Origin: Jiangella asiatica
Lineage (GTDB): Bacteria; Actinomycetota; Actinomycetes; Jiangellales; Jiangellaceae
Assembly: GCF_004349065.1 (NCBI RefSeq)
Contig: NZ_SMKZ01000021.1
Location: 1-64,000 of the forward strand
Direction: 5' to 3'
Length of the DNA stretch: 64,000 nucleotides
The position numbers and the translations under genes were made by a program. The first letter of the stretch is position 1, and each line of letters begins with the position of its first letter. The notes beneath the pieces are model-generated. The model had not been told where the DNA came from. It saw only the letters and a list, made by a program, of their open reading frames with translations, and did no database searches. This document shows, one piece after another, positions 1 through 64,000 of this stretch.

Positions 1-927
1 GCCACGACGCCCACCCCCACGCCGACCCCGACCGCGCTGATGGCGCCGGGTGCCAGCGGCGACCAGGTGCGCGAGCTGCAATCGCGCCTCAAACAGATCG
101 ATTGGTACGCGCGCGACGTCACCGGCGAGTACGACGAGGTCACGGTCGCGGCGGTCACCGGGTTCCAGGGCAAGCGCAACCTGCCGGAGACCGGCCAGGT
201 CGACCAGGCCACCTGGGACGCGCTGGTCGGCATGACGCGCACCCCTACCGACGACGAGATGCACAACCGCTTGGTCGCCGGCCCCACCATTCTCGGCCCG
301 GGCGACACCGGCGACGAGGTGCGCGAGCTCCAGGCACGCCTCAAGCAGATCGACTGGTTCAGCGGCGAGGTCACCGACACCTACGGCGACGCCACCGCTG
401 CCGCCGTCGAGGGTTTCCAGGACAAGCGCGGTTTCCCCGCCACCGGCGAGGTCGACCAGCGCACCTGGGACAAGATCGTCGAGATGACCCGCGAGCCCAC
501 CGACGACGAGCTGCACAACCGGGAGCCGGAGAACGACGGCGGCAGCGAGGACGGCCTCGACCAGCGGTGCCTGACCGGCCGGGTGCTGTGCATCGACAAG
601 AACACCAACACGCTGCGCTGGGTGGTCGACGGCGAGGTGCGCATGACGCTGGACGTGCGGTTCGGCACCGAACTGACGCCCACTCGCGAGGGTGAGTTCG
701 AGGTGTACTGGAAGTCGCGCGACCACGTGTCGTCGCTCTACGACACCCCAATGCCGTTCGCGATGTTCTTCAGCGGCGGCCAGGCCGTGCACTATTCGCC
801 GGACTTCGCCCAGAACGGCTACAACGGCGGCTCCCACGGCTGTGTGAACGTCCGCGACCGCGACGCCATCAAGTCGCTGTTCGGGCAGGTGAACGTCGGT
901 GACGACGTCATCGTCTACTGGTCCTGA
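1..927 (+). CDS. L,D-transpeptidase with two peptidoglycan-binding domains (5' end outside window)
   Basis: Cell-wall L,D-transpeptidase that would make 3-3 cross-links in peptidoglycan outside the membrane. The frame is already open at base 1 and reads through a Thr-Pro linker (TPTPTPT), so the true start and export signal lie upstream; the ATG at 40 is internal. Two near-identical peptidoglycan-binding type 1 domains follow (visible residues about 14-80 and 97-165, each with a RELQxRLKQIDW core). The C-terminal YkuD domain (about 185-308) has a conserved His at 264 and the SHGCVN catalytic motif with Cys281. It runs into the convergent sortase gene with a 13-nt overlap. Family assignment is firm; the exact substrate is not. 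Confidence 0.93.
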   Translation, partial: ATTPTPTPTPTALMAPGASGDQVRELQSRLKQIDWYARDVTGEYDEVTVAAVTGFQGKRNLPETGQVDQATWDALVGMTRTPTDDEMHNRLVAGPTILGPGDTGDEVRELQARLKQIDWFSGEVTDTYGDATAAAVEGFQDKRGFPATGEVDQRTWDKIVEMTREPTDDELHNREPENDGGSEDGLDQRCLTGRVLCIDKNTNTLRWVVDGEVRMTLDVRFGTELTPTREGEFEVYWKSRDHVSSLYDTPMPFAMFFSGGQAVHYSPDFAQNGYNGGSHGCVNVRDRDAIKSLFGQVNVGDDVIVYWS

Positions 928-1592
928 CCCGGCAGCATGCCGGGGCCGCCGACCATGGTGGCGAAAACGACCAGGTTGTCGACGTATCGATCGCTGGCTT
1001 GGTCGAAGGTGTCGCAGGTGATCAGCCGCAGCTGACGGTCGGGCACCGGGCCGTAGACGGTGGCGGTCGGGAAGTCCGCCTGCGCGACAGTGCGGCTGCC
1101 GTCCACCTCGAACTCGACCTCGACGCCATCGCTGCGAGCGACGATGATCCTGTCGCCGCGACGCAGCTCGTCCAGGGCGGCAAAGACAGCGGGACCGTCC
1201 GGGGAGTCGACGTGGCCGGCGATCACGGCCGGGCCGGGCTCCCCCGGCACCGGCCCGCCGGCGAACCAGCCGGCGGACTGCCAGTCGACCGGCGCTCGCA
1301 GCCGGGCGTCGCCGTCGCGCTCCAGCGTCTCCAGCGCGCTGTCGACGCCGATGGCCTCGATCACCAGCCGAACCGGCACGGTGTCGTCGTCCGGGATCGG
1401 CCGCGGTCCGGTCTCACCGGTAGCGATCGGTTCCGGGCTGACGGTGTTGGCGGGCGGCGTCGCGGTGGCCGTCGGAACCTCGACGGCGTCCGGCCCGGCC
1501 CCGGCGACGGCCGGCACCGGGTCGTCGCCGGCGCAGCCGCCGGCCGCCAGCAGGACCGCCAGCAACACGGCGACCCGTCCCGGCGTGCTCAT
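915..1592 (-). CDS. class F sortase, lipoprotein-like N-terminus
   Basis: Sortase transpeptidase of the actinobacterial class F type, 225 residues. The ATG at 1592 is chosen because it follows the upstream stop by 2 nt and gives a signal with a lipobox-like LLAAGGC. Catalytic residues are visible: His in VIAGHVDS, Cys in LRLITCD, and Arg in the DRYVDN strand. A Pro/Thr-rich linker separates signal and sortase fold. It is the last gene of a three-gene operon behind a DUF4397 protein and a polytopic membrane protein, a pairing common in actinomycetes. Class F sortases usually lack a clear LPXTG partner next door, and none is seen here, so the substrate is unknown. Confidence 0.92.
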   Translation of the reverse strand: MSTPGRVAVLLAVLLAAGGCAGDDPVPAVAGAGPDAVEVPTATATPPANTVSPEPIATGETGPRPIPDDDTVPVRLVIEAIGVDSALETLERDGDARLRAPVDWQSAGWFAGGPVPGEPGPAVIAGHVDSPDGPAVFAALDELRRGDRIIVARSDGVEVEFEVDGSRTVAQADFPTATVYGPVPDRQLRLITCDTFDQASDRYVDNLVVFATMVGGPGMLPGQDQ

Positions 1593-1594
1593 GG

Positions 1595-2434
1595 TCACGC
1601 AGCCGGTAGCCGCCGCAGCCACGTGCCACCGACGCCGGCCACCACCAGAGCGGCAGCGGCTGCGCCCAGCACAAGCATCGTGGGCGGGCCGTCCGGCCGG
1701 GCCAGCCCGCCGCCACCGGTCTCGATCCCGCCGGCGGGCGCGGCCGCCGTGCCGGTGCTGTCGACGACGCCGACGACCGACAGCGCACCGTCGACATCCA
1801 GCACGAACAGCGTGTTCACGGTCCCGGCGGCGAGGTCCACCGTCGTGGACCCGGTGCCGGCCTCGCTGCTGAGCTCCAGGGTCCAGCGGCCGCCGGCCAC
1901 CTCGGTGTACCCGGTGGCGGTGCCGAACTCCGCCTGGTCGGCGAGCACGACCCCGGTGTCGGTGGTGACATCCACCGCGGGCGACGAGACGGCGGCCGAG
2001 ATCAGCCGCGCCCGCGATTGCCCGTCGGCCGGCGGCGTGAGGTCGTCGACGAAGATTCGACCGGACAGGTCCGCGTTCAGGCCCACGGCGGCGACCGTGA
2101 TCGCGACGCCGTCCTCGATCTCCACCGCCTGCGTGATCACCGGCTCGGAGTCCGGCGGTGCACCGGCCGGGCGCATCGCCGCGGTGTACGTGCCCGCCGG
2201 CAGCCGCCCGTAGTTCGACACGTCGCCGTAGCCGACGTCCTGCAACTCCACGACCGACTCGCCGTCGAGGCCGGTCAGGCTCACGTCGACCTCGGGCGTG
2301 TCCGGCGAGAGATGGGCCAGGCGGATCCAACCGCCGGACTCCGGTTCCCCGGCTGCGTGGCCGGTGGCGGCCGTACCGGCGGCGAGCAGGACGGCGCCGG
2401 CGACGGCGGCCAAGGACCTTGCGATACGGCTCAT
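1595..2434 (-). CDS. DUF4397 surface protein with C-terminal membrane anchor
   Basis: Secreted, membrane-anchored protein of 279 residues. A signal peptide (about 1-27, ending in GHAAG) is followed by the DUF4397 beta-sandwich (WIRLAHLSPDTPEVDV onward, to about residue 225). A low-complexity Gly-rich spacer leads to a hydrophobic segment (MLVLGAAAAALVVAGVGG) and a short RR-containing tail. This architecture resembles a sortase substrate, yet there is no LPXTG-like motif before the membrane segment. A TAGGAG ribosome site sits 6 nt before ATG 2434. It lies between the membrane protein gene (13 nt upstream) and the sortase gene (2 nt downstream), so it is almost certainly co-translated with both. 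The function of DUF4397 is not established. Confidence 0.9.
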   Translation of the reverse strand: MSRIARSLAAVAGAVLLAAGTAATGHAAGEPESGGWIRLAHLSPDTPEVDVSLTGLDGESVVELQDVGYGDVSNYGRLPAGTYTAAMRPAGAPPDSEPVITQAVEIEDGVAITVAAVGLNADLSGRIFVDDLTPPADGQSRARLISAAVSSPAVDVTTDTGVVLADQAEFGTATGYTEVAGGRWTLELSSEAGTGSTTVDLAAGTVNTLFVLDVDGALSVVGVVDSTGTAAAPAGGIETGGGGLARPDGPPTMLVLGAAAAALVVAGVGGTWLRRLPAA

Positions 2435-2447
2435 GTCGAACTCCTAG

Positions 2448-4385
2448 TCAATTGTCGATCTCAGGTGAGTCGGGGAGCAGTCCGTGCGGTGCCGGCAATG
2501 GGTAGGTCGCGACGACGTCGCCGCCGTCGACCTCCACGCCGGAGGGGGTGAAGGGCTCCTGCTGGCCGAGCAGCCACAGGCCGAGCCGGGCGGCCTCGTC
2601 GTCCGTGCCGATGTCGGAGAGCGTCAGGCGGCGGCGCGGGCCGTCGTGCTCGCCGGGGACCGGTGGGAGAGAGACGGTGAGCTCACGCACGCCGGCGAGC
2701 TGGCCGAGGACCAGCACGATCCTCGGGTCCACCATCCCGTCGCGCACCACGGTCGCGGCATCGCCGGCGAAATGCAGGGCGTCGTTTCGCAGCAGTTGGT
2801 CGGCGGCGTACCTGGTGGCGCGCCGGTCGGCGTCGAAGCGTTCCTCGGCGGCGGCCAGGCCGGCCGGATGGATCTGGCGGATCTCGATGCGCCGGCCATC
2901 AGCGCCGAACGCGGCCACGAGACTGGACTCCGAGAGGGCCCGCTCGATCGCGGGCCGGTCCGTCTCGTCCGCGCGCAGCGCCGGCGTCACCACGATGTAG
3001 TCGAAGGTCCGCCAGGTCCCGTCCTGGCCCACGCCCGCGGCCGGCTCCGGTGCCGAGCCGATGGCGGGCTGGAGCTCCGGCTCGACCGCGAACTCGTCGA
3101 ACGGCACGACGGCGCCGGCGGCTGAACCGTCGCCGCCGAGGTCGACCCACAGGGTCCGGTCGGCGATCAGGCGGCTGCCAGGCGGCAGATTCGCCTCCAG
3201 CCACCCGGCCACGTCGCCGATCGCGTCGTTCCGGTCGGTGCCGGCGAGTTCGCGCAGCCCACCCGGCCAGGTCACCGCGGCCGCAACCGTGACAACGGTC
3301 ACCGCGGTCGCGGACATGATGGTCAGCGGGACGGCGTCGTGCTCACCGCGGCGTTCCCGCAGCAGGACCACCAACCGGTGCACCGCCGCCGGGATGACGC
3401 CGCTGGCCAGCGCCACCGCCGCGACCATCGGCGCGACCGGCGTCGACGGGCTGGGCAGCGCCAGGAACGCGAACATCAGCGCCAGCGCACCGCCCACCGG
3501 CCGCAGCTCCCGGATGGCGAGAGCGCCGAGCGCGGCTACGGCCGCCGCGACGAACAGCACCGGGTCGAGGCTCCACCACAGGGCCGGGTCCTCCGCCCCG
3601 GGCTCGGGTTCCCGCCCGACGACGGCGATCAAGATGTAGGCGTAGCCGCCCATCGCGAGCACCGCGCCCGTGGCCGCCAAGGCCCGTCGACGCATCCTCG
3701 AGTGGGTGCGGTCCCACATGATCCAGACGACGAACGGCGTCAGCACCAAGAACGTCGGCTGGGCGAGGGCGGCGAACACGCTGGCCACGCCTGCCAGTGC
3801 GGATGCGACCACCTGCCGCCGCCGCGCGGTCGCCAACACCAGCGCGGCCAGCGTCCACATCATCGCCGGGTGGTCGCCGGAGGCCAGTCGGTGGATGTGC
3901 ACGGCCAGCGGGGAGACCGCGTAGATCAGGACCGCGACGACGGCGGCCACGCGCGGCAGGCCCAGCCGGCGTGCCAGCGCCCACAGCAGCGCCGCGCTGA
4001 TCACCGTCACCACGACCATCGCCTCGCGGCCGGCCAGCACGGCGTGGTCGACCCGGTCGAACGCGCCGGTCAGCCGGTCCCAGGCGGATATCGGCAGCCA
4101 GCCGAGCGCCGGCCATCCCGGCCGGTCGGTCCCGGCCGCCGCCACGACCAGCCGAGACTCGACGTCGGAGAAGGCCGGGCTGCGGTCCATCCCGACGGCC
4201 TGGACGGTGCCGGCCAGGGCGAGCAGCGGCGCGAGCAGGGCGATGTCGGTGCCGTGGTCGCGGAACCAGGCACGCACGCGATGCGGTCGCGGCGGGCGGG
4301 GCTGGACCGGGATGGGCAGCTGGAGATCCGCGAGATCGAAGGCCGGAGTCGGCGCGGCCGGAAGTGCGGACATGCTGTGGCGCAC
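2448..4385 (-). CDS. polytopic membrane protein, glycosyltransferase-like (PMT/GT39-type fold)
   Basis: Integral membrane protein of about 645 residues with roughly ten membrane helices in the N-terminal two thirds and a soluble C-terminal third. The layout resembles lipid-dependent glycosyltransferases of the dolichyl-phosphate-mannose transferase type: an early acidic loop (AFSDVESR), a short helix-loop with RLASGDHPAMMW, then paired helices. I did not find a motif that fixes the donor or acceptor. A GTG at 4385 is preferred because GGAGG lies 9 nt upstream; an ATG at 4373 (MSALPAAP) is the alternative. First gene of the operon with the DUF4397 protein and sortase, suggesting a role in envelope surface modification. 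Confidence 0.75.
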   Translation of the reverse strand: MRHSMSALPAAPTPAFDLADLQLPIPVQPRPPRPHRVRAWFRDHGTDIALLAPLLALAGTVQAVGMDRSPAFSDVESRLVVAAAGTDRPGWPALGWLPISAWDRLTGAFDRVDHAVLAGREAMVVVTVISAALLWALARRLGLPRVAAVVAVLIYAVSPLAVHIHRLASGDHPAMMWTLAALVLATARRRQVVASALAGVASVFAALAQPTFLVLTPFVVWIMWDRTHSRMRRRALAATGAVLAMGGYAYILIAVVGREPEPGAEDPALWWSLDPVLFVAAAVAALGALAIRELRPVGGALALMFAFLALPSPSTPVAPMVAAVALASGVIPAAVHRLVVLLRERRGEHDAVPLTIMSATAVTVVTVAAAVTWPGGLRELAGTDRNDAIGDVAGWLEANLPPGSRLIADRTLWVDLGGDGSAAGAVVPFDEFAVEPELQPAIGSAPEPAAGVGQDGTWRTFDYIVVTPALRADETDRPAIERALSESSLVAAFGADGRRIEIRQIHPAGLAAAEERFDADRRATRYAADQLLRNDALHFAGDAATVVRDGMVDPRIVLVLGQLAGVRELTVSLPPVPGEHDGPRRRLTLSDIGTDDEAARLGLWLLGQQEPFTPSGVEVDGGDVVATYPLPAPHGLLPDSPEIDN

Positions 4386-4836
4386 CGTTCGACGCCTCCC
4401 CCCGAGGAGTCGCACAGACCTGCGCCGTCGGGCCGCGGCCACATCGCACGTGTGCCGCGATCGCCAGCGAGGTCAGGCACGCGGTTCCTGACCGTCAGGC
4501 GAACGTGCCTGCTGAGTCTTGGCGGGAGTGTACCGGTGATCAGCGCATTTTCACCCGAATTGTCGCACGGGAAATCTCGTGCTGGCGCGGACTGGGTGGT
4601 GTGGGTTCGGCGCCTGCCCAGGTCGCCGAGTGGGGCACCTGATCGTCGATGTGTCACCTGGTCATCGCCCCGACGCGGCCGGCATCCACCACTCCATACC
4701 GCGCGAGTGCTGAGTCGTGATCAGCTCTTTCAGGCGTCCCGGCGCCAAGTCGATCACGATGTCATGGCCGACGACGGCACTCCTTTGCCACTCGCCGGCC
4801 GGCGCGACCACCGCGGTCCGGCGCGCGGAATGACCG
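4386..4836. other. intergenic stretch without a supported gene
   Basis: About 450 bases between divergent genes. I see no convincing coding region: the short minus-strand reading frame at 4662-4934 has no ribosome site and no recognisable protein. The stretch is less GC-rich than its flanks and holds two TGATCA palindromes (near 4538 and 4719), plus a 14-nt string at 4571-4584 (GAAATCTCGTGCTG) that recurs in the intergenic region at 24029-24042. Confidence 0.5.
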
Positions 4837-4866
4837 TTGATCAGCCGCGGGAGACGGGCGTAGGAT
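4837..4866 (+). promoter_or_regulatory. sigma-70-type promoter for the fused ABC exporter
   Basis: TTGATC at 4837-4842 and TAGGAT at 4861-4866 are separated by 18 bp, close to the principal actinobacterial sigma consensus. Transcription would start near 4873, giving a leader of about 48 nt that ends in GGAG at 4911-4914, 6 nt before the GTG start at 4921. Confidence 0.6.
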
Positions 4867-4920
4867 CGTCCTCGGCCCCGATCGGGGCATTGAATCCGAC
4901 CGCTGCTCCGGGAGATCCCT

Positions 4921-7900
4921 GTGCCCAGCCGCACCGCGTCCGCCCGTCCCTCAAGTCACGACACGTCCGCCCGGCCGTCAACGCCGCCGCCGGGCACCCC
5001 GTCAGCCGAACCCTCAACGCAAGGGACCTTCCGCCGCCTGGCGCCCTACCTCCTCCGGCACCGCGGCACGGTGCTGGCTTCCGTTGCCTTGGCGCTGCTG
5101 TGGGCGATCACCGTCGCGGCGCTCCCGGTCACCCAGGGCAGGGTGATCGACGAGGCGATCGTCGACGGCACCGCGCCGCTGCTGCCGCTGATCCTGCTGC
5201 TGGCGGGTCTCGCCGTCGCCCGCTTCGTGCTGTCGGCGGCGTGGCGGTACCTCGGCGGCAGGACCGGCTTCGGCATCCAGGACGACCTGCGCCGCGACGT
5301 CTACGACACGCTGCAGCGGCTGGACTTCACCGGCCACGCGCAGTTGCAGAGCGGCCAGCTGGTCTCCCGCATCAGCGGCGACCTGCGCTACGTCCACATG
5401 CTGCTGATGTTCATCCCGCAGGTGGCGGCGTCCCTGCTGTCCTCCGCGCTGGCCGTCGCGGTGATGTTCGCGCTCTCGCCGATCATCGCGGCACTGGTGG
5501 TCGCCGTCATCGCGGTGGTCTTCGCGGTGACCAACCGGCAGCGCCGCCAGGTCTATGCCGCCGGCTGGGACGCCCAGGACCGGGAGGCGGAGATGACCTC
5601 GCGGGTCGAGGAGGCCGTCACCGGCGTCCGGGTGGTGCGCGCCTTCGGCCAGCAGCCGGCCGAGACGCAACGCCTGCACCGAAGTCTGCTCGACATGTTC
5701 GGCGCCCGGGTGCGTGCGGTCCGGATGCGCGCGCCGTTCATGGCATCGCTGCAGGGCGCGCCGCTATTCGGCCAGGTGCTGGTGATGCTGGCCGGTGGCC
5801 TGCTGGTGATGAACGGCCAGCTGACCGTCGGCGTCTTCCTGGCCTGCACCGGGTACCTGGCCGAACTGATCGGCGCGGCCCGGGTGGCCGGCATGGTGCT
5901 CACCAACGCGCCGCTGTGCCGCGCGGCCACCGAGCGGGTCGGCGAGCTGCTGGACCTGCAGGCCGAGATCACCGAGCCGCTGCGGCCGGCCGACGTCACG
6001 GCGCACGGCGGTGCGGTCTCGTTCCACCGGCTGCGGTTTGCCTACGCCGACGGCGACGGACATCAGGTGCTGCGCGGCTTCACCCTGGACGTGCGGCCCG
6101 GCGAGACGGTGGCGCTGGTCGGCCCGTCCGGTTGCGGCAAGTCCACCGCGCTGTCGATGCTGCCGCGGTTCTTCGACGCCGACGCGGGCACGGTCACCGT
6201 CGACGGCATCGACGTGCGCCGCTGGTCGCTGCCGGAGCTGCGCCGCCGCATCGGCGTGGTGTTCGAGAACAGCTTCCTCTTCTCCGACACGATCGCGGCG
6301 AACATCGCCTACGGCCGGCCGGACGCCTCGCTGGACGACATCCGGGCCGCGGCCCGCGCCGCGGCGGCCGACGAGTTCATCGACGCGCTGCCCGACGGGT
6401 ACGACACCGTCGTCGGCGAGCAGGGCATCACGCTTTCCGGCGGTCAGCGGCAGCGGGTCGCGCTGGCCAGGGCACTGCTGACCGAGCCGGACATCCTGCT
6501 GCTCGACGACGCGACGTCGTCGGTCGACGTCAAGGTCGAGGAGCGCATCCACGCGAATCTCGAGCCGTTCCTGGCCTCACGGACCGTGCTGCTGGTCGCC
6601 TACCGCGAGTCCACTCTGCGGCTGGCCGACCGGGTGGTGCTGGTCGACGACGGCCGGGTGGTCGACGAGGGCAGCCACGCCGAACTGCTGGAGCGCAACG
6701 CCCTGTACCGCGACCTGTTCGGCGACGGCACCGGTGGCGACGGTGCCGCGGACACCACCGATCTCATGTCGCGGGCCCGGGCCGGGTGGTTCGAGACCAC
6801 CGCGTCGGCGTGGGAGTCTCGGCAGGACGCCACCGGGTCACTGCCCGGGCCGCGCATGAGCGTGCCGCCGGCCGTGGCCGCGCGCATCGCCGCGCTACCC
6901 GACCCCGTCGATCCGCCCGGTGTCGACCTGGAGCGGGAGAGCTCTGCCGCCGGTCCGCTGCGGCTGCCGTCGTTCCTGCGGCCCTACGTCAGCGGCCTGG
7001 TCGTCGGCCTCGCGCTGGTGATCCTCGAGGCCGCGATCATGCTGATCAACCCGATGCTGGTGCAGCGGGCCGTTGACGACGGCATGCTCGGCGACTCGGT
7101 GCCGGCGCTGCTCACTGTCTGCGGCGTTTCCGCGGTCCTGGTCGCGCTGCTCTGGCTGGACCAGCGCACCGGGTTCCTGTGGACCACCCGCAGCACCGAG
7201 CGGCTGCTGCTGGCGCTGCGCATCCGCATCTTCGGCCAGCTGCAACGGCTGGGCATCGACTTCTACGACCGCACCCAGGCCGGCCGGGTCATGACTCGCA
7301 TGACCTCCGACGTCGACGCGATCGCCCAGCTGTTCCAGGTGGGCCTGATCAACGCCGTCGTCAGCCTGGCCACGTTCGCCGGCATGACGGTGGTCGTCGT
7401 CGCGCTGGACCCGATGCTGGCCCTGGTGGTACTGGGTGTCGTGCCGTTCGCCGCCGCCATCACGTGGTGGTACCGGCGGCGCGCGTCGGTCGCCTACGAC
7501 GAGGCCCGCGAGCTGTTGTCGTCGCTCAACGCCGACGTGCAGGAGAGCATGGCCGGCATCCGGATCACGTACGCGTTCCGGCGCGAGGCGGTGAACCTGG
7601 AGCGGTTCGCCTCGCTCGGCCGTCAGTACGTGGGGGCCAGCCTGCGCGGGCTGTACGCGACCTCCGTCTATGTCGCCACCATCGAGCTGCTGTCGGTGCT
7701 GGCGGTGGGCGCGGTGCTCTGGGTCGGTGCGCAGCGCATCGAGTCCGGAACGCTGGCGCTGGGCACGCTGATCGCGTTCCTGCTCTATCTGGCCCAGGTC
7801 TTCGCGCCCATCCAGCAGCTGTCCTCGGTGTTCGACGTGTACCAGCGGGCGCGCACCGGGCTGGTGCGGGTGCGCCGGCTGCTGTCGCTGGAGACGTCCA

Positions 7901-8646
7901 CGCCGGTACGGCCGGACGCCGAGCACGTCGGGGCCGTCGCCGGCGACCTGCGCTTCGACCGGGTGCGGCTGCGCTACGCCAGCGCCTCGACCGACGCCAT
8001 CCGCGACGTCGACCTGCACGTCCCGGCCGGCCAGCGGGTGGCGTTCGTCGGCCGCACCGGCGCCGGCAAGTCGACGCTGTCGAAGCTGGTCGCGCGGTTC
8101 TACGACCCGACCGCCGGCTCGCTGCTCGTCGACGACCGGCCGCTGGACCGGCTCGACATCACCACCTACCGCCAGCACCTCGGGTACGTGCCGCAGGAGC
8201 CGTTCCTGTTCTCGCGCACCATCCGCGACAACATCGCCTACGCCCGGCCCGAAGCCAGCGATGCCGAGGTGGAGGCGGCCGCCCGCGCCGTCGGGGCGCA
8301 CGAGTTCATCACTCGTTTGCCGGGTGGTTATCACCACGTGGTCGCCGAACGCGGCCGGTCGCTGTCGGCCGGACAGCGGCAGCTAGTCTGCCTCGCGCGG
8401 GCACTGCTCGGCGACCCGTCGATCCTGATCCTCGACGAGGCGACGTCCAACCTGGATCTGGCCAGCGAGCGGAAGGTGAATCAGGCGATGCGGGTGGCCT
8501 CGGCCGGCCGCACGACCATCGTGGTCACCCACCGGCCACAGTCCTTGCACTGGGTCGACCGCGTCGTGGAGGTCGCCGACGGGCGCATCGTCACCGACGA
8601 GCCGGCACCACACTACGTCGCCCGCGTCCTGCAACCGACGGGGTGA
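4921..8646 (+). CDS. single-chain fused ABC exporter (TMD-NBD-TMD-NBD) with degenerate first ATPase
   Basis: A 1241-residue ABC exporter made of two half-transporters fused head to tail. Half 1: six-helix membrane domain about 40-345, nucleotide-binding domain about 365-600. Half 2: membrane domain about 690-980, nucleotide-binding domain about 1005-1235. NBD1 has Walker A GPSGCGKST (from 401) and LSGGQ (505-509), but Walker B ends in Asp529-Asp530 instead of Asp-Glu, and the switch His is Tyr561. NBD2 keeps Glu1173 and His1204 but has LSAGQ (1148-1152). This is the asymmetry known from heterodimeric exporters with one consensus and one degenerate ATP site. Its substrate is unknown; drug, lipid or peptide export are all possible. 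It stands alone in its transcript. Confidence 0.93.
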   Translation: MPSRTASARPSSHDTSARPSTPPPGTPSAEPSTQGTFRRLAPYLLRHRGTVLASVALALLWAITVAALPVTQGRVIDEAIVDGTAPLLPLILLLAGLAVARFVLSAAWRYLGGRTGFGIQDDLRRDVYDTLQRLDFTGHAQLQSGQLVSRISGDLRYVHMLLMFIPQVAASLLSSALAVAVMFALSPIIAALVVAVIAVVFAVTNRQRRQVYAAGWDAQDREAEMTSRVEEAVTGVRVVRAFGQQPAETQRLHRSLLDMFGARVRAVRMRAPFMASLQGAPLFGQVLVMLAGGLLVMNGQLTVGVFLACTGYLAELIGAARVAGMVLTNAPLCRAATERVGELLDLQAEITEPLRPADVTAHGGAVSFHRLRFAYADGDGHQVLRGFTLDVRPGETVALVGPSGCGKSTALSMLPRFFDADAGTVTVDGIDVRRWSLPELRRRIGVVFENSFLFSDTIAANIAYGRPDASLDDIRAAARAAAADEFIDALPDGYDTVVGEQGITLSGGQRQRVALARALLTEPDILLLDDATSSVDVKVEERIHANLEPFLASRTVLLVAYRESTLRLADRVVLVDDGRVVDEGSHAELLERNALYRDLFGDGTGGDGAADTTDLMSRARAGWFETTASAWESRQDATGSLPGPRMSVPPAVAARIAALPDPVDPPGVDLERESSAAGPLRLPSFLRPYVSGLVVGLALVILEAAIMLINPMLVQRAVDDGMLGDSVPALLTVCGVSAVLVALLWLDQRTGFLWTTRSTERLLLALRIRIFGQLQRLGIDFYDRTQAGRVMTRMTSDVDAIAQLFQVGLINAVVSLATFAGMTVVVVALDPMLALVVLGVVPFAAAITWWYRRRASVAYDEARELLSSLNADVQESMAGIRITYAFRREAVNLERFASLGRQYVGASLRGLYATSVYVATIELLSVLAVGAVLWVGAQRIESGTLALGTLIAFLLYLAQVFAPIQQLSSVFDVYQRARTGLVRVRRLLSLETSTPVRPDAEHVGAVAGDLRFDRVRLRYASASTDAIRDVDLHVPAGQRVAFVGRTGAGKSTLSKLVARFYDPTAGSLLVDDRPLDRLDITTYRQHLGYVPQEPFLFSRTIRDNIAYARPEASDAEVEAAARAVGAHEFITRLPGGYHHVVAERGRSLSAGQRQLVCLARALLGDPSILILDEATSNLDLASERKVNQAMRVASAGRTTIVVTHRPQSLHWVDRVVEVADGRIVTDEPAPHYVARVLQPTG

Positions 8647-8649
8647 TCA

Positions 8650-8684
8650 CCCGGCCGGCCGGGGTCTGGTCCCGGCCGGCCGGG
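8650..8684. terminator. bidirectional hairpin between convergent genes
   Basis: Two copies of the self-complementary 14-mer CCCGGCCGGCCGGG (8650-8663 and 8671-8684) flank a 7-nt loop. The perfect GC stem lies between the stop of the ABC exporter (8646) and the stop of the convergent TIM-barrel gene (8690), so it can end transcripts from both sides. Confidence 0.8.
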
Positions 8685-8689
8685 GAGTC

Positions 8690-9976
8690 TCAGCGCGACA
8701 TGCCGGCCATGTTGCGGCCGCTGATGTGGGCATGCCGCAGCGAGCGTCCGGGGTCGGCGGCACCGCCGGGAGCGGTGTCGTCCTCGTAGTTGGGGTTGTG
8801 GTAGCCGCGCGGCCGCTGGCGCCGGAAGATCGCGTCGTAGTCGATGTCGCTGCGCGGGTCGCCGAACGGGATCATCCGGTAGCCCTCGCCCACGCCGGGC
8901 GGCTGCTCGTCGCGGCGCTCGCCGTCCTTGGCGTGGTACAGCGGGTACCGCAGCGGCTGGGCGGCGATCTGATCGATCGGGCTGAAGATGCTCTCGCGCC
9001 GCTGACCGTCCCAGTCGTAGTACCACCGGAACCGGTGCTGCGCCGAGTGCGCCCAGTAGATGTCGATCTCACAGAGGCACTTCGTGCTGGGCGTGATGTC
9101 CAGGTAGTACTGCATCCGGCGGATGCCGGACTCGCCGCGCACCATCATCGGCTCCGGCAGCGGCTCGCCGGTCACCCGGTCCACCGTCACCTCGACCAGT
9201 GGGCCGTCCTGGAGGAAGCCGTAGGCGTCGGCGTGGTTGTGTGGGTAGATGTGGATGCGCCACTCGCGGCCGAGGTCGTTGAGCGCCTCCCACTTCTGCC
9301 CGGCCAGATCCCACGCCTCCTTGGCGCCGCCGCCGGTCGGGTCGCCGCCGGTGCCCATGTAGGGCATCCCGAGGATGGCGGCGAACTCCAGCTCGACCTG
9401 GAAGCGGTCGTAGTCGTCGGCTGTCATGCCACCGTTCGGGCCGCCCGGCCAGGTGTTCGGGATGAACCCGTGGTTGCCGATGGCCTCGAGGCCGGTCTCG
9501 TCGAGGAAGCCGCGCAGCGCCCGCGCGTAGTCGAGGTAGGCCGGGAAGTTCTGCCGCAGCAGCTGGCCGCCCTGGCTGATCACCGGCAGGGCGCCGCCCT
9601 GGTTGTCGGCGTGCTGGCCGTACCCGGCGAACTCCACCTGCTTGAACCCGACGCCGGCGAGGAACTGGAACACCTCACGGAACCCACCCGGCAGCGGGAC
9701 CAGGGGCCCCAGGTCGTCGGGGTCGTCGGGGAACGCCGGACCACCCAGGTAGCCCATCGTGGGCGCGGGGTTGTTCCAGATGCCGCGCCGGGCCGTGGCG
9801 TCGCGCTGCGTGTACAGGATCGTGCCCCGTTTGCCCGGCGGCACGAGCGGGTCGGGCACGTTGGGCACGAGCGGCTGCGCGATCGCTGAGGCCGCGGGTG
9901 CGAAGGCCGCCGCGGCGAGCGTTCCGGCGCTGATGGTCAGCAGCCGGCGCCGGCTCATCGGGTGTTCCAGAGTCAT
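8690..9976 (-). CDS. Tat-exported sugar isomerase/epimerase-like TIM-barrel protein
   Basis: A 428-residue protein of the xylose-isomerase-like TIM-barrel superfamily. The N-terminus has a twin-arginine signal (SRRRLLTI, hydrophobic stretch, AAASAIA), so the folded protein is likely exported, unusual for an enzyme family best known in the cytoplasm. Barrel landmarks include FKQVEFAGYG (strand 1), GLEAIGNHGF, and the metal-ligand-like segments HIYPHNHAD and CLCEIDIYWA. The C-terminal 100 residues are a tail with RESIFSPIDQ. ATG 9976 is supported by AAGGAG 8 nt upstream. Related exported proteins are often annotated as sugar phosphate isomerases without proof of a phosphorylated substrate. The gap upstream holds two inverted repeats that may regulate it. 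Confidence 0.85.
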   Translation of the reverse strand: MTLEHPMSRRRLLTISAGTLAAAAFAPAASAIAQPLVPNVPDPLVPPGKRGTILYTQRDATARRGIWNNPAPTMGYLGGPAFPDDPDDLGPLVPLPGGFREVFQFLAGVGFKQVEFAGYGQHADNQGGALPVISQGGQLLRQNFPAYLDYARALRGFLDETGLEAIGNHGFIPNTWPGGPNGGMTADDYDRFQVELEFAAILGMPYMGTGGDPTGGGAKEAWDLAGQKWEALNDLGREWRIHIYPHNHADAYGFLQDGPLVEVTVDRVTGEPLPEPMMVRGESGIRRMQYYLDITPSTKCLCEIDIYWAHSAQHRFRWYYDWDGQRRESIFSPIDQIAAQPLRYPLYHAKDGERRDEQPPGVGEGYRMIPFGDPRSDIDYDAIFRRQRPRGYHNPNYEDDTAPGGAADPGRSLRHAHISGRNMAGMSR

Positions 9977-10052
9977 GAGTCGTCTCCTTGCTCCGTCGAC
10001 AATGGGGACGTGCTCGACCAGTTCGCAATGCTGCGGCGGCGCGACCGGCTAT

Positions 10053-10075
10053 CTTTCACCGGCCTTTGGCGAAAG
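10053..10075. promoter_or_regulatory. imperfect inverted repeat upstream of the TIM-barrel gene
   Basis: CTTTCACC at 10053-10060 faces GGCGAAAG at 10068-10075 across 7 nt, with one mismatch in eight. It lies about 80 nt upstream of the Tat-exported gene on the minus strand, where an operator would be expected. No regulator is assigned. Confidence 0.35.
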
Positions 10076-10118
10076 CCACACCGATGCTGAGGAAACAGTA
10101 GCGGCATCCTGCCGTAAC

Positions 10119-10161
10119 GCGACATGGCACTGCGGAAATTGTCCGGATTGTGCCATGTCGC
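10119..10161. promoter_or_regulatory. perfect 12-bp inverted repeat, candidate operator
   Basis: GCGACATGGCAC (10119-10130) and its exact reverse complement GTGCCATGTCGC (10150-10161) are separated by 19 nt. The spacing places the arm centres 31 bp apart, three helical turns, which suits a dimer of dimers or a looping regulator better than an RNA hairpin. It sits between the TIM-barrel gene and the AraC-type remnant. Confidence 0.45.
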
Positions 10162-10202
10162 TCTCACGTCGTTGCCGAGGACCGCGACGAGGCTGGCCGC
10201 TG

Positions 10203-10367
10203 TTACCCCGATGCCGGGGGTTCGCACGGATCACCGTCGTGCGGGTGACGCGGTCGGCCTCGGGACTCGCGGCGCGCCCTGAACCTGCGGTGCAGCACCC
10301 GGTCGCCCTGAATGTCGTCGATGAACCGGTCGAGCGGCGCAGCGGGCACTCGGCCGACGTACTCCAT
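10203..10367 (-). pseudogene. truncated N-terminus resembling an AraC-family regulator
   Basis: A 54-residue frame whose first 20 residues (MEYVGRVPAAPLDRFIDDIQ) look like the opening of AraC-family regulators with an N-terminal sensing domain, where a VPxPPLDRFIDDIY-type start is frequent. After Gln20 the sequence becomes Arg/His-rich and stops at 10203; no HTH domain follows. It is best read as a remnant of a regulator that once controlled a neighbour, perhaps the TIM-barrel gene. The similarity is from memory and short, so a chance match remains possible. Confidence 0.35.
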
Positions 10368-10515
10368 GAATTCAGTGCGGCCGACGAGCGTCCGGTTCGC
10401 GGGGGGAAATCGCCCGCCCTGTCATCGGTCGTCTCGTTTCCGGACGCGGTATCCTACGGCCGCGCGATCACCGTCACGCCGTCCACGCCGTCGCACCCGA
10501 AGCGAGGTGAGACCG

Positions 10516-10893
10516 ATGCCGGTGTCCCCTTCCGTTCGCCGCCGCTGCCAGGACCTGCTCGAGCCCGGCGAACGCATCGCGTACCTCATCCCGGTGTCCG
10601 CCGTGTGGCTCGGCACCGCCGCCTCCGGTGTCGACTGCTTCGTCGTCGTGTCCGATCGGCGCATCGCCGTCCTGATCGGCGGACTGCTGCGGCGGGACCG
10701 GCCGAAGGAGGTCAACCTCCAGTACCCGCGGACCACCCGGCTCGGCCCGGTGGAACGTGACTCGGTGCCGCAGTTCCAGCTGGGCGGGCGGGTCTACGAG
10801 ATCGAGGACGAGTACGTCGCCCAGGTCAACGCCGCCGACGCCGAGCTGGACGGCGCCGGGGCCTTCCCGCGCGACCCCTTCCCCGACCTCTGA
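10516..10893 (+). CDS. small cytoplasmic protein of unknown function
   Basis: A 125-residue protein without signal peptide or membrane helix. It opens with a predicted helix (VRRRCQDLLEPGERIAYLIP) and continues with short beta strands (CFVVVSDRRIAVLIGG; PQFQLGGRVYEIEDEYVAQVNAAD), which together suggest a small PH-like or SRPBCC-like sandwich, as in proteins whose strand reads VVSDRRI. The ATG at 10516 is supported by GAGGTGA 6 nt upstream. A possible -10 box TATCCT lies at 10450-10455 with no good -35. Its stop codon is inside the hairpin that separates it from the convergent rhamnosidase operon. I do not recognise a functional family with confidence. Confidence 0.75.
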   Translation: MPVSPSVRRRCQDLLEPGERIAYLIPVSAVWLGTAASGVDCFVVVSDRRIAVLIGGLLRRDRPKEVNLQYPRTTRLGPVERDSVPQFQLGGRVYEIEDEYVAQVNAADAELDGAGAFPRDPFPDL

Positions 10894-10924
10894 CCCACGA
10901 CCGCGGCCGCGGGTCAGAGGTCGG
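10883..10924. terminator. bidirectional terminator hairpin
   Basis: CCGACCTCTGACCC (10883-10896) pairs perfectly with GGGTCAGAGGTCGG (10911-10924) around a 14-nt GC-rich loop. The left arm contains the TGA stop of the small unknown gene. The hairpin closes both this gene and the convergent rhamnosidase operon. Confidence 0.8.
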
Positions 10925-10941
10925 AGTCCGCGCAGCCGAGG

Positions 10942-13900
10942 TCAGCGAACGATCCGGATGGCGTCGATGACGATCTCCCCGTCGCGCTCCAGCGGGTCCA
11001 GCCGCAGGCCGGTCAGCGTCCCGTCGAACGCGCGGACGGGGACGCGGTAGGTCCGCGACTTCCCGGCGGTCACGGCGAACTTCGTGCTCTTGCCCTCGCT
11101 GAAGAACGGCTCGGCGTCGGTGGTCCAGAACAGCTGCGCGCCGCTGTCGGCCGAGACGCTCATGGTCACCTCGACGACGGCGCCGTCGGCCCCGTCGATG
11201 TCCAGCGGCGTCGTGCTGACCAGGTACGGGTCGCCGCCGGACGACATGGTGCGCAGCACGCCGCCGGACACCTCGGGGTCGGTGAGGTGGTTCTCCGGCT
11301 GCCAGCCCTCCGGGTCGCCGTCGGTGTCGAACAGCCACGCGGCCAGCGAGTGAGTCAGCCGGACCGACGCGGTCGCGCCCGCGTTGGCGCCGTAGCTCGC
11401 CGTCAGCGTGACGTCGCCAGCGACCGGCTCGGCCGGCGGGACGACGCGGAAGGTCAACGGCCGGCTCTCACCGGCGGCCAACTGGTACGCCTGCTCGGCC
11501 GGCTCCACGCTCCACCCGCCGGGCACCGAGGCCCGCACGGTCCCGTCGACCTGCCCGGCCGCCCGGTTGGTCACCACCGCCGTCACCGTCGACGGCGTCC
11601 CCGGCTCGTCGACGATGCGCGGATCGGCCGTGACGTCGCCGAACGTCACCGGCGACAGCACGTCGACCTCCGTCGACGCTGGCAGCTCCACGCGGCCGCC
11701 GGCGTGCAGGTACGACGCCTCCGCCGTGAGTGGCAGGTCCGCCGCCACCGGTTGCGAAATCGGCGGGGCGACGGAGAACCGCGCGGTGAACTCCTCGCCG
11801 GGTGCCAGCGAGGCGACCCGGTCCGGCCCGGCCGGCTCGACCGGCCAGTCCGCCGGCGCGCCCAGCTCGATTCGGACGCCCTGGATTCGTTGGTCGCCGT
11901 CGTTGCGCACGGTGGCCGCGACCTCGACCGCGGCACCGGCGACGACGGACCCAGCCGCCGGCCCGGCCATCGTCACCGTGACCCCACTGATCAGCGCGCT
12001 CGCCGCTGACAGCGACGCGTGCACCGGCCGCACCGCCGAGGCGAGCGGGACGGCCAGGCCCGGCGGCAGCTCACCAGCGGCCGCCTGCCGGTCGATCCAG
12101 TCCGTGAGCTGCCCGGTCACAGAAAGCGCTCGCTGCACCTGACGTACGACGACGTCGTCACCGGCCGCTGCCTCGACCCCGGCGACGGCCGCGTCGACGT
12201 CCGCCACCAGCTCCGCGTGCCGGTCCCACAGGTGATCTGCCTGGTCGTCGGTCAGGCCGTCCGCGACCGCGTCGATCGTCGCGCCCAGCTCGGCGCCGGC
12301 CTCGTCGCCGAGGTGCAGGTGGCCGAGCACGTGGTCCGAGACGAACCGGTAGTCGCCGGAGCGGATCCGGAAGACGGCGTACCCTTCGGCCATCCGGTCG
12401 AACTCCACACCCTCGGCCGAGCCGGCCGGGCTGCCGCTCTCGGTCACCGCGCCGGCCGCCACCGCCGGGACCCAGACCTCTGCGGTGGTGTTGACCGGCA
12501 CCGACACGTCCAGCTCGAAGCTCCGCTCGGTCTGCCGCCAGGCGCTGCGCACGTCGCCGGCGACGGACCGGTAGGTGGCCGACGCGTGATCCAGCCCGCC
12601 GCCCGGACGCGGCCGGATGGTCGTCCGCGAGAACCCGGGTGCGGCCGGCTCGATCCCGGCGATGGTGCCGAACATCCACTCGCCCACGGCCCCGTAGGCG
12701 TAGTGGTTGAAGGAGTTCATCGCCGGGTTCTCGAACGTGCCGTCCGGCTTGAGGGAGTCCCAGTGCTCCCACATCGTGGTGGCACCGTTCGCGATCTGGT
12801 AGCCCCAGGACGGGTAGGTGTCCTGGGTGATCAACCGGTAGGCGACGTCGGTGTGCCCGGTTTCGGTCAGCACCGGCAGCAGGTCAGGGGTGCCGAGGAA
12901 GCCCGTGGACAGGTGCCAGTCGCGCGCCGCGATCAGCTCGACCAGCCGGTCCGCCGCGGCCTCGCGCAGCTGCTCCGGCACCAGGTCGAACCCGAGCGCC
13001 AGCACGTACGCCGTCTGGGTGTCGCCCTCGACCCGGCCGTCGGCGTCGACGTATGCCGTGGCGAACGCGGCGGCGACGTCCGCGGCGAGCTGCCGGTAGC
13101 GTTCGGCGTCGTCGGCCTTGCCAAGCGCGTGGGCGAGCTCGGCGACCAGCGCGGCGCTGTGCGCGAAGTACGCGGTGCCGATGACGTCCTTCGGCGTCTC
13201 GTCCTCGACGTTGAGCCAGTCGCCGTAGCCCTCGGCCGGGCGCAGGTACCCGGTCGAGTGCTCGATCAGGTAGTCGATCCACGCCTGCATCGCCGGGTAG
13301 TGCTCCTCGAGGACCCGCAGGTCGCCGTAGCGCTGCCACAGCGTCCAGGGGACGGTGACGCCGGCGTCGCCCCACCCGGCCGAGCCACCGCCGAGGAACC
13401 CGACGATCGGCGCGACGTCGGTGAACGCGCCGTTGTCGAACTGAGCGTCGCGCAGGTCCTGCAGCCATTTGTCGAGGAACGGCGCGACCTCCATGTTGTA
13501 GGCCGCGGCGCCGACGAAGACGTTGATGTCGCCGGTCCAGCCCATCCGCTCGTCGCGGGCAGGCGTGTCGGTGGGAATGGACAAGAAGTTGCCGCGCTGA
13601 CCCCACGTGATGTTGCTGAACAGCTGGTCCAGCATCGGGTCGGACGACTCGAACTCGCTGGTCATCGGTGCGTCGGTGTGCATGACGAGTCCGGTGACGG
13701 TGCCCGGCCCGGGCGCCGCGGTCAGGCCCGTCAACTCGACGTAGCGGAACCCGTGGAACGTGAACCGCGGCTCGTACACCTCCTCGCCGCCGCCGGCAAG
13801 CGTGTAGTGGTCGGTGGCCAGGGCGCTGCGGAGGTTGTCGGTGTATATCGTGCCGTCGGGGTTGAGCACCTCGGCGTGGCGCAGCCGCACGGTCTGCCCG

Positions 13901-15465
13901 GCCGCGCCCTCGACGCGCAGCCGGACCGTGCCGACCATGTTTTGGCCGAGGTCGACCACGTACACGCCATCCTCCGGCTCGGTGATCTCCACCGGAGTGA
14001 TCTCCTGGGTGATCCGCACCGGCGGGTCGGTCTGGGAGACCAGCTCGGCGGTGGCGTCGTCGTTGACCACCGCCTGCTGCCAGCCGCCGTCGTCGAAGCC
14101 GGCCTCGGTCCAGCCCGCCGTCACCTTGCGCGCGTCGTACGTCTCGCCCATGAGCAGGTCGGACTGCAGCACCGGCCCGGTGGCCGAGTGCCAGGAGTCG
14201 TCGGTGACAACCACGTCGGTGGTGCCGTCGGCGTAGGTGACCTCCAAGCGGGCGATGAACCACGGTTGCGTGCCGTACTGGTTCGGGCCGAAGATCGCGA
14301 CGTGGCCGGCGTACCAGCCCGGGCCGACCGTGGCGCCGATCGCGTTACCGCCCTCGCGCAGCTGCTCGGTGACGTCGAACGTCTGGTACTGCACGCGGGT
14401 GCGGTAGTCGGTCCAACCCGGGGCGAGCTGGTGGTCGCCCACCTTCGTACCGTTGACCGCCAGGTCGTAGACGCCCAGCGCGCTGGCGTAGACGCGGGCC
14501 GAGGCGATCGGCTTGTCCAGCTCGAACTCGGTACGCAGCTGCGGCGTACGCCCGTCGGCCTCGGCGAGCGACGGCTGCCAGCGGATGGTCCGGTCGCCCG
14601 CCACCGGCGCGCCGCCGGCGAAGGCCTGGCCGTGCGGGTAGACGTCTCCGCTGTGGCTCCACCAGCCGACGGTCCCGACCGGCGCGGACTGCTCCAGGTA
14701 GTAGACGCCTGGCTCCAGCGGCTCGGTGACGCTGATCCCGATCCAGGCGTTGTCGGCGACGTCCTCGACGACTTGGCGGGCGACCTCGGCGCCGTCGGGG
14801 CCATCGTGACGAAGTGTGAGCGTGACCGCCGAGCCGGTGGTGTTCCACGTCGGCGCCTTGGCCTCCGCCGCGGTGAACGGACGGTCGGTGGTGAAGGTCT
14901 GGCCGAGGGTGACGTCCTCGCTCAGCCGGGCCGGGGTGTCCTGCTCGGCGTTGCTGGTCGGCAGCTGCTCCTCGATGTGGTGCCCGATCCAGGCCGCGCC
15001 GATGTCGTCGTCCATCAGGCCGGTCTCCCACCACCCGGCCGGGCCGGCCGCCGGCCCACCGCCGTCGGCGTCCCACACCTGCACCGACCAGTGGTACCGG
15101 GTGCGCGGCCGCAGCGCCGGGCCGCCGTACTCGACCAGGTGCGCCTGGGCCGACTCCACCCGGCCGCTGTCCCAGACGTCGCCCCGGCCGGCCGCCAGCT
15201 CCGCGGCGCTGGACGCGACGAGGATCCGGTACGCGCTCTGCGCCTGCGCCCGCCGATCGGACTCCAGCCGCCAGCTGAACCGCGGCACCGGCACGTCCAG
15301 CCCGAGCGGGTTGGTCCGGTACTCCACCCGGGGGTCGACGACGGCGACCTCGCCGCCGGTGCCCCGCGCCGTCGACGACACCGGGACAACCAGCATGGCC
15401 ACACCAGTTACCAGCACCATCACCAGGGCGATCCGGGCCCCAGAACGCAGCGGCATCGTCGTCAT
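10942..15465 (-). CDS. secreted multidomain alpha-L-rhamnosidase (GH78)
   Basis: A 1507-residue extracellular glycosidase that should release terminal L-rhamnose from plant glycosides or polysaccharides. After a signal peptide (about 1-34) come an Fn3-like N-terminal module (about 40-140), a jelly-roll insertion (about 165-300), the rhamnosidase N-domains (about 310-600) and the six-hairpin catalytic barrel (about 610-950). The acid motif is DTPARDERMGWTGD and the base Glu is in TTMWEHW. Beyond the usual C-terminal sandwich it carries a helical segment, one or two NEW3-like domains (about 1190-1390) and a terminal jelly roll (about 1395-1507), making it much longer than a standard GH78. GGAAGGAG precedes ATG 15465, and the start overlaps the upstream GH78 stop by 4 nt (ATGA). 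Confidence 0.92.
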   Translation of the reverse strand: MTTMPLRSGARIALVMVLVTGVAMLVVPVSSTARGTGGEVAVVDPRVEYRTNPLGLDVPVPRFSWRLESDRRAQAQSAYRILVASSAAELAAGRGDVWDSGRVESAQAHLVEYGGPALRPRTRYHWSVQVWDADGGGPAAGPAGWWETGLMDDDIGAAWIGHHIEEQLPTSNAEQDTPARLSEDVTLGQTFTTDRPFTAAEAKAPTWNTTGSAVTLTLRHDGPDGAEVARQVVEDVADNAWIGISVTEPLEPGVYYLEQSAPVGTVGWWSHSGDVYPHGQAFAGGAPVAGDRTIRWQPSLAEADGRTPQLRTEFELDKPIASARVYASALGVYDLAVNGTKVGDHQLAPGWTDYRTRVQYQTFDVTEQLREGGNAIGATVGPGWYAGHVAIFGPNQYGTQPWFIARLEVTYADGTTDVVVTDDSWHSATGPVLQSDLLMGETYDARKVTAGWTEAGFDDGGWQQAVVNDDATAELVSQTDPPVRITQEITPVEITEPEDGVYVVDLGQNMVGTVRLRVEGAAGQTVRLRHAEVLNPDGTIYTDNLRSALATDHYTLAGGGEEVYEPRFTFHGFRYVELTGLTAAPGPGTVTGLVMHTDAPMTSEFESSDPMLDQLFSNITWGQRGNFLSIPTDTPARDERMGWTGDINVFVGAAAYNMEVAPFLDKWLQDLRDAQFDNGAFTDVAPIVGFLGGGSAGWGDAGVTVPWTLWQRYGDLRVLEEHYPAMQAWIDYLIEHSTGYLRPAEGYGDWLNVEDETPKDVIGTAYFAHSAALVAELAHALGKADDAERYRQLAADVAAAFATAYVDADGRVEGDTQTAYVLALGFDLVPEQLREAAADRLVELIAARDWHLSTGFLGTPDLLPVLTETGHTDVAYRLITQDTYPSWGYQIANGATTMWEHWDSLKPDGTFENPAMNSFNHYAYGAVGEWMFGTIAGIEPAAPGFSRTTIRPRPGGGLDHASATYRSVAGDVRSAWRQTERSFELDVSVPVNTTAEVWVPAVAAGAVTESGSPAGSAEGVEFDRMAEGYAVFRIRSGDYRFVSDHVLGHLHLGDEAGAELGATIDAVADGLTDDQADHLWDRHAELVADVDAAVAGVEAAAGDDVVVRQVQRALSVTGQLTDWIDRQAAAGELPPGLAVPLASAVRPVHASLSAASALISGVTVTMAGPAAGSVVAGAAVEVAATVRNDGDQRIQGVRIELGAPADWPVEPAGPDRVASLAPGEEFTARFSVAPPISQPVAADLPLTAEASYLHAGGRVELPASTEVDVLSPVTFGDVTADPRIVDEPGTPSTVTAVVTNRAAGQVDGTVRASVPGGWSVEPAEQAYQLAAGESRPLTFRVVPPAEPVAGDVTLTASYGANAGATASVRLTHSLAAWLFDTDGDPEGWQPENHLTDPEVSGGVLRTMSSGGDPYLVSTTPLDIDGADGAVVEVTMSVSADSGAQLFWTTDAEPFFSEGKSTKFAVTAGKSRTYRVPVRAFDGTLTGLRLDPLERDGEIVIDAIRIVR

Positions 15466-18400
15466 CGGCGGGCTCCTTCCGTGCTGCGAACGGGCTGGTA
15501 GACCGAGTGTCCGGAGCCGACCTCGAAGATCGCCCGGCCGTCCTCGACGCCCAGATAAGTGGCCGGGCTGCGCCCGTCGGCCCGATAGGTGATGCCGGCA
15601 CTGACCGGCAGCGCGACCCGGGCGGTCACGTTGACCGGCACGTCCAGCTCGAGCCGGACCCCGTCACCGATCCGCCGCCACGCCACCGTCACGTCGCCGC
15701 GTTGGGTGGGCACCGTGCCCGAGGCCTGGTCCAGCCCAGCGCCCGGCGGCGCGATCTCGACGGCGGCGGCGCCCGGGCTCGTCGTGCGCACACCCAGCAG
15801 CGTCTGCTGGATGTCGACCACGGCTTGCGCGCCCCAGCCGTGCGATTGGCTGAAGTTCGTTCCCGGGTCGAGCGTCCAGGCCTCCCAGGTGAACGTGGCG
15901 TCCTGAGCGAGCAGGTTCGCCCAGCCGAGGTCGTCGGCGTCGGTCAGCATCTCCAGCACGGCATCCGGCCGGCCGGCGTCGGCGAGCGCCTGCAGGATCC
16001 AGTGCGCGGTCATCGGGCCCTGCTTCATTCCGAGGCCGGCGACGTACTCGGCCAGCGCCTCGTGGTCGGCCGCCGGCGCGACGCCGTGTGCGATCGCATA
16101 GGTGGTGGAATGCTGCCCGGCGTGCGTGCTTTGGCTGCCGTCGGCGGCCAGCCCGTCGACGTAGACGCCATCGGGCCGGCGCAAAGTCTCGTTCATCCGC
16201 TCGACCAGCCGGTCGGCGTGCTCGGTGAGCTGCGTGGTCTCGGCCTCGGGCCGGCCCAGAGCCGCGCCCATCGCAGCAGCGTCACGCAGCACGGCCACGC
16301 CCTGCGCGTTGATGGTGGTGCGTGCGGCGGCGCTCATGTCGTAACCGAACCGGCCCGGTGCCGGCCAGTCGACGATGCCGTACTGGTAGGCACCGCTGCC
16401 GCCGGATAGCTGGGTCACCAAGCCCGCGGTCGGCCCGGTCTCCGGGATGTGCCGCAGCACGTAGTCGGCGGTGTTCAGCACCGACGGGTACGCCTGCGCC
16501 AGCAGCTCGCGGTCACCGGTCTCCTGGTAGTAGCGCCACACCCAGTCCACGAACATCAGCGAGTAGTCGGGGATGTCGCGCTTGCCGTCGCCGTTGGGGT
16601 AGACGGCGTTGTAACGGCCGAGGTCGTTGCCACTGAACCAGAACCGGCTCGCGGAGTTCAGGAACTCGCGGATCGCCTGCTGGGTGGCGTCACGCTCGCC
16701 GAACGCGGCCATCGTGGCGTAGGAGATGTTGACCGCGTCGCCGAGGAACTGGCCCTTCTCACGGGTCGGGGTGTCGACGAACGCCTCCTGCACCGAGTAG
16801 ATGGCCGAGCGCACCATCAGGTCCCACACCGCGTCGAGGGTGTCGTCCGAGCTCTCGAACGTCGCTTCCCGCCCGGCCGGGGTGTCGGTGTGCACGACGA
16901 CTGCCTCGACGTCGTCCAGCGTGATCTCCTCGCCGGCGTCGGGCAGCTCCAGGTAGCGGAAGCCGAGGTGGGTGAAGGCGCGGAACTCCTGCGCGCCGTC
17001 GACCTGCGTGTACGGAAAGCTCATGTTCGTGCCCTGGCTGAGCAGCGTCGACGTCGCGACCCGGCCGTCGTCGGTGAGCGTGTAGCCGGCCCGCATGGGC
17101 ACTGTGCGGCCGGCGACGCCGTCGTCGAAGCGGACCACCGGCCGGGCCGGGATCACCACCCCGAAGTCGATCACCGGGGTGCCGTCGGCCGCGGTAAGCA
17201 GCGCGACCGGCTCGGCCGTTGTCTCCGTCAGCCGGGTCTCCTGGCCGGTCAGGTGAGTGAACGGCGCCGTCGGGTGTGGCCCGAGGACGACGGCGTCGGC
17301 CCACGCCGCGTCGTCGAAGCCGAGCCGGCCCCAGCCGGCAGGGACCCGGCGGGCGTCCAGGTGCTCGATGTAGTCGCCCTCACCGTTGCGCCGGGACGTC
17401 GCGACGTAGGGACCCTCGGTGACCTTCCACGACCCGTCGCTGACCACCACCTGCTCCGAACCGTCGGCGTACTCCACCACCAGCCGCACCAACAACCCCG
17501 GCTCTCCGGCCGGCCGGCCCTGGCCGCCGCCGTACCAGTGCAGGATCGCGCCGAGGGCGATCTCGTCCTTCCCGTCGACCAGCGCGGTGACGTCGCTGGC
17601 CTGGTAGTAGTTCTCGCCGCTGTACGCGAAGGACTGGCCGCGGTCGGCCCGCTGCCCGTCGACGTACAGCTCGTACGTGTGGCTGGCGGCGACGTAGGCC
17701 CGGGCTTGGGTGACCGGCTCGTCGCGCAGCGCCACCTCGGTGCGGGCCAGCGTCCACTCGTCCGGCTGCCGCGACGGCGGTGCCGCGACCCACTTGGAGA
17801 GGTCGCCGGCGAAGTCGTCGGAGAACAGCACCGTGCCGTCCGGCGCGGTGACCTCGATGTCGTCGAACTCGCCGATCTCGTTCGACGCCTCCCGCAGCCC
17901 GATGCCGCCGGCGGCGAAGGTGGCGTCCTCGTACTCGTCGACCAAAACGCCGTCGACGTACGTGCGGAACGTGGAGCCGGCGATCTCCATGCGGACCTGG
18001 TAGTCGGTACCGGCGACGATCGTCAGCGGCACCGACGCCAGCCGGGTGGACGACCCGTTGCGGTGCAGGTGTGTGTTGAGACCCTCCCCAGGCACCAGCT
18101 GCCAGAGGTAGCCGTTGCGCCGGTCCGGGCTGCGGAACGTCCAGCCGGCGCCGCGGGTGTGCGGGCGCACCGTCAGCTCGACCGTGTAGTCGGTCGCGGT
18201 GGCGTCCATGTCGGCGAGCGTGATGTCGCCGCCGGTCACCCGCACCCGGCCGTCGACGATCTCCAGTGGGCTCCGGCCGCCCGGCGCGCGCTGGATCCAC
18301 TGCGCGCCGTCCCACCCGTCGTTGGGGATGCCGGTCTCGAACCTGGCCGCCTCGGCCCATGGCGACGGCCGGTCGGTGCGGTCCCACGTGCGGACGCTCC

Positions 18401-18770
18401 AGGTGTAGGCGGTGCCGGCGTCGAGCGACGGTCCCGCGTACGGCACGTAGGACTGCTCGGCGGAGGCGACCTTGCCGCTGTCCCAGACGGTGTCCTCTCC
18501 CGTAACGTCCCGCACGATCAGCTGGTACGCGGTCTGCACCTCGCCGGGGTCGCGGTCGCGCGGTAGCCAGCCGAAGGACGGCGTCCCCTCGACGTTGAGC
18601 GGCTGGACGCGGTCGCCGACGGTGAGCTCGGCGGGCGCGAGTGGTGCCCGGCCGGCCGTCCCCGGATCGGCGTCGGCGGGAGCGGCCCGGCCGGCCGCGG
18701 CGGTGACGGCGACCAGCGCCGCCACCGCGATCAGCACCGCCGAGCGGCGCACCGGAATGGAACGATTCAT
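15462..18770 (-). CDS. secreted alpha-L-rhamnosidase (GH78) with inserted LamG-like domain
   Basis: An 1102-residue secreted GH78 enzyme. Signal peptide about 1-34; Fn3-like module about 45-150; then a concanavalin-like insertion (about 165-320, with LWQLVPGEGLNTHLHR and FRTYVDG) placed inside the rhamnosidase N-region; catalytic six-hairpin domain about 640-960. The acid loop reads DTPTREKGQFLGD, keeping the Asp, Glu, Asp spacing of one GH78 subgroup, and the base Glu is in FTWEAW. Its sequence differs strongly from the second rhamnosidase, so this is not a recent duplication; the pair probably attacks different linkages. GGGAGG lies 6 nt before ATG 18770. A LacI-like operator half overlaps the start codon. 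Translationally coupled to the downstream GH78. Confidence 0.92.
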   Translation of the reverse strand: MNRSIPVRRSAVLIAVAALVAVTAAAGRAAPADADPGTAGRAPLAPAELTVGDRVQPLNVEGTPSFGWLPRDRDPGEVQTAYQLIVRDVTGEDTVWDSGKVASAEQSYVPYAGPSLDAGTAYTWSVRTWDRTDRPSPWAEAARFETGIPNDGWDGAQWIQRAPGGRSPLEIVDGRVRVTGGDITLADMDATATDYTVELTVRPHTRGAGWTFRSPDRRNGYLWQLVPGEGLNTHLHRNGSSTRLASVPLTIVAGTDYQVRMEIAGSTFRTYVDGVLVDEYEDATFAAGGIGLREASNEIGEFDDIEVTAPDGTVLFSDDFAGDLSKWVAAPPSRQPDEWTLARTEVALRDEPVTQARAYVAASHTYELYVDGQRADRGQSFAYSGENYYQASDVTALVDGKDEIALGAILHWYGGGQGRPAGEPGLLVRLVVEYADGSEQVVVSDGSWKVTEGPYVATSRRNGEGDYIEHLDARRVPAGWGRLGFDDAAWADAVVLGPHPTAPFTHLTGQETRLTETTAEPVALLTAADGTPVIDFGVVIPARPVVRFDDGVAGRTVPMRAGYTLTDDGRVATSTLLSQGTNMSFPYTQVDGAQEFRAFTHLGFRYLELPDAGEEITLDDVEAVVVHTDTPAGREATFESSDDTLDAVWDLMVRSAIYSVQEAFVDTPTREKGQFLGDAVNISYATMAAFGERDATQQAIREFLNSASRFWFSGNDLGRYNAVYPNGDGKRDIPDYSLMFVDWVWRYYQETGDRELLAQAYPSVLNTADYVLRHIPETGPTAGLVTQLSGGSGAYQYGIVDWPAPGRFGYDMSAAARTTINAQGVAVLRDAAAMGAALGRPEAETTQLTEHADRLVERMNETLRRPDGVYVDGLAADGSQSTHAGQHSTTYAIAHGVAPAADHEALAEYVAGLGMKQGPMTAHWILQALADAGRPDAVLEMLTDADDLGWANLLAQDATFTWEAWTLDPGTNFSQSHGWGAQAVVDIQQTLLGVRTTSPGAAAVEIAPPGAGLDQASGTVPTQRGDVTVAWRRIGDGVRLELDVPVNVTARVALPVSAGITYRADGRSPATYLGVEDGRAIFEVGSGHSVYQPVRSTEGARR
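18758..18769. promoter_or_regulatory. LacI-type operator-like site on the rhamnosidase start codon
   Basis: On the minus strand TGAATCGTTCCA covers the first codons of the GH78 gene. It matches the palindrome TGAATCGTTTCA downstream of the importer promoter (23878-23889) at 11 of 12 positions. If the same regulator binds both, the extracellular enzymes and the importer form one regulon. Because it falls in coding sequence, chance similarity is possible. Confidence 0.4.
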
Positions 18771-18812
18771 TTTCGACCTCCCGGGTGAAAGCTGACAGGT
18801 ACCGACTCCTCC

Positions 18813-18868
18813 CCGTGATCATCAACCGTGGGCGACGTCATAGCGTCGCCACCGGTTGATGATCACGG
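18813..18868. repeat. 56-bp palindromic element, copy A
   Basis: Arms CCGTGATCATCAAC and GGTTGATGATCACGG enclose an inner GGCGACGTCA / GCGTCGCC stem. The element matches the copy at 46821-46876 in 48 of 56 positions, and one difference (positions 15 and 42 of the element) is compensatory, C-G here and G-C there. It begins 10 nt after the luxR-like stop and precedes the rhamnosidase start, so it can act as an intercistronic terminator. Confidence 0.75.
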
Positions 18869-18878
18869 GAGGGCGTGG

Positions 18879-19094
18879 TCAGAGCAGGCCGCGCCGGGCC
18901 GCCCAGACCACCGCTTCGATCGGGGTGCCGACGCCGAGCCGGTCGCAGATGGCCCGGGTGCGGCGCCGGATCGTCCGGTCGGAGAAGCTCAACCGGCGGC
19001 CGACGGCATCGAGCGGCAGCCCTTGCGAGATCAGCCGCAGCAGTCGTAGGTCATCATGGGCGAGCGACGACCGTTCCGTAGTCGAGGTGGTCAT
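18879..19094 (-). CDS. stand-alone LuxR-type HTH protein, 71 residues
   Basis: A tiny DNA-binding protein consisting almost only of a LuxR C-terminal-like helix-turn-helix: DDLRLLRLISQGLPLDAVGR, then SFSDRTIRRRTRAICDRLGV as the recognition region, then a helix ending in AVVWAARRGLL. No receiver, sensor or autoinducer domain is present, and the protein is shorter than most GerE-type regulators. Position between the importer's substrate-binding gene (31 nt upstream) and the rhamnosidases suggests co-transcription with the importer. It might act as a local DNA-binding modulator or as partner of a larger regulator. A palindromic hairpin follows the stop by 10 nt. Confidence 0.8.
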   Translation of the reverse strand: MTTSTTERSSLAHDDLRLLRLISQGLPLDAVGRRLSFSDRTIRRRTRAICDRLGVGTPIEAVVWAARRGLL

Positions 19095-19125
19095 GCGTTC
19101 CTCCTCGTCGTCGGGGAAGATCGGG

Positions 19126-20220
19126 TCAGAAGTCGAAGTCGTCGATGTTGTCCGCGTTGAACCGGGTGGGCGGGCCCAGCGTCACCACACCGTCCGCGCC
19201 GACGGTGTACTCGCCCAGCTCCCCGGCGGTGAACGTCTCGCCCTCGGCGCCGGTGATGATGCCCGACGCGATCGCCGCGCCGGTGTAGGCGGCCAGCTCG
19301 CCGAGCGCCGTCGGGTCCCAGAGCGCGAACTCCGTCACCGTGCCGTCCTTGACGAACTCGCGCATCTGGTTCGGGGTGCCGAGGCCGGTCAGCGCGACCT
19401 GTCCCTTGAACTCCGACCCAGACAGGTACCGGGCGGCGGCCGCGATGCCCACCGTCGTCGGCGAGATGATGGCGCCGAGGTCGGGGTTGGCCTGCAGCAG
19501 GCCCTGGGTCTCCTGGAAGGACTTCTCGTCCTCGTCGTCGCCGTACACGACGCCGACCAGCTCGATCTCGGCGTAGTCGGGGTTGGAGGCGAGCTCCTCC
19601 TCGATGACAGCGATCCACGCGTTCTGGTTGGTCGCGTTCGCGGTGGCGGAGAGAATCGCCACCGTGCCCGCGCCGCCGATCTGCTCCGACGCCATCTCGA
19701 TGAGCGCGCGGCCCACCTCGTCGCTGTCGACCTGGCTGACGAACACGTCGCGGCAGCCGGGGTCGACGTCGGAGTCGAACGTGACGACGTACGTCTCGGC
19801 CGACCTGGCCTGCTCCAGCGAGGAGCACAGCGCGTTGGGGTCGTTGGCCGAAAGCAGGATGACGTCAGCCGACTGCTGGCTCAGCGTGTTTATGTAGCTC
19901 ACCTGCGACGACGCCGAGGTGTCTGACGGTCCGGTGTACTCGTACTCGCCGCCGAGCTCGTCGACGGCGGCCTGGGCGCCTTCGCTGGACGCCTCGAAGT
20001 ACGGGTTGTTGACCGACTTGGGGAGCATCGCGATGGACAGGTCGGGCGCGAACTCCGCGTCGGGGTCGGCGGCGGCCGCGGACTCGCCGTCACCCCCGCC
20101 GTCGTCGTCGTTGGAGCTGTCCTGGGTGGTGCCACCGCAGGCGGCGACCGTCAGCACCAGGGACAGGCCCAGGGCGACCGGCACGACCGCACGAGTCCGG
20201 CGGGCTCGACTGGCGAACAT
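19126..20220 (-). CDS. rhaS: sugar ABC importer substrate-binding lipoprotein, RhaS-like
   Basis: A 364-residue periplasmic-binding-protein type 1 lipoprotein. The lipobox LVLTVAACGG puts the lipidated Cys near residue 28, followed by an Asp/Gly-rich tether. The binding domain shows family landmarks: IAMLPKSVNNPYF at the first strand, GPSDTSASSQVSYINTLSQQ, and the hinge-region TFDSDVDPGCRDVFVSQVD. This pattern is typical of the rhamnose-binding RhaS group of CUT2 importers. It is the last importer gene, 24 nt after the second permease, as in RhaTPQS operons. The rhamnose assignment also rests on the adjacent rhamnosidases; autoinducer-2 or other deoxy-sugars are alternatives. Confidence 0.85.
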   Translation of the reverse strand: MFASRARRTRAVVPVALGLSLVLTVAACGGTTQDSSNDDDGGGDGESAAAADPDAEFAPDLSIAMLPKSVNNPYFEASSEGAQAAVDELGGEYEYTGPSDTSASSQVSYINTLSQQSADVILLSANDPNALCSSLEQARSAETYVVTFDSDVDPGCRDVFVSQVDSDEVGRALIEMASEQIGGAGTVAILSATANATNQNAWIAVIEEELASNPDYAEIELVGVVYGDDEDEKSFQETQGLLQANPDLGAIISPTTVGIAAAARYLSGSEFKGQVALTGLGTPNQMREFVKDGTVTEFALWDPTALGELAAYTGAAIASGIITGAEGETFTAGELGEYTVGADGVVTLGPPTRFNADNIDDFDF

Positions 20221-20244
20221 GGGCGGTTCCTTTCTCAGGTGGTG

Positions 20245-21291
20245 CTAGGACGTCGGTGTCATACGCAGACGTGCACGCCGGCGGGCCAGTGCGGCCCGTG
20301 CCGAGGTGACGACGTTGGGGGCGAGGACGGACACGATCAGCAACGAGCCGGTGACGACCGTGAGCGCCTCGGTCGAGACGCTGGCCAGGCGCAGCGCGTT
20401 CTGCAGTGAAGTCAGCAGCACGACACCGGCCACCACGCCGGGCAGCGTGCCCTTGCCGCCGAAGATCGACACGCCGCCCAGCAGCACCGCCGCGACGACG
20501 GTGAGCTCGAGGCCGGCGGCGTTGTCGGCGCGCGCGCTGGAGTAGCGCAGCGTCCAGAACACACCGACCAGCCCGGCGACGGCGCCGGAGACGACGTAGA
20601 GCCAGAACTTGAGCCGGCCCACCGGGATACCCGCGAACGCGGCGGCGGTCGGGTTGGCGCCCGCGGCGAAGACCGAACGGCCGACCGGGGTGGCGTGCAG
20701 GGCGGCGGCGAAGATCCCGGACACGACGATCAACGGGATCAGCACGTTGGGCACCGACGACGCGCCGATGTTGCCGATGGTCCAGCTGGTGAAGTCGCGC
20801 GGGTAGTCAGCCACCGCGGTGTCGCCGAGCAGCACGTACGCCAGCCCGCGGTACAGCGCGAGGGTGCCGATGGTGACCGCCAGCGATGGCAGCCCGAGCG
20901 CGGTGACGAAGATGCCGTTGACCGCGCCGAGCACGGCGCCGATCACCACGCACAGCGGCATGATCGTCTCCAGCGGCAGCCCGTTGTTCCACATCACGCC
21001 CATGGCCGAGCTGGTCAGGCCCACCATGCTGGCGACGGAGAGGTCGATCTCGCCGGTGACGATGATCAGCGTCATCGGCAGCGCGAGGAGCAGCACCGGC
21101 GTCAGGTCCAGGATCAGGAAGCCGGCGTTGCGTGAAGTGCCGAAGTGCTCCACCGTGACCGCGGCGACCGCGATGAACACCAACGTCACCAGGACGATGG
21201 CACCGTCCCACCCGATCAGGCGGCCGGAGCGCAGCCGCCCGGACGCCGGCCGGGTGGCGGTGATGCGGTCCGGCGCGGTCTCAGTCGACAT
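20245..21291 (-). CDS. rhaQ: sugar ABC importer permease, RhaQ-like
   Basis: A 348-residue inner-membrane permease of the ribose/rhamnose (CUT2, BPD_transp_2) family with about ten membrane helices. Family landmarks are IVTGEIDLSVASMVGLTSSAMG in helix 3 and LLGGVSIFGGKGTLPG near the C-terminus. The ATG at 21291 gives an 11-nt overlap with the end of the preceding permease, with GGACT-type ribosome pairing; a longer upstream reading frame exists but would run deep into that gene. It pairs with the other permease to form the heterodimeric channel and receives sugar from the lipoprotein encoded downstream. Confidence 0.88.
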   Translation of the reverse strand: MSTETAPDRITATRPASGRLRSGRLIGWDGAIVLVTLVFIAVAAVTVEHFGTSRNAGFLILDLTPVLLLALPMTLIIVTGEIDLSVASMVGLTSSAMGVMWNNGLPLETIMPLCVVIGAVLGAVNGIFVTALGLPSLAVTIGTLALYRGLAYVLLGDTAVADYPRDFTSWTIGNIGASSVPNVLIPLIVVSGIFAAALHATPVGRSVFAAGANPTAAAFAGIPVGRLKFWLYVVSGAVAGLVGVFWTLRYSSARADNAAGLELTVVAAVLLGGVSIFGGKGTLPGVVAGVVLLTSLQNALRLASVSTEALTVVTGSLLIVSVLAPNVVTSARAALARRRARLRMTPTS

Positions 21292-22324
21292 GGGAGTCCT
21301 TCGTCCGCAGGGAGGCCGCGACCCGCAGTCCGACGAAGCGGTCCAGGCCGATGGCACCGAGGATCAGTGCGCCGACGATGGCCTGCTGCCAGAACTGGTC
21401 GATGCTCAGCACCGGCAGCGCGTTGCTGATAACCGTCAGCAGCAGCGCACCCAGCGCCGCGCCGTACACCGTGCCGCTGCCGCCGAAGATCGCGACGCCG
21501 CCGACCACGACGGCCGCCACCACCGACAGCTCCAGCCCGGAGCCGGCCGAGGCGTCGACCGTGCCGTACCGGGCCGCGTGCAGGACGCCGCCGAGCCCGG
21601 CAAGCGCGCCGCACAGCACGTACGCGGTGAGCAGCCGGCGACCGGCTGGGACGCCGGCCAGTCGGGCGGCCTCCGGGCTGGACCCGAGCGCGTACATGTC
21701 CCGGCCGGCGCGGTACCGGGACAAGAACACCCCGATCAGCACCAGCACCACCAACGAGACCATGATCAGGTACGGGATTCCGGCGAACCGGGCGGTTCCG
21801 AAGTCCAGGAAGCCCGGCGGCATGTCCGAGGCGTTGATGCGCGAACCGCCCGCGACGAAGTACACGATGCCGCGGAACACGTAGAGCGTGCCCAGCGTGG
21901 CCACCAGTGGCGGCACCTTGCCGACGTGGATGACGACGCCGTTGACCAGACCGCAGGCGGCACCGACGCCCAGGCCGACCAGCATCGCGACGGGAACGGG
22001 CGTGCCGGCGTTGCTCTGTAGGAAGTCCGCCGTGACATATGCCGAGAGGCCGAGCACCGAGCCGACGGAGAGGTCGATGCCGCGGGTCAGCACCACGACC
22101 GTCATGCCGACGGCCAGCAGCATGGTGATCGCCGCGGACAGCAACAGGTCGCGGATGCTCTGCTGCCCGACGAACCGCGAGTTGACCGCCGCCGTGACCG
22201 CCACCAGCACGGCCAGAGCGATGACCAGGCCGAGCGCCCGGAAGCGCAGCACCAGGTCGAGCGCGGTGGAGCCGGTACGCGTGCGGCCGGTGGCCGGCTC
22301 GGTCGGCTGGGCCAGGAGGGTCAT
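21281..22324 (-). CDS. rhaP: sugar ABC importer permease, RhaP-like
   Basis: A 347-residue CUT2-family permease, about ten membrane helices. Landmarks include [20 protein letters not shown] and [17 protein letters not shown]. Its start overlaps the stop of the ATPase gene by 4 nt (ATGA), and its end overlaps the next permease by 11 nt, so the importer is tightly coupled at translation. The two permeases are homologous but distinct, in line with Rha-type importers that use a P/Q pair rather than one permease. Confidence 0.88.
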
Positions 22325-23859
22325 GCCACCGCCTCCTGTCCGGTCGCGAGGAACATCACCGACTCCTCGCTCGCCTCCGCCCGGCTGAGCTCACCGACCA
22401 GCCGCCCCTCCCGGAGGACCAGCACCCGGTCGGCCATGCCCAGGACCTCAGGCAGCTCGGAAGAGACCATGAGGACGGCGACCCCGTCGGCGGCCAGCTG
22501 CGACATCAGCCGGTGCACCTCGGCCTTGGTGCCGACGTCGATGCCACGAGTGGGCTCGTCGACGATGAGCACCTTCGGGTCGGTGGCCAGCCACTTGGCC
22601 AGCACCACCTTCTGCTGATTGCCACCGGAGAGCGTGCCTGCGGGGTCGGTGAGGCGGCCGTAGCGGGTCTGGAGCCGCCGGGTCCACTCCGCGGCCTCAC
22701 GCCGCTCGGCGCCGCCGGTGAGGAAGCCGAACCGGGCCAGCCGGTTGCGCCGGACCAGGGTCGCGTTGCGCATGATGGACAGATCGAGGATGAGCCCCTG
22801 CTGCCGGCGGTCCTCGGGCACCAGGGCCACCCCGGCGCGCATGGCCGCCTTGGAGTTGCCCGCGGGCAACGCCCGGCCGGCGACCCGAACGACGCCGGCG
22901 TCGCGCGGGTCGACCCCGAAAACCGCCTGCACCACCTCGGACCGGCCGGAGCCGACCAGGCCCGCCAGTGCGACGATCTCGCCGGCCCGGACCTGGAACG
23001 ACACGTCGAGATAGACGCCGGCGCGGCTCAGGCCGTCGACCTCCAGGACGACGTCGCCGGGCGTCACCTCCTGCTTGGGGAACAGCGCGCCGAGCTCGCG
23101 TCCGACCATCCGGCGCACGATCTGGTCGATGGTGACGTCGGCCAACAGGTCGGTCGAGACGTGGGCGCCGTCGCGCATCACCGTCACCCGCTGGCACAGC
23201 GCCGCGACCTCGTCGAACCGGTGCGAGATGAACAGCACCGCCGCGCCGGCATCGCGCAGGCCGCGGACCACCGCGAACAGCCGCTCGACCTCGACACCGG
23301 ACAGCGCGGCCGTCGGCTCGTCCATGATCAGCACGGTGGCGTCGACGGAGATGGCCTTCGCGATCTCGACGATCTGCTGGTCGGCGATGGAGAGCCCCTT
23401 GGCCGGGCGGTCCGGGTCCAGCGGGACACCGAGCCGCTCGAACAGGGCGGTGGCGTGGCGGTGCATCTCGGCCCGCTCGATCAGGCCGAACCGTCCGCGC
23501 GGCTGCCGCCCGACGAAGATGTTCTCCGCGACCGACAGGTCGGGGAAGAGCGTGGGCTCCTGGTAGATGACGGCGATGCCGGCGTCCTTGGCCGCCGCGG
23601 TGTTCGTGAACTCGACCGGCTGGCCGCCGACGGTGACGACACCGGCGTCGGGCCGGTGCACCCCGGCCAGGATCTTGATCAGCGTGGACTTGCCGGCACC
23701 GTTCTCGCCGACCAGTGCGTGCGCCTCACCGGGGAACAGCTCCAGCCGCGCGTCGCGCAGGGCCATGACAGCGCCGAACGCCTTGGTCACACCGCTGAGG
23801 GTCACCACGGGGCGAGCTGGCTGCTGACCGGTATCGGACGTGTTCCCGGCTGCGGACAA
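22321..23859 (-). CDS. rhaT: sugar ABC importer double ATPase, RhaT-like
   Basis: A 512-residue ATPase with two nucleotide-binding domains, as in RbsA-type importers. Domain 1 has Walker [10 protein letters not shown], a signature-like [14 protein letters not shown] and Walker [12 protein letters not shown]. Domain 2 has the usual degenerate Walker [25 protein letters not shown] and [12 protein letters not shown]. The start is a TTG at 23859, chosen because GGGAGG stands 6 nt upstream and no better codon exists. It is the first gene of the importer operon, 44 nt after the predicted transcription start zone and behind a LacI-type operator, so expression is likely repressed until sugar is present. 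Confidence 0.9.
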
Positions 23860-23877
23860 CGGCGTCCTCCCAGGTAC

Positions 23878-23889
23878 TGAATCGTTTCA
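23878..23889. promoter_or_regulatory. LacI-type operator of the sugar importer operon
   Basis: TGAATCGTTTCA is a near-palindrome with a central CG, the typical shape of LacI-family operators. It lies just downstream of the predicted start of transcription and upstream of the rhaT ribosome site, the usual place for a repressor roadblock. A LacI gene for it is not adjacent; the LacI protein at 46871-47938 is a candidate only by the shared GAATCG core of its own operators. Confidence 0.6.
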
Positions 23890-23902
23890 TGACCTTGCGA
23901 GG

Positions 23903-23931
23903 ACATTAGGGCCAGCGACGCCTCCGGTCAA
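23903..23931 (-). promoter_or_regulatory. promoter of the sugar importer operon
   Basis: On the minus strand TTGACC (23931-23926) and TAATGT (23908-23903) are 17 bp apart, an excellent match to the housekeeping sigma consensus. Transcription would start near 23896, a few bases before the operator. Confidence 0.7.
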
Positions 23932-23968
23932 CCCCGGCCGCGCGCGGAATCGCTCGGCCAGAACCCGA

Positions 23969-24054
23969 AATGATCACGTCCAGCAGGATCACCCGTGCCT
24001 CACCATGATTGCGAGCATGGTGCGACACGAAATCTCGTGCTGAACGTGATCATT
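23969..24054. repeat. nested inverted repeat between the regulator and importer genes
   Basis: An 86-nt element with three nested perfect arms: AATGATCACGT (23969-23979) with 24044-24054, CAGCA (23981-23985) with 24038-24042, and CACCATG (24001-24007) with CATGGTG (24016-24022). It lies downstream of the GntR gene and upstream of the importer promoter, so it may end the regulator transcript or be a mobile palindrome. Its right part shares 14 nt with the intergenic region at 4571-4584. Confidence 0.5.
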
Positions 24055-24093
24055 CCGAGGTCGCGCGCACCGCGGGCACAGGTCAAAGTCATG

Positions 24094-24783
24094 TCAGGTC
24101 AGGCGGGCGGTCCGGTAGAAGCCCTCGATGTGCGCGGCCACCAGCGACGCCGCGCCGTCGCCGTCGCCCCCGGCGATCGCGGCGAACACGGCACGGTGCT
24201 GGCGACGCAGCTCACCGGCGGTGGCCACCCAGTCCGGCAGGTCCGCCGCCGCGGCGACGACGTAGCCGTGGATCGCCTCGCGCAGCGACGCCATGATCGT
24301 GGAGACCAGCACGTTGCCGGCGAGGGTGGCCAGCGCGACGTGGAACTCCGCGTCGAGCAGGTGGAAACGCTCGCGCGGCAGGTCGGGATCGTCCATCGCG
24401 TCCAGCAGCTGGCCGGCAGCGGCGAGCTGCTCCGGATCGGCGCGACCGGCAGCCTCGCGCACCGCCCACGACTCCAGCAGGACCCGTGTCTGGACGATGT
24501 CGCCCATCGGCAGGTGACTGGTGGCCAGGTGCAGCCGCAGCGTGGCTGTCAGCGGTGAGGCCGGCTCGGCGACGATGATCGCGCCGGCCTCGGGCCCGGA
24601 GCCGACCCCCGTACGCACGACGCCCATGGCCTCCAGCACGCGGATCGCTTCGCGGACCGAGGGCCGGCTGACCCCGAGCAGGCTGGCGAGCGCCCGTTCG
24701 CCGGGCAGCCGGTCGCCCAGCCGCAGCCGGCCCGCAGCCAGGTCGGCCTCGATCTGGCGCAGCACCAGCTCGTACGTCCTCAC
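24094..24783 (-). CDS. GntR-family regulator, FadR/FCD subfamily
   Basis: A 229-residue transcription regulator. The N-terminal winged helix (about 1-70) shows the GntR pattern [37 protein letters not shown]; the C-terminal FCD domain (about 85-225) has the metal-site pattern with [14 protein letters not shown] and [13 protein letters not shown]. The GTG at 24783 is the most likely start; the frame continues upstream but without conserved sequence and into the divergent promoter. It faces the L-lactate dehydrogenase gene, and a perfect palindrome between them has the TGGTC-GACCA form bound by FadR/LldR-like proteins. The inducer is probably an organic acid such as lactate or a deoxy-sugar acid. 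Confidence 0.88.
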
Positions 24784-24832
24784 GACCGGCAACCCTACTG
24801 GCCGGCTTCCGCTCCGCGGCCTACCTGGTCTA

Positions 24833-24853
24833 CCGTGTGGTCTGACCACACGG
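24833..24853. promoter_or_regulatory. GntR/FadR-type operator palindrome
   Basis: A perfect 21-bp palindrome centred on 24843, with core GTGGTCTGACCAC. It contains the TGGTNNNACCA pattern of the FadR subfamily. It sits 33 bp upstream of the dehydrogenase start and 49 bp upstream of the regulator start, so one dimer could control both directions. A possible -10 TACCGT (24831-24836) of the dehydrogenase overlaps its left edge. Confidence 0.75.
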
Positions 24854-24886
24854 ACCGCACTCGCACGACGCCTACGGAGCCGTTCC

Positions 24887-26098
24887 ATGACCGACCGACA
24901 GATCCCGCGCTGGTCCGAGCTGAAGCCGCTGCTGCGGGCCAAGCCGGTGACGCTGAATCCCACCGAGCGCCGGCTGGAGAAGGCACTGACCATCCCCGAC
25001 CTGCGCCGCGTCGCCCGGCTGCGCACGCCGCGGTCGGTCTTCGACTACACCGACGGCGCCGCCGAGGCCGAGATCAGCCTGCGCCGCGCCCGCTCGCTGT
25101 TCGCGCACCTCGAGCTGCGTCCGTCGATCCTGCACGACGTCTCCGAGGTCGATCCGACGACGACGATCCTCGGCGCGCCGTCGGCGCAGCCGTTCGCGTT
25201 CGCGCCGACCGGGTTCACCCGGATGATGAACCACGAGGGCGAGAGCGCCGTCGTCCGCGTCGCCGACCGGATCGGCATCCCGTACGCGCTGTCCACCATG
25301 GGCACCACGTCCATCGAAGACGTCGCCGCCGCCGCGCCACGAGCGCGCAAGTGGTTCCAGCTCTACGTGTGGAAGGACCGGTCCTCCGGTGAGGATCTGG
25401 TGAAGCGGGCCGCGGCGGCCGGCTACGAGGCGCTCATGCTCACCGTCGACGTCCCGGTGGCCGGCGCCCGGCTGCGCGACGTCCGCAACGGCTTCACCAT
25501 CCCGCCGACGCTCACGCTGAAGACCGTGCTCGACGCGGCCGCGCACCCAGCGTGGTGGATCAACCTGCTGACCACCAAGCCGCTGCACTTCGCCTCGCTC
25601 AGCGAGTGGCAGGGCACCGTGGCGGAGCTGCTGAACCAGCTGTTCGACCCAACCATGACCATCGAAGACCTCGCGTGGCTGCGATCCATCTGGAGCGGGC
25701 CGCTCATCGTCAAGGGCATCCAGACCGTCGAGGATGCCCGGCGGGTAGTCGACGCCGGCGCGGACGCGATCGTGCTCTCGAACCACGGCGGCCGCCAGCT
25801 CGACCGAGCGCCGGTGCCGCTGCGCATCCTTCCGGAGGTCGCCGCAGCCGTCGGCGACGACACCGAGATCTACCTCGACACCGGCATCCTCAGCGGCGCG
25901 GACATCGTGGCCGCGCTGGCCCTCGGCGCCGACGCCTGCCTCGTCGGCCGCGCCTACCTGTACGGCCTGATGGCCGGCGGCGAGCGCGGGGTCGCCCGGG
26001 CCGCGGAGATCCTGACCACGGAGGTCCGACGCACCATGCAGTTGCTGGGCGTCCGTACCGTGGATGAGCTGAACCCCGACCACGTCCGGCTGCCCTGA
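24887..26098 (+). CDS. lldD: L-lactate dehydrogenase, FMN-dependent (quinone-type)
   Basis: A 403-residue flavoenzyme of the FMN-dependent alpha-hydroxy-acid dehydrogenase family that oxidises L-lactate to pyruvate and passes electrons to the quinone pool. Landmarks: FDYTDGAAE near the N-terminus, the FMN-binding APTGFTRMM, the YVWKDR strand, the Lys of LIVKGIQ, and the active-site His300 in [10 protein letters not shown]. The ATG at 24887 has GGAG 8 nt upstream. First gene of a two-gene unit with the FAH-family hydrolase. In this neighbourhood it may oxidise lactate released from deoxy-sugar breakdown as well as external lactate. Confidence 0.9.
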
Positions 26099-26151
26099 CG
26101 CGGCCGCCGCCCGACCCGTACGACAACCACACCACCCAGGGAGACACGATC

Positions 26152-27015
26152 ATGCAACTGATGCGCATCGGCGAGCCGGGCCAGGAGCGTCCCGCCGCCC
26201 GCGGCGACGACGGCACCGTCTACGACCTCGGGCCGCTCACCGGCGACATCGACGGCGCGTTCCTCGCCGACGACGGCATCGGCCGGGCCCGCGCGGCACT
26301 GGCCGCCGGCGAGCTGCCGGTGCTGTCCGGCGGAGCCGACGGTGCCGGCGCGCGCATCGGCGCGCCGATCGCCCGGCCGGGAAAGGTCGTGTGCATCGGG
26401 CTGAACTACCGCGACCACGCGGCGGAGACCGGCGCCCAGCTGCCGGCCGAGCCGATCATCTTCATGAAGGCGTCCAACACGGTGGTCGGGCCCAACGACA
26501 CCGTGCTCGTCCCGCGCGGCAGCACCAAGACCGACTGGGAGGTCGAGCTGGGCGTCGTGATCGGCCGGACGGCGCGGTACCTGGAGTCTCCGGAGGAGGC
26601 GCTGGGCATCATCGCCGGCTACACCGTCTCCAACGACGTGTCAGAGCGGGAGTTCCAGCTCGAGCGCGGCGGGCAGTGGGACAAGGGGAAGTCGTGCGAG
26701 ACGTTCAACCCGCTCGGCCCGTGGCTGGTCCCGGCCGACGAGGTCGACGACGCCGGCAAGCTCGGGCTGCGGCTGTGGGTGAACGGCGAGCTGCGCCAGG
26801 ACGGCACCACAGCGGACCTGATCTTCGGAATCGGTCACGTCATCTGGTACCTGAGCCAGTTCATGGTGCTGGACCCGGGTGACCTGGTGAACACCGGCAC
26901 CCCGGCCGGCGTTGCCATGGGCATGCCCGGCCAGCCGTACCTGCGCGCAGGCGACGTCGTGGAGCTGGAGATCGACGGCTTGGGCCGCCAGCGCCAGGAG
27001 CTGCGCGACGCCTGA
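26152..27015 (+). CDS. fumarylacetoacetate-hydrolase-family enzyme, probable diketo-deoxy-sugar-acid hydrolase
   Basis: A 287-residue FAH-family hydrolase. Metal-binding and active-site patterns are present: DWEVELGVVIG with two Glu ligands, NDVSERE, and the QWDKGKSCETFNPLGPWLV stretch typical of the subgroup often labelled ureidoglycolate lyase or 2,4-diketo-3-deoxy-L-rhamnonate/fuconate hydrolase. Those hydrolases split the diketo acid into pyruvate and L-lactate. The gene follows lldD by 53 nt, which would use that lactate directly, and it neighbours a rhamnose importer. Pathway assignment is therefore attractive but inferred; other acylpyruvate substrates remain possible. GGGAG precedes ATG 26152. 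Confidence 0.8.
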   Translation: MQLMRIGEPGQERPAARGDDGTVYDLGPLTGDIDGAFLADDGIGRARAALAAGELPVLSGGADGAGARIGAPIARPGKVVCIGLNYRDHAAETGAQLPAEPIIFMKASNTVVGPNDTVLVPRGSTKTDWEVELGVVIGRTARYLESPEEALGIIAGYTVSNDVSEREFQLERGGQWDKGKSCETFNPLGPWLVPADEVDDAGKLGLRLWVNGELRQDGTTADLIFGIGHVIWYLSQFMVLDPGDLVNTGTPAGVAMGMPGQPYLRAGDVVELEIDGLGRQRQELRDA

Positions 27016-27047
27016 TCGACGGCGTCTGACGGAGATCGCGGACGCGC

Positions 27048-27082
27048 AAGGGGCCGGTCGCCCGTTCGGGCGCCGGCCCCTT
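27048..27082 (+). terminator. hairpin terminator after the hydrolase gene
   Basis: AAGGGGCCGG-T-CGCCC pairs with GGGCGCCGGCCCCTT with one bulged T and a GTTC-type loop. It starts about 30 nt after the stop at 27015 and lies before the convergent lsr2 gene. Confidence 0.8.
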
Positions 27083-27183
27083 CCTGCGTGTTCGGCTGAG
27101 GGCGTACTCCTCAGCGCGGCCACCGACGGCCTGTTCGTCCGTCCTTCGCACGTCCCCGTGCCATGCGCGAACGGTCAGTGCCG

Positions 27184-27519
27184 TCAGCCGTGCGCGGACT
27201 CGTACTTCGCCAGGATGTCCGACGGGATGCGGCCGCGGTCGGAGACCTTGAGTCCTTGGTCTCGCGCCCACTCACGGATGGCCGTCGTGTCGGTGCGGCT
27301 GGACCGTCCACCGGACGCGGCCGCTCGGCCCCGTCCCCGCCGAGCCGAGGCCCTGCGCGCCGACGCCACGTACGGAGCCAGGGTGTCGCGCAGCTTGCCG
27401 GCGTTCTTCGCCGACAGGTCTATCTCGTACGAGGCTCCGTCCAAGGCGAAGCTCACGGTCTCGGCGGCTTCTCCACCATCGAGATCGTCGAGCAGAATCA
27501 CCTGAACCTTTTGCGCCAT
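27184..27519 (-). CDS. lsr2: Lsr2 nucleoid-associated protein
   Basis: A 111-residue H-NS-like xenogeneic silencer that binds AT-rich DNA and oligomerises along it. The N-terminal dimerisation domain reads QVILLDDLDGGEAAETVSFALDG, and the C-terminal DNA-binding domain has REWARDQGLKVSDRGRIP with the RGR minor-groove hook, followed by DILAKYE. A basic, low-complexity linker (RRGRGRAAASGGR) joins them. GGAAGGA precedes the ATG. The order lysS, argA, lsr2 on one strand resembles other actinomycetes in which lsr2 follows lysS. It has its own likely promoter just upstream. Confidence 0.95.
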   Translation of the reverse strand: MAQKVQVILLDDLDGGEAAETVSFALDGASYEIDLSAKNAGKLRDTLAPYVASARRASARRGRGRAAASGGRSSRTDTTAIREWARDQGLKVSDRGRIPSDILAKYESAHG

Positions 27520-27570
27520 CGTTGATCCTTCCTGCGGGGTTCACACTGTTGATTTGGCTTGACATCACTA

Positions 27571-27599
27571 TTGTTACGCCCGGGAAGGTGGAATTTCAA
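27571..27599 (-). promoter_or_regulatory. promoter of lsr2
   Basis: On the minus strand TTGAAA (27599-27594) and TAACAA (27576-27571) are separated by 17 bp. The -35 box overlaps the last codons of argA. The start would be near 27565, giving a leader of about 45 nt. The segment is notably AT-rich for this genome. Confidence 0.6.
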
Positions 27600-28165
27600 T
27601 TCGTCTGCGGCGCGTCGTGGGAGCCGATTTGTGACGGCCGGCTCATTCGTCGTAGCATCCGCACGTTACCGAGAGTATTCGGCTTCACCCGATCGAGGTC
27701 GAGGAACTCGGCGACCCCTTCGTCGGCGGACCGCAACAACTGCGAGTAGACGTCGTCGGCCACCGGCGTGCCTTCTACCCGCTCGAATCCGTGCCGGGCG
27801 AAGAAGTCGACCTCGAACGTCAGGCAGAACACCCGCACGACGCCGAGTTCTTCGGCCACTCCGAGCAATCGCTTCAGCAGTGCATGACCCACTCCGTGGC
27901 GGCGCCATTCGGGGTCGACGGCCAGTGTGCGAACCTCGGCCAGATCCTCCCACATGACGTGCAGCGCGCCACATCCGACCACGCGGCCGTCACCGGTTTC
28001 GGCCACCCAGAACTCCTGGATGTCCTCGTACAATGTGACGGTCTCTTTTGATAGCAGGATCCGCCGTGCTGCGTATCCGTCGAGCAGCCGGCGGATCACC
28101 CGTACATCGGCCGTGCGTGCCCGACGCACTCGAATGACCGGCGCGTTATCGGCCGGCTCGGTCAT
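27596..28165 (-). CDS. argA: N-acetylglutamate synthase-like GNAT acetyltransferase (Rv2747 type)
   Basis: A 189-residue GNAT acetyltransferase resembling the short actinobacterial N-acetylglutamate synthase. It would acetylate glutamate or glutamine with acetyl-CoA at the first step of arginine synthesis. Typical segments are TVTLYEDIQEFWVAE, VVGCGALHVMWEDLAEVRTLAVDP, the acetyl-CoA loop RRHGVGHALL, FEVDFFARHGFERVEGTPV and VKPNTLGNVRML. It lacks the kinase-like domain of the classical ArgA. ATG 28165 overlaps the stop of lysS by 4 nt (ATGA), implying coupled translation. Confidence 0.88.
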   Translation of the reverse strand: MTEPADNAPVIRVRRARTADVRVIRRLLDGYAARRILLSKETVTLYEDIQEFWVAETGDGRVVGCGALHVMWEDLAEVRTLAVDPEWRRHGVGHALLKRLLGVAEELGVVRVFCLTFEVDFFARHGFERVEGTPVADDVYSQLLRSADEGVAEFLDLDRVKPNTLGNVRMLRRMSRPSQIGSHDAPQTN

Positions 28166-29658
28166 TCCGGCTTCACCAGCGGGAACAGGATGGTCTCGCG
28201 AATGCCGACCCCGGTCAGCAGCATGAGGAGTCGGTCGATTCCCAGGCCCATGCCGCCGGTGGGCGGCATCCCGTACTCAATGGCCCGCAGGAAGTCCTCG
28301 TCGAGTTGCATCGCCTCGGGGTCGCCGGCCGCGGCCTTGAGCGACTGGGTGGCCAACCGCTCGCGCTGCAGCACCGGGTCGATGAGCTCGCTGTAGGCCA
28401 CGCCGCACTCGACGCCGCCGACGATCAGGTCCCACGCCTCGACCAGCCGGGGATCGCCACGGTGCGGCCGGGCCAGCGGGCGCACCGACTCCGGGTAGTC
28501 GCAGATGAACGTGGGCGGCATGAACGTGTGCTCGGCCAGCTTCTCGAACAGCTCGAGCACGATCTCGCCGTGATCCCACTCGGGATCGAGACGCACCTGG
28601 TGCTTGTCGGCCAGGTCGCGCAGCCGCTGGACCGGGGTGTCGATGGTGACCTCGTCGCCGACGGCGTTCGAGACCGCTTCGTGCAGGGTGACCCGCTGCC
28701 ACGGCGCCTCGAGGTCGATCTCGCCGCCGTGCCCGTCGAAGATCACGGTGCGCCCGATCGCCCGGGCGGCATCGACGACGATGTCGCGAGTCAGCGCCGC
28801 CATGCCGTCGTAGTCTTCGTACGCTCCGTAAGCCTCGAGCATGGTGAACTCGGGGCTGTGCGTGGAATCGATACCCTCGTTTCGAAAAATGCGACCGATC
28901 TCGTAGACCTTGTCCACACCGCCGACGATGGCTCGTTTGAGGTACAGCTCCAAGGCGATACGCAATGTCATCGGAATATCGAACGCATTGAGGTGCGTAT
29001 GGAATGGCCGGGCCGCGGCGCCACCGTGGATCAGCTGCAGCACCGGCGTCTCGACCTCGATGTAGCCGTGGCGGTGCAGCGTTTCACGCACCGATCGGGT
29101 GACAGTGGCGCGAGTTCGCACCATCTCGCGCGCTGCCGGATTGACGATCAGGTCGGCGTAACGCTGCCGGACCCGGGTTTCCTCATTCAAATCCTTGTGC
29201 GCCACCGGCAGGGGCCGCAGTGCCTTGGAAAGCATGATCCAGGTGTCAGCGGTGACCGAGAGCTCGCCGCGCTTGCTGACGATGACCTCACCCTCGACGC
29301 CGACGTGATCGCCGATGTCGACCAGATGCTTCCACTGTGCCAAGCTCTCCTCGCCGACGCGGTCCAACGAGAGCATCACCTGGAGTTCGGCGCCATCTCC
29401 TTCGCGAAGCCGGGCAAAACAGAGTTTCCCGGTGTTGCGTAGAAAGATCACTCGGCCGGCGACGGCGGCACGGTCGCCGGTTTCGGTGCCCGGCGCGAGA
29501 TCGGGATAGGCGCTTCGAAGCCCCACGAAGGTGTGCGTGCGGTCGAATCCGAGCCGATATGGCGGAACCCCCGAAGCCAGCAACTCCGCTCGCTTCTCGC
29601 GGCGGATGCGCATCTGCTCGGGAACATCCGGACCGGTGGGCGGAGGCACGTCACTCAT
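28162..29658 (-). CDS. lysS: lysyl-tRNA synthetase, class II
   Basis: A 498-residue class II lysyl-tRNA synthetase. The N-terminal OB-fold (about 55-160, GRVIFLRNTGKLCFARL) binds the anticodon. The catalytic core has motif 2 in FRNEGIDSTHSPEFTMLE and motif 3 in GMGLGIDRLLMLL. The usual length is about 500 residues. ATG 29658 is chosen because the protein then begins MSDVPPPTG; an ATG 24 nt upstream is possible but has no better ribosome site. It heads a lysS-argA unit and is not next to a second lysine synthetase gene in this window. Confidence 0.95.
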   Translation of the reverse strand: MSDVPPPTGPDVPEQMRIRREKRAELLASGVPPYRLGFDRTHTFVGLRSAYPDLAPGTETGDRAAVAGRVIFLRNTGKLCFARLREGDGAELQVMLSLDRVGEESLAQWKHLVDIGDHVGVEGEVIVSKRGELSVTADTWIMLSKALRPLPVAHKDLNEETRVRQRYADLIVNPAAREMVRTRATVTRSVRETLHRHGYIEVETPVLQLIHGGAAARPFHTHLNAFDIPMTLRIALELYLKRAIVGGVDKVYEIGRIFRNEGIDSTHSPEFTMLEAYGAYEDYDGMAALTRDIVVDAARAIGRTVIFDGHGGEIDLEAPWQRVTLHEAVSNAVGDEVTIDTPVQRLRDLADKHQVRLDPEWDHGEIVLELFEKLAEHTFMPPTFICDYPESVRPLARPHRGDPRLVEAWDLIVGGVECGVAYSELIDPVLQRERLATQSLKAAAGDPEAMQLDEDFLRAIEYGMPPTGGMGLGIDRLLMLLTGVGIRETILFPLVKPE

Positions 29659-29721
29659 GAGGGACAAGCCTAGGCGGTGCATCGCGGCGACCGTTCAGGA
29701 GCCGGGTGTCGGTATTGCTGA

Positions 29722-29748
29722 GACCCACAACTGCTGTCACTGTGGGTC
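29722..29748. promoter_or_regulatory. inverted repeat in the lysS/STAS intergenic region
   Basis: GACCCACA (29722-29729) and TGTGGGTC (29741-29748) are perfect complements across 11 nt. The 225-base gap between the divergent lysS and STAS genes holds no other feature I can support. It could be an operator or a small hairpin in either leader. Confidence 0.35.
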
Positions 29749-29883
29749 ATGGAGGATCGTGCGAACCTGCGGCCAACGCAGGGCCGAAGGTCCTCCTTGG
29801 CTGCCGGTCCGGCGCTGGCTACGGCCTTTGCATCGGCAGTCTTCGCACGACCCGACATCTGGATGAGGATGGAGGTGAGGTCG

Positions 29884-30222
29884 ATGAGTGCTGTCCAGGT
29901 CGTCGACCGAGGCGCCCGCGAGATCGTCGTCTTCCTCGCCGGCGACGTCAGCGGCGAGCCGGCCGATTCCATGCGCGCGGCCGTCGAAGAGGTCAGCCGG
30001 CTGGAAGGGCTCAACGCGCTCGACCACGTCGTCGTCGACATGCACCAGGTCACCGAACTGGGCGACGTCGGCGTCGCGTTTCTGCGCGAGCTGTCCGACC
30101 GGGGCCGGCGGGCCGGCTTCGAGGTCTCCTTCGCGGCCATGAGCGGACCGGCCCATCGCGCGGTCGAGGCCGGCGGCTGGCGCTTCGCGGAGCACAGCCC
30201 CACGCTCGGAGACACCCCCTAG
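29884..30222 (+). CDS. STAS-domain anti-sigma factor antagonist-like protein
   Basis: A 112-residue single STAS domain of the SpoIIAA/RsbV kind, which normally binds an anti-sigma kinase and is switched by serine phosphorylation. The strand EIVVFLAGDVSGEPAD and the central LDHVVVDMHQVTELGDVGVAFLREL are visible. Where the family has D-S-(S/T)-G, this protein reads Gly60-Asp61-Val62-Gly63, so an acidic residue occupies the phospho-serine position. It may be locked in a phosphorylated-like state or respond otherwise. GGAGGTGAGG stands before ATG 29884; in-frame starts further upstream exist. Its stop shares a CTAG with the convergent esterase gene. No kinase gene is adjacent. Confidence 0.8.
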   Translation: MSAVQVVDRGAREIVVFLAGDVSGEPADSMRAAVEEVSRLEGLNALDHVVVDMHQVTELGDVGVAFLRELSDRGRRAGFEVSFAAMSGPAHRAVEAGGWRFAEHSPTLGDTP

Positions 30223-31181
30223 CCGACGAGGACCCGCACGGCCGCGAGGTACCGCTCGGTGTCGGCGGCCTTTCCGGGGTAGTCGGCGTGCCCGGCCGCG
30301 AACACCACCAGCTCCTTCCGGCCGGGTATGGCGTTGTGGACGGCGAACTGCCCGGGCGGCGGCACCGCCGGGTCCCAGAGCGCCGGCGCCACCACCATTG
30401 GGATGCGCAGCCGGCGCGCCGCCGTCGCGGCATCGAAGAAGCGCAGGACCTCCCGGGCCCGCGGATGCCCGGCGATGTGGTGCCGCACGGCCTCGCCGCT
30501 GCCCGTGCAGGGCATCGTCAACCGCAGGTCGTGGTTGCCGAAGCTCGGGACGTGGAGCGCGCCGCCGTCGAACCGGTCGTCCCACGGCAGCGCGAGCGCC
30601 CCGATGCCGCCGCCGAAGCTCGAGCTGACGTAGCCAAGGCGTGCCGGCGGCTCGGGCAGCAGGTCGAGCAGCGCCGACGCCGCGCACCAGACGTCCGCGG
30701 CGCAGCCGCCGTGCACGTAGGTCTCGACCGACTCGATGCCGTGCAGCACGTGCTCGGCGCCGACCGGCGGGATGCCGGGTACGAGTCCACGCGTGGGCAG
30801 CCCGCGCGACGCGGCGAACAGTGCGGCCGTGCCCGGTCCGACCAGGTCCAGCTCCGGCTCCGCGCGCCCGCCGTATCCGTGCCCCACCACCAGCGCGCGC
30901 TCGGCGGCGCCGTCGGGCGGCAGGACCAGCCACCCGCCCAGGCGCACCCCGTCCAGCGACGTGAACTCCACGTCGTAGTGGCCCGGCCTGCCGCGCACCG
31001 GGCGGACGGCCGGCGCGGTGTCGACGTCGCGGGCCCGCTCGTACAGGCCGGTCCAGAACTCGGCGAAGCCGGCCGGCTCGTCCGGCGCGCCGACCCGCGA
31101 CAGTGCGGCCAGGTCGTGGCCGTACGTCGCGTCGAACGCATCCGGGCCGAACCACTCGTCGTAGGGCGCCGCGACCGTCAC
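30219..31181 (-). CDS. acetyl esterase, acetylxylan esterase/cephalosporin deacetylase family (CE7-like)
   Basis: A 320-residue alpha/beta-hydrolase of the AXE1 family, which removes acetyl groups from xylo-oligosaccharides or related substrates. Landmarks are the N-terminal FAEFWTGLYERARD, the oxyanion loop GHGYGG, the nucleophile elbow GYVSSSFGGG, the Asp in ALWDPAVPP and His in AGHADY. CE7 enzymes usually read GGSQGGG at the elbow; here it is SSSFGGG, so substrate preference may be shifted. No signal peptide, so it acts inside the cell. GTG 31181 is the start; the ribosome site is weak. It is followed upstream by the epimerase gene on the same strand. Confidence 0.85.
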   Translation of the reverse strand: MTVAAPYDEWFGPDAFDATYGHDLAALSRVGAPDEPAGFAEFWTGLYERARDVDTAPAVRPVRGRPGHYDVEFTSLDGVRLGGWLVLPPDGAAERALVVGHGYGGRAEPELDLVGPGTAALFAASRGLPTRGLVPGIPPVGAEHVLHGIESVETYVHGGCAADVWCAASALLDLLPEPPARLGYVSSSFGGGIGALALPWDDRFDGGALHVPSFGNHDLRLTMPCTGSGEAVRHHIAGHPRAREVLRFFDAATAARRLRIPMVVAPALWDPAVPPPGQFAVHNAIPGRKELVVFAAGHADYPGKAADTERYLAAVRVLVG

Positions 31182-31201
31182 AGCCGGCGATGGTAGCCCG
31201 C

Positions 31202-32143
31202 TCAGCGCGAAATCGCGCGGAACCCCTCACGCCAGCTCGGGTACTGCGGCTTCCAGCCCAGCTCCCGCTTGGCCTTCGCGTTGGACGCGCCGCGCAGCGT
31301 CGTCATGAACGTCACGCCGAAATCGCCGATCAGCGGGCGGGCCAGCCACGCCGGCAAATTGAGCGGCGGCTTCGCGCCGAGCGCCGCGGCCAGCGCCGGC
31401 AGCATCTGCGCCACCGGGGCGGGGTCGTCGTCGACGACGTTGTAGACGCCCGGCGCCCCGCCCTCGACGGCCGCGAGGGTGGCGCGGGCCGCGTCATCGA
31501 TGTGCACCACCGTCCACACCGCGGTGCCGCCGCCGACCAGCGGGAAACGCCGCTTGCGGAGCATGCCGGCGACGTCGTCGCCGGTGAGCCCGGTGCCGCG
31601 GCCGTAGAAGCTGCCGTAGCGCAGGGCCAACCCGTCGATGCCCGGCGTGGTAGTCGTCACCCGCTCCTGGTACTGGATGGCCTGCAGCGTCTGCCGGCAG
31701 GCGGCCGGCGGGTTCGCCTCCAGCGGGTCGTCCTCGGTCTTGACCGGTCCGCCGCTGCGGGCGTTGGGCCAGCCGGTGTAGCTCTGCGCGACGAACCGCC
31801 GCACGCCCACCTCGCGGGCGGCGGACAGCAGGTGGTCGGTGCCCTCGGTGCGCAGCCGGTTGGTGGCCGCGAACTCGTCGTCCCAATGCTTCAGGTCGCC
31901 GCTGCCGCCGGCGAGCGCTGTCTGCTGCTGGACGATGACGTCCGGAGCGGCCGCCCGGACCGCCCGCAGCACCCCGCCGGCGTCGAGCCCGTCGACGACG
32001 ACACCCTCGGCGCCGGCGGCACGCAGCTCGGGCACCTTGTCCGGGGAGCGCGTGGTGCCGACGACCTCGTGCCCGGCGCCCACCAGCACGGGGATCAGCG
32101 ACCGTCCCACGGCGCCGGTGGCGCCGGCCAGGAACACTCTCAT
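31202..32143 (-). CDS. NAD-dependent epimerase/dehydratase-like SDR, ECF41 partner
   Basis: A 313-residue extended short-chain dehydrogenase. The Rossmann motif GATGAVGRS opens the protein, the active-site region is AQSYTGW with RYGSFYG (YxxxK-like Tyr replaced by an atypical arrangement), and HIDDAA marks the C-terminal half. GGAGAG precedes ATG 32143. It stands divergent to an ECF41 sigma factor; ECF41 genes are known to neighbour a carboxymuconolactone decarboxylase, oxidoreductase or epimerase and to transcribe it. The predicted ECF41 promoter is directly upstream. The substrate is unknown. Confidence 0.88.
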   Translation of the reverse strand: MRVFLAGATGAVGRSLIPVLVGAGHEVVGTTRSPDKVPELRAAGAEGVVVDGLDAGGVLRAVRAAAPDVIVQQQTALAGGSGDLKHWDDEFAATNRLRTEGTDHLLSAAREVGVRRFVAQSYTGWPNARSGGPVKTEDDPLEANPPAACRQTLQAIQYQERVTTTTPGIDGLALRYGSFYGRGTGLTGDDVAGMLRKRRFPLVGGGTAVWTVVHIDDAARATLAAVEGGAPGVYNVVDDDPAPVAQMLPALAAALGAKPPLNLPAWLARPLIGDFGVTFMTTLRGASNAKAKRELGWKPQYPSWREGFRAISR

Positions 32144-32175
32144 CTCAGCTCTCCTCTTCTCGCGACACCCCCTTC

Positions 32176-32202
32176 GACGTGGCCACCCGCCGTCTTGTGA
32201 CA
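32176..32202 (-). promoter_or_regulatory. ECF41-type promoter of the epimerase gene
   Basis: On the minus strand TGTCACA (32202-32196) and CGTC (32179-32176) are separated by exactly 16 bp, the motif pair described for ECF41 sigma factors. The predicted start is about 25 nt before the epimerase ATG. The -35 box lies only 11 bp from the sigma factor's own start codon. Confidence 0.8.
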
Positions 32203-32213
32203 CGATCGGGACC

Positions 32214-33128
32214 GTGACCGATCTCGCGGTCTCACACGACCGTCTGCGACCGCTGATGTTCTCCATCGCGTACCGGATGCTCGGGAGCGTCAGCGAGGCC
32301 GAAGACGTCGTCCAGGAGGCGTTCCTGCGGATGCACCGCAGCGCGTCCGCCGCGGCCGCCGCGCCGGTGAGGTCGCCGGATGCGTATGCGACCACCGTCA
32401 CCACTCGACTGGCCATCGACGCGCTGCGCTCGGCGCGCCGCCGGCGCGAACAGTACGTCGGGCCGTGGCTGCCAGAGCCGCTGCTGACCAGCGACGACGA
32501 CCCCGCCGGCCAGGCAGAGTCGGCCGAGACCCTGTCCACGGCGTTCCTCGTGGTCTTGGAGACGCTGTCGCCGGTGGAACGGGCGGTCTTCCTGCTGCGC
32601 GAGGTGTTCGGCTACGGCTACGACGAGATCGCCGCCGTCGTGGAGCGGTCTGAGGCCAACTGCCGGCAGCTCCTGGTCCGGGCCAAGCGACGCATCGACG
32701 AGCGACGGCCGCGGTTCGAGCCGTCGCCGGAGCGCCGCGACGCGCTGGCCAAGCGGTTCCTGGCCGCTGTGCGTGACGGTGAGGTCGCGGCGCTGGAACG
32801 GATGCTGGCCGAGGACGTCGAGTTCCAGGGCGACGGCGGCGGCAAGGCGGCGGCGGTCCGCAAGCCGATCACCGGCGCGCTCCAGGTGGCCCGGTTCCTG
32901 GCGAACCTCGGCCGGCAGGGCGCACAGATCGGCGCCGTCCTCGAGCCGGTCACCGTCAACGGGCAGCCCGGCATGAAGGTCTCCGCGCCCGGCGGCGTCA
33001 TCGGCGTGCTGTCGCTGACCATCGTCGACGGGCACGTCCAGGGCGTGCACAACCTCATCAACCCCGACAAGCTGCACCACCTCGGCCCGGTCGGCGACCT
33101 CGACGCGCTGCTGTCCGCCCGCGGATGA
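32214..33128 (+). CDS. ECF41 sigma factor with C-terminal NTF2-like regulatory domain
   Basis: A 304-residue extracytoplasmic-function sigma factor. Region 2 (about 8-75) contains MLGSVSEAEDVVQEAFLR; region 4 (about 105-160) contains LSPVERAVFLLREVFGYGYDEIAAVV. The C-terminal SnoaL/NTF2-like extension (about 175-295) replaces a membrane anti-sigma factor in this group. All three ECF41 signatures are present: WLPEP at 85 in the linker, DGGGK at 207 and NPDKL at 283. GTG 32214 gives the expected N-terminus. It probably transcribes the adjacent epimerase gene; the signal sensed by the C-terminal domain is unknown. Confidence 0.93.
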   Translation: MTDLAVSHDRLRPLMFSIAYRMLGSVSEAEDVVQEAFLRMHRSASAAAAAPVRSPDAYATTVTTRLAIDALRSARRRREQYVGPWLPEPLLTSDDDPAGQAESAETLSTAFLVVLETLSPVERAVFLLREVFGYGYDEIAAVVERSEANCRQLLVRAKRRIDERRPRFEPSPERRDALAKRFLAAVRDGEVAALERMLAEDVEFQGDGGGKAAAVRKPITGALQVARFLANLGRQGAQIGAVLEPVTVNGQPGMKVSAPGGVIGVLSLTIVDGHVQGVHNLINPDKLHHLGPVGDLDALLSARG

Positions 33129-33143
33129 GACCCGCCACCCACG

Positions 33144-33920
33144 TCAGGCGGGGTGGTTGCGGTCGAAGACCAGGCGCAGACCCATGAGCGTCAACCAGGG
33201 CTCGTGGTGATGGATCGTCGCCGACTCGTCGAGCACCAGCGGCGCCAGTCCGCCGGTCGCGATCACCGTCACGCCGTCCAGGCCGACGCCGAGCTCCGCC
33301 GCCATCCGGGTGACGATGCCGTCCACCTGGCTGCTGAACCCGTAGAGTGCGCCGGACTGCAGCGCCTCGACGGTGTTCCTGGCGATGACCGACCGGGGCC
33401 TGACCAGCTCCACGCGGCGCAGCTGGGCCGCGGCGTTGCGCAGCGCCTCCAGCGAGACGTCGATACCCGGTGCGATTGCGCCGCCGAGGTACTCGCCGCG
33501 CGCGGAGACCACGTCGAAGGTGGTGGCGGTGCCGAAGTCGACGACGATGTGCGGCCCGGCGCCGTAGCGGTGCATGGCCGCCAGCGCGTTGACGATCCGG
33601 TCGGTCCCGACCTCGCGCGGGTTGTCGGTCAGGATCGGGACGCCGGTCTTGACGCCGGGCTCGACCAGCAGCGACGGCACGTCGCCGTAGTACCGCTGGG
33701 TGAGCCGGCGCATCTCGCGCTGCACCACCGGGACCGTCGAGCAGATGGCCACCCCGTCGACCTCGGCGTCGACCCCGACGAACAGGCCGCGCAGCAACGC
33801 CATGATCTCGTCGGTGGTCCGGCTGTCGACGGTGGCGACCCGCCAGTGGTGCTCCACCTCGATGCCGTCGAGCAGCCCGATGACGGTCTCGGTGTTGCCG
33901 ACGTCGATCGCCAGCAGCAT
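33144..33920 (-). CDS. coaX: type III pantothenate kinase
   Basis: A 258-residue CoaX that phosphorylates pantothenate in coenzyme A synthesis. ASKHA-fold motifs are visible: the phosphate loop DVGNTETVIGL at the start, the DNPREVGTDRI pantothenate-site segment, DFGTATTFD and the GGAIAPG loop. It is the last gene of a panC-nadB-nadC-coaX run and starts 5 nt after nadC, so it is probably co-translated. The same operon thus serves both NAD and CoA synthesis, both starting from aspartate-derived precursors. Confidence 0.94.
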   Translation of the reverse strand: MLLAIDVGNTETVIGLLDGIEVEHHWRVATVDSRTTDEIMALLRGLFVGVDAEVDGVAICSTVPVVQREMRRLTQRYYGDVPSLLVEPGVKTGVPILTDNPREVGTDRIVNALAAMHRYGAGPHIVVDFGTATTFDVVSARGEYLGGAIAPGIDVSLEALRNAAAQLRRVELVRPRSVIARNTVEALQSGALYGFSSQVDGIVTRMAAELGVGLDGVTVIATGGLAPLVLDESATIHHHEPWLTLMGLRLVFDRNHPA

Positions 33921-33925
33921 GGCCG

Positions 33926-34819
33926 CTATCGTCCTTCGACGGCGACGACGTCGAGGCCGAGGTCGAGAGCGCGCACGGAGTGGGTGAGGGCGCCGGTGGA
34001 CAGGTAGTCGACACCGGTGGCGGCGTAGGCGGCGGCCTGACCCAGCGTGAGGCCGCCGCTGACCTCCAGCCGGGCACGTCCGTCGACCGTCTTGACCGCT
34101 TCGAGCACCTGGTCGACGGTGAAGTTGTCCAGCAGCACCAGGTCGGCCCCGGCCTCGACCGCCTCGGCCGCCCCGGCAACGTCGTCAACCTCCACCTCGA
34201 CCGTCAGGCCCGGGTAGCTCTCGCGGACCGCCCGGAACGCCGCGGTGATGCCGCCCGCGGCGGCGATGTGGTTGTCCTTGATCAGCGCCGACTCCGCCAG
34301 CGACGAGCGATGGTTCACACCGCCGCCGACCCGGACGGCGTACTTCTCCAGAGAACGCATCAGTGGGGTCGTCTTGCGGGTGTCGCGGACCTCGGCCCGG
34401 CTGCCGGCGAGCGCGTCGACCCACGCACGGGTGGCGGTGGCGATGCCGGAGAGTCGGCAGGCCAGGTTCAGCGCGGTCCGCTCGGCCAGCAGCAGCGCCC
34501 GGGTACGACCGTGCACGGTCAGCATGTTGGTGCCGGCCGGCACCTGGGCGCCGTCGGCGACGTGCCGCTCGAGCTCGATACCGGCGTCGACCGCGGCGAA
34601 GACAGCTTCGGCCACCGGCAGCCCGGCGAGCACACCGGCCTCCCGGGCCGCCAGTACCGCGACCGCCCGCTGCTCTGCCGGCACGGTGGCGGCGGTGGTG
34701 ACGTCCTCACCGCCGTCGAGGTCCTCCTCCAGCGTGGCCCGGATCAGGTCCTCGACGTACGCAGGATCGAGACCCGCCTCGCGCAGGGCGAGCGTCACGG
34801 CCTCGGGCAGACTCATCAT
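33926..34819 (-). CDS. nadC: nicotinate-nucleotide diphosphorylase (carboxylating)
   Basis: A 297-residue quinolinate phosphoribosyltransferase that converts quinolinate and PRPP to nicotinate mononucleotide. Conserved segments are DVTTAATVPAEQ, RTALNLACRLSGIAT, RDTRKTTPLMRSLEKYAVRVGGGVNHR and the IKDNH loop, then EVEVD and LLDNF. Start ATG 34819 shares one base with the nadB stop (TAATG). Length matches the family. The quinolinate synthase gene nadA, needed between nadB and nadC in the pathway, is not in this window. Confidence 0.95.
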   Translation of the reverse strand: MMSLPEAVTLALREAGLDPAYVEDLIRATLEEDLDGGEDVTTAATVPAEQRAVAVLAAREAGVLAGLPVAEAVFAAVDAGIELERHVADGAQVPAGTNMLTVHGRTRALLLAERTALNLACRLSGIATATRAWVDALAGSRAEVRDTRKTTPLMRSLEKYAVRVGGGVNHRSSLAESALIKDNHIAAAGGITAAFRAVRESYPGLTVEVEVDDVAGAAEAVEAGADLVLLDNFTVDQVLEAVKTVDGRARLEVSGGLTLGQAAAYAATGVDYLSTGALTHSVRALDLGLDVVAVEGR

Positions 34820-36474
34820 TACTCCTTCATGGGTTCATATGTCGTCGTGAGGACGCCGTCCGGGTCGAGGACGCTGACCAGGTGGCCGCGCCAACGCGTG
34901 TCGTCACGTTCCGGGAAGTCCTCACGCCAGTGGCCGCCGCGCGTCTCCTCCCGCAACGCGGCGTGCCGACCGAGCGTAACGGCCACAGTGTGGAGATTTG
35001 TGGTCTCCCAGGAATCCGGCGTCATTCCGTCGTCCACACGGCCGACGCCCATGGTGGCCAGCCGGGCGGCGAGCGTCGTCAGCGACGCCTCCGACCGGAG
35101 CACCCCGGCGCCGGCGGTCATGGCCGACTGGACGAACGGGCGGGCGTCGGCGTCGAGCAAACCGACCGGTCCGCCGCGCTCGACCGGGTCACCGGGGTGG
35201 GCATCGCCCAGCGACGACGCGAGGTCCTCGGCGATCCGGTGCCCCCACACCAGTCCTTCCAGCAGCGAGTTGGACGCCAGCCGGTTCGCGCCGTGCACGC
35301 CGGTGCACGACACCTCCCCGCAGGCGTACAGGCCCGGCACGCTGGTCCGGCCGCGCCGGTCGGTGCGCACGCCGCCGCTGGCGTAGTGCTGCGCGGGCGC
35401 CACCGGCACCAGGTCGGTGGCCGGGTCGATGCCGTACGAACGACAGCGGGCGACGATCGTCGGGAACCGCTCGGCCAGGAACTCACCTCCGAGGTGCCGC
35501 GCGTCGAGCCAGACGTGCTCGGCGCCGGTCTCGGCCATGGCGGTGACGACGCCCTTGGCGACGACGTCGCGCGGCGCGAGTTCGGCCAGCTCGTGCCGGC
35601 CGACCATGAACCGGCGGCCCTCGACGTCGCGGAGCACCGCGCCCTCGCCGCGGACCGCCTCGGAGATCAGCGGCTGCTGGCCCTTGGCCGAGCGGCCCAG
35701 CCACAGCACGGTCGGGTGGAACTGCACGAACTCCAGGTCGGCCACCGCGGCACCGGCACGCAGCGCCACCGCGACGCCGTCGCCGGTGGAGACCGGCGGG
35801 TTGGTGGTCGACGCGTAGACCTGGCCGAGGCCGCCGGTGGCCAGCACGACAGCCCGGCCGAGCGCGGCGCCGACCCCGCTCTGCGTGCCCTCGCCGATGA
35901 CGTGCAGGGTCACCCCGCAGGCGCGGCCGGACGCGTCGGTGAGGATGTCGGTGACCAGGGCGTGCTCGTAGACCTCGATCTGCGGGTCCTCGCGGATCGC
36001 CTCCAGCGCATCCAGAAGCGCACGAGAGATCTCCTTGCCGGTGGCGTCGCCGCCGGAGTGCGCGATGCGGTCGCGGTGGTGCCCGCCCTCGCGGGTGAGC
36101 GCGATGGACCCGTCGGCGGCCAGCTCGAACTCCGCGCCGAGCTCGACCAGCTCGCGCACCCGCCGGGGCCCTTCGGTGACGAGCGTGCGCACGGCGTCTT
36201 CTTCACACAGGCCTACGCCGGCCACCAGCGTGTCGCGCAGGTGCTGCTCGGGGCTGTCCTCCGGGCCGAGCGCAGCGGCGATGCCGCCCTGCGCCCACGC
36301 GGTGGCGCTGTCGGCCAGGCGGGTCTTCGTCACCAGCAGCACCCGGCCGGCCTTGCGCGCTTCGAGGGCCGCGGTCAGCCCGGCGATGCCGCTGCCGACC
36401 ACGACGACGTCGGCGGACACCGTCCACCCGGGCGCCTCGGTGCGCAGCCGACGCGCGATGCGTACTCCGGTCAC
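34819..36474 (-). CDS. nadB: L-aspartate oxidase
   Basis: A 551-residue FAD enzyme that oxidises L-aspartate to iminoaspartate for quinolinate synthesis. The FAD-binding motif VVVVGSGIAGLTAALEA is near the N-terminus; TKTRLADSATAWAQGGIAAAL, REGGHHRDRIAHSGGDATG and the later CGEVSCTGVHGANRLASNSLLEGLVWG are characteristic. The C-terminal helical domain is complete. GTG 36474 is the start. A TAGGCT box at 36488-36483 lies 8 nt before it, so a leaderless transcript is possible, although panC upstream may also read through across a 114-nt gap. Confidence 0.95.
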   Translation of the reverse strand: MTGVRIARRLRTEAPGWTVSADVVVVGSGIAGLTAALEARKAGRVLLVTKTRLADSATAWAQGGIAAALGPEDSPEQHLRDTLVAGVGLCEEDAVRTLVTEGPRRVRELVELGAEFELAADGSIALTREGGHHRDRIAHSGGDATGKEISRALLDALEAIREDPQIEVYEHALVTDILTDASGRACGVTLHVIGEGTQSGVGAALGRAVVLATGGLGQVYASTTNPPVSTGDGVAVALRAGAAVADLEFVQFHPTVLWLGRSAKGQQPLISEAVRGEGAVLRDVEGRRFMVGRHELAELAPRDVVAKGVVTAMAETGAEHVWLDARHLGGEFLAERFPTIVARCRSYGIDPATDLVPVAPAQHYASGGVRTDRRGRTSVPGLYACGEVSCTGVHGANRLASNSLLEGLVWGHRIAEDLASSLGDAHPGDPVERGGPVGLLDADARPFVQSAMTAGAGVLRSEASLTTLAARLATMGVGRVDDGMTPDSWETTNLHTVAVTLGRHAALREETRGGHWREDFPERDDTRWRGHLVSVLDPDGVLTTTYEPMKE

Positions 36475-36588
36475 GCCGGGAAAGCCTACGACGGTGTGGG
36501 CGTTTCCCCTACCTCGCGCCCACTGGGCGACATGGAGCCGGCCCGGGCCGCCCAGGCGGCCGGAGAGAACCTGCTCGTCCAGCCCTGA

Positions 36589-37434
36589 CTAAGGCAGCTC
36601 GATTGCGGCGTTGTCGATCAGTCGAGTTCCGCGGCCCACCCTCGCTGCCACCAGCAGTCTCGCCGGGCCGTGCTCCGGCGCCGGTTCGAGCCGCGGTCCG
36701 CGAAGCTCCAGATAGTCGACGGCGACGGCGTCGGGCTTCAGCTCCGCGGCCGCGGCGGCGACGACGGCGTCCGGACCGGAGCCGGCCGCGTCGGCGCCGG
36801 CGCGAAGGGCCCGCGACAGCGCCAGCGCCGCTGTGTGCTCCTCGTCGGACAGGTAGCGGTTGCGGCTGGACAGCGCCAGGCCGTCGGCCTCGCGGACGGT
36901 CGGCACGCCGACGATCTGGTAAGGCAGCTCCAGGTCGGCCACCATCCGGCGGATCAGCGTGAGCTGCTGGTAATCCTTCTCACCGAAGACGGCATAGGTC
37001 GGCACGGTGAGGTTGAGCAACTTGGCCACCACGGTCAGGACGCCGGCGAAGTGCCCGGGACGGACCGCGCCCTCCAACTCGCGCCCCAGCGTTCCGGGCT
37101 CGACGGTGACCACGGGCTGGCCGCCGGGATACAGCTCGGCGTCGTCGGGCGCGAAGACGAGGTCGACCCCCTCGTCGGCGCAGGCCGCGAGGTCGGACTC
37201 GAACGTGCGCGGATAGCGCTCGAGGTCCTCGCCCGGGCCGAACTGCAGCGGGTTGACGAAGATCGTGACGATGACGGAGCCGTCGCCGCCCACGAGGTCG
37301 CGGGCGGCGCGTATGAGGGCGCGATGACCATCGTGCAGCGCGCCCATGGTCATGACCACGGAGCTGACGGTGTCGGCCGCCGCCAGGGCGTCGGCGAGCT
37401 GGTCGCGGGTGCGGGCTACCACCGGGCCGGTCAC
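36589..37434 (-). CDS. panC: pantothenate synthetase
   Basis: A 281-residue enzyme that joins pantoate and beta-alanine with ATP. Signature segments are [15 protein letters not shown] (HxGH motif), [17 protein letters not shown], the FGEKDYQQL pantoate site and [14 protein letters not shown] (KMSKS-like SSRN). GTG 37434 gives the family's usual N-terminus; the longer frame upstream is not conserved. panD, which supplies beta-alanine, is in this window but 20 kb away. In many actinomycetes a DUF2520 protein gene is directly upstream of panC; here it is displaced by about 4.4 kb. Confidence 0.94.
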
Positions 37435-37454
37435 GCGGCCCAGCGTAGCCGCCG

Positions 37455-38474
37455 TCAGTCGGTGACGACCGCCTGGACCTCGGCCACCGGGACATCGAAC
37501 GTCGCGGACGTCGTCTGCGGGTCCAGCGGGCCCTGCGGCTCGCCGTTGGCGAACCACTCGATGTCCCACTGGCTCTCGGCCAGCACCCGAGACACCTGGC
37601 CCGGCTGGTTCGCGCTGGAGCGGGTGAACGTCAGCGAGCAGTCCGTCGTCGCACCCTCGGACCAGGGAACCCCGGTGCCGGTGCACGACACGGGCGCGGC
37701 GTTCGCGGCGGAGAAGTTCATCGAACCCAGGACCGCTACGACCCGGGCGACGTTGTCGCCGGCCTGGGCGTTGACCTCCAGCGTGACCGGGCCATCGTCG
37801 AGCCACAGCCAGGTCGGAACGTTCACGATGGTGGCGCCGTCGCCGTCGCGCCGAGGGTTCCAGGCGATCTCGGGTTCCGGCAGCGTCATCTCGTCGTAGG
37901 CGACCTCCATGAGCAGCTCCGGCGGGATGTCCGGCACCGGCGGCTGCTCGTTCAGCTCGACGTAGACGGGGTGATGCTCGGCGAACCAGTCGGTGGCGTA
38001 CTGCTGGAAGTCGTCGAGCGACCCTTCATAGTTCTCCGACGAGCACGCCGTGAGCCACCATTCGCCCTCGGTGTCGTCCTTGTACTGCTCGTAGTTGGGC
38101 CACGGCTCGTACGGCTCACGGTCCGGCGTCGGCATGTTGTCGTAGTACCCGCTCTCGACCTGGTCGTAGTACTCCTTGCCGGTCAGCGACGAGGCCCAGT
38201 AGAAGCACGGCGGCATCACGTAGACCGTCTCGGCAGGGATCTCGTAGCCCTCGTCGCCCGCCGTGGTGCCCGAACCCCACACGGTGATACTGACGGTGCC
38301 GTTGCCGGACTCGGCGTCGGAGCCGTCGTCGTCGCAGCCGCCGGTGCCGCAGCGCGGCGCCGGCTCGGCGGGGGTCGGAGTGGCGGCCACCAGCGCCGGT
38401 GCGGCGACGGCGACCAGGACGGTGGTCAACCCGAGCGCGGCGCGCCGGGCCGTCAGGCGAAGGTTCGTCAGCAT
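37455..38474 (-). CDS. secreted protein of unknown function
   Basis: A 339-residue exported protein. The signal peptide is about 1-31 ([19 protein letters not shown]). Mature part: a short Cys/Gly/Asp-rich start ([10 protein letters not shown]), a Tyr/Trp/Glu-rich middle ([23 protein letters not shown]), a segment [13 protein letters not shown] and a C-terminal beta-rich region ([24 protein letters not shown]) that resembles an extracellular sandwich. Five or more cysteines could form disulfides. No enzyme motif was found. ATG 38474 overlaps the upstream lipoprotein stop by 7 nt, so the two are coupled. Composition is richer in acidic and aromatic residues than neighbouring metabolic genes. 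Confidence 0.8.
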
Positions 38475-39100
38475 GACTGGTCCTCGTGGAAGGTGTTCTC
38501 GTTGACCATCCAGCCCGTGCCGCCGCTGTTCGCGACGACCACCTGGATCGGCATCACTGGATGTTCGTCGATGCCGTCCACCGGGCGCTCCTCGCCGTCG
38601 TCGATGATCGTGAGCGCCGAAGCGTCCGCGCACCCACCGAGGACGACGACGTTGTCGCCGGACTGCTCGACGGTCAGCGTGATGGTCATCTCGCCGCTGT
38701 ACCGGATTCCGTTCTCGACCTGGTAGTCCAGGGATCCCTGGGTGTCCTCGACGACGCTCGGCACCGCCAGGACCGGCAGCCGCTCGCTGAGCTGGACCTC
38801 CCGCAGCGTGCGCCGCCACTCGCGCGCGAACTCGACGTAGACGGCCAGCGCCGTCGCCTCGAGGTCGTTGGCGGCCGCCGGCTCGACGATGGTGAGACCC
38901 GCCTCCGGGAAGGCGTGCTCGGTGGGCTCGGCCGGGTCCGTGGTCGGCGTCGTCTCGGCCTCGGTGGGTGTCGCGGCGGTGGGTTCCGTGGTGTCGCTGC
39001 CCAGACCGGTCGGTTCCTCGGCGCCGCCACCGCACGCACCCAGGATGACAAGGACAGCAGCTGCCGAACTCAGGGCCCCAAGGGCCGATCCGGTCCTCAC
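38468..39100 (-). CDS. lipoprotein of unknown function
   Basis: A 210-residue lipoprotein. GTG 39100 with GGGGAG 8 nt upstream gives a signal ending in the lipobox LVILGACGGG. A Thr/Pro/Glu-rich tether (about 30-65) leads to a globular domain with AVYVEFAREWRRTLREVQLSERLPVL and DYQVENGIRYSGEMTITL, compatible with an NTF2-like or TIM44-like fold that I cannot confirm. The last residues contain a Cys pair candidate (GGCADAS and the terminal SC). It is co-translated with the next secreted protein, suggesting that the two work together at the cell surface. Confidence 0.78.
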   Translation of the reverse strand: MRTGSALGALSSAAAVLVILGACGGGAEEPTGLGSDTTEPTAATPTEAETTPTTDPAEPTEHAFPEAGLTIVEPAAANDLEATALAVYVEFAREWRRTLREVQLSERLPVLAVPSVVEDTQGSLDYQVENGIRYSGEMTITLTVEQSGDNVVVLGGCADASALTIIDDGEERPVDGIDEHPVMPIQVVVANSGGTGWMVNENTFHEDQSC

Positions 39101-39215
39101 GCGCCGTTCTCCCCGTGGCCGTCGCTGCGTCGTCTCGTGCGTCCCTGCGTGCCCGGCGGCACCGTAGCACAAATCCCATGACGCCGAGACATGGGACGTG
39201 TACTGTTGCCCGACT

Positions 39216-40010
39216 GTGCGCCTGTTTGCCGCCTTCGTAGCTATGGGATTCCGGCGGTGGTCCACATACCGGCTGGCCACGGCGGCCGGCGCCTTCACCA
39301 ACACGGTGTTCGGCCTCATCAAGGCCTCCATCACCGTCGCCACGGTCGGTGCCGCCGGTGGAACGCTGGCCGGCTACGACGCCGTCACGGGCGCCACGTA
39401 CGCCTGGGTGGTGCAGGCGCTGGTCGCTCCGGTCAACGTCTTCCACTGGAGCGAGCTGGCGCAGCGGGTCCGTGACGGCGACGTCGCGGTCGACCTCGCC
39501 AGGCCGGTGGACCCGCAGTTCGCGTACCTGGCGTCGTTCCTCGGCCGGGGCGCCTACCAGTTCCTGCCCCGAGCCCTCCCGCCGCTGCTGACCGGCGCGC
39601 TGACCACCGGGCTGGCGCTGCCGCTGGCGCCGCTGCCGTACCTCCTCGGCGCGGTCAGCGTCCTCCTCGCCGTCGCGCTCTCGTTCGCGTGCTGGTGGAT
39701 CGTGAACCTCACCGCGTTCTGGGTGGTGGAGCTGCGTGGCCTCATCACGCTGTACGTCGTCGCCATGAGCGTGCTGTCCGGGCTCATCATTCCGGTGCAC
39801 TGGTTCCCCGGCTGGCTGGCCACCGTCGCCGACCTGACGCCGTTCCCCTCGCTGCTGCAGGCGCCGGTCGACGTGATCATGGGCCGGGTCGAGGGGACCG
39901 AGGCCCTGGGCGTCCTTGCTGTCCAGGCCGGCTGGCTGCTCGGGATGCTGCTGTTGGGCCGGCTGGTGTTCGCCCGCGGCGCCGCCAAGCTGGTGGTCCA
40001 GGGTGGCTGA
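39216..40010 (+). CDS. ABC-2 family transporter permease (first of pair)
   Basis: A 264-residue membrane protein with about six helices, of the ABC-2 permease group found as a pair with a dedicated ATPase. N-terminal cytoplasmic segment FRRWSTYRLATAAGAFTNTVF; DVAVDLARPVDPQFAYLA is a typical loop between helices 2 and 3. GTG 39216 is preferred; a -10-like TACTGT ends 9 nt before it, so the message may be nearly leaderless. It is the first gene of a three-gene operon, divergent from the lipoprotein gene across 115 bp. The exported substrate is unknown. Confidence 0.87.
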   Translation: MRLFAAFVAMGFRRWSTYRLATAAGAFTNTVFGLIKASITVATVGAAGGTLAGYDAVTGATYAWVVQALVAPVNVFHWSELAQRVRDGDVAVDLARPVDPQFAYLASFLGRGAYQFLPRALPPLLTGALTTGLALPLAPLPYLLGAVSVLLAVALSFACWWIVNLTAFWVVELRGLITLYVVAMSVLSGLIIPVHWFPGWLATVADLTPFPSLLQAPVDVIMGRVEGTEALGVLAVQAGWLLGMLLLGRLVFARGAAKLVVQGG

Positions 40011-40014
40011 GCGA

Positions 40015-40806
40015 ATGCGTGCCTACCGCGTGCTGCTCGGGTCGCGGATGCGCTCGCAGACGGCGTACCGGCGCTCGTTCGCCTTCGACATCCTGGGCAG
40101 CGTGGGCATCGGCGTGGTCGAGTTCGCCGAGGTCTACATCATCTTCACCAACGTGGACGTGCTCGGTGAGCTGGACTTCGCCGCGGCGGCCCTGCTGTTC
40201 GCCCTGGCCAACGTGGGGTTCAGCGTCGCTGACATGGTGGTCGGCCACGTGGACCGGCTGCCGGCCTACCTGCGCGAGGGGACGCTCGACGCGTTCCTGC
40301 TGCGGCCGCTGCCGGTGCTGGCGCAGCTGATCACCAGCGACATCTCGCTGCGCCGGCTGGGCCGCACCGGCGTGGCCACCGCCGTCTTCGCGGTCGCGCT
40401 GCCGCTGAATGACATCGTGTGGACACCCGCGACGGTGACCCTCGTGGTGGTCGCGCCGGTGACCGCGGCCGCGATCTTCGCCGCGCTGTTCGTGTGCGCG
40501 GCGGCCATCCAGTTCTGGCTGGTCGAAGGTGGGGAGTTCGCCAACGCGTTCACCTATGGCGGTGCCTACGCCTCGGAGTACCCGGCCAGCATCTACAGCC
40601 TGCCGATGCGGCTGCTGTTCTCCTTCGTCGTCCCCGCGGCGTTCGCGGCCTACCTGCCGCTGCTGGTGCTGCTGGACTTGCCCGGCCCGGCCGGGTTGCC
40701 GCAGTGGCTCGGCTGGTGCACTCCGCTCGCCGCGGCCGTCATCTGGGCCGTCGCCCTGGCCGGCTGGCGTGCCGGCCTGCGCCACTACACGGGAGCCGGA
40801 TCGTGA
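40015..40806 (+). CDS. ABC-2 family transporter permease (second of pair)
   Basis: A permease of about 263 residues, six helices, same group as the preceding gene. FDILGSVGIGVVEFAEVYIIF forms the first helix; VVGHVDRLPAYLREGTLDAFLLRPLPVLAQL is the loop shared with the partner, in which the partner has a DVAVDLARPVDPQ equivalent. The ATG at 40015 follows GGGTGG by 7 nt; a GTG at 40003 that overlaps the upstream stop is the alternative. The 3' end overlaps the ATPase start by 4 nt. The two permeases should form a heterodimeric channel. Confidence 0.87.
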   Translation: MRAYRVLLGSRMRSQTAYRRSFAFDILGSVGIGVVEFAEVYIIFTNVDVLGELDFAAAALLFALANVGFSVADMVVGHVDRLPAYLREGTLDAFLLRPLPVLAQLITSDISLRRLGRTGVATAVFAVALPLNDIVWTPATVTLVVVAPVTAAAIFAALFVCAAAIQFWLVEGGEFANAFTYGGAYASEYPASIYSLPMRLLFSFVVPAAFAAYLPLLVLLDLPGPAGLPQWLGWCTPLAAAVIWAVALAGWRAGLRHYTGAGS

Positions 40807-41798
40807 CCGAGCCGATCATCAGCGTGCGTGACCTGCGCCGCGAGTTCGTCGTCCGCTCACCTGCCGGCCGGCTGCGGCGCACGCGCACCGTCGTCGCCGC
40901 CGTCGACGGGTTGAGCTTCGACCTCGAGGCGGGGTCGGCGGTCGGTTACATCGGCGCCAACGGCGCCGGCAAGTCGACGACCATCAAGATGCTCACCGGC
41001 ATCCTGGTACCGACCGCCGGGACGGTGCGGACCTGCGGCCTGGAGCCCATCCGCCGTCGTCGCGAACTGGCCCGGCAGATCGGCGTCGTGTTCGGACAGC
41101 GCAGCCAGCTGTGGTGGGACCTCCCGCTGCGCGAGTCGTTCCGGACACTGGCGGCGATCCACCGGCTGCCGACGGCGTCCTGGCCGGCCCGGCGCGACGA
41201 GCTGGTGGAGCGGCTGGACCTGGGGTCGTTCATGGACACCCCGGTGCGCCAGCTCTCCCTCGGCCAGCGCATCCGCGGTGAGATCGCCGCCGCGCTGCTG
41301 CACTCGCCACCGCTGCTGATCCTCGACGAGCCCACCATCGGCCTGGACGTGCTGAGCAAGGAGCGGCTGCGGGTCTTCCTGGCCGAGCAGCGCGCGCTGC
41401 ACGGCACCACGCTGCTGCTGACCACGCACGACATGGACGACGTGCAACGGCTCACCGAGCGGATCATCGTGGTGGATCACGGGCGGTGCGTCTACGACGG
41501 GACGCTGACCGGCCTGGTGGCCCGGGTCGGCGCCGAGCGGGTCATGGCGGTGGACCTGGCCGAACCGGTCACGTCACTGGGCGAGATATCCGGGACGCGG
41601 ACGGTGGCGGTGGAGTCCGACGGGCTGCGGCACCGGCTGGCGTTCGCGCCGGAGCGGACGACGGCGGGCGCGATCCTGGAGGCTCTCGGCCGGCGGGCAC
41701 AGGTGCGCGACCTGGCGATCGAGGAGCCCGACATCGAGGACGTCGTGCGCCGGCTCTACCTGTCCCAGACACGGACCCCGCGAAGCCCTTCCCCGTAG
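40803..41798 (+). CDS. ABC-2 transporter ATP-binding protein
   Basis: A 331-residue ATPase for the two preceding permeases. Walker A is GANGAGKST, the Q-loop region reads VVFGQRSQLWWDLP, the signature is LSLGQRIRGEIAAALL, Walker B is LLILDEPTIGLD and the switch His is in TTHDMDD. The QRSQLWWDLP segment and the LSLGQ signature mark the subgroup that works with the ABC-2 permease pair (often called daunorubicin-resistance-like). The C-terminal 90 residues are the usual accessory domain. GTG 40803 overlaps the upstream stop by 4 nt. Confidence 0.93.
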   Translation: MTEPIISVRDLRREFVVRSPAGRLRRTRTVVAAVDGLSFDLEAGSAVGYIGANGAGKSTTIKMLTGILVPTAGTVRTCGLEPIRRRRELARQIGVVFGQRSQLWWDLPLRESFRTLAAIHRLPTASWPARRDELVERLDLGSFMDTPVRQLSLGQRIRGEIAAALLHSPPLLILDEPTIGLDVLSKERLRVFLAEQRALHGTTLLLTTHDMDDVQRLTERIIVVDHGRCVYDGTLTGLVARVGAERVMAVDLAEPVTSLGEISGTRTVAVESDGLRHRLAFAPERTTAGAILEALGRRAQVRDLAIEEPDIEDVVRRLYLSQTRTPRSPSP

Positions 41799-41818
41799 TC
41801 GCGCGGAAAGCGCCGTTG

Positions 41819-42712
41819 TCAGTCCGGGGCGGGCGGTTCGGCGAGGACGTCGAGCAGCGCCTCCGCGTCGCTGGCCTTGAGGCGGCCGTCGGCCAGGGCA
41901 CGGGCGGCGGTGCGCCGGGCCAGCGCCGCATAGGCGCCGGCGGCCTCCGGCAGCGCGGCGGTGATCTCGCGCAGGTGGCTGTCGACGGTGCCGGCGTCGC
42001 CGCGGGCGACCGGGCCGGTGAGCGCCTCGTCGCCCTGGCGCAGGCTGTTGTCGAGCGCGGCGGACAGCAGCGGCGCGAGCATCCGGTCCGGCTCGTCGAC
42101 TCCGGCCGAGCGCAGCAGGTCCATGGCGTCGTTGATCAGCGTCACCAGATGGTTGGCGCCGTGGGCCAGCGCCGCGTGGTAGAGCGCGCGGCGCTCCTCC
42201 GCGACCCGGATCGGCTCGGAGCCCATTTCGACCACCAGTGCCTCGGCCACCGGCCACAGCGGCTCCGGCGCGGTGACCCCGAAGGTCGCGCCGGACAGCC
42301 GCTGCAGGTCGACCGACGTGCCGGTGAACGTCATGGCCGGGTGAAGGGCCAGCGGCAGGGCACCCGCGCGGGTGGCCGGGTCCAGGACCCCGACTCCGTA
42401 CCGTCCGCTGGTGTGCACGATCAGCTGGCCGGCCCGGATCTCGCGGGTCCTGGCCAGCCCTTCGACCAGGCCGGGCAGGGCGTCGTCGGGGACCGTGAGC
42501 AGCACCAGCCCGGACCGCGCGAGCACCCTTGGAACGTCGAGCAGCGGCACGCCGGGCAGCAGGGCGTCGGCGCGGGTACGACTGGTCAAGGAGACCCCGT
42601 ACCCGGCCACGACGTGATGGCCGGCCCGGGCGAGCGCCGCACCGAGCACCGCGCCGACCCGCCCGGTGCCGACGACGCCCACGTCCAGGCGCGCCGGCCG
42701 TTCCTCCGTCAC
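41819..42712 (-). CDS. Rossmann-like/DUF2520 domain protein
   Basis: A 297-residue protein with an NAD(P)-binding Rossmann domain (VGVVGTGRVGAVLGAALARAGH) and a C-terminal DUF2520 helical domain (about 155-290, with ALYHAALAHGANHLVTLINDAMDLL). It resembles NADP-dependent oxidoreductases of the ketopantoate-reductase-like superfamily, and in actinomycetes it usually sits immediately before panC, which hints at a role in pantothenate or related metabolism. Here 4.4 kb of unrelated transporter and lipoprotein genes lie between the two. GTG 42712 is the start; the ribosome site is weak. Confidence 0.88.
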   Translation of the reverse strand: MTEERPARLDVGVVGTGRVGAVLGAALARAGHHVVAGYGVSLTSRTRADALLPGVPLLDVPRVLARSGLVLLTVPDDALPGLVEGLARTREIRAGQLIVHTSGRYGVGVLDPATRAGALPLALHPAMTFTGTSVDLQRLSGATFGVTAPEPLWPVAEALVVEMGSEPIRVAEERRALYHAALAHGANHLVTLINDAMDLLRSAGVDEPDRMLAPLLSAALDNSLRQGDEALTGPVARGDAGTVDSHLREITAALPEAAGAYAALARRTAARALADGRLKASDAEALLDVLAEPPAPD

Positions 42713-42769
42713 AAATCACAGGCTAGGCCACCGCGGCGTGGAATCCGCGGCCGGCGCGGCGGCCGGCGA

Positions 42770-44956
42770 TCACTCCGCCGCCAGCGCCGTCACCGGAGCG
42801 GTACGAGCCGCCCGCCGGCCGGGCACGAGCGACGCCAGCACGCCCAGCGCGACCGCCACCACGGCGCTCAGCGCGAGCAGTCCCCACGGCACCACGAACA
42901 CCAGCTCGTCGACGCTGAGCACCGCGGCCCAGGCGAACAACGCCCCCGCGGCGGTGCCGAGCACGGCCGCCACCGCGCCCATGAGTGCCGCCTCGACGCC
43001 CAGGAGGATGCGGGTCTGCCGGCGGGTCAGGCCCAGCGCCCGCAGCAGCCCGATCTCGCGGGTGCGCTCGTGCACCGACAGCGACAGCGTGTTCGCGATC
43101 CCGATGAACGCGATCACCAGCGCCAGCGCCAGGACACCCAGCACCACGTTGACGGCGTCGTCGAGGTCCTCGTTCAGCTCGGTCCGCCGGTCGACGAGGC
43201 TCTCGACCGACAGCTCCTGCAGGTCGTGGGTCGCCTCGAGGATCGCGGCCCGGGCCGCCTCGCCGTCGTCGCCGTCGGGTACGTCCACGGCCAGCCCGCC
43301 GCCCGCCGTCTCCGCGACCGCGCCGGTCTCGGGCAGGTTCTCGATGGCCCGAACGGCGCCGGCCGGCACGTCGCCCTCGCCGGCCCAGTGGACGACGAGG
43401 TCGGCCGGCAGCTGCCCGTCGACCACGACGTCGACGCTGCCGCGCGACGACTCGGCGACGGTGACGAAGCCGGCCACCGTCGTGACCCCGATCAGCAGCG
43501 CCGCCGTGGTGGCCGCCACCCGGCGCGGGTTGCGCACCGCGTTGCCGGTGGCCAGCTCCGCGGTCGACCTGGCGGCGCCGGCCAGCCGCGCGGTGCCCGC
43601 GCCGAGCGCGCGCACCAGTGGCGGCACCACCAGCGGCCCGAGCACCAGCAGGCCGAGGAAGCAGACGGCGGCGCCGACGACCACCGCCACCAGCCCGGTG
43701 TCCGGCGACACCGGACCGGCGCCGGCGATCAGCAGCAACGCGCCGGCGGCCATCGCGAGCAGCCCGGACCCGGCGCGGACCCGGCCGACGGTCCGGCTGT
43801 CGGCGCCGTCGGGAACCGTGTGCAGGGCCGCCAGCGGCGAGACGCGGGTGGCGATCCGGGCCGGTGGCACGGCGGACCCGACCGTCACCAGCACACCGAC
43901 CACCAGCGACCAGACCACCGACGACGGCGACACGACCAGCGGCGCCCTACCCGGGCCGGAATCGATGACCGTCGCCGTAACCAGCGCGGCGACGGCGCCG
44001 AGACCGACGCCCGCGACGCTGCCGGCGATCCCGATTGCAACCGACTCGGCCAGCAGGCCGCGCAGCACCTGGCGCCGGGTCGCGCCGACGGTCCGCAACA
44101 GCGCCAGCTCGCGCGTGCGCGCTGCGATGAGGATGCGGAAGATGTTGGCGATGACGAACGCGGCGACCAGCAACGACACCGCCCCGAGCATCAGCAGCGG
44201 GAGGCGCAGCTCGCCGCCGGTCAGCGCGGATCGATCGGCCACCAGCTGCGCCAGCTCACCGCCGGAGAGCACCCGGTCGGCCCCGTCGAGGGCGGCCAGC
44301 TCGGCGCGGACCTGGCCGGTGTCCGTGCCCGGCTCCAGCCGGAGGTCCACCCGGTCGGCGCCGGCGGGCTCGGCTAACCGGCCCACCCCGCCGTAGGTGG
44401 CGTACAGCTCGGGATCGAGCCGGGTCGGTGACGGTGGCTCAACCAGGCCGACCACCGTCAGCTCCGCCGGTGCGCCGGAGTCCATGGCGGCGACGGCGAA
44501 CGTCTCGCCGGGCTCGACGCCGGCGCGCGCCGCCGTCCGGGTGTCCAGGACGACCTCGTCGTCCGCGGCCGGCGCCCGTCCCTCCGTCAATGCCAGGCCG
44601 GCCAGCTCGGCGTCGTCCGGCACCGCGGACAGCCGAGCGGACGAGAGCGGATCGATCCGGCCGTCCGGGTCGACCGTCTTGACGCCGACCTCTCGGCGCG
44701 GCGCGGCCGCCGCGACGCCGTCGATCCCGGCGACGTCGGTGGCGGCCGCTTCGTCGAGGTACTCCCCCGTGGCCGCCAGCACCGTGAGGTCGACACCGGC
44801 GACGGTGTCGGCGAGCCGGTCGATCCGGGCGCGGTCCAGCGAGTCGGTCAGCATCAGCGTCGCCGCGGTGAATCCGACAGACAGCACCACGACCAGTCCG
44901 GTCAGGCCGAGCCGCGGCAGGTGGGCGCGCAGGCCCGCGACGATCACACCACGCAC
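42770..44956 (-). CDS. FtsX/MacB-type ABC transporter permease
   Basis: A 728-residue permease with an N-terminal helix, a large extracellular MacB-like domain (about 40-250), three helices of FtsX domain 1 (about 255-375, with ALLRTVGATRRQVLRGLLAES), a central two-helix region, a second extracellular domain (about 480-590) and FtsX domain 2 (about 595-725, with IGLLRALGLTRRQTRILLGVEA). This duplicated arrangement is typical of actinobacterial LolCDE/MacB-like systems that move lipids, peptides or signals. GTG 44956 starts 3 nt after its ATPase gene. No two-component system adjoins it directly. Confidence 0.92.
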   Translation of the reverse strand: MRGVIVAGLRAHLPRLGLTGLVVVLSVGFTAATLMLTDSLDRARIDRLADTVAGVDLTVLAATGEYLDEAAATDVAGIDGVAAAAPRREVGVKTVDPDGRIDPLSSARLSAVPDDAELAGLALTEGRAPAADDEVVLDTRTAARAGVEPGETFAVAAMDSGAPAELTVVGLVEPPSPTRLDPELYATYGGVGRLAEPAGADRVDLRLEPGTDTGQVRAELAALDGADRVLSGGELAQLVADRSALTGGELRLPLLMLGAVSLLVAAFVIANIFRILIAARTRELALLRTVGATRRQVLRGLLAESVAIGIAGSVAGVGLGAVAALVTATVIDSGPGRAPLVVSPSSVVWSLVVGVLVTVGSAVPPARIATRVSPLAALHTVPDGADSRTVGRVRAGSGLLAMAAGALLLIAGAGPVSPDTGLVAVVVGAAVCFLGLLVLGPLVVPPLVRALGAGTARLAGAARSTAELATGNAVRNPRRVAATTAALLIGVTTVAGFVTVAESSRGSVDVVVDGQLPADLVVHWAGEGDVPAGAVRAIENLPETGAVAETAGGGLAVDVPDGDDGEAARAAILEATHDLQELSVESLVDRRTELNEDLDDAVNVVLGVLALALVIAFIGIANTLSLSVHERTREIGLLRALGLTRRQTRILLGVEAALMGAVAAVLGTAAGALFAWAAVLSVDELVFVVPWGLLALSAVVAVALGVLASLVPGRRAARTAPVTALAAE

Positions 44957-44959
44957 GGC

Positions 44960-45730
44960 TCAGTCCCCCAGCCGGCGCAGGTGGTCGATGACCGTGTCCA
45001 CGGTCGGGTCGGCGATCTCGCCGGCCAGCCGGCCGTCGGCGAGCAGCACGACGTGGTCGGCGGCGGCCGCGGCCGCCGGGTCGTGGGTGACCATGACGAC
45101 CGTCCGGCCCAGCTCGCGGACGCTGGCTCGCAACAGCGCCAGCACCTCGCCGCCGGAGCGGGAGTCCAGGTTGCCGGTGGGCTCGTCGGCGAAGATCACC
45201 TCCGGACGGTTGATCAGCGCCCTGGCCACCGCGACCCGCTGCTGCTGGCCGCCGGAGAGCTCGCTGGGGCGGTGCGTCAGCCGGTCCTGGATGCCGAGGA
45301 TGCCGACCACCTCGTCGAACCAGGCCGGGTCCACCGTCCGCCCGGCCAGCCGCAGCGGCAGCAGCACGTTCGCCTCGGCGTTGAGCGTCGGCAGCAGGTT
45401 GAATGCCTGGAAGACGAAGCCCAGCCGGTCGCGGCGCAGCAGAGTCAGCTCGGTGTCGCCGAGGCTGGTCAGGTCTGTGTCACCGAGTAGCACCCGGCCG
45501 GACGTGGCGGTGTCCAGGCCGGCCAGGCAGTGGACGAGGGTGGACTTGCCCGACCCCGACGGCCCCATGATGGCGGTGAACCGGCCGGCCGCGAACGGTA
45601 CGGAGATGCCGTCGAGGGCGCGGACGGCGGTGCGGTCGGCGCCGTACACCTTGGTCAGCCCGACGGCACGGACGGCGACCGCGCCGGAGTCGGTCTCTGA
45701 ACCCGTGTATGCGTGTGTCTGGATGCTCAC
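44960..45730 (-). CDS. ABC transporter ATP-binding protein, MacB/LolD type
   Basis: A 256-residue ATPase paired with the FtsX-type permease. Walker A GPSGSGKST, Q-loop FVFQAFNLLPTL, signature LSGGQQQRVAVARAL, Walker B VIFADEPTGNLD and the switch His in VTHDPAAA. The FQxFNLLP and DEPTGNLD motifs are diagnostic of this group. GTG 45730 is taken as the start because the sequence begins with the usual short variable N-terminus; the reading frame continues upstream into the divergent region. It is divergent from the deaminase-family gene over 112 bp. Confidence 0.93.
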   Translation of the reverse strand: MSIQTHAYTGSETDSGAVAVRAVGLTKVYGADRTAVRALDGISVPFAAGRFTAIMGPSGSGKSTLVHCLAGLDTATSGRVLLGDTDLTSLGDTELTLLRRDRLGFVFQAFNLLPTLNAEANVLLPLRLAGRTVDPAWFDEVVGILGIQDRLTHRPSELSGGQQQRVAVARALINRPEVIFADEPTGNLDSRSGGEVLALLRASVRELGRTVVMVTHDPAAAAAADHVVLLADGRLAGEIADPTVDTVIDHLRRLGD

Positions 45731-45842
45731 CGTCCCAGCGTGGCCGGCGCGCGGCCGCGGGTCGTCGGACCAACGGCCGCACCTCGCGTGCGACCTTGGT
45801 CGTACGGCGGCGGTGCCCGCTCGATCGGTAGGGTCGGCCACC

Positions 45843-46826
45843 GTGTCCGGGGTCCGCCTGATCGAGACGCTGCCGAAGGTGCAGTCACACCTGCACCTGA
45901 CCGGCGCGATGCGCCCGTCGACGCTGGCCGAACTGGCCGCCCGCGCCGGCATCGACGTCCTGCCGGTCCTGGACCTGGACGGTGTGCACGAGTGGCCGGC
46001 GTTCCAAGGTCGCTACGACGCCGCCCGGGCCGCGGTCCGGTCCGCCGCCGACGTAGCCCGGGTGGTGCGCGAGGCGGCCGAGGACGACGCGGCCGGTGGC
46101 TGCGGCTGGCTGGAGCTCCAGATGGACCCGACGTCGTACGCGCCCGCGCTGGGCGGAGTGGAGGCGGCTGTCGAGGCGGTGCTGGCCGGCGCGGCGGCGG
46201 CGCCGATCCCGGTCGGCGTGATCGTCGCGTCCAGCTGGGCCCGTCCGGGCGCGCACGCGACACGACTGGCCACCCTGGCCGCCCGGTACGCCGGCGACGG
46301 GGTGGTCGGCTTCGGACTGTCCAACGACGAGCGCCGCGGCCGGGTCGCGGACTTCGCCCCGGCGTTCCGGATCGCCGCGGACCACGGGCTCGCCCGCACG
46401 CCGCACGCCGGGTTCTTCACCGGCGCGGCACACGTCCGGGCCTGCGTGGAGACGCTGGACGCCACTCGGATCGGGCACGGCACCTCGGCCGTCGGCAACC
46501 CCGCGGTGCTGGACCTGCTCGTGTCGCGCCAGGTCGCGCTGGAGATGTGCCCGACGTCGTACCCGCCGTTCGGGGTGCACCCGCTGGCGTCGGTGCCGGT
46601 GCGGGCGGCGCTGGCAGCGGGTGTTCCGGTGGCCATCGGCAGCGACGACCCGCTGCTGTTCGGCGTCGGGCTGGCCGGTCAGTACGCGCTGTGCCGGGAC
46701 GTGCTGGCCCTGGACGACGCCGAGCTGGCGGCGCTGGCACGGGGCGGCATCACCGCGTCCGCCGCGTCGGCCGACCTCAAGCGGACCCTGCTGGCCGGCG
46801 TCGACACCTGGCTCGCTTCCCCGTGA
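45843..46826 (+). CDS. adenosine-deaminase-family amidohydrolase lacking key catalytic residues
   Basis: A 327-residue TIM-barrel protein of the adenosine deaminase family. Metal ligands appear intact: His16 and His18 in SHLHLTG, His188 in PHAGF, and Asp268 in IGSDDP; the catalytic His212 in RIGHG is also present. However, the family's HAGE motif reads HAGF, so Phe191 replaces the proton-transferring Glu, and HLDG reads HLTG, so Thr20 replaces the substrate-binding Asp. It therefore probably does not deaminate adenosine in the usual way and may use another substrate or be non-catalytic. GTG 45843 has GGTAGGG about 10 nt upstream. Its stop codon lies in the palindromic element that follows. 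Confidence 0.85.
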   Translation: MSGVRLIETLPKVQSHLHLTGAMRPSTLAELAARAGIDVLPVLDLDGVHEWPAFQGRYDAARAAVRSAADVARVVREAAEDDAAGGCGWLELQMDPTSYAPALGGVEAAVEAVLAGAAAAPIPVGVIVASSWARPGAHATRLATLAARYAGDGVVGFGLSNDERRGRVADFAPAFRIAADHGLARTPHAGFFTGAAHVRACVETLDATRIGHGTSAVGNPAVLDLLVSRQVALEMCPTSYPPFGVHPLASVPVRAALAAGVPVAIGSDDPLLFGVGLAGQYALCRDVLALDDAELAALARGGITASAASADLKRTLLAGVDTWLASP

Positions 46827-46876
46827 TCATCAACGGTTGGCGACGTGATGACGTCGCCAACCGTTGATGATCATGG
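46821..46876. repeat. 56-bp palindromic element, copy B, carrying both convergent stop codons
   Basis: CCGTGATCATCAACGGTTGG pairs with the complementary right arm ending at 46876, with an inner CGACGT/ACGTCG stem and a short GATG loop. The TGA at 46824-46826 ends the deaminase-family gene, and the mirror TGA (46873-46871 on the minus strand) ends the LacI gene. The stem is longer and better paired than copy A at 18813-18868. It can serve as a bidirectional terminator. Confidence 0.8.
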
Positions 46877-47938
46877 GAAGGGGGCAGGCGGGGGCGCGGA
46901 CGTGGAGCCGACCCGAAGATGCACCGGGAGGCGGACGTTGTCCGGGCGGGTGCCGCCCAGCAGGTCGGTCACCATCCGGCCGGTAACGCGGCCCTTCTCG
47001 ACGATCGGCTGGATGACGGTGGTGAGCCGGCGCTCGCCCAGCCAGGGCGTGTCGATGCCGTCGAACCCGACGACGGTGAGGTCGTCGGGCACGCGCAGTC
47101 CGGCGGCCTCCGCGGCGCGCACGACGCCGACGGCGAGCAGGTCGCTCTGCGCGATGATCGCGGTCGGCTTGTCGGGAGACTCGTCCAGCAGCGCGCCCGC
47201 GGCCTGCTCGCCCTCCTCGATGAGGTTGGCGGCCGCCTCGACCGCGACGACCGGCCCGAATGTGTCCTCGACCGCGGCCAGCCGCAACCGGCAGTCCGCG
47301 TACGCCGTGGCCTCGCGGCGGGCGGTGTCGACGTGCCCGCGCCGCCCGTCCAGTCGCAGCGGCAGCGTCACCACCCCGACGCGATAATGCCCCAGGTCGG
47401 CGACGTGCCTGGCCAGCTCGGCCGATCCGCCGTAGTCGTCGATGTCGAGCAGGACGACGTCCGGCCGGTCCGGGCCGTCGACAGCCACCACCGGCACGCC
47501 CCGGCCGACGAACTGGTCGAGCAGCGGGTCGTCGTCACCGCCGCAGGTGGCGAACACGGCCGCGTCGAGCGGCATCCGGGCCACCTGCTCCGGCGTCGGC
47601 CCGCTGCGGTGGGCGTCGCCGGAAAGCAGCAGTAGCCCGGCCCCGGAAGGACCGAGCGCATCGGCCAGCCCGTCGAGGAGCGCGACGGCGACGGGGTCGC
47701 GGAACGCGTAGAGCAACCGCTCGCCGATGACCGCGCCGACGATCCCCGAGCGGCCCCGCCGCAGCGAGCTGGCCATCGGGTCCGGGCCGAGATAGCCCAG
47801 CTCACGGGCGGCGTCGAGCACGCGCTGGCGGGTGGCTTCAGCCACCGGGCCCTGTCCGCTGAACGCCAGCGAGGCGGTGGACTGGGACACCCCGGCGCGC
47901 GCTGCGACCGCGGCGAGCGTCGTCCGGTGCTCTCCCAC
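46871..47938 (-). CDS. LacI-family transcription regulator
   Basis: A 355-residue repressor. The N-terminal HTH reads TTLAAVAARAGVSQSTASLAFSG, followed by the hinge helix region PMASSLRRGRSG and a periplasmic-binding-protein-like sensor domain (about 65-340) with DGIDTPWLGERRLTTV near the end. GTG 47938 has GGAGG 8 nt upstream. It is divergent from an MFS transporter gene, and two perfect palindromes lie between them; it should repress both genes until its ligand, likely a sugar, binds. Ala replaces the usual Val in SLAF of the recognition helix, common among actinomycete LacI proteins. Confidence 0.92.
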   Translation of the reverse strand: MGEHRTTLAAVAARAGVSQSTASLAFSGQGPVAEATRQRVLDAARELGYLGPDPMASSLRRGRSGIVGAVIGERLLYAFRDPVAVALLDGLADALGPSGAGLLLLSGDAHRSGPTPEQVARMPLDAAVFATCGGDDDPLLDQFVGRGVPVVAVDGPDRPDVVLLDIDDYGGSAELARHVADLGHYRVGVVTLPLRLDGRRGHVDTARREATAYADCRLRLAAVEDTFGPVVAVEAAANLIEEGEQAAGALLDESPDKPTAIIAQSDLLAVGVVRAAEAAGLRVPDDLTVVGFDGIDTPWLGERRLTTVIQPIVEKGRVTGRMVTDLLGGTRPDNVRLPVHLRVGSTSAPPPAPFP

Positions 47939-48009
47939 CGCGCTCGCCTCCTCTCGTCCGTGCCGGCACGTTTCGGGGTTGCGTGGCCCCGGTGTCACAT
48001 AGCAGAATA

Positions 48010-48037
48010 TCGAATCGATTCGATCGAATCGATTCGA
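48010..48037. promoter_or_regulatory. two abutting LacI operators
   Basis: The perfect 14-bp palindrome TCGAATCGATTCGA occurs at 48010-48023 and again, with no gap, at 48024-48037. It lies between the divergent LacI and MFS genes, 35 bp before the MFS start. The 14-bp pitch means neighbouring dimers would bind on different helix faces. Confidence 0.8.
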
Positions 48038-48071
48038 CCCTCCGTTGACCGCCGTCGAAAAGGACGCCCAC

Positions 48072-49307
48072 GTGAGCCACACCGCATCGGACCGGCAGCT
48101 GCCGCCGGCTCGCGTGCTGCGTGCGCGCAACGCCGTCGCCACCGTGTTCGCCCTCAACGGCCTGGCCGTCGCCTCGTGGATGGCACGCATCCCCGAAGTC
48201 CGCGACCTGCTCGAGATCTCGCCGAGCGAGCTCGGCCGGGTGCTGCTCGCACTGGCCGCGGGCTCCATCGTCGCGCTGCCCACGTCCGGGCTGGTGGTCA
48301 ACAAGATCGGCGCGGCGCGTACGGTCGCCGGCGGGTCGCTGCTGGTGGGCGTGGGTCTGGTGCTCGCCGGCCTGGGCAGCGACACGCTGCTCAGCATCCC
48401 GCTCGCAGCGGTCGGCCTGGCTGCCATCGGCTACGGCTCGGGCTCCTGGGACGTGGCCATGAACGTCGAGGGCGCCGCCGTCGAACGGCTGCTCGGCCGC
48501 ACCGTCATGCCCCGGTTCCACGCCGCATTCAGCCTCGGCACCGTCGCCGGGGCCGGCATCGGCGCCGGCGCCACAGCGGTCGGCATCCCTGTCGTCGCGC
48601 ACCTCGGTGTCATCGGGGTCGGCGCCGCGGTCGGCGCGGTCACCGCCGCCCGCAGTTTCCTGCCGCGCGCGGCCGAGGTCGACGACGAGCAGGGCGCGGC
48701 GCCGAAGGTCTCGGTGTGGACCGCCTGGCGGGAACCGCGCACCCTGATCATCGGCGTGATGGTGCTGTGCTTCGCGCTGATCGAGGGCATCGCCAACGAC
48801 TGGCTCGCCCTGGGCATCGTCGACGGGTACGGCACCAGCAACGCCGTCGGCGCGGTCGGGTTCGCGGTCTTCGTCGCGGCCATGACCATCGGGCGCACGG
48901 CCGGCACCCAGCTCATCGACCGGTACGGCCGGCTCCCGGTGCTCCAGGTCAGTGGCGCGCTGGCCGCGGGCGGCGTGCTGCTCGTCGTGTTCGGCGGATC
49001 GCTGGCCGTCGCCGCGGTCGGCATCGTGATCTGGGGCTTCGGCGCGGCGCTCGGGTTCCCGCTGGGCATGAGCGCGGCCTCCGACGATCCCCAGCGCGCG
49101 GCCGTGCGGGTGAGCGTCGTGGCCTCCGTCGGCTATACGGCGTTCCTGGCCGGCCCGCCGATCCTGGGCTGGATCGGCGACCACGAAGGGGTGCTTCGGG
49201 CCCTGCTGGTCGTCGCCGTCGCCGCCGTGGTCGGCACGCTGGCAGCGCCGGCCGCTCGGCACCAGGAGCCGTCATCCGAGCGAATCGAATCCAGGATCCG
49301 CGAGTGA
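48072..49307 (+). CDS. MFS transporter, YbjJ-like
   Basis: A 411-residue major facilitator with twelve predicted helices. The first helix LNGLAVASWMARIPEVRDLL and the loop LGRVLLALAAGSIVALPTSGLVVNKIGAARTVAGG are typical of the YbjJ-like group; GSWDVAMNVEGAAVERLLGRTVMPRFHAAFSLG follows in the central part. GTG 48072 is preferred because AAGGA stands 8 nt upstream; a TTG 27 nt earlier is the alternative. Regulated, by position and operators, by the divergent LacI protein. The substrate is probably a sugar, but sequence alone does not say which. Confidence 0.9.
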   Translation: MSHTASDRQLPPARVLRARNAVATVFALNGLAVASWMARIPEVRDLLEISPSELGRVLLALAAGSIVALPTSGLVVNKIGAARTVAGGSLLVGVGLVLAGLGSDTLLSIPLAAVGLAAIGYGSGSWDVAMNVEGAAVERLLGRTVMPRFHAAFSLGTVAGAGIGAGATAVGIPVVAHLGVIGVGAAVGAVTAARSFLPRAAEVDDEQGAAPKVSVWTAWREPRTLIIGVMVLCFALIEGIANDWLALGIVDGYGTSNAVGAVGFAVFVAAMTIGRTAGTQLIDRYGRLPVLQVSGALAAGGVLLVVFGGSLAVAAVGIVIWGFGAALGFPLGMSAASDDPQRAAVRVSVVASVGYTAFLAGPPILGWIGDHEGVLRALLVVAVAAVVGTLAAPAARHQEPSSERIESRIRE

Positions 49308-49309
49308 CA

Positions 49310-49697
49310 CACCGGAGTCCAAGCGACCAGCTCGTCGAGTTGATGCTGGCCGCGGGAGGTCGACACCAGGTTCGGCGCGGTGCTGAACGACGCCCCGATG
49401 GCACACAGGACCGGCGAGACCGGCAACGTCACCCACGACGTCGGCTACTTCCTGGTGCCGGCCTCGAGACCGTGGTGGTGGTGTTCACCGAGGTGAGCAC
49501 CACCACGAGCTTCTCGGAGGCGCAGCAGATCGGCAACCCGGCCGTCCAGCGGATCGGGCTGGCGGTCGACGTCGCGCACTTTCGGGCGCTACGCCGTGGA
49601 CTACCGCGCGGTCGACTGCGGGTGGACCGCCGCCTGCATACCCGCCTCGCTGATCGTGGACCTCTCGCAGAAACCCGGCCCGATATGCCCGATTGAT
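49310..49697 (+). pseudogene. decayed class A beta-lactamase-fold serine hydrolase, C-terminal part
   Basis: Fragments of one protein are spread over two frames. SPSDQLVELMLAAGG reads in frame 2, then VDTRFGAVLNDAPMAHRTGETGNVTHDVGYFLVP in frame 3, then ETVVVVFTEVSTTTSFSEAQQIGNPAVQRIGLAV back in frame 2, then RYAVDYRAVDC in frame 3. The RTGETG segment with HDVGY matches the KTG-motif strand of beta-lactamases and related D-Ala-D-Ala hydrolases, with Arg for Lys. Three frameshifts and loss of the nucleophile-bearing N-terminal half show it is not functional. A sequencing error cannot explain all shifts easily. Confidence 0.65.
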
Positions 49698-49778
49698 TCC
49701 GGCGGAAACTCCAAGACCAACGGGAGTGCGCCGAGGATGGCAGCGGGCGCGGCCTGGGGAGGTAGGGGCCGCCCGGGC

Positions 49779-50450
49779 TCACGTGGCGCCGGGGCGGACC
49801 AGGCCCGTCTCGTAGGCGAGCACCACGAGCTGGACCCGGTCGCGCAGGCCCACCTTCGCCAACACGCGGCCGATGTGGGTCTTCACGGTGGCCTCGGTGA
49901 CGAACAGCCGGCCCGCGATCTCGGCGTTCGAGCGGCCGCGGACCACCTCGCGGACGATCTCGTGCTCGCGCCGGGTCAGGCCGGCCCAGATCGAGGCCGG
50001 CGGGGTGGCGTCGTCCGGGAGGTGGCCGGCGAAGCGCTCCAGCAGCCGCCGGGTGGTGCTGGGCGCCACCACGGCATCGCCGGAGTGGACCGCGCGGACG
50101 GCGTCGAGAAGCATCGGCGGCCGGGCGTCCTTCAGCAGGAAGCCGCTGGCACCGGCCTTGATGGCGGCGAACGCGTACTCGTCGAGGTCGAACGTCGTCA
50201 GCACGATGACCTTCGGTGCGTCGGGCCGCTCGCGCAGCCGCCGGGTGGCCTCGACGCCGTCGAGCACGGGCATGCGGACGTCCATGAGGACGACGTCGGC
50301 GCCGGTGACGGCCAGCGTCTGGAGCGCGGCGTCGCCGTCGCCGGCCTCACCGACCACCTCCATGTCCGGCTGTGACTCGATGACCATCCGGAACCCGGCC
50401 CGGACCAGCTGCTGGTCGTCCACGAGGAAGACCCTGACCGGCACCGGCAT
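49779..50450 (-). CDS. NarL/FixJ-type response regulator
   Basis: A 223-residue response regulator. Receiver domain about 1-120 with acidic DD pair in FLVDDQQ, phospho-acceptor Asp in VVLMDVRMP, Thr in VLTTFD and Lys in FLLKDA. A LuxR/GerE HTH follows (about 155-220: LTRREHEIVREVVRGRSNAEIAGRLFVTEATVKTHIGRVLAKVG). ATG 50450 shares one base with the kinase stop (TGATG), so the pair is translated together. It belongs to the group partnered with NarL-family HisKA_3 kinases that often control transporters or antibiotic response. The target is unknown. Confidence 0.95.
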   Translation of the reverse strand: MPVPVRVFLVDDQQLVRAGFRMVIESQPDMEVVGEAGDGDAALQTLAVTGADVVLMDVRMPVLDGVEATRRLRERPDAPKVIVLTTFDLDEYAFAAIKAGASGFLLKDARPPMLLDAVRAVHSGDAVVAPSTTRRLLERFAGHLPDDATPPASIWAGLTRREHEIVREVVRGRSNAEIAGRLFVTEATVKTHIGRVLAKVGLRDRVQLVVLAYETGLVRPGAT

Positions 50451-51649
50451 CACGCCCCTTCCCCGTACGGCATGTCCATGTCGACCCGCCAGCCGCCGCC
50501 GGTGAGTGGGCCGGCCGTCACCGTACCTCCGTACATCGTCATCCGTTCGCGCATCCCCAGCAGTCCCTGCCCGAGCCCGTCGCCCGCGGCGGCGGCACCC
50601 CGGCCGTCGTCGCTGACCCGGGCGGTGAGGCAGTCGACGCCGAAGGCCAGCCGGACCTGCGCCCGCGCCGCCGGCCCAGCGTGCTTGAGCGCGTTGGTCA
50701 ACGCCTCCTGGATCACCCGGTACACCGCCAGCGACGGCCCCGGCGGCAGCGGCCGCGGCGCTCCGCTGACGTCGAACTCGACCGGCAGGCCGGCCTGGCG
50801 GACCGACGTGACCAGCTCGGGCAGGCTGCCCAGGCCCGGCTGCGGGTTGCGGACGATGTCCTGGTCGGCACCGCCACCGTCGCCGTCGTCGGTGGCGCGC
50901 AGCACCCCGAGCAGCCGGCGCATCTCGGCCAGCGCGCCGCGGCCGGTGTCGCCGATGATCGTCAGCGCGTCGGCGGCCGCCTGGGGGTCCTGCGCCGCCG
51001 CGTACCGGCCGCCGTCGGCCTGCACGACGATGACGGAGAGGTTGTGGGCAACGACGTCGTGCATCTCGCGGGCGATCCGGGCGCGCTCCTCCGCCGCGGC
51101 GATGAGGGCACGCTGGTCGCGGTCGCGTTCGGCCTGGTGGGCACGCTCGACCAGCTCGGCGACGTAGGCCTGGCGGACCCGGCGGACATCGCCCATGGCC
51201 CAGGAGCCGACGACCAGCGCGCTGAACGTGATCAGGCTGGCGACGACGGACTGGGCGCCCTCGTCGGCATAGAAGTAGTACCTCGAGCTGGCGAGTGCGA
51301 CCCCGAGGAAGCCCGTCGCGAGACCGACCCGGCTGGCCCAGCGCGGCCCGTAGCCGCTGACCGAGTACAGACCGACCAGCAGCAGCACGTCGGACGGCGT
51401 CAGCTCCAGCCCGGTGGCCCACTGCACCAGGCCGGCGGCCGACACCACGGCGAACGACTCCACCGGCCGGACCCGCCGGAACACCAGCGCCGCGCACATA
51501 AGGCCGCCCAGGACGGCGTGCGCCCAGGCCGGGTCGTAGGCGGCGGCGCTCAGGACGACGAACACGAGGAACAGCCCAGCCGCCAGGGCGCCATCCGGCA
51601 CCACCGGATGCCGGCGCACCCAGGCGTACAGCCGGTCCCTGCGCCTCAC
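50450..51649 (-). CDS. NarL-family sensor histidine kinase
   Basis: A 399-residue membrane histidine kinase. Four or five N-terminal helices (about 12-150) form the sensor, followed by a coiled dimerisation helix and HisKA_3 with phospho-His in REMHDVVAHNLSVIVVQADGG, then an HATPase_c domain with N-box EALTNALKHAG and the G-boxes SDDGRGA and GLGQGLLGMRERM. No large extracellular domain is present, so it probably senses membrane state or a partner protein. GTG 51649 is the start. It is directly upstream of its response regulator and 10 nt after a small membrane protein gene. Confidence 0.93.
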   Translation of the reverse strand: MRRRDRLYAWVRRHPVVPDGALAAGLFLVFVVLSAAAYDPAWAHAVLGGLMCAALVFRRVRPVESFAVVSAAGLVQWATGLELTPSDVLLLVGLYSVSGYGPRWASRVGLATGFLGVALASSRYYFYADEGAQSVVASLITFSALVVGSWAMGDVRRVRQAYVAELVERAHQAERDRDQRALIAAAEERARIAREMHDVVAHNLSVIVVQADGGRYAAAQDPQAAADALTIIGDTGRGALAEMRRLLGVLRATDDGDGGGADQDIVRNPQPGLGSLPELVTSVRQAGLPVEFDVSGAPRPLPPGPSLAVYRVIQEALTNALKHAGPAARAQVRLAFGVDCLTARVSDDGRGAAAAGDGLGQGLLGMRERMTMYGGTVTAGPLTGGGWRVDMDMPYGEGA

Positions 51650-51659
51650 GTGATGCAGG

Positions 51660-52064
51660 TTAGTCCGCGGCACGCCAGGTCCGGCGCAGCCAGAGCAGGC
51701 CGAGCACCGGCAGCACGAGCGGGACGAACCCGTAGCCGCGCCCGTACAAGGACCAGACGGTGTCGTCGGGGAAGTCACCGGGGTCGAACACGGTGACGGT
51801 GCCGACGGTCAGGACGCCGAGCAGCTCGACGGTGACGGCGACCAGCGCGACCCGCCGCGCGGTCCGGCCCGGCCGGGCCAGCGCCACGGTCGCCACCACA
51901 TAGACCAGGGCGGCGAACGCGGACAGCAGATAGGCGACCGGCGCATCGGAGAACCCGGTGGCGATCTGCACGCCGGCTCGGGCGGAGGCGGACAGCGCGA
52001 ACACCGCGTAGACGGCCACCAGCAACCGGCCCGGCCCGCTGGTGCGCCGAGATCCCTCGCTCAC
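51660..52064 (-). CDS. small membrane protein, four helices, unknown function
   Basis: A 134-residue integral membrane protein with about four helices (LLVAVYAVFALSASARAGVQ; YLLSAFAALVYVVATVAL; VALVAVTVELLGVLTV; FVPLVLPVLGLLWLRRTW). The loop FDPGDFPDDTVWSLYGRGYGFVP between helices 3 and 4 is reminiscent of a conserved family of actinobacterial integral membrane proteins, but I cannot name it with certainty. GTG 52064 overlaps the upstream gene's stop by 4 nt (GTGA). Its position between another small membrane protein and the sensor kinase makes it a candidate accessory to signal sensing. Confidence 0.8.
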   Translation of the reverse strand: MSEGSRRTSGPGRLLVAVYAVFALSASARAGVQIATGFSDAPVAYLLSAFAALVYVVATVALARPGRTARRVALVAVTVELLGVLTVGTVTVFDPGDFPDDTVWSLYGRGYGFVPLVLPVLGLLWLRRTWRAAD

Positions 52065-52426
52065 GTTCCGCCTGCGTCCCAGATCTGCTGCATCCGCACC
52101 ACCAGCACCGGGATCACCAGCGCGGCGACCACCAGCACCGCGGTGCCCCACCGCGACTTCTCCGCCAACGCCCAGAACAGGCCCAGCGGCAGGATCACCA
52201 CGATCATGAGCAGGTAACCGATGAACGTGGCGAGGTCGGACGGCGCGCCGTCGACGGCCATCACGACAATCGCGACGACCACCTGGACGAAGATCAGCGC
52301 CTCGACGACCCCGGCGCCGATGACGTACGGCTCGCGGGGCGGGCGCCCCAACACCACCGCAAGCAGCGCCCACGCGGCATAGGCCAACGAGGCGACGATG
52401 ACGGTGTAGTCCACGACGGCGAACAT
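52061..52426 (-). CDS. small membrane protein, four helices, unknown function
   Basis: A 121-residue membrane protein with four hydrophobic segments (VIVASLAYAAWALLAVV; VVEALIFVQVVVAIVVMAV; FIGYLLMIVVILPLGLFWAL; TAVLVVAALVIPVLVVRM) and short charged loops. The ATG at 52426 follows the DUF885 gene by 12 nt on the same strand. It overlaps the next small membrane protein by 4 nt, so the two are probably subunits of one complex or act in sequence. No known enzyme or transporter signature was seen. Confidence 0.8.
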   Translation of the reverse strand: MFAVVDYTVIVASLAYAAWALLAVVLGRPPREPYVIGAGVVEALIFVQVVVAIVVMAVDGAPSDLATFIGYLLMIVVILPLGLFWALAEKSRWGTAVLVVAALVIPVLVVRMQQIWDAGGT

Positions 52427-52438
52427 CGGCTCACCCCG

Positions 52439-54154
52439 TCACGGCAGCCTGGCGAGCTCGTCGGTGAGGTCGTCGAGCCCGAGCGACCCCATCGACAGCG
52501 CTGCCATGTGCCATGCCTTCAGGTCGAAGTCGGTACCCCGGGCGGCCGCCGCGGCCCGGGCGGCGTCGCGGCCGGCGAGCCACGCCCGCTCGCCGAGCTT
52601 GTAGCCGATGGCCTGGCCGGGGATGCCGAGGTACCGGACGATCTCAGAGTCGAGGAACGCGGGATCGCGGCCGTTGAAGGCGCCGAAGAACTCGCGGGCC
52701 AGTTCCGGCGTCCACACCTCGCCGGGGTGGAACGTCTCGCCGGCCGGGATGCGCAGCCGCAGGTGCATGCCGATGTCGATGATGACGCGGATGGCTCGCA
52801 TGATCTGGGCGTCGAGGTAGCCGAGCCGCCGGGCGGGGTCGGTCAGGTAACCCAGCTCGTCCATGAGCCGCTCGGCGTAGAGCGCCCAGCCCTCCGTCAT
52901 CGCGCTGACCGAGCCGAGGCTCACCTGGTACCGCGAGAGCGCCTGCGCCGAGTGCACCCACTGCGCGAACTGCAGGTGATGGCCCGGCACGCCCTCGTGG
53001 TACCACGTGCTGACCAGGCCCCACACCGGAAACCGGGTCTCGCCGAGCGTCGGCAGCCAGGTCCGGCCCGGCCGGGAGAAGTCCAGCGCCGGCCGGGTGT
53101 AGTACGGCGCCGCCGCGCTGCCCGGCGGGGCGATCATGGCCTCGACCCGCTTCACCGGCTCGGCGAGGTCGACGTGCGTGCCGTCCAGGTCGGCCATCGC
53201 CTGGTCCATGAGGCCCTGCAGCCAGGCCCGGACCTCGTCGACGCCCTCGATCGCCTCGCCGTGCTGGTCCAGGTGACGCATCACTGCCAGCGGTGTGTGG
53301 CCGGACAGCACCGCCTCGGCCGCCTGCTTCATCTCGTCGTTCAGCCGGTGGAACTCCGCCCAGCCGTAGGCATAGGCGTCTTCCAGGTCCAGGGTGCTGC
53401 CCGCCCAGCGGCGCACCCACATCTCGTACCGCTCGCGGCCGACGGCGTCCGGCGTGCCGGCCGCGACGGGCAGGTAGCTGCCGGCCAGGTAGTCGCGCAG
53501 CTCGGCCAGTCCGGCCGTCGCCTCCGCGGCGGCCGTGGTGAGCTCGGCGCGCTGGGTGGCCGGTCCCGCGGCGACGAAGGTCGCGTACCAGTCCGCGGCC
53601 AACCACGTGTCGATCTGCTCGACGACGGTCTCGACCTGGCGCGGCGCCGCCAGCAGCCGCCGCTCGACGCCCGTGCGCAGCGACTGCTCGTAGCCCCGGG
53701 CCGCCGCGGGCACGTTGCGCAGCCGCCGGCCGACGGCGGCCCAGTCGTCGTCGGTGACGGTGGGCATGAGCAGGAAGACCGAGCGCAGCGACTGCACCGG
53801 CGAGAAGAGGTTGCTGACGTCGCGCAGCCCTTCGCCGGCGTCGTGGACGGCCAGCGCCGCGGACAGCCGCTCGCGCAGGAGCCGGGCCGCGCGCCGCTCC
53901 TCGACCGGCAGGCCGTCGCCGCCGGGGTCGCCCCCGCCGGCCGCCCGTGCCGCGGCCTCGGCCGCGTCGAGGTCCGCGAGGGTCGACCGGTCGGCCTCGG
54001 CGACCGCGTCCAGGCCCTCCGGTGAGAGGTCGGGGAGGGTGTCGATGCCGGGACGGATGCCCAGGGCCGTCCCGATGATGGGGTTCAGGTCGGCCATCGT
54101 CTCGACGTGGTCGTCGGCGATGCGGCGCGGTGTGAGTGCGTTGTCCTGCGGCAC
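52439..54154 (-). CDS. DUF885 family protein, probable zinc-dependent peptidase
   Basis: A 571-residue DUF885 protein. The characteristic WYHEGVPGHHLQ motif (metal-binding HE and HH) is present, with TEGWALYAERLMDELGY downstream providing a further acidic ligand, and the LGESRFPV-like LGETRFPVWG segment upstream. No signal peptide, so cytoplasmic. GTG 54154 gives an N-terminus that starts just before the conserved RIADDHVETMADLNPIIGTALGI; an internal ATG at 54097 would cut this off. The family resembles M3/M32-like metallopeptidases, but substrates are mostly unknown. It heads a run with two small membrane proteins and the two-component system. Confidence 0.88.
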   Translation of the reverse strand: MPQDNALTPRRIADDHVETMADLNPIIGTALGIRPGIDTLPDLSPEGLDAVAEADRSTLADLDAAEAAARAAGGGDPGGDGLPVEERRAARLLRERLSAALAVHDAGEGLRDVSNLFSPVQSLRSVFLLMPTVTDDDWAAVGRRLRNVPAAARGYEQSLRTGVERRLLAAPRQVETVVEQIDTWLAADWYATFVAAGPATQRAELTTAAAEATAGLAELRDYLAGSYLPVAAGTPDAVGRERYEMWVRRWAGSTLDLEDAYAYGWAEFHRLNDEMKQAAEAVLSGHTPLAVMRHLDQHGEAIEGVDEVRAWLQGLMDQAMADLDGTHVDLAEPVKRVEAMIAPPGSAAAPYYTRPALDFSRPGRTWLPTLGETRFPVWGLVSTWYHEGVPGHHLQFAQWVHSAQALSRYQVSLGSVSAMTEGWALYAERLMDELGYLTDPARRLGYLDAQIMRAIRVIIDIGMHLRLRIPAGETFHPGEVWTPELAREFFGAFNGRDPAFLDSEIVRYLGIPGQAIGYKLGERAWLAGRDAARAAAAARGTDFDLKAWHMAALSMGSLGLDDLTDELARLP

Positions 54155-54220
54155 CGGCCCATCATCCCCGATGGCGTGCCGAGCCGGGTCGGCGGGCCGT
54201 CGCGGCCCGTGGACAGGGCC

Positions 54221-54250
54221 TTGCACGATGATCACTCGAGCCAATATGTT
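54221..54250 (+). promoter_or_regulatory. promoter of the GH97 gene
   Basis: TTGCAC (54221-54226) and TATGTT (54245-54250) are 18 bp apart. The start would be near 54257, about 50 nt before GTG 54308, with GGAGG at 54294-54298. The 153-bp gap to the divergent DUF885 gene contains no other feature I can name. Confidence 0.55.
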
Positions 54251-54307
54251 CGATTCTGCGCGATTTCGGGACAATGTGGTCGACTTCGAAATCGGAGGTC
54301 AGAGTCC

Positions 54308-57028
54308 GTGAACCGACCGTCGAAGACCCCTCTCACGGCCGCCGTCGTGACTTCCCTGCTCTGCGCCGGGCTTCTCGCCGCTCCGGCCGCGGCCCAACCT
54401 CCAACCGAGCCGCCGACTCCCGCCGCGGGCTCGTGGACGGTGCAGGCGCCACCCGTCTCGGGCGTCGAGCGACTGTCGGCCGAGGTCGCGCTGGACGAGA
54501 ACGGTGCCCCCACGCTGAGCGTCAGTGCCGGCGACCGGGTCGTGCTGCCGCCGTCGCCGATCGGAATCGTCACCGACGGCGCCGACCTGTCCACCGGCCT
54601 GCGCCTCATCGACCGCGCCGAGCGCTCGGTGACCGAGAGCTACACCATGACGACCGGCAAGAACACCCAGCGGCACGCCGTGATGCGGGAGGCCACCCTG
54701 TCCTTCGCCGGTGCTGGCGACGCCGAGCTGGACCTTGTGGTCCGGGTGGCCCCGGACGGCGTGGCCTACCGGTACGAGCTGCCCGACCGCGACGGCACCA
54801 CCGTCGTCACCGGCGAGACGTCCAGCTGGCAGCTGCCCAACGACGCACCCGCGTGGCTCCTGCCGTACACGTCCTGGTACGAGGAACCGCGCGCCCAGAC
54901 GACAGCGGGAGCCGCCGCCACCGGCAGCTACGGCCACCCGGCGCTGTTCGACGTCGGCGGCATGTACGTGCTGCTCACAGAGTCCGGGCTGAGCTCGGCC
55001 TATCCCGGCGCCTACCTCGACACCACGGCAGGGACCGGGCGGTACGCCATCGGCCTGGTCGAGGAGCAGGTGGTCGCCGACGGCGAGCTGGACACGCCGT
55101 GGCGCACCGCGATCGTGGGCGACCTCGCCACCGTCACCGAGTCGACGCTGGTCGACGACCTTGCGCCGCCGTCGCAGGTCGAGGACACGTCGTGGATCCG
55201 GCCGGGCCGGGTGGCCTGGTCGTGGCTGCCGGAGCACTCCAGCCCGCGCGACTTCGAGCGGCAGAAGGACTACGTCGACTACGCCGCCGCGCACGGCTGG
55301 CCGTACACGCTGGTGGACGAGGGCTGGAGCGACGCATGGGTGCCCGAGCTGGTCCGCTACGCGCGAGCGAAGGGCGTCGAGATCCTGCTGTGGTACCGGT
55401 GGACCGACGTCGACACGCAGGAGGAGATGGACGCGGAGTTCTCTCGCATCGCGGTCTGGGGCGTCAAGGGCGTGAAGCTCGACTTCATGAACACCGGCGC
55501 GCCGACCCACGGTGAGAGCGCCGCGCGGCACGCCTGGTACGAGCAGGTCCTGCGCGAGACCGCAGAACACCGGCTGCTGGTCAACTTCCACGGCTCGACC
55601 ATCCCGAAGGGGCTGCAGCGCACCTGGCCGCATCTGATGTCGTACGAGGCCGTGCGCGGCGCGGAGTACTACTCCTTCGCCGGCGACCCGCGGGTGACGC
55701 CGTCGTACAACACGATGCTGCCGTTCACCCGCAATGTCGCGGGGTCGATGGACTACACGCCGATGACGTTCGGCCAGACGTCGCGGTCGAGCTCCGACGG
55801 GCACGAGCTCGGCCTGTCAGTGGCATTCGAGACCGGGCTGCTGCACCTGGCCGAGATGCCCGAGGTGCTGGCCACCCGGCCAGAGGCGGAGCGCTACCTC
55901 GACCAGGTGCCCACCGTCTGGGACGAGACGTCCCTGGTCAGCGGCGCGCCCGGCGATCACGCGGTCATCGCCCGGCGCGCGGGCGAGCGGTGGTTCGTCG
56001 GCGGCATCGTGGGCGGCGCCGGCCGCGAGGTCGAGGTACCGCTCGACTTCACCGGCGGCGGGCGGTGGCTGGTCGAGACCGTCACCGACGACGGCAGCGG
56101 CGGGCTCGTCCGCACCGCGACCACCCTCACCGCCCGCCAGACGCTCACCGTCCCCGTCGTCGAGAACGGCGGCTTCGCCGCGGTGCTGTGCCGGGCCACC
56201 GACGGCCGCACCACCTGCGACGAACCCGTGCACACGGTGCCCGCCAGCACGCTGGTGATCGAGCCGGGCGAGGCCGTGGTGCGGCCCGGCGACTCCGTCA
56301 CCGTCAGCGCGACGTTCACCCTCGACGAGGGCGACCCGGTGCGCCGAGTGACCATGACGCCGGTCCCGCCGGCGGGGTGGGTGGCAGACGGCGACCCGCA
56401 GCGGCGCCCGCGGCTGGCCGCCGGCGAGCCGCTGACCGGGACCTGGACGTTCACCGCGGCCGAGGACACCGCATCCGGCTTCGTCGACCTGCCGGTGGTG
56501 GTCGAGTTCGACCAGAATCCGGCCACCACCCGGCGACGGGTCCACGTCGAGCAGGCGGTACGGGCACTGGTCCCGCCGCCCGCGCCCAGCGGCGTTGTCC
56601 CGGTCAGCGATCTGGCCTTCATCGCCGAGACGAACGGCTGGGGTCCGGTGGAGCGCGACGCCTCCAACGGCGAGGCCGACGGTGGCGACGGCGCCCCGCT
56701 GACCATCGGCGGCACCCAGTACGCCAGTGGCCTGGGGGTCCATGCCGTGTCCGGTATCACGATCTACCTGGGCGGCGCCTGCGACCGCTTCACCGCACAG
56801 GTCGGCGTCGACGACGAGGTCGGCGACCAGGGCACGGTGACGTTCAATGTGAGTGGCGACGGCGACGACCTCGCCGGAACCGACGTCATCACCGGCAGTG
56901 CCGGCGCCACCGCCATGGACGTGGACGTCAGCGGCGTCGAGCTGCTGACCCTCGAGGTCGGTGACGGCGGCGACGGCATCAACTTCGACCACGCCGACTG
57001 GGCCGACGCCACGCTCGGCTGCACCTGA
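54308..57028 (+). CDS. secreted GH97 glycosidase with NEW3 and NPCBM modules
   Basis: A 906-residue exported glycoside hydrolase of family 97. Signal peptide about 1-33 (ends AAPAAAQ). N-terminal beta-super-sandwich about 45-280; (beta/alpha)8 barrel about 285-560; C-terminal sandwich to about 640; then a NEW3-like domain (about 655-750) and an NPCBM carbohydrate-binding domain (about 765-906, with GLGVHAVSGITIYL and DRFTAQVGVDDEVG). In KGVKLDFMN Asp392 sits where retaining GH97 members carry the nucleophile, and Glu447 in SYEAVRG is the acid. The inverting members use Glu instead, so an alpha-galactosidase-like retaining mechanism is the better guess. GGAGG stands 9 nt before GTG 54308. Confidence 0.9.
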   Translation: MNRPSKTPLTAAVVTSLLCAGLLAAPAAAQPPTEPPTPAAGSWTVQAPPVSGVERLSAEVALDENGAPTLSVSAGDRVVLPPSPIGIVTDGADLSTGLRLIDRAERSVTESYTMTTGKNTQRHAVMREATLSFAGAGDAELDLVVRVAPDGVAYRYELPDRDGTTVVTGETSSWQLPNDAPAWLLPYTSWYEEPRAQTTAGAAATGSYGHPALFDVGGMYVLLTESGLSSAYPGAYLDTTAGTGRYAIGLVEEQVVADGELDTPWRTAIVGDLATVTESTLVDDLAPPSQVEDTSWIRPGRVAWSWLPEHSSPRDFERQKDYVDYAAAHGWPYTLVDEGWSDAWVPELVRYARAKGVEILLWYRWTDVDTQEEMDAEFSRIAVWGVKGVKLDFMNTGAPTHGESAARHAWYEQVLRETAEHRLLVNFHGSTIPKGLQRTWPHLMSYEAVRGAEYYSFAGDPRVTPSYNTMLPFTRNVAGSMDYTPMTFGQTSRSSSDGHELGLSVAFETGLLHLAEMPEVLATRPEAERYLDQVPTVWDETSLVSGAPGDHAVIARRAGERWFVGGIVGGAGREVEVPLDFTGGGRWLVETVTDDGSGGLVRTATTLTARQTLTVPVVENGGFAAVLCRATDGRTTCDEPVHTVPASTLVIEPGEAVVRPGDSVTVSATFTLDEGDPVRRVTMTPVPPAGWVADGDPQRRPRLAAGEPLTGTWTFTAAEDTASGFVDLPVVVEFDQNPATTRRRVHVEQAVRALVPPPAPSGVVPVSDLAFIAETNGWGPVERDASNGEADGGDGAPLTIGGTQYASGLGVHAVSGITIYLGGACDRFTAQVGVDDEVGDQGTVTFNVSGDGDDLAGTDVITGSAGATAMDVDVSGVELLTLEVGDGGDGINFDHADWADATLGCT

Positions 57029-57065
57029 GCCGAACCCGGCTCGGCCGCGGCCTCAGCCCGCGGCC
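57027..57065. terminator. two adjacent hairpins between convergent genes
   Basis: GAGCCG/CGGCTC (57027-57032, 57037-57042) forms a small hairpin on the GH97 stop, and GGCCGCGG/CCGCGGCC (57043-57050, 57058-57065) a second that reaches into the 3' end of panD. Together they can terminate both convergent genes. Confidence 0.6.
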
Positions 57066-57475
57066 ACGGTGTCACCGCGGAGCTGGTCCGGCGCGTCCGG
57101 GGCCGGCTCCGCGGGGTCGGCGCCGGTGCGCACGATGCGGTTGGCGGCGTCGACGTGCACGACGCGCGGCTGGAGCCGCCGCGCCTCGGCGTCGTCGAAC
57201 ATGCCGTACGTGATGAGGATCACCAGGTCGCCGGGCTGGACCAACCGGGCCGCGGCGCCGTTGATGCCGATGACGCCGGAGCCGCGCGGGCCGGCGATGG
57301 CATAGGTGGTCAGGCGGGCGCCGTTGGTGATGTCGACGATGTCGACCTGCTCGCCGGGCAGGAGGTCCGCCGCGTCGAGGAGGTCCTCGTCGACCGTGAC
57401 CGATCCCACATAGTGCAGGTCGGCTTGCGTCACGGTGGCGCGGTGGATCTTGCCCTTCATCATGGTGCGGAACAC
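57053..57475 (-). CDS. panD: aspartate 1-decarboxylase precursor
   Basis: A 140-residue pyruvoyl enzyme that makes beta-alanine from aspartate for pantothenate. The self-cleavage site is the Gly-Ser of YVGSVTVD, and conserved [44 protein letters not shown] and ITYG are present. GTG 57475 is chosen because it yields [13 protein letters not shown], matching the family's usual opening, with AGGAG 5 nt upstream. The C-terminal tail after residue 118 is longer and Pro/Ala-rich. It begins 2 nt after the stop of a PH-domain membrane protein, an unusual partner, and is far from panC. Confidence 0.94.
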
Positions 57476-57477
57476 TG

Positions 57478-59025
57478 TCACTCCTGGTCTCGCTCGCTCG
57501 ATGCGGTCGGGTTACCGTCACCGTCGGCGTCGCCGTCTCGGTCGGAACCGGCGAACCGGTACCTCGCCATCCATTGTTCTGGAACATCGACCTTGCGCGC
57601 CACCCGGGAGCGCTCGGTCTGCCCGTCGACGATCTGCCGGGCCTCGGCGGCGTACCGGTGCCGGATGACCGCGTCGACCGGGCCGGGTGTGGTGTCGACG
57701 TGCACGGTGGCCAGCCCCAGCCGTCGCTGGACCGGCCCCTGGTTGATGCGCACGCTCTGGGCCTTCGCGTGCGGCACCGCGGTCAGGTTGCGGTACAGCA
57801 CGCCCTCGCGCACGACGACGACGTGATCGTCGAAGCCGTAGGCCAGCCGTTTCCACCCGAACGGACGCAGCCAGCGCGCCGGCCGCGGCGCCGTCGACAA
57901 CGGCACAGCCAACGGGTCGGACCCGGGCAGCACCTGCCGGAGCACCTCCGCGGCCTCGTCGAACGTTGCGACCGGCAGCAACGTGGAGGTGCGCTGACTG
58001 TCGTCAGTGGATTCTCCGGAGTATCCCGCGACGTCCACGTCCAGCCTCACCCAACCCTTCACCCTCCACAACAACGGCTGGCGCAGTGCTACTCCCTGGA
58101 CCCGGCCCGGGGGCACGGTCTGGTGCTGGGTGTCCAGCAGGCCCTTGCGGATGCGGTAGCCGTCGGGCGACTCGGCCAGGACGAAGCCGAAGTTGCGGCC
58201 GAGCTGGTTCCACAGGGCGGCACCGATCGCGATGATGCCGGGCAGCATCGACCACGCCACCCCCATCGTCGCCGTACGGTTCGGCACGAACGCGAAGGCC
58301 ACCCCCATCCCCACGAGGATCACCAGGCCCATGACGAACACGCCGGACAGCACCGTCGACCACACCAACCGGTCCAGCGGCACCTGGTGCACCACCCGCT
58401 CCGGCGCCTCCGGGGTGTCCGCGTCGATGCCGGCGGCTCGGGCCAGCAGCTCGGCCCGCAGCCGGACCGCGTCGTCGACGGCGAGGTATTGCAGCGGCGC
58501 CTCGGCCTTGCCGCCGCCGGCCACCTCCAGCCGCAGCTCCGACACCCCCAGCAGGCGACCGGCCAGCGGCCGGTTGATGTCGACCGCCTGCAATCGGTCG
58601 AGCCGGACCCGCCGCGAGCGCCGGTTGAGCATGCCGGAGTCGATGCGCAGGGCGTCCCCGTCGAAGCCGTAGCGGGTGAACCACCACGACAACAGTCCGG
58701 TGACCATGCCGAGAATCGCGATGCCGACGACGGTGATGCCGAACCGGCCCATCTCACCGGAGCGCAGCGCGTCCTGACCGCCGAAGGCGATGGCCGCGGC
58801 CAGGAACGCCCAGCCGCGCAGCAGCGGCGTCAGCGGATGCAGCCGCTTGAAGTGCTCCGGCGTCGGGTCGACTCGGGACGCCTTGCCGGAGGGCTCGCTC
58901 GTCTCGTCGTCGCCCGCGGCGTCGGGTCGCACCCCGCTCACAGAGTCCTCGGGTCGCACTCCGCTCACAGAGTCCTCGGGTCGCACTCCGTTCACCGAGT
59001 CGCCAGGGCGCTCCCCGTCGCTCAC
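57478..59025 (-). CDS. membrane protein with three bacterial PH domains, YdbT-like
   Basis: A 515-residue membrane protein of the bPH2 (DUF304) family. After a charged, repeat-containing N-terminus (about 1-60) come two helices (about 75-120), a PH domain (about 120-205, with [33 protein letters not shown]), two more helices (about 230-285), a second PH domain and a third near the C-terminus ([36 protein letters not shown]). It is the larger partner of the short PH protein encoded upstream, overlapping it by 4 nt (GTGA). In other bacteria such pairs give resistance to cell-envelope stress or antimicrobial compounds. GTG 59025 is the start. Confidence 0.88.
58924..59004. repeat. three 27-bp tandem repeats in the PH-protein gene
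   Basis: Units at 58924-58950, 58951-58977 and 58978-59004. The first two differ at one base; the third diverges at three or more positions. In the protein they encode about three copies of a DSVSGVRPE nonapeptide in the cytoplasmic N-terminus. The in-frame period means copy number can vary without breaking the gene. Confidence 0.85.
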
Positions 59026-59516
59026 AGACCGGCCGCCTGGGCCTCGCCGAGCGCCGAGAGGCGGTCGCGCAGCCTGGCCGCCTCGGCCGCCGGGAGGCCC
59101 GGGATCTTCGCGTCGGTGGCCGGCGACGCGGTGTGCAGCTGAACGGTGGCCAGCCCGTACCGGCGCTCCAGCGGCCCGGACGCGACGTCGACGAACTGCA
59201 TGCGCCCGTATGGCACCACGGTGAGCTTGCGGTACATCACGCCGTGGGTGACGAGGAGGTCGTCCAGCCGCTCGGCGTAGCCCCAGGCCCGCCAGTTGCG
59301 CGGAATGAGCCACAGCCCCCACACCAGGGCCACCAACCCTCCGGCGAGGGCAACCGCGACCCCGACCTCGTCGAAGAGCAGGCCGAGCCCGACACCCGCG
59401 ACCGCGGTGCCGATCACCACCGAGACGATGAGTACCAGCCGGCGCAGCGAGACGAGCTTGCGCGACACCTGCTGCCAGGCCTCACCGGGTGGCGCGAAGA
59501 GCTGGTCCTGATCCAC
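59022..59516 (-). CDS. membrane protein with one bacterial PH domain, YdbS-like
   Basis: A 164-residue bPH2-family protein. Two helices (LVLIVSVVIGTAVAGVGLGLL and VGVAVALAGGLVALVWGLWLI) precede one PH domain (about 75-160) with RAWGYAERLDDLLVTHGVMYRKLTVVPYGRMQFVDVASGPLERRYGLATVQLHT, the hallmark of the family. ATG 59516. It is translated together with the three-PH-domain protein downstream, and then panD. The pair probably forms one membrane complex. Confidence 0.9.
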   Translation of the reverse strand: MDQDQLFAPPGEAWQQVSRKLVSLRRLVLIVSVVIGTAVAGVGLGLLFDEVGVAVALAGGLVALVWGLWLIPRNWRAWGYAERLDDLLVTHGVMYRKLTVVPYGRMQFVDVASGPLERRYGLATVQLHTASPATDAKIPGLPAAEAARLRDRLSALGEAQAAGL

Positions 59517-59586
59517 GGCACACGAGGCTACCCCTGTGCCCGGCCATTCGTGGCAGGCGACGGCCGCGGCGCACCGTGGCGCGACC

Positions 59587-60129
59587 TCAGGTCGGTACCA
59601 GCTCGCCGGCCTCCAGCGGGACGTCCAACCGGTTGCCCGGCGGCGCCAGCGGGCAGGTCCAGGCCGGGTCGTAGGCGCAGGATGGGTTGTAGACGAAGTT
59701 GAGGTCGACCACGAGGCCCGCGGCGACCGAGCCGCCGAGATCGGCCCCCTTCACGGTGTCGAGCAGGTAGCGGCCGCCGCCGTACGTCCGCGCACCGGCC
59801 AGGGCGTCCTTGACCGGCACGAAGACACCGCCGCCGTAGGAGTCCAGCCACCAGACGTCGAGATCGCCCAGCGGCAGGTGCAGCCGGCCCACCAGCTCGA
59901 ACGGCACGACGCCGTCGGTGGCGGTCGGGACCTCCAGCCGGTGCGGCTCGACCTCGGTGTCGACCGCGACGACGAAGCGCAGTGCGGAGTCGTACGGCGC
60001 GTGCCGGAGACCGGCGAACGCGGACCGGCGCTCCGCCGGTACCGGCGACGCCGGGTGGGTGCGGACCAGCTCGTCGCGGCCCGCGACCCACTCGGCGTGC
60101 GCCTGAGCCGGATCGGCCGCCGCGCGCAC
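59587..60129 (-). CDS. DUF1684 family protein; start uncertain
   Basis: A DUF1684 protein of at least 180 residues. Recognisable parts are HAEWVAGRDELVRTHPASPVP, DSYGGGVFVPVKDALAGARTYGGGRYLLDTVKGADLG and VVDLNFVYNPSCAYDPAWTCPLAPPGNRL, the family's conserved C-terminal core. The first ATG/GTG/TTG in frame is GTG 60129, but the frame upstream reads DWRRRVHALYARVRAAADP, which is what homologues normally begin with, up to a stop at 60195. Thus translation may start at a rare codon (ATC or CTG near 60160-60190) or by re-initiation from the overlapping opuBC-like gene. Function unknown. Confidence 0.82.
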   Translation of the reverse strand: MRAAADPAQAHAEWVAGRDELVRTHPASPVPAERRSAFAGLRHAPYDSALRFVVAVDTEVEPHRLEVPTATDGVVPFELVGRLHLPLGDLDVWWLDSYGGGVFVPVKDALAGARTYGGGRYLLDTVKGADLGGSVAAGLVVDLNFVYNPSCAYDPAWTCPLAPPGNRLDVPLEAGELVPT

Positions 60130-60191
60130 CCTGGCATAGAGCGCGTGAACCCGGCGGCGCCAGTCCAGGACGTCGAAGGCGCTGATGGAGC

Positions 60192-61178
60192 TCAGAGCAG
60201 ACCCTTCTCCTCCAGGTACGCCTGGGCCACATCGGGCGCCTGCTGGCGCTCGGCGTCGACCTGGGCGTTCAACGTGGCGAGGTCCTCGGTGGTGAGCACC
60301 TCGGCCAGCTGCCCGAGGACCTCGGCGATCTGCTCGTCCGCGGCGGCCTCGCTGTTCACCACCGGCACGAGGTTGTCGGCCAGCTGGAGCTGCTGGTCGT
60401 CCTCGAGCAGCACCAGCTCGAACTGGTCGAGCGTGCCGTCGGTGGTGCCGACCAGGCCGAGCTGGGCGTCGCCGCGCTGGACGGCCTGCTTGGTCTCACT
60501 GGTGCTGAACCCGGTTGCCAGCGGCGGGTCGACGATGTCGATGCCGTAGACGGACTCCAGGCCCGGCTCGCAGAACGGCCGGTCCGGGCACTCCTCTACC
60601 GCCGCCAGCTTGATCGGCTCCCCCAACGCACCCAGGTCGGACAGCGTGGTGAGGCCGTTGTCGTCGGCGAACTGCCGCGACACCGCGAACGCGTTCTGGC
60701 TGGCCGCGTCGGCCGGGTCGAGGATGGTGAGCCCGAGCCCTTCGGCCAGCGGCCGGGCCGCCTCGACCGTCTCCTGTGCGTCGGCCGTGGCGACCGGCGC
60801 GTCGGCCGGGGCGTCCGGGCCGTTGACCGCGGCGTTGAGGTACTCGGCGAACGTGGCCAGGTATTCCGGCACGATGTCGATGTCGCCGCTCTCCAGCGAC
60901 GGCGCGTAGATCTCGCGGTTGGCCACCGACTGGATGTCGACGGAGTAGCCGGCGTCCTCGAGCAGCGCGGCGTACATCTCCTGCATGATCACCATCTCGG
61001 TGAAGTTGGCGCCGCCGACGGTGAGGTCGCCACCGCCCTCGCCGCCATCGGTCGCGGTGGCGTCGCCACCGCCGTCCTCCTCGAACGGATCGTCACTGTC
61101 GCCGCACGCCGCGAGCGATAGCGCCAGCCCTGCTGCCGCCGCGAGCACGGCCACTCGCCTGCGCATGGTAAGGGGCAT
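60192..61178 (-). CDS. quaternary-amine ABC importer substrate-binding lipoprotein
   Basis: A 328-residue OpuAC-domain lipoprotein that would capture glycine betaine, choline, carnitine or a similar osmolyte. The lipobox is LALSLAACGDS, followed by an acidic Gly-rich tether. Binding-domain landmarks are GGANFTEMVIMQEMYAALLEDAGY, IDIVPEYLATFAEYL, EECPDRPFCEPGLESVYG and LVGTTDGTLDQFELVLLEDD. ATG 61178 has GGAAGGTG upstream; the longer frame beyond it is not conserved. It is the third gene of the minus-strand half of the importer. The exact ligand cannot be read without the aromatic-cage geometry. Confidence 0.9.
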   Translation of the reverse strand: MPLTMRRRVAVLAAAAGLALSLAACGDSDDPFEEDGGGDATATDGGEGGGDLTVGGANFTEMVIMQEMYAALLEDAGYSVDIQSVANREIYAPSLESGDIDIVPEYLATFAEYLNAAVNGPDAPADAPVATADAQETVEAARPLAEGLGLTILDPADAASQNAFAVSRQFADDNGLTTLSDLGALGEPIKLAAVEECPDRPFCEPGLESVYGIDIVDPPLATGFSTSETKQAVQRGDAQLGLVGTTDGTLDQFELVLLEDDQQLQLADNLVPVVNSEAAADEQIAEVLGQLAEVLTTEDLATLNAQVDAERQQAPDVAQAYLEEKGLL

Positions 61179-61280
61179 CACAGTCACCTTCCGGGTGTCA
61201 CCTTCTGTGTCCCGTGACAGCGTCGGGCCGCCACGCGTGTCCGGCGAGCACCTGGACAGCGCCCGCATGCAGTCAGTCAA

Positions 61281-62015
61281 CTACGCGCTACCGACAACCT
61301 CTTCCTGAACCAGCGGCATTCCCTGGTCACGATCGGGTCTCGACGCTCGCCGGCCGGCTCGCCGCATGGGGTCGACCGCGCGTTGCAACAACGCCATCAG
61401 CCCTTCGACGGCCAGCGCCAGCGCACCGACCATGATCGCTCCACCGACCAGCTCCGGAACGTCCTGCCGGTTGAAGCCGCTGGTGATGATGCGCCCGAGT
61501 CCCGGTCCGGAGATCACCGCCGCCAGCGTGGCCGTCGCCACCACCTGGACGGTCGCCAGCCGGATGCCGCCCATGATCATCGGAATCGCCAGCGGCAGCT
61601 CGACCCCGCGCAGCAGCTGTCCGCCGGCCATGCCCATGCCGCGAGCAGCCTCGACGGCGTCGCGGTCGACCTCGCGCATCCCGACATAGGCATTGGTGAG
61701 GATGGGCGGGATGGCGAACAGCACCAGCGCGATGACGGTGGTCCACATGGACAGGCCCAGCGGCGTCATGTACAGGATCGCCAGGATCGCGAACGTCGGG
61801 ACCGCCCGGCCCACATTGCTGATGTTGATGGCCAGTGCCCCGCCCCGGCCGAGGTGGCCCAGCCAGAGCCCCACCGGCAGCGCGACGGCACAGGCGATGA
61901 CCATGGACAGGAGGGTGATCCACAGGTGTTCCACCAGCCGAGTGCCGACACCGGTCGGGCCTGACCAGTTGTCTCCGTCGGCCAGCCAGCTCAGGCCGTC
62001 GAGCAGCGCGTTCAC
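61281..62015 (-). CDS. quaternary-amine ABC importer permease (second)
   Basis: A 244-residue permease of the OpuB/ProW type with five or six helices. Typical segments: LVEHLWITLLSMVIACAVALPVGLWLGH, NVGRAVPTFAILAIL, and the ATPase-contact loop EAARGMGMAGGQLLRGVELPLAIPMIMGGIRLA. GTG 62015 overlaps the stop of the first permease by 4 nt (GTGA); an ATG at 62048 lies inside that gene and is less likely. The substrate-binding gene follows after about 100 nt. It pairs with the other permease in the transporter. Confidence 0.9.
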   Translation of the reverse strand: MNALLDGLSWLADGDNWSGPTGVGTRLVEHLWITLLSMVIACAVALPVGLWLGHLGRGGALAINISNVGRAVPTFAILAILYMTPLGLSMWTTVIALVLFAIPPILTNAYVGMREVDRDAVEAARGMGMAGGQLLRGVELPLAIPMIMGGIRLATVQVVATATLAAVISGPGLGRIITSGFNRQDVPELVGGAIMVGALALAVEGLMALLQRAVDPMRRAGRRASRPDRDQGMPLVQEEVVGSA

Positions 62016-62716
62016 GAGCTCACCGCCCGTCGCCAGGGCATGAGCCATCGTTGCAGTGCCAGCAGCAGCAGGTCGGCCGCCAGCGCGAGCACCACACACA
62101 GCACCGACGCGGTCAGCACCTCGGCATGGAAGTTGCTGCGCTGCCCCCGTGAGATGAGGTTGCCGAGGCCGCCGTGGTTGACGATCATGCCGACCGTCGT
62201 GAGCGCGACGGTGGACACCGTCGCGACCCGCAGCGCCGCGAAGACCGCCGGCAGCGCCAGCGGCAGCTCGACCTTGCGCAGCAGCCGCAGCGAGTCGTAG
62301 CCCATGCCGACCGCGGACTCGCGCACGTCGGCGGGAACCGCGTCCAGGCCGGTGAGGATGCCACGCACCAGGATGGTGAGCGAGTACAGCACCAGCCCGA
62401 CCACCACCGTCGTCGCCGAGATGCCGGTGAACGGCAGCAGCAGGGAGAACAACGCCAGCGACGGCAGCGTGTACAGCGCCGTCGAGGTCCCGAGGATCGC
62501 CCCCCGCAGCCACTGCACCTGCCGCGCCACGACGGCCAGCACCAGTGCGACGGCGAAGCCGATGGCCACCGAGAGCACCGTGATGGTGATGTGCTGGCCG
62601 AGGGCGTCGAGGATCTCGTCCCAACGGGTTCGCACGTACTCGCCACACACCCAGTCGTTGCGTGCGAGGCAGTTGTCAGTCAGGGTTGCGTCATGAGCGG
62701 GCCCGAAGAGCGCCAT
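62012..62716 (-). CDS. quaternary-amine ABC importer permease (first)
   Basis: A 234-residue permease of the same family. Its N-terminus DNCLARNDWVCGEYVRTRWDEIL is characteristic of OpuB-type permeases, which supports ATG 62716. Further landmarks: LGQHITITVLSVAIGFAVALVLAVVA, YTLPSLALFSLLLPFTGI, and the contact loop ESAVGMGYDSLRLLRKVELPLALPAVFAALRVA. It starts only 24 bp from the divergent ATPase gene, an unusual split of what is normally a single operon. Confidence 0.9.
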   Translation of the reverse strand: MALFGPAHDATLTDNCLARNDWVCGEYVRTRWDEILDALGQHITITVLSVAIGFAVALVLAVVARQVQWLRGAILGTSTALYTLPSLALFSLLLPFTGISATTVVVGLVLYSLTILVRGILTGLDAVPADVRESAVGMGYDSLRLLRKVELPLALPAVFAALRVATVSTVALTTVGMIVNHGGLGNLISRGQRSNFHAEVLTASVLCVVLALAADLLLLALQRWLMPWRRAVSS

Positions 62717-62740
62717 TCCGTCGACGCTACCGAAGAACCG

Positions 62741-63895
62741 ATGATTCGTCTCGACCGCGTGTCGAAGAGATACGCCGACGGCACCGTCGCGGTCCAGGAG
62801 CTCTCGCTCGAGGTCGGCCGCGGCGAGCTGGTGGTGCTCGTGGGCCCGTCCGGTTGCGGCAAGACCACCACCATGAAGATGGTCAACCGCCTGGTCGAGC
62901 CGACCGCCGGCAGCATCTACGTCGACGGCGTCGACGTCACCCAAGCCGACCCGGTGGCGCTGCGTCGCGGCATCGGCTACGTCATCCAGAACGTCGGGCT
63001 GTTCCCACACCGCACCATCGAGGACAACATCGCTGTCGTGCCGGAGCTGGTCGGCTGGGCGCGCCGGCAGCGCGCCGACCGCGCCCGCGAGCTGATGGAG
63101 CTGGTCGGGCTCGACCCCGCCGTGCACGGCCCGCGCTACCCGCACGAGCTCTCCGGCGGCCAGCGCCAGCGCGTCGGCGTGGCCCGCGCACTCGCCGTCG
63201 ACCCGCCGGTGCTGCTGATGGACGAGCCGTTCAGCGCCGTCGACCCGGTGGTCCGGTCACAGCTGCAGGACGAGTTCCTGCGGCTGCAGGACGACGTGCG
63301 CAAGACCATCCTCTTCGTCACCCACGACATCGAGGAGGCGGTCCGGCTCGGCGATCGCATCGCGGTCTTCAAGCAGGGCGGCCTGCTGGAGCAGTACGAC
63401 ACCCCGGCCGCCGTCCTCGGCGCGCCGGCCACCGACTTCGTCGCCGACTTCGTGGGTGCGGACCGCGGCCTGAAGCGGCTGTCCGTCACCCCCATCACCC
63501 AGGCCGACCTCGAGCATCCACCCGTCGTGCGTGCCGAGGACGACCTCACCGACGCCGGCTCCGTACTGGGCTCGGGACGGTGGGCGGTGGTGCTGGACGG
63601 CGACGGCAAGCTGGCCGGGTGGGTCGGCCGCGACATGCTGACCGGCAGCGGCCGGGTCCGTGATCGGGCCCGGCGGATGGAGGCGTGGGTCGAGCTGGAC
63701 GACACCCTCAAGGTGGCGTTCGCGGAGATGCTGCAGTGGAACGCCGGCTGGATCGCGGTGCTGGACGACGACGACCGCTACGTCGGCGTGCTGACGCCGG
63801 CCACGCTGCACACCGCTCTGCGCCGTTCCGTGGAAGCCGAGGTGCAGGACGTGCCGCGCGCCGCCGTGCTGCTGGAGACGGTGCAAGACGCCTGA
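62741..63895 (+). CDS. quaternary-amine ABC importer ATPase with CBS domains
   Basis: A 384-residue ATPase of the ProV/OpuBA type. Walker A GPSGCGKTT, Q-loop VIQNVGLFPH, signature LSGGQRQRVGVARAL, Walker B LLMDEPFSAVD and His in VTHDIEEA. A C-terminal regulatory region (about 255-375) carries two CBS-like motifs (GSGRWAVVLDGDGKLAGWVGRD and NAGWIAVLDDDDRYVGVLTP) that in relatives sense ionic strength or nucleotides. ATG 62741 (MIRLDRVSKRY) gives the usual start; an ATG at 62693 would overlap the divergent permease start. Divergent from the permease and binding-protein genes of the same importer. Confidence 0.9.
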   Translation: MIRLDRVSKRYADGTVAVQELSLEVGRGELVVLVGPSGCGKTTTMKMVNRLVEPTAGSIYVDGVDVTQADPVALRRGIGYVIQNVGLFPHRTIEDNIAVVPELVGWARRQRADRARELMELVGLDPAVHGPRYPHELSGGQRQRVGVARALAVDPPVLLMDEPFSAVDPVVRSQLQDEFLRLQDDVRKTILFVTHDIEEAVRLGDRIAVFKQGGLLEQYDTPAAVLGAPATDFVADFVGADRGLKRLSVTPITQADLEHPPVVRAEDDLTDAGSVLGSGRWAVVLDGDGKLAGWVGRDMLTGSGRVRDRARRMEAWVELDDTLKVAFAEMLQWNAGWIAVLDDDDRYVGVLTPATLHTALRRSVEAEVQDVPRAAVLLETVQDA

Positions 63896-63921
63896 GCTCG
63901 GGCGCTGCACCCCCAACCGGG

Positions 63922-64000
63922 TCAGAAGCCCCGGCGCGAAGCCGCAGTAGCACGCGAGAACGTACGACGCTGGAGCGCCTGGAGAAGCTCCGCCGTCACG
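63922..64000 (-). CDS. C-terminal fragment of an unidentified protein, cut by window end
   Basis: On the minus strand a frame open at the window edge reads TAELLQALQRRTFSRATAASRRGF and stops at 63922. It is convergent with the ATPase gene, 26 nt away. With only about 25 residues visible and no recognisable motif, it may be the tail of a real gene or a chance open frame. Confidence 0.3.
   Translation of the reverse strand, partial: VTAELLQALQRRTFSRATAASRRGF

Follow-up and report, generated by a model that had tools for sequence, protein, structure and literature searches.

A dispersed gene-end palindrome of Jiangella, paired with genes for an AbiEi- and Vsr-like protein, as part of a candidate mobile system

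Two convergent genes in a 64,000-nucleotide stretch of Jiangella asiatica DNA (the window) take their stop codons from the two arms of a single palindrome. We consider it rather probable that this palindrome represents a mobile system of Jiangella and other Actinomycetota in its dispersed, non-autonomous form; the full unit of that system is made up of palindrome, gene, and palindrome.

The near-perfect inverted repeat occupies positions 46820–46877 and consists of CCCG, a 50-bp core frame TGATCA-N38-TGATCA, and TGGG. Its left arm (46820–46846, plus strand) holds TGATCATCAACGGTTGGCGACGT, the exact consensus half-site, and its right arm (46851–46877) carries the half-site TGATCATCAACGGTTGGCGACGT on the minus strand; the arms are 27 nt each, 96% complementary, and separated by a 4-nt loop. 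Folded as DNA, the palindrome reaches −34 kcal/mol (z = −11.3), and no shuffled sequence folded equally well. The TGA at 46824–46826 on the plus strand is the stop codon of an adenosine deaminase family gene of 324 amino acids (45852–46826, plus strand; PF00962, E 2e-70, and orthologs), and the TGA at 46871–46873 on the minus strand terminates a LacI-type regulator gene (46871–47872 with an approximate start, minus strand; Peripla_BP_3, E 2e-22). Both are host genes lying outside the element. Coordinates and Pfam matches bear out the preliminary description, which had a palindrome supplying in-frame TGA stops to convergent deaminase and LacI genes. The window contains a second copy of the family at 18816–18865, with the core TCAACCGTGGGCGACG. 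It also holds a longer TGATCA-bounded inverted repeat at 23961–24062, AATGATCACGTCCAGCAGG...CTGAACGTGATCATT, which has a relative elsewhere in the host genome (G000:C37, L317) and therefore represents another dispersed palindrome family.

We searched the host genome (7.03 Mb in 134 contigs, a fragmented assembly whose breaks may hide units) using the reversed pattern as a control. The half-site, with up to three mismatches, gave 77 + 74 matches and the reversed pattern none; the complete 50-bp frame TGATCA-N38-TGATCA was found in 99 copies, again with none in the control, as had been predicted for a dispersed element. Every copy has the same layout: a fixed length of 50 bp, built from 22-bp arms and six central bases and usually bordered by CCCA and TGGG, 58 bp in total. 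Of 21 other genomes in the host's family, 19 yielded 4–90 copies with a pattern made of the 18 end bases alone, and all controls were empty. The ends are common to the palindrome families and the inner core varies, being AACGGTTGGCGACG in the host, AACCTTTTGNGNYG in several other genomes, and AATGATCCAACC or CGGCGATCGACC in further families; variants also occur outside the host's family, for example CATGATCGCGGACGTTCCGATGG in Dactylosporangium. In 51 of 67 copies, symmetry breaks down at the pair flanking the four central bases, where there is a T-G or C-A mismatch; the window copy has no mismatch there. Rfam returned no match to the palindrome above the gathering score, only sub-threshold miRNA hairpins. 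Three copies with extended stems (L019, L028, and L045) raised the idea of insertion into older hairpins, which we rejected since pairing beyond 4 bp outside the core was close to expectation over 67 copies.

Some palindromes come in pairs about 1.07 kb apart, and in six Jiangella genomes a pair with the host core encloses one gene, encoding a protein of 315–334 amino acids (the gene is broken in G007). Most members of this protein family match the AbiEi_4 winged-helix domain (PF13338; E 7e-7 to 4e-9), and in the profile search the C-terminal part gave only a weak DUF559 match. An AlphaFold2 model (pLDDT 90.3) was compared with known structures by VIA-align 2, which matched residues 6–198 to the AbiEi antitoxin 6y8q (Z 12.3) and residues 197–305 to 3hrl (Z 11.8), I-Bth0305I (3r3p, Z 11.1), and Vsr (1cw0, Z 9.4); Foldseek agreed. 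Glu-206, Asp-237, Glu-248, Asp-250, and Asp-263, together with His-255, are invariant in the nuclease domain of 60 sequences. The fold shared by Vsr and I-Bth0305I is a DNA nuclease fold; Vsr acts on T:G mismatches, and I-Bth0305I is a phage homing enzyme. The modeled structure suggests that the protein is a putative DNA-cutting enzyme, probably joining an AbiEi-like DNA-binding half to a Vsr/I-Bth0305I-like nuclease half. By analogy with Vsr, the conserved T-G or C-A mismatch near the palindrome center is a suggestive lead and no more. The family has 1–10 members per Jiangella genome and extends to many other Actinomycetota, including Dactylosporangium, Nakamurella, Propionibacterium, and several MAGs; many of these other hosts have a matching palindrome pair of their own.

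A complete unit measures about 1.07–1.1 kb. Over 74 loci of the gene family, a strong palindrome lies on the left in 65% and on the right in 57%, compared with 2.3% of 2097 control windows; the palindrome score is arbitrary and the gene caller simple, but the contrasts with the controls are large. About 40% of the flanks have no strong palindrome by this score, more commonly outside Jiangellaceae, perhaps as a result of decay or divergence. The two palindromes of one locus resemble each other (median score of 44, compared with 9 between loci), and the true partner was the best match in 25 of 32 cases. For each dispersed family that we examined, the same genome also contains a matching unit. 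The host has two units, with cores AACGGTTGGCGACG and AACGATCTCGGG. Most of its dispersed copies match AACGGTTGGCGACG; its core A matches the unit at C96, and its core ACGATCTCGGG matches the unit L207. A solo copy carrying the second unit's core lies at C37:150654, a locus where Jiangella aurantiaca has a unit. In Jiangella muralis, the core ACCTTTTG matches the unit at C34, as do the dispersed copies with the main core, AACCTTTTG; a second set resembles the unit at C19. The genome of Dactylosporangium fulvum contains 21 half-sites of its own unit's palindrome and none of the control.

We also considered whether half-sites about 1 kb apart are paired at random and discarded this idea, as most pairs enclose a nuclease-like gene. 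At L031, L034, and L032, the half-sites flank ordinary genes and are neighbors by chance. One wide pair is explained by an IS-like integrase gene of about 1.4 kb in the loop of a single palindrome (L038:2665–4143, in G002); this palindrome is the target of the integrase, not its source. The arrangement resembles the insertion of some IS elements into REP sequences.

The genomic context of the copies was assessed in a set of 72 with a simple gene caller. None of the 72 lies inside a gene; the intergenic share of ordinary sequence from the same loci is 9.6%. In 54 copies (75%), a facing stop codon falls between −30 and +50, that is, within 30 bp upstream of the element or inside it, compared with 12.7% of ordinary intergenic bases at the same loci that lie no more than 30 bp past a stop. 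These data uphold the proposed preference for the 3' ends of genes, which is strong. The called contexts were 37 tandem, 24 convergent, and 9 divergent, with 2 at edges; the gene caller labeled the window copy tandem, but it is actually convergent. Ordinary gaps at the same loci (n = 123) comprised 64 tandem, 40 divergent, and 19 convergent. Convergent gaps are therefore enriched at the copies (25 of 70 versus 19 of 123), and divergent gaps are depleted (9 of 70 versus 40 of 123).

Among 88 facing gene ends, the palindrome's first TGA serves as the stop codon in 28; another 38 terminate 1–30 bp ahead of it, and 6 terminate inside the palindrome. Of the 34 gene ends that run into a palindrome, 28 do so in the TGA frame, where one-third would be expected (P about 6e-9). 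The preliminary description had gone further and supposed that any insertion near a gene end would be converted into a stop. This idea fails because a single reading frame meets the first TGA: read in three frames, the consensus gives one immediate TGA, one late stop near the far arm, and one open frame. The stop is less likely to be a design than a by-product, tolerated or selected, of the landing place; both target preference and selection against insertions in genes probably contribute to landing near stops.

The deaminase-LacI gene pair is conserved in most Jiangella, which allowed the window site to be compared among relatives. At the same junction, G003 carries a palindrome with another core, the TGA of which likewise serves as the stop codon, and in G005 only CCATGATCATGG is left. 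Other orthologs with the gene pair have no palindrome, and their gene ends at nearly the same point, give or take a few codons. Comparison of the orthologous gene ends placed the stops of relatives lacking the element about 0–3 codons away, indicating that the element replaced the native stop and barely changed the length of the protein.

Further comparisons between related genomes indicate mobility: a palindrome or a whole unit can be missing at an orthologous site, and units can be inverted. At the flanks, J. muralis (G009) and G004 are for the most part 90–99% alike, yet they contain 81 and 20 palindromes, respectively. A solo palindrome of J. muralis (L252) is absent at the same, closely similar junction in G004 and G007 (L258 and L263), leaving a clean difference of about 60 bp, and L246, L243, and L251 are other sites that differ in the presence of a palindrome. 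Whole units also have clean empty sites, at locus g6 in G010 and at locus g2 in G011; neither contains any palindrome, so the unit arrived or left together with both of its palindromes. At five of seven orthologous loci, the gene is found in both orientations relative to the flanks, as would result if the palindromes on either side recombined with each other. The gene and core that L092 has at locus g3 belong to the g6 lineage (support 99/91). Most units occupy orthologous positions across Jiangella, which implies that gene units move rarely. Units can therefore arrive, leave, invert, and be replaced, but they do so rarely. A pair of orthologous palindromes from closely related genomes (L248 and L266) differs by two symmetric double changes, one base in each arm, pointing to arm-to-arm correction or to selection on the hairpin. 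Whether a given site gained or lost its element is inferred, as are the choice of target and the chemistry.

We could define neither a target-site duplication nor a fixed target motif; the empty sites share no duplicated motif and are without TGATCA. Duplication of TGATCA had been hinted at by CCATGATCATGG at the Jiangella anatolica deaminase junction and by 73 solo copies of CCATGATCATGG against none in the control, only some of which look like scars. We set this idea aside because, of 20 solo copies read, many turned out to be unrelated or to be halves belonging to other palindrome families, and because the clean empty site of the L252/L258 pair has no TGATCA. Other repeat families were encountered in these genomes. 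Half-elements CCATGATCATGGCGCT...GTTGTTGCTGCTCTGGC (L227–L236, in G007 and G003) belong to a further family containing CCATGATCATGG; G004 has palindromes of the family TTTGCAATGAGCACC...GGTGCTCATTGCAAA (L268 and L276) where J. muralis has the TGATCA type; and a repeat of about 75 bp around CAACGGGACAGTCCACC...GGTGGACGGTTCGCC (L242 and L254, in J. muralis) has more than 25 matches, including in G004 and G007.

We propose the following model, in which the AbiEi- and Vsr-like protein would be the enzyme that moves the palindromes. Its AbiEi half, comprising the winged-helix N terminus and the AbiEi-like domain, is expected to bind inverted repeats, and the protein would recognize its own palindrome as a hairpin, a cruciform, or an inverted-repeat duplex. 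The Vsr half would then nick or cut the palindrome, or the hairpin formed by it, after which repair, strand transfer, or recombination could place a copy of the palindrome or of the whole unit into a new intergenic site. Solo palindromes would be short derivatives, mobilized in trans. Copies landing at or just past a stop codon would be tolerated, and in one of the three frames the terminal TGA would become the new stop codon, which would account for the two convergent genes sharing a palindrome in the window.

An alternative is that the palindromes are bidirectional terminators, hairpins without a U-tract that selection maintains at gene ends, and that the AbiEi/Vsr-like genes adjoin them by chance or employ them to terminate their own transcripts. 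The RNA hairpin is strong on either strand (−53 and −48 kcal/mol), and the facing stops in 75% of the copies, the enrichment of convergent gaps, and the depletion of divergent gaps are all as a terminator would have them. Yet nine copies sit between divergent genes, there is no U-tract at the palindrome, and an intrinsic-terminator search yielded neither a GC-rich stem with a U-run nor any terminator-like site. Nor do the mismatches bear a clear mark of RNA: G·U exceeds A·C in the sense strand by 44 to 32, which is not a significant excess, and the conserved central mismatch is more often C·A than U·G in that strand. The missing U-tract, the lack of an RNA-type mismatch bias, and the divergent sites led us to reject a simple terminator. 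The broader version with selected hairpins leaves unexplained the fixed 50-bp length, the core families particular to each genome, and the palindrome pairs that flank a single gene family in different genera, and we regard it as unlikely.

The fold of the N-terminal part raises another possibility, namely that the palindrome is an operator by which the AbiEi-like protein autoregulates, the dispersed copies forming a regulon. AbiEi antitoxins bind inverted repeats in their promoter and autoregulate through them (PMC7319586), and a palindrome lies 100–200 bp upstream of most genes of the family. An equal palindrome at the 3' end of the gene is at odds with such a role, as are the dispersed copies, which are found at 3' ends rather than upstream of genes; the units of about 1.1 kb between palindromes contain no toxin partner gene, and a Vsr-like nuclease domain would be unexpected in a repressor. 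We judge this explanation very improbable. The closeness of the nuclease domain to 3hrl, the homing endonuclease I-Bth0305I, and Vsr would instead suit a free-standing homing endonuclease gene that inserts at pre-existing palindromes, themselves spread by another enzyme, replication slippage, or gene conversion. L092 shows that a locus can hold the unit of another lineage, and the symmetric changes between L248 and L266 fit arm-to-arm correction. Against this stand the empty unit sites of G010 and G011, which lack any palindrome, and the absence of a Y1_Tnp (RAYT) gene from the host genome, and we doubt that the palindromes are merely targets.

The closest parallel in organization is the REP/REPIN-RAYT system, which likewise has tens to hundreds of short extragenic palindromes scattered through the genome, a single- or low-copy gene flanked by the same palindromes, lineage-specific families, and non-autonomous copies presumably moved in trans. 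RAYT is, however, a Y1 HUH enzyme, whereas the product of the Jiangella gene is a PD-(D/E)XK protein with AbiEi-like and Vsr-like parts; the Jiangella element differs further in its fixed 50-bp TGATCA frame and its preference for stop codons. A search with Y1_Tnp (PF01797) gave no match in the host genome and was positive in 5 of 14 control genomes, ruling out RAYT as the mobilizer. Vsr-type (EDxHD) homing endonucleases such as I-Bth0305I share the fold of the C-terminal domain. The Jiangella protein departs from I-Bth0305I in having an AbiEi-like part joined to this domain, and its gene lies between palindromes that also occur dispersed on their own. Self-copying into a specific cut site, as in EDxHD homing, may be indirectly reflected in the clean empty sites and in the unit of another lineage at one locus.

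The AbiEi antitoxins of type IV toxin-antitoxin systems have the PF13338 N-terminal domain and the fold of residues 6–198 in common with the Jiangella protein, which differs from them by the added nuclease domain and by the flanking and dispersed palindromes. No AbiEii nucleotidyltransferase toxin gene is present in the palindrome-bounded unit of about 1.1 kb, which has room for one gene alone. MITEs and insertion sequences resemble the element in that a short non-autonomous sequence with inverted ends shows presence/absence polymorphism. The Jiangella unit has no DDE transposase, however, no target-site duplication was seen, and the whole element is one hairpin. The 13E12/REP13E12 genes of mycobacteria are likewise multi-copy actinobacterial genes for nuclease-like proteins within repeat units, but their nuclease is of the HNH type (DUF222-HNH) rather than Vsr-like, and we know of no palindrome pairing for them.

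The open-access literature that we searched does not connect this protein family with palindromic repeats and, judging from that search, the mobile system is apparently undescribed so far. We see the arguments as evenly balanced on whether it constitutes an undescribed class, in which an AbiEi-Vsr-type nuclease would propagate its own palindrome by a hairpin-directed, non-HUH mechanism, with matched enzyme-palindrome pairs in each lineage, and would seed stops at gene ends.

REP-like palindromes are common, and to our knowledge Y1 transposases are the only enzymes known to accompany them. If the proposed system is real, a second, unrelated enzyme is paired one-to-one with palindrome families, and this lifestyle would have at least two separate origins. 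A large protein family usually annotated as "AbiEi antitoxin" or "DUF559" would gain a function, and many actinobacterial 3'-end hairpins currently labeled as terminators would be accounted for. The system would also provide many natural enzyme-site pairs with which nuclease specificity could be studied or engineered.
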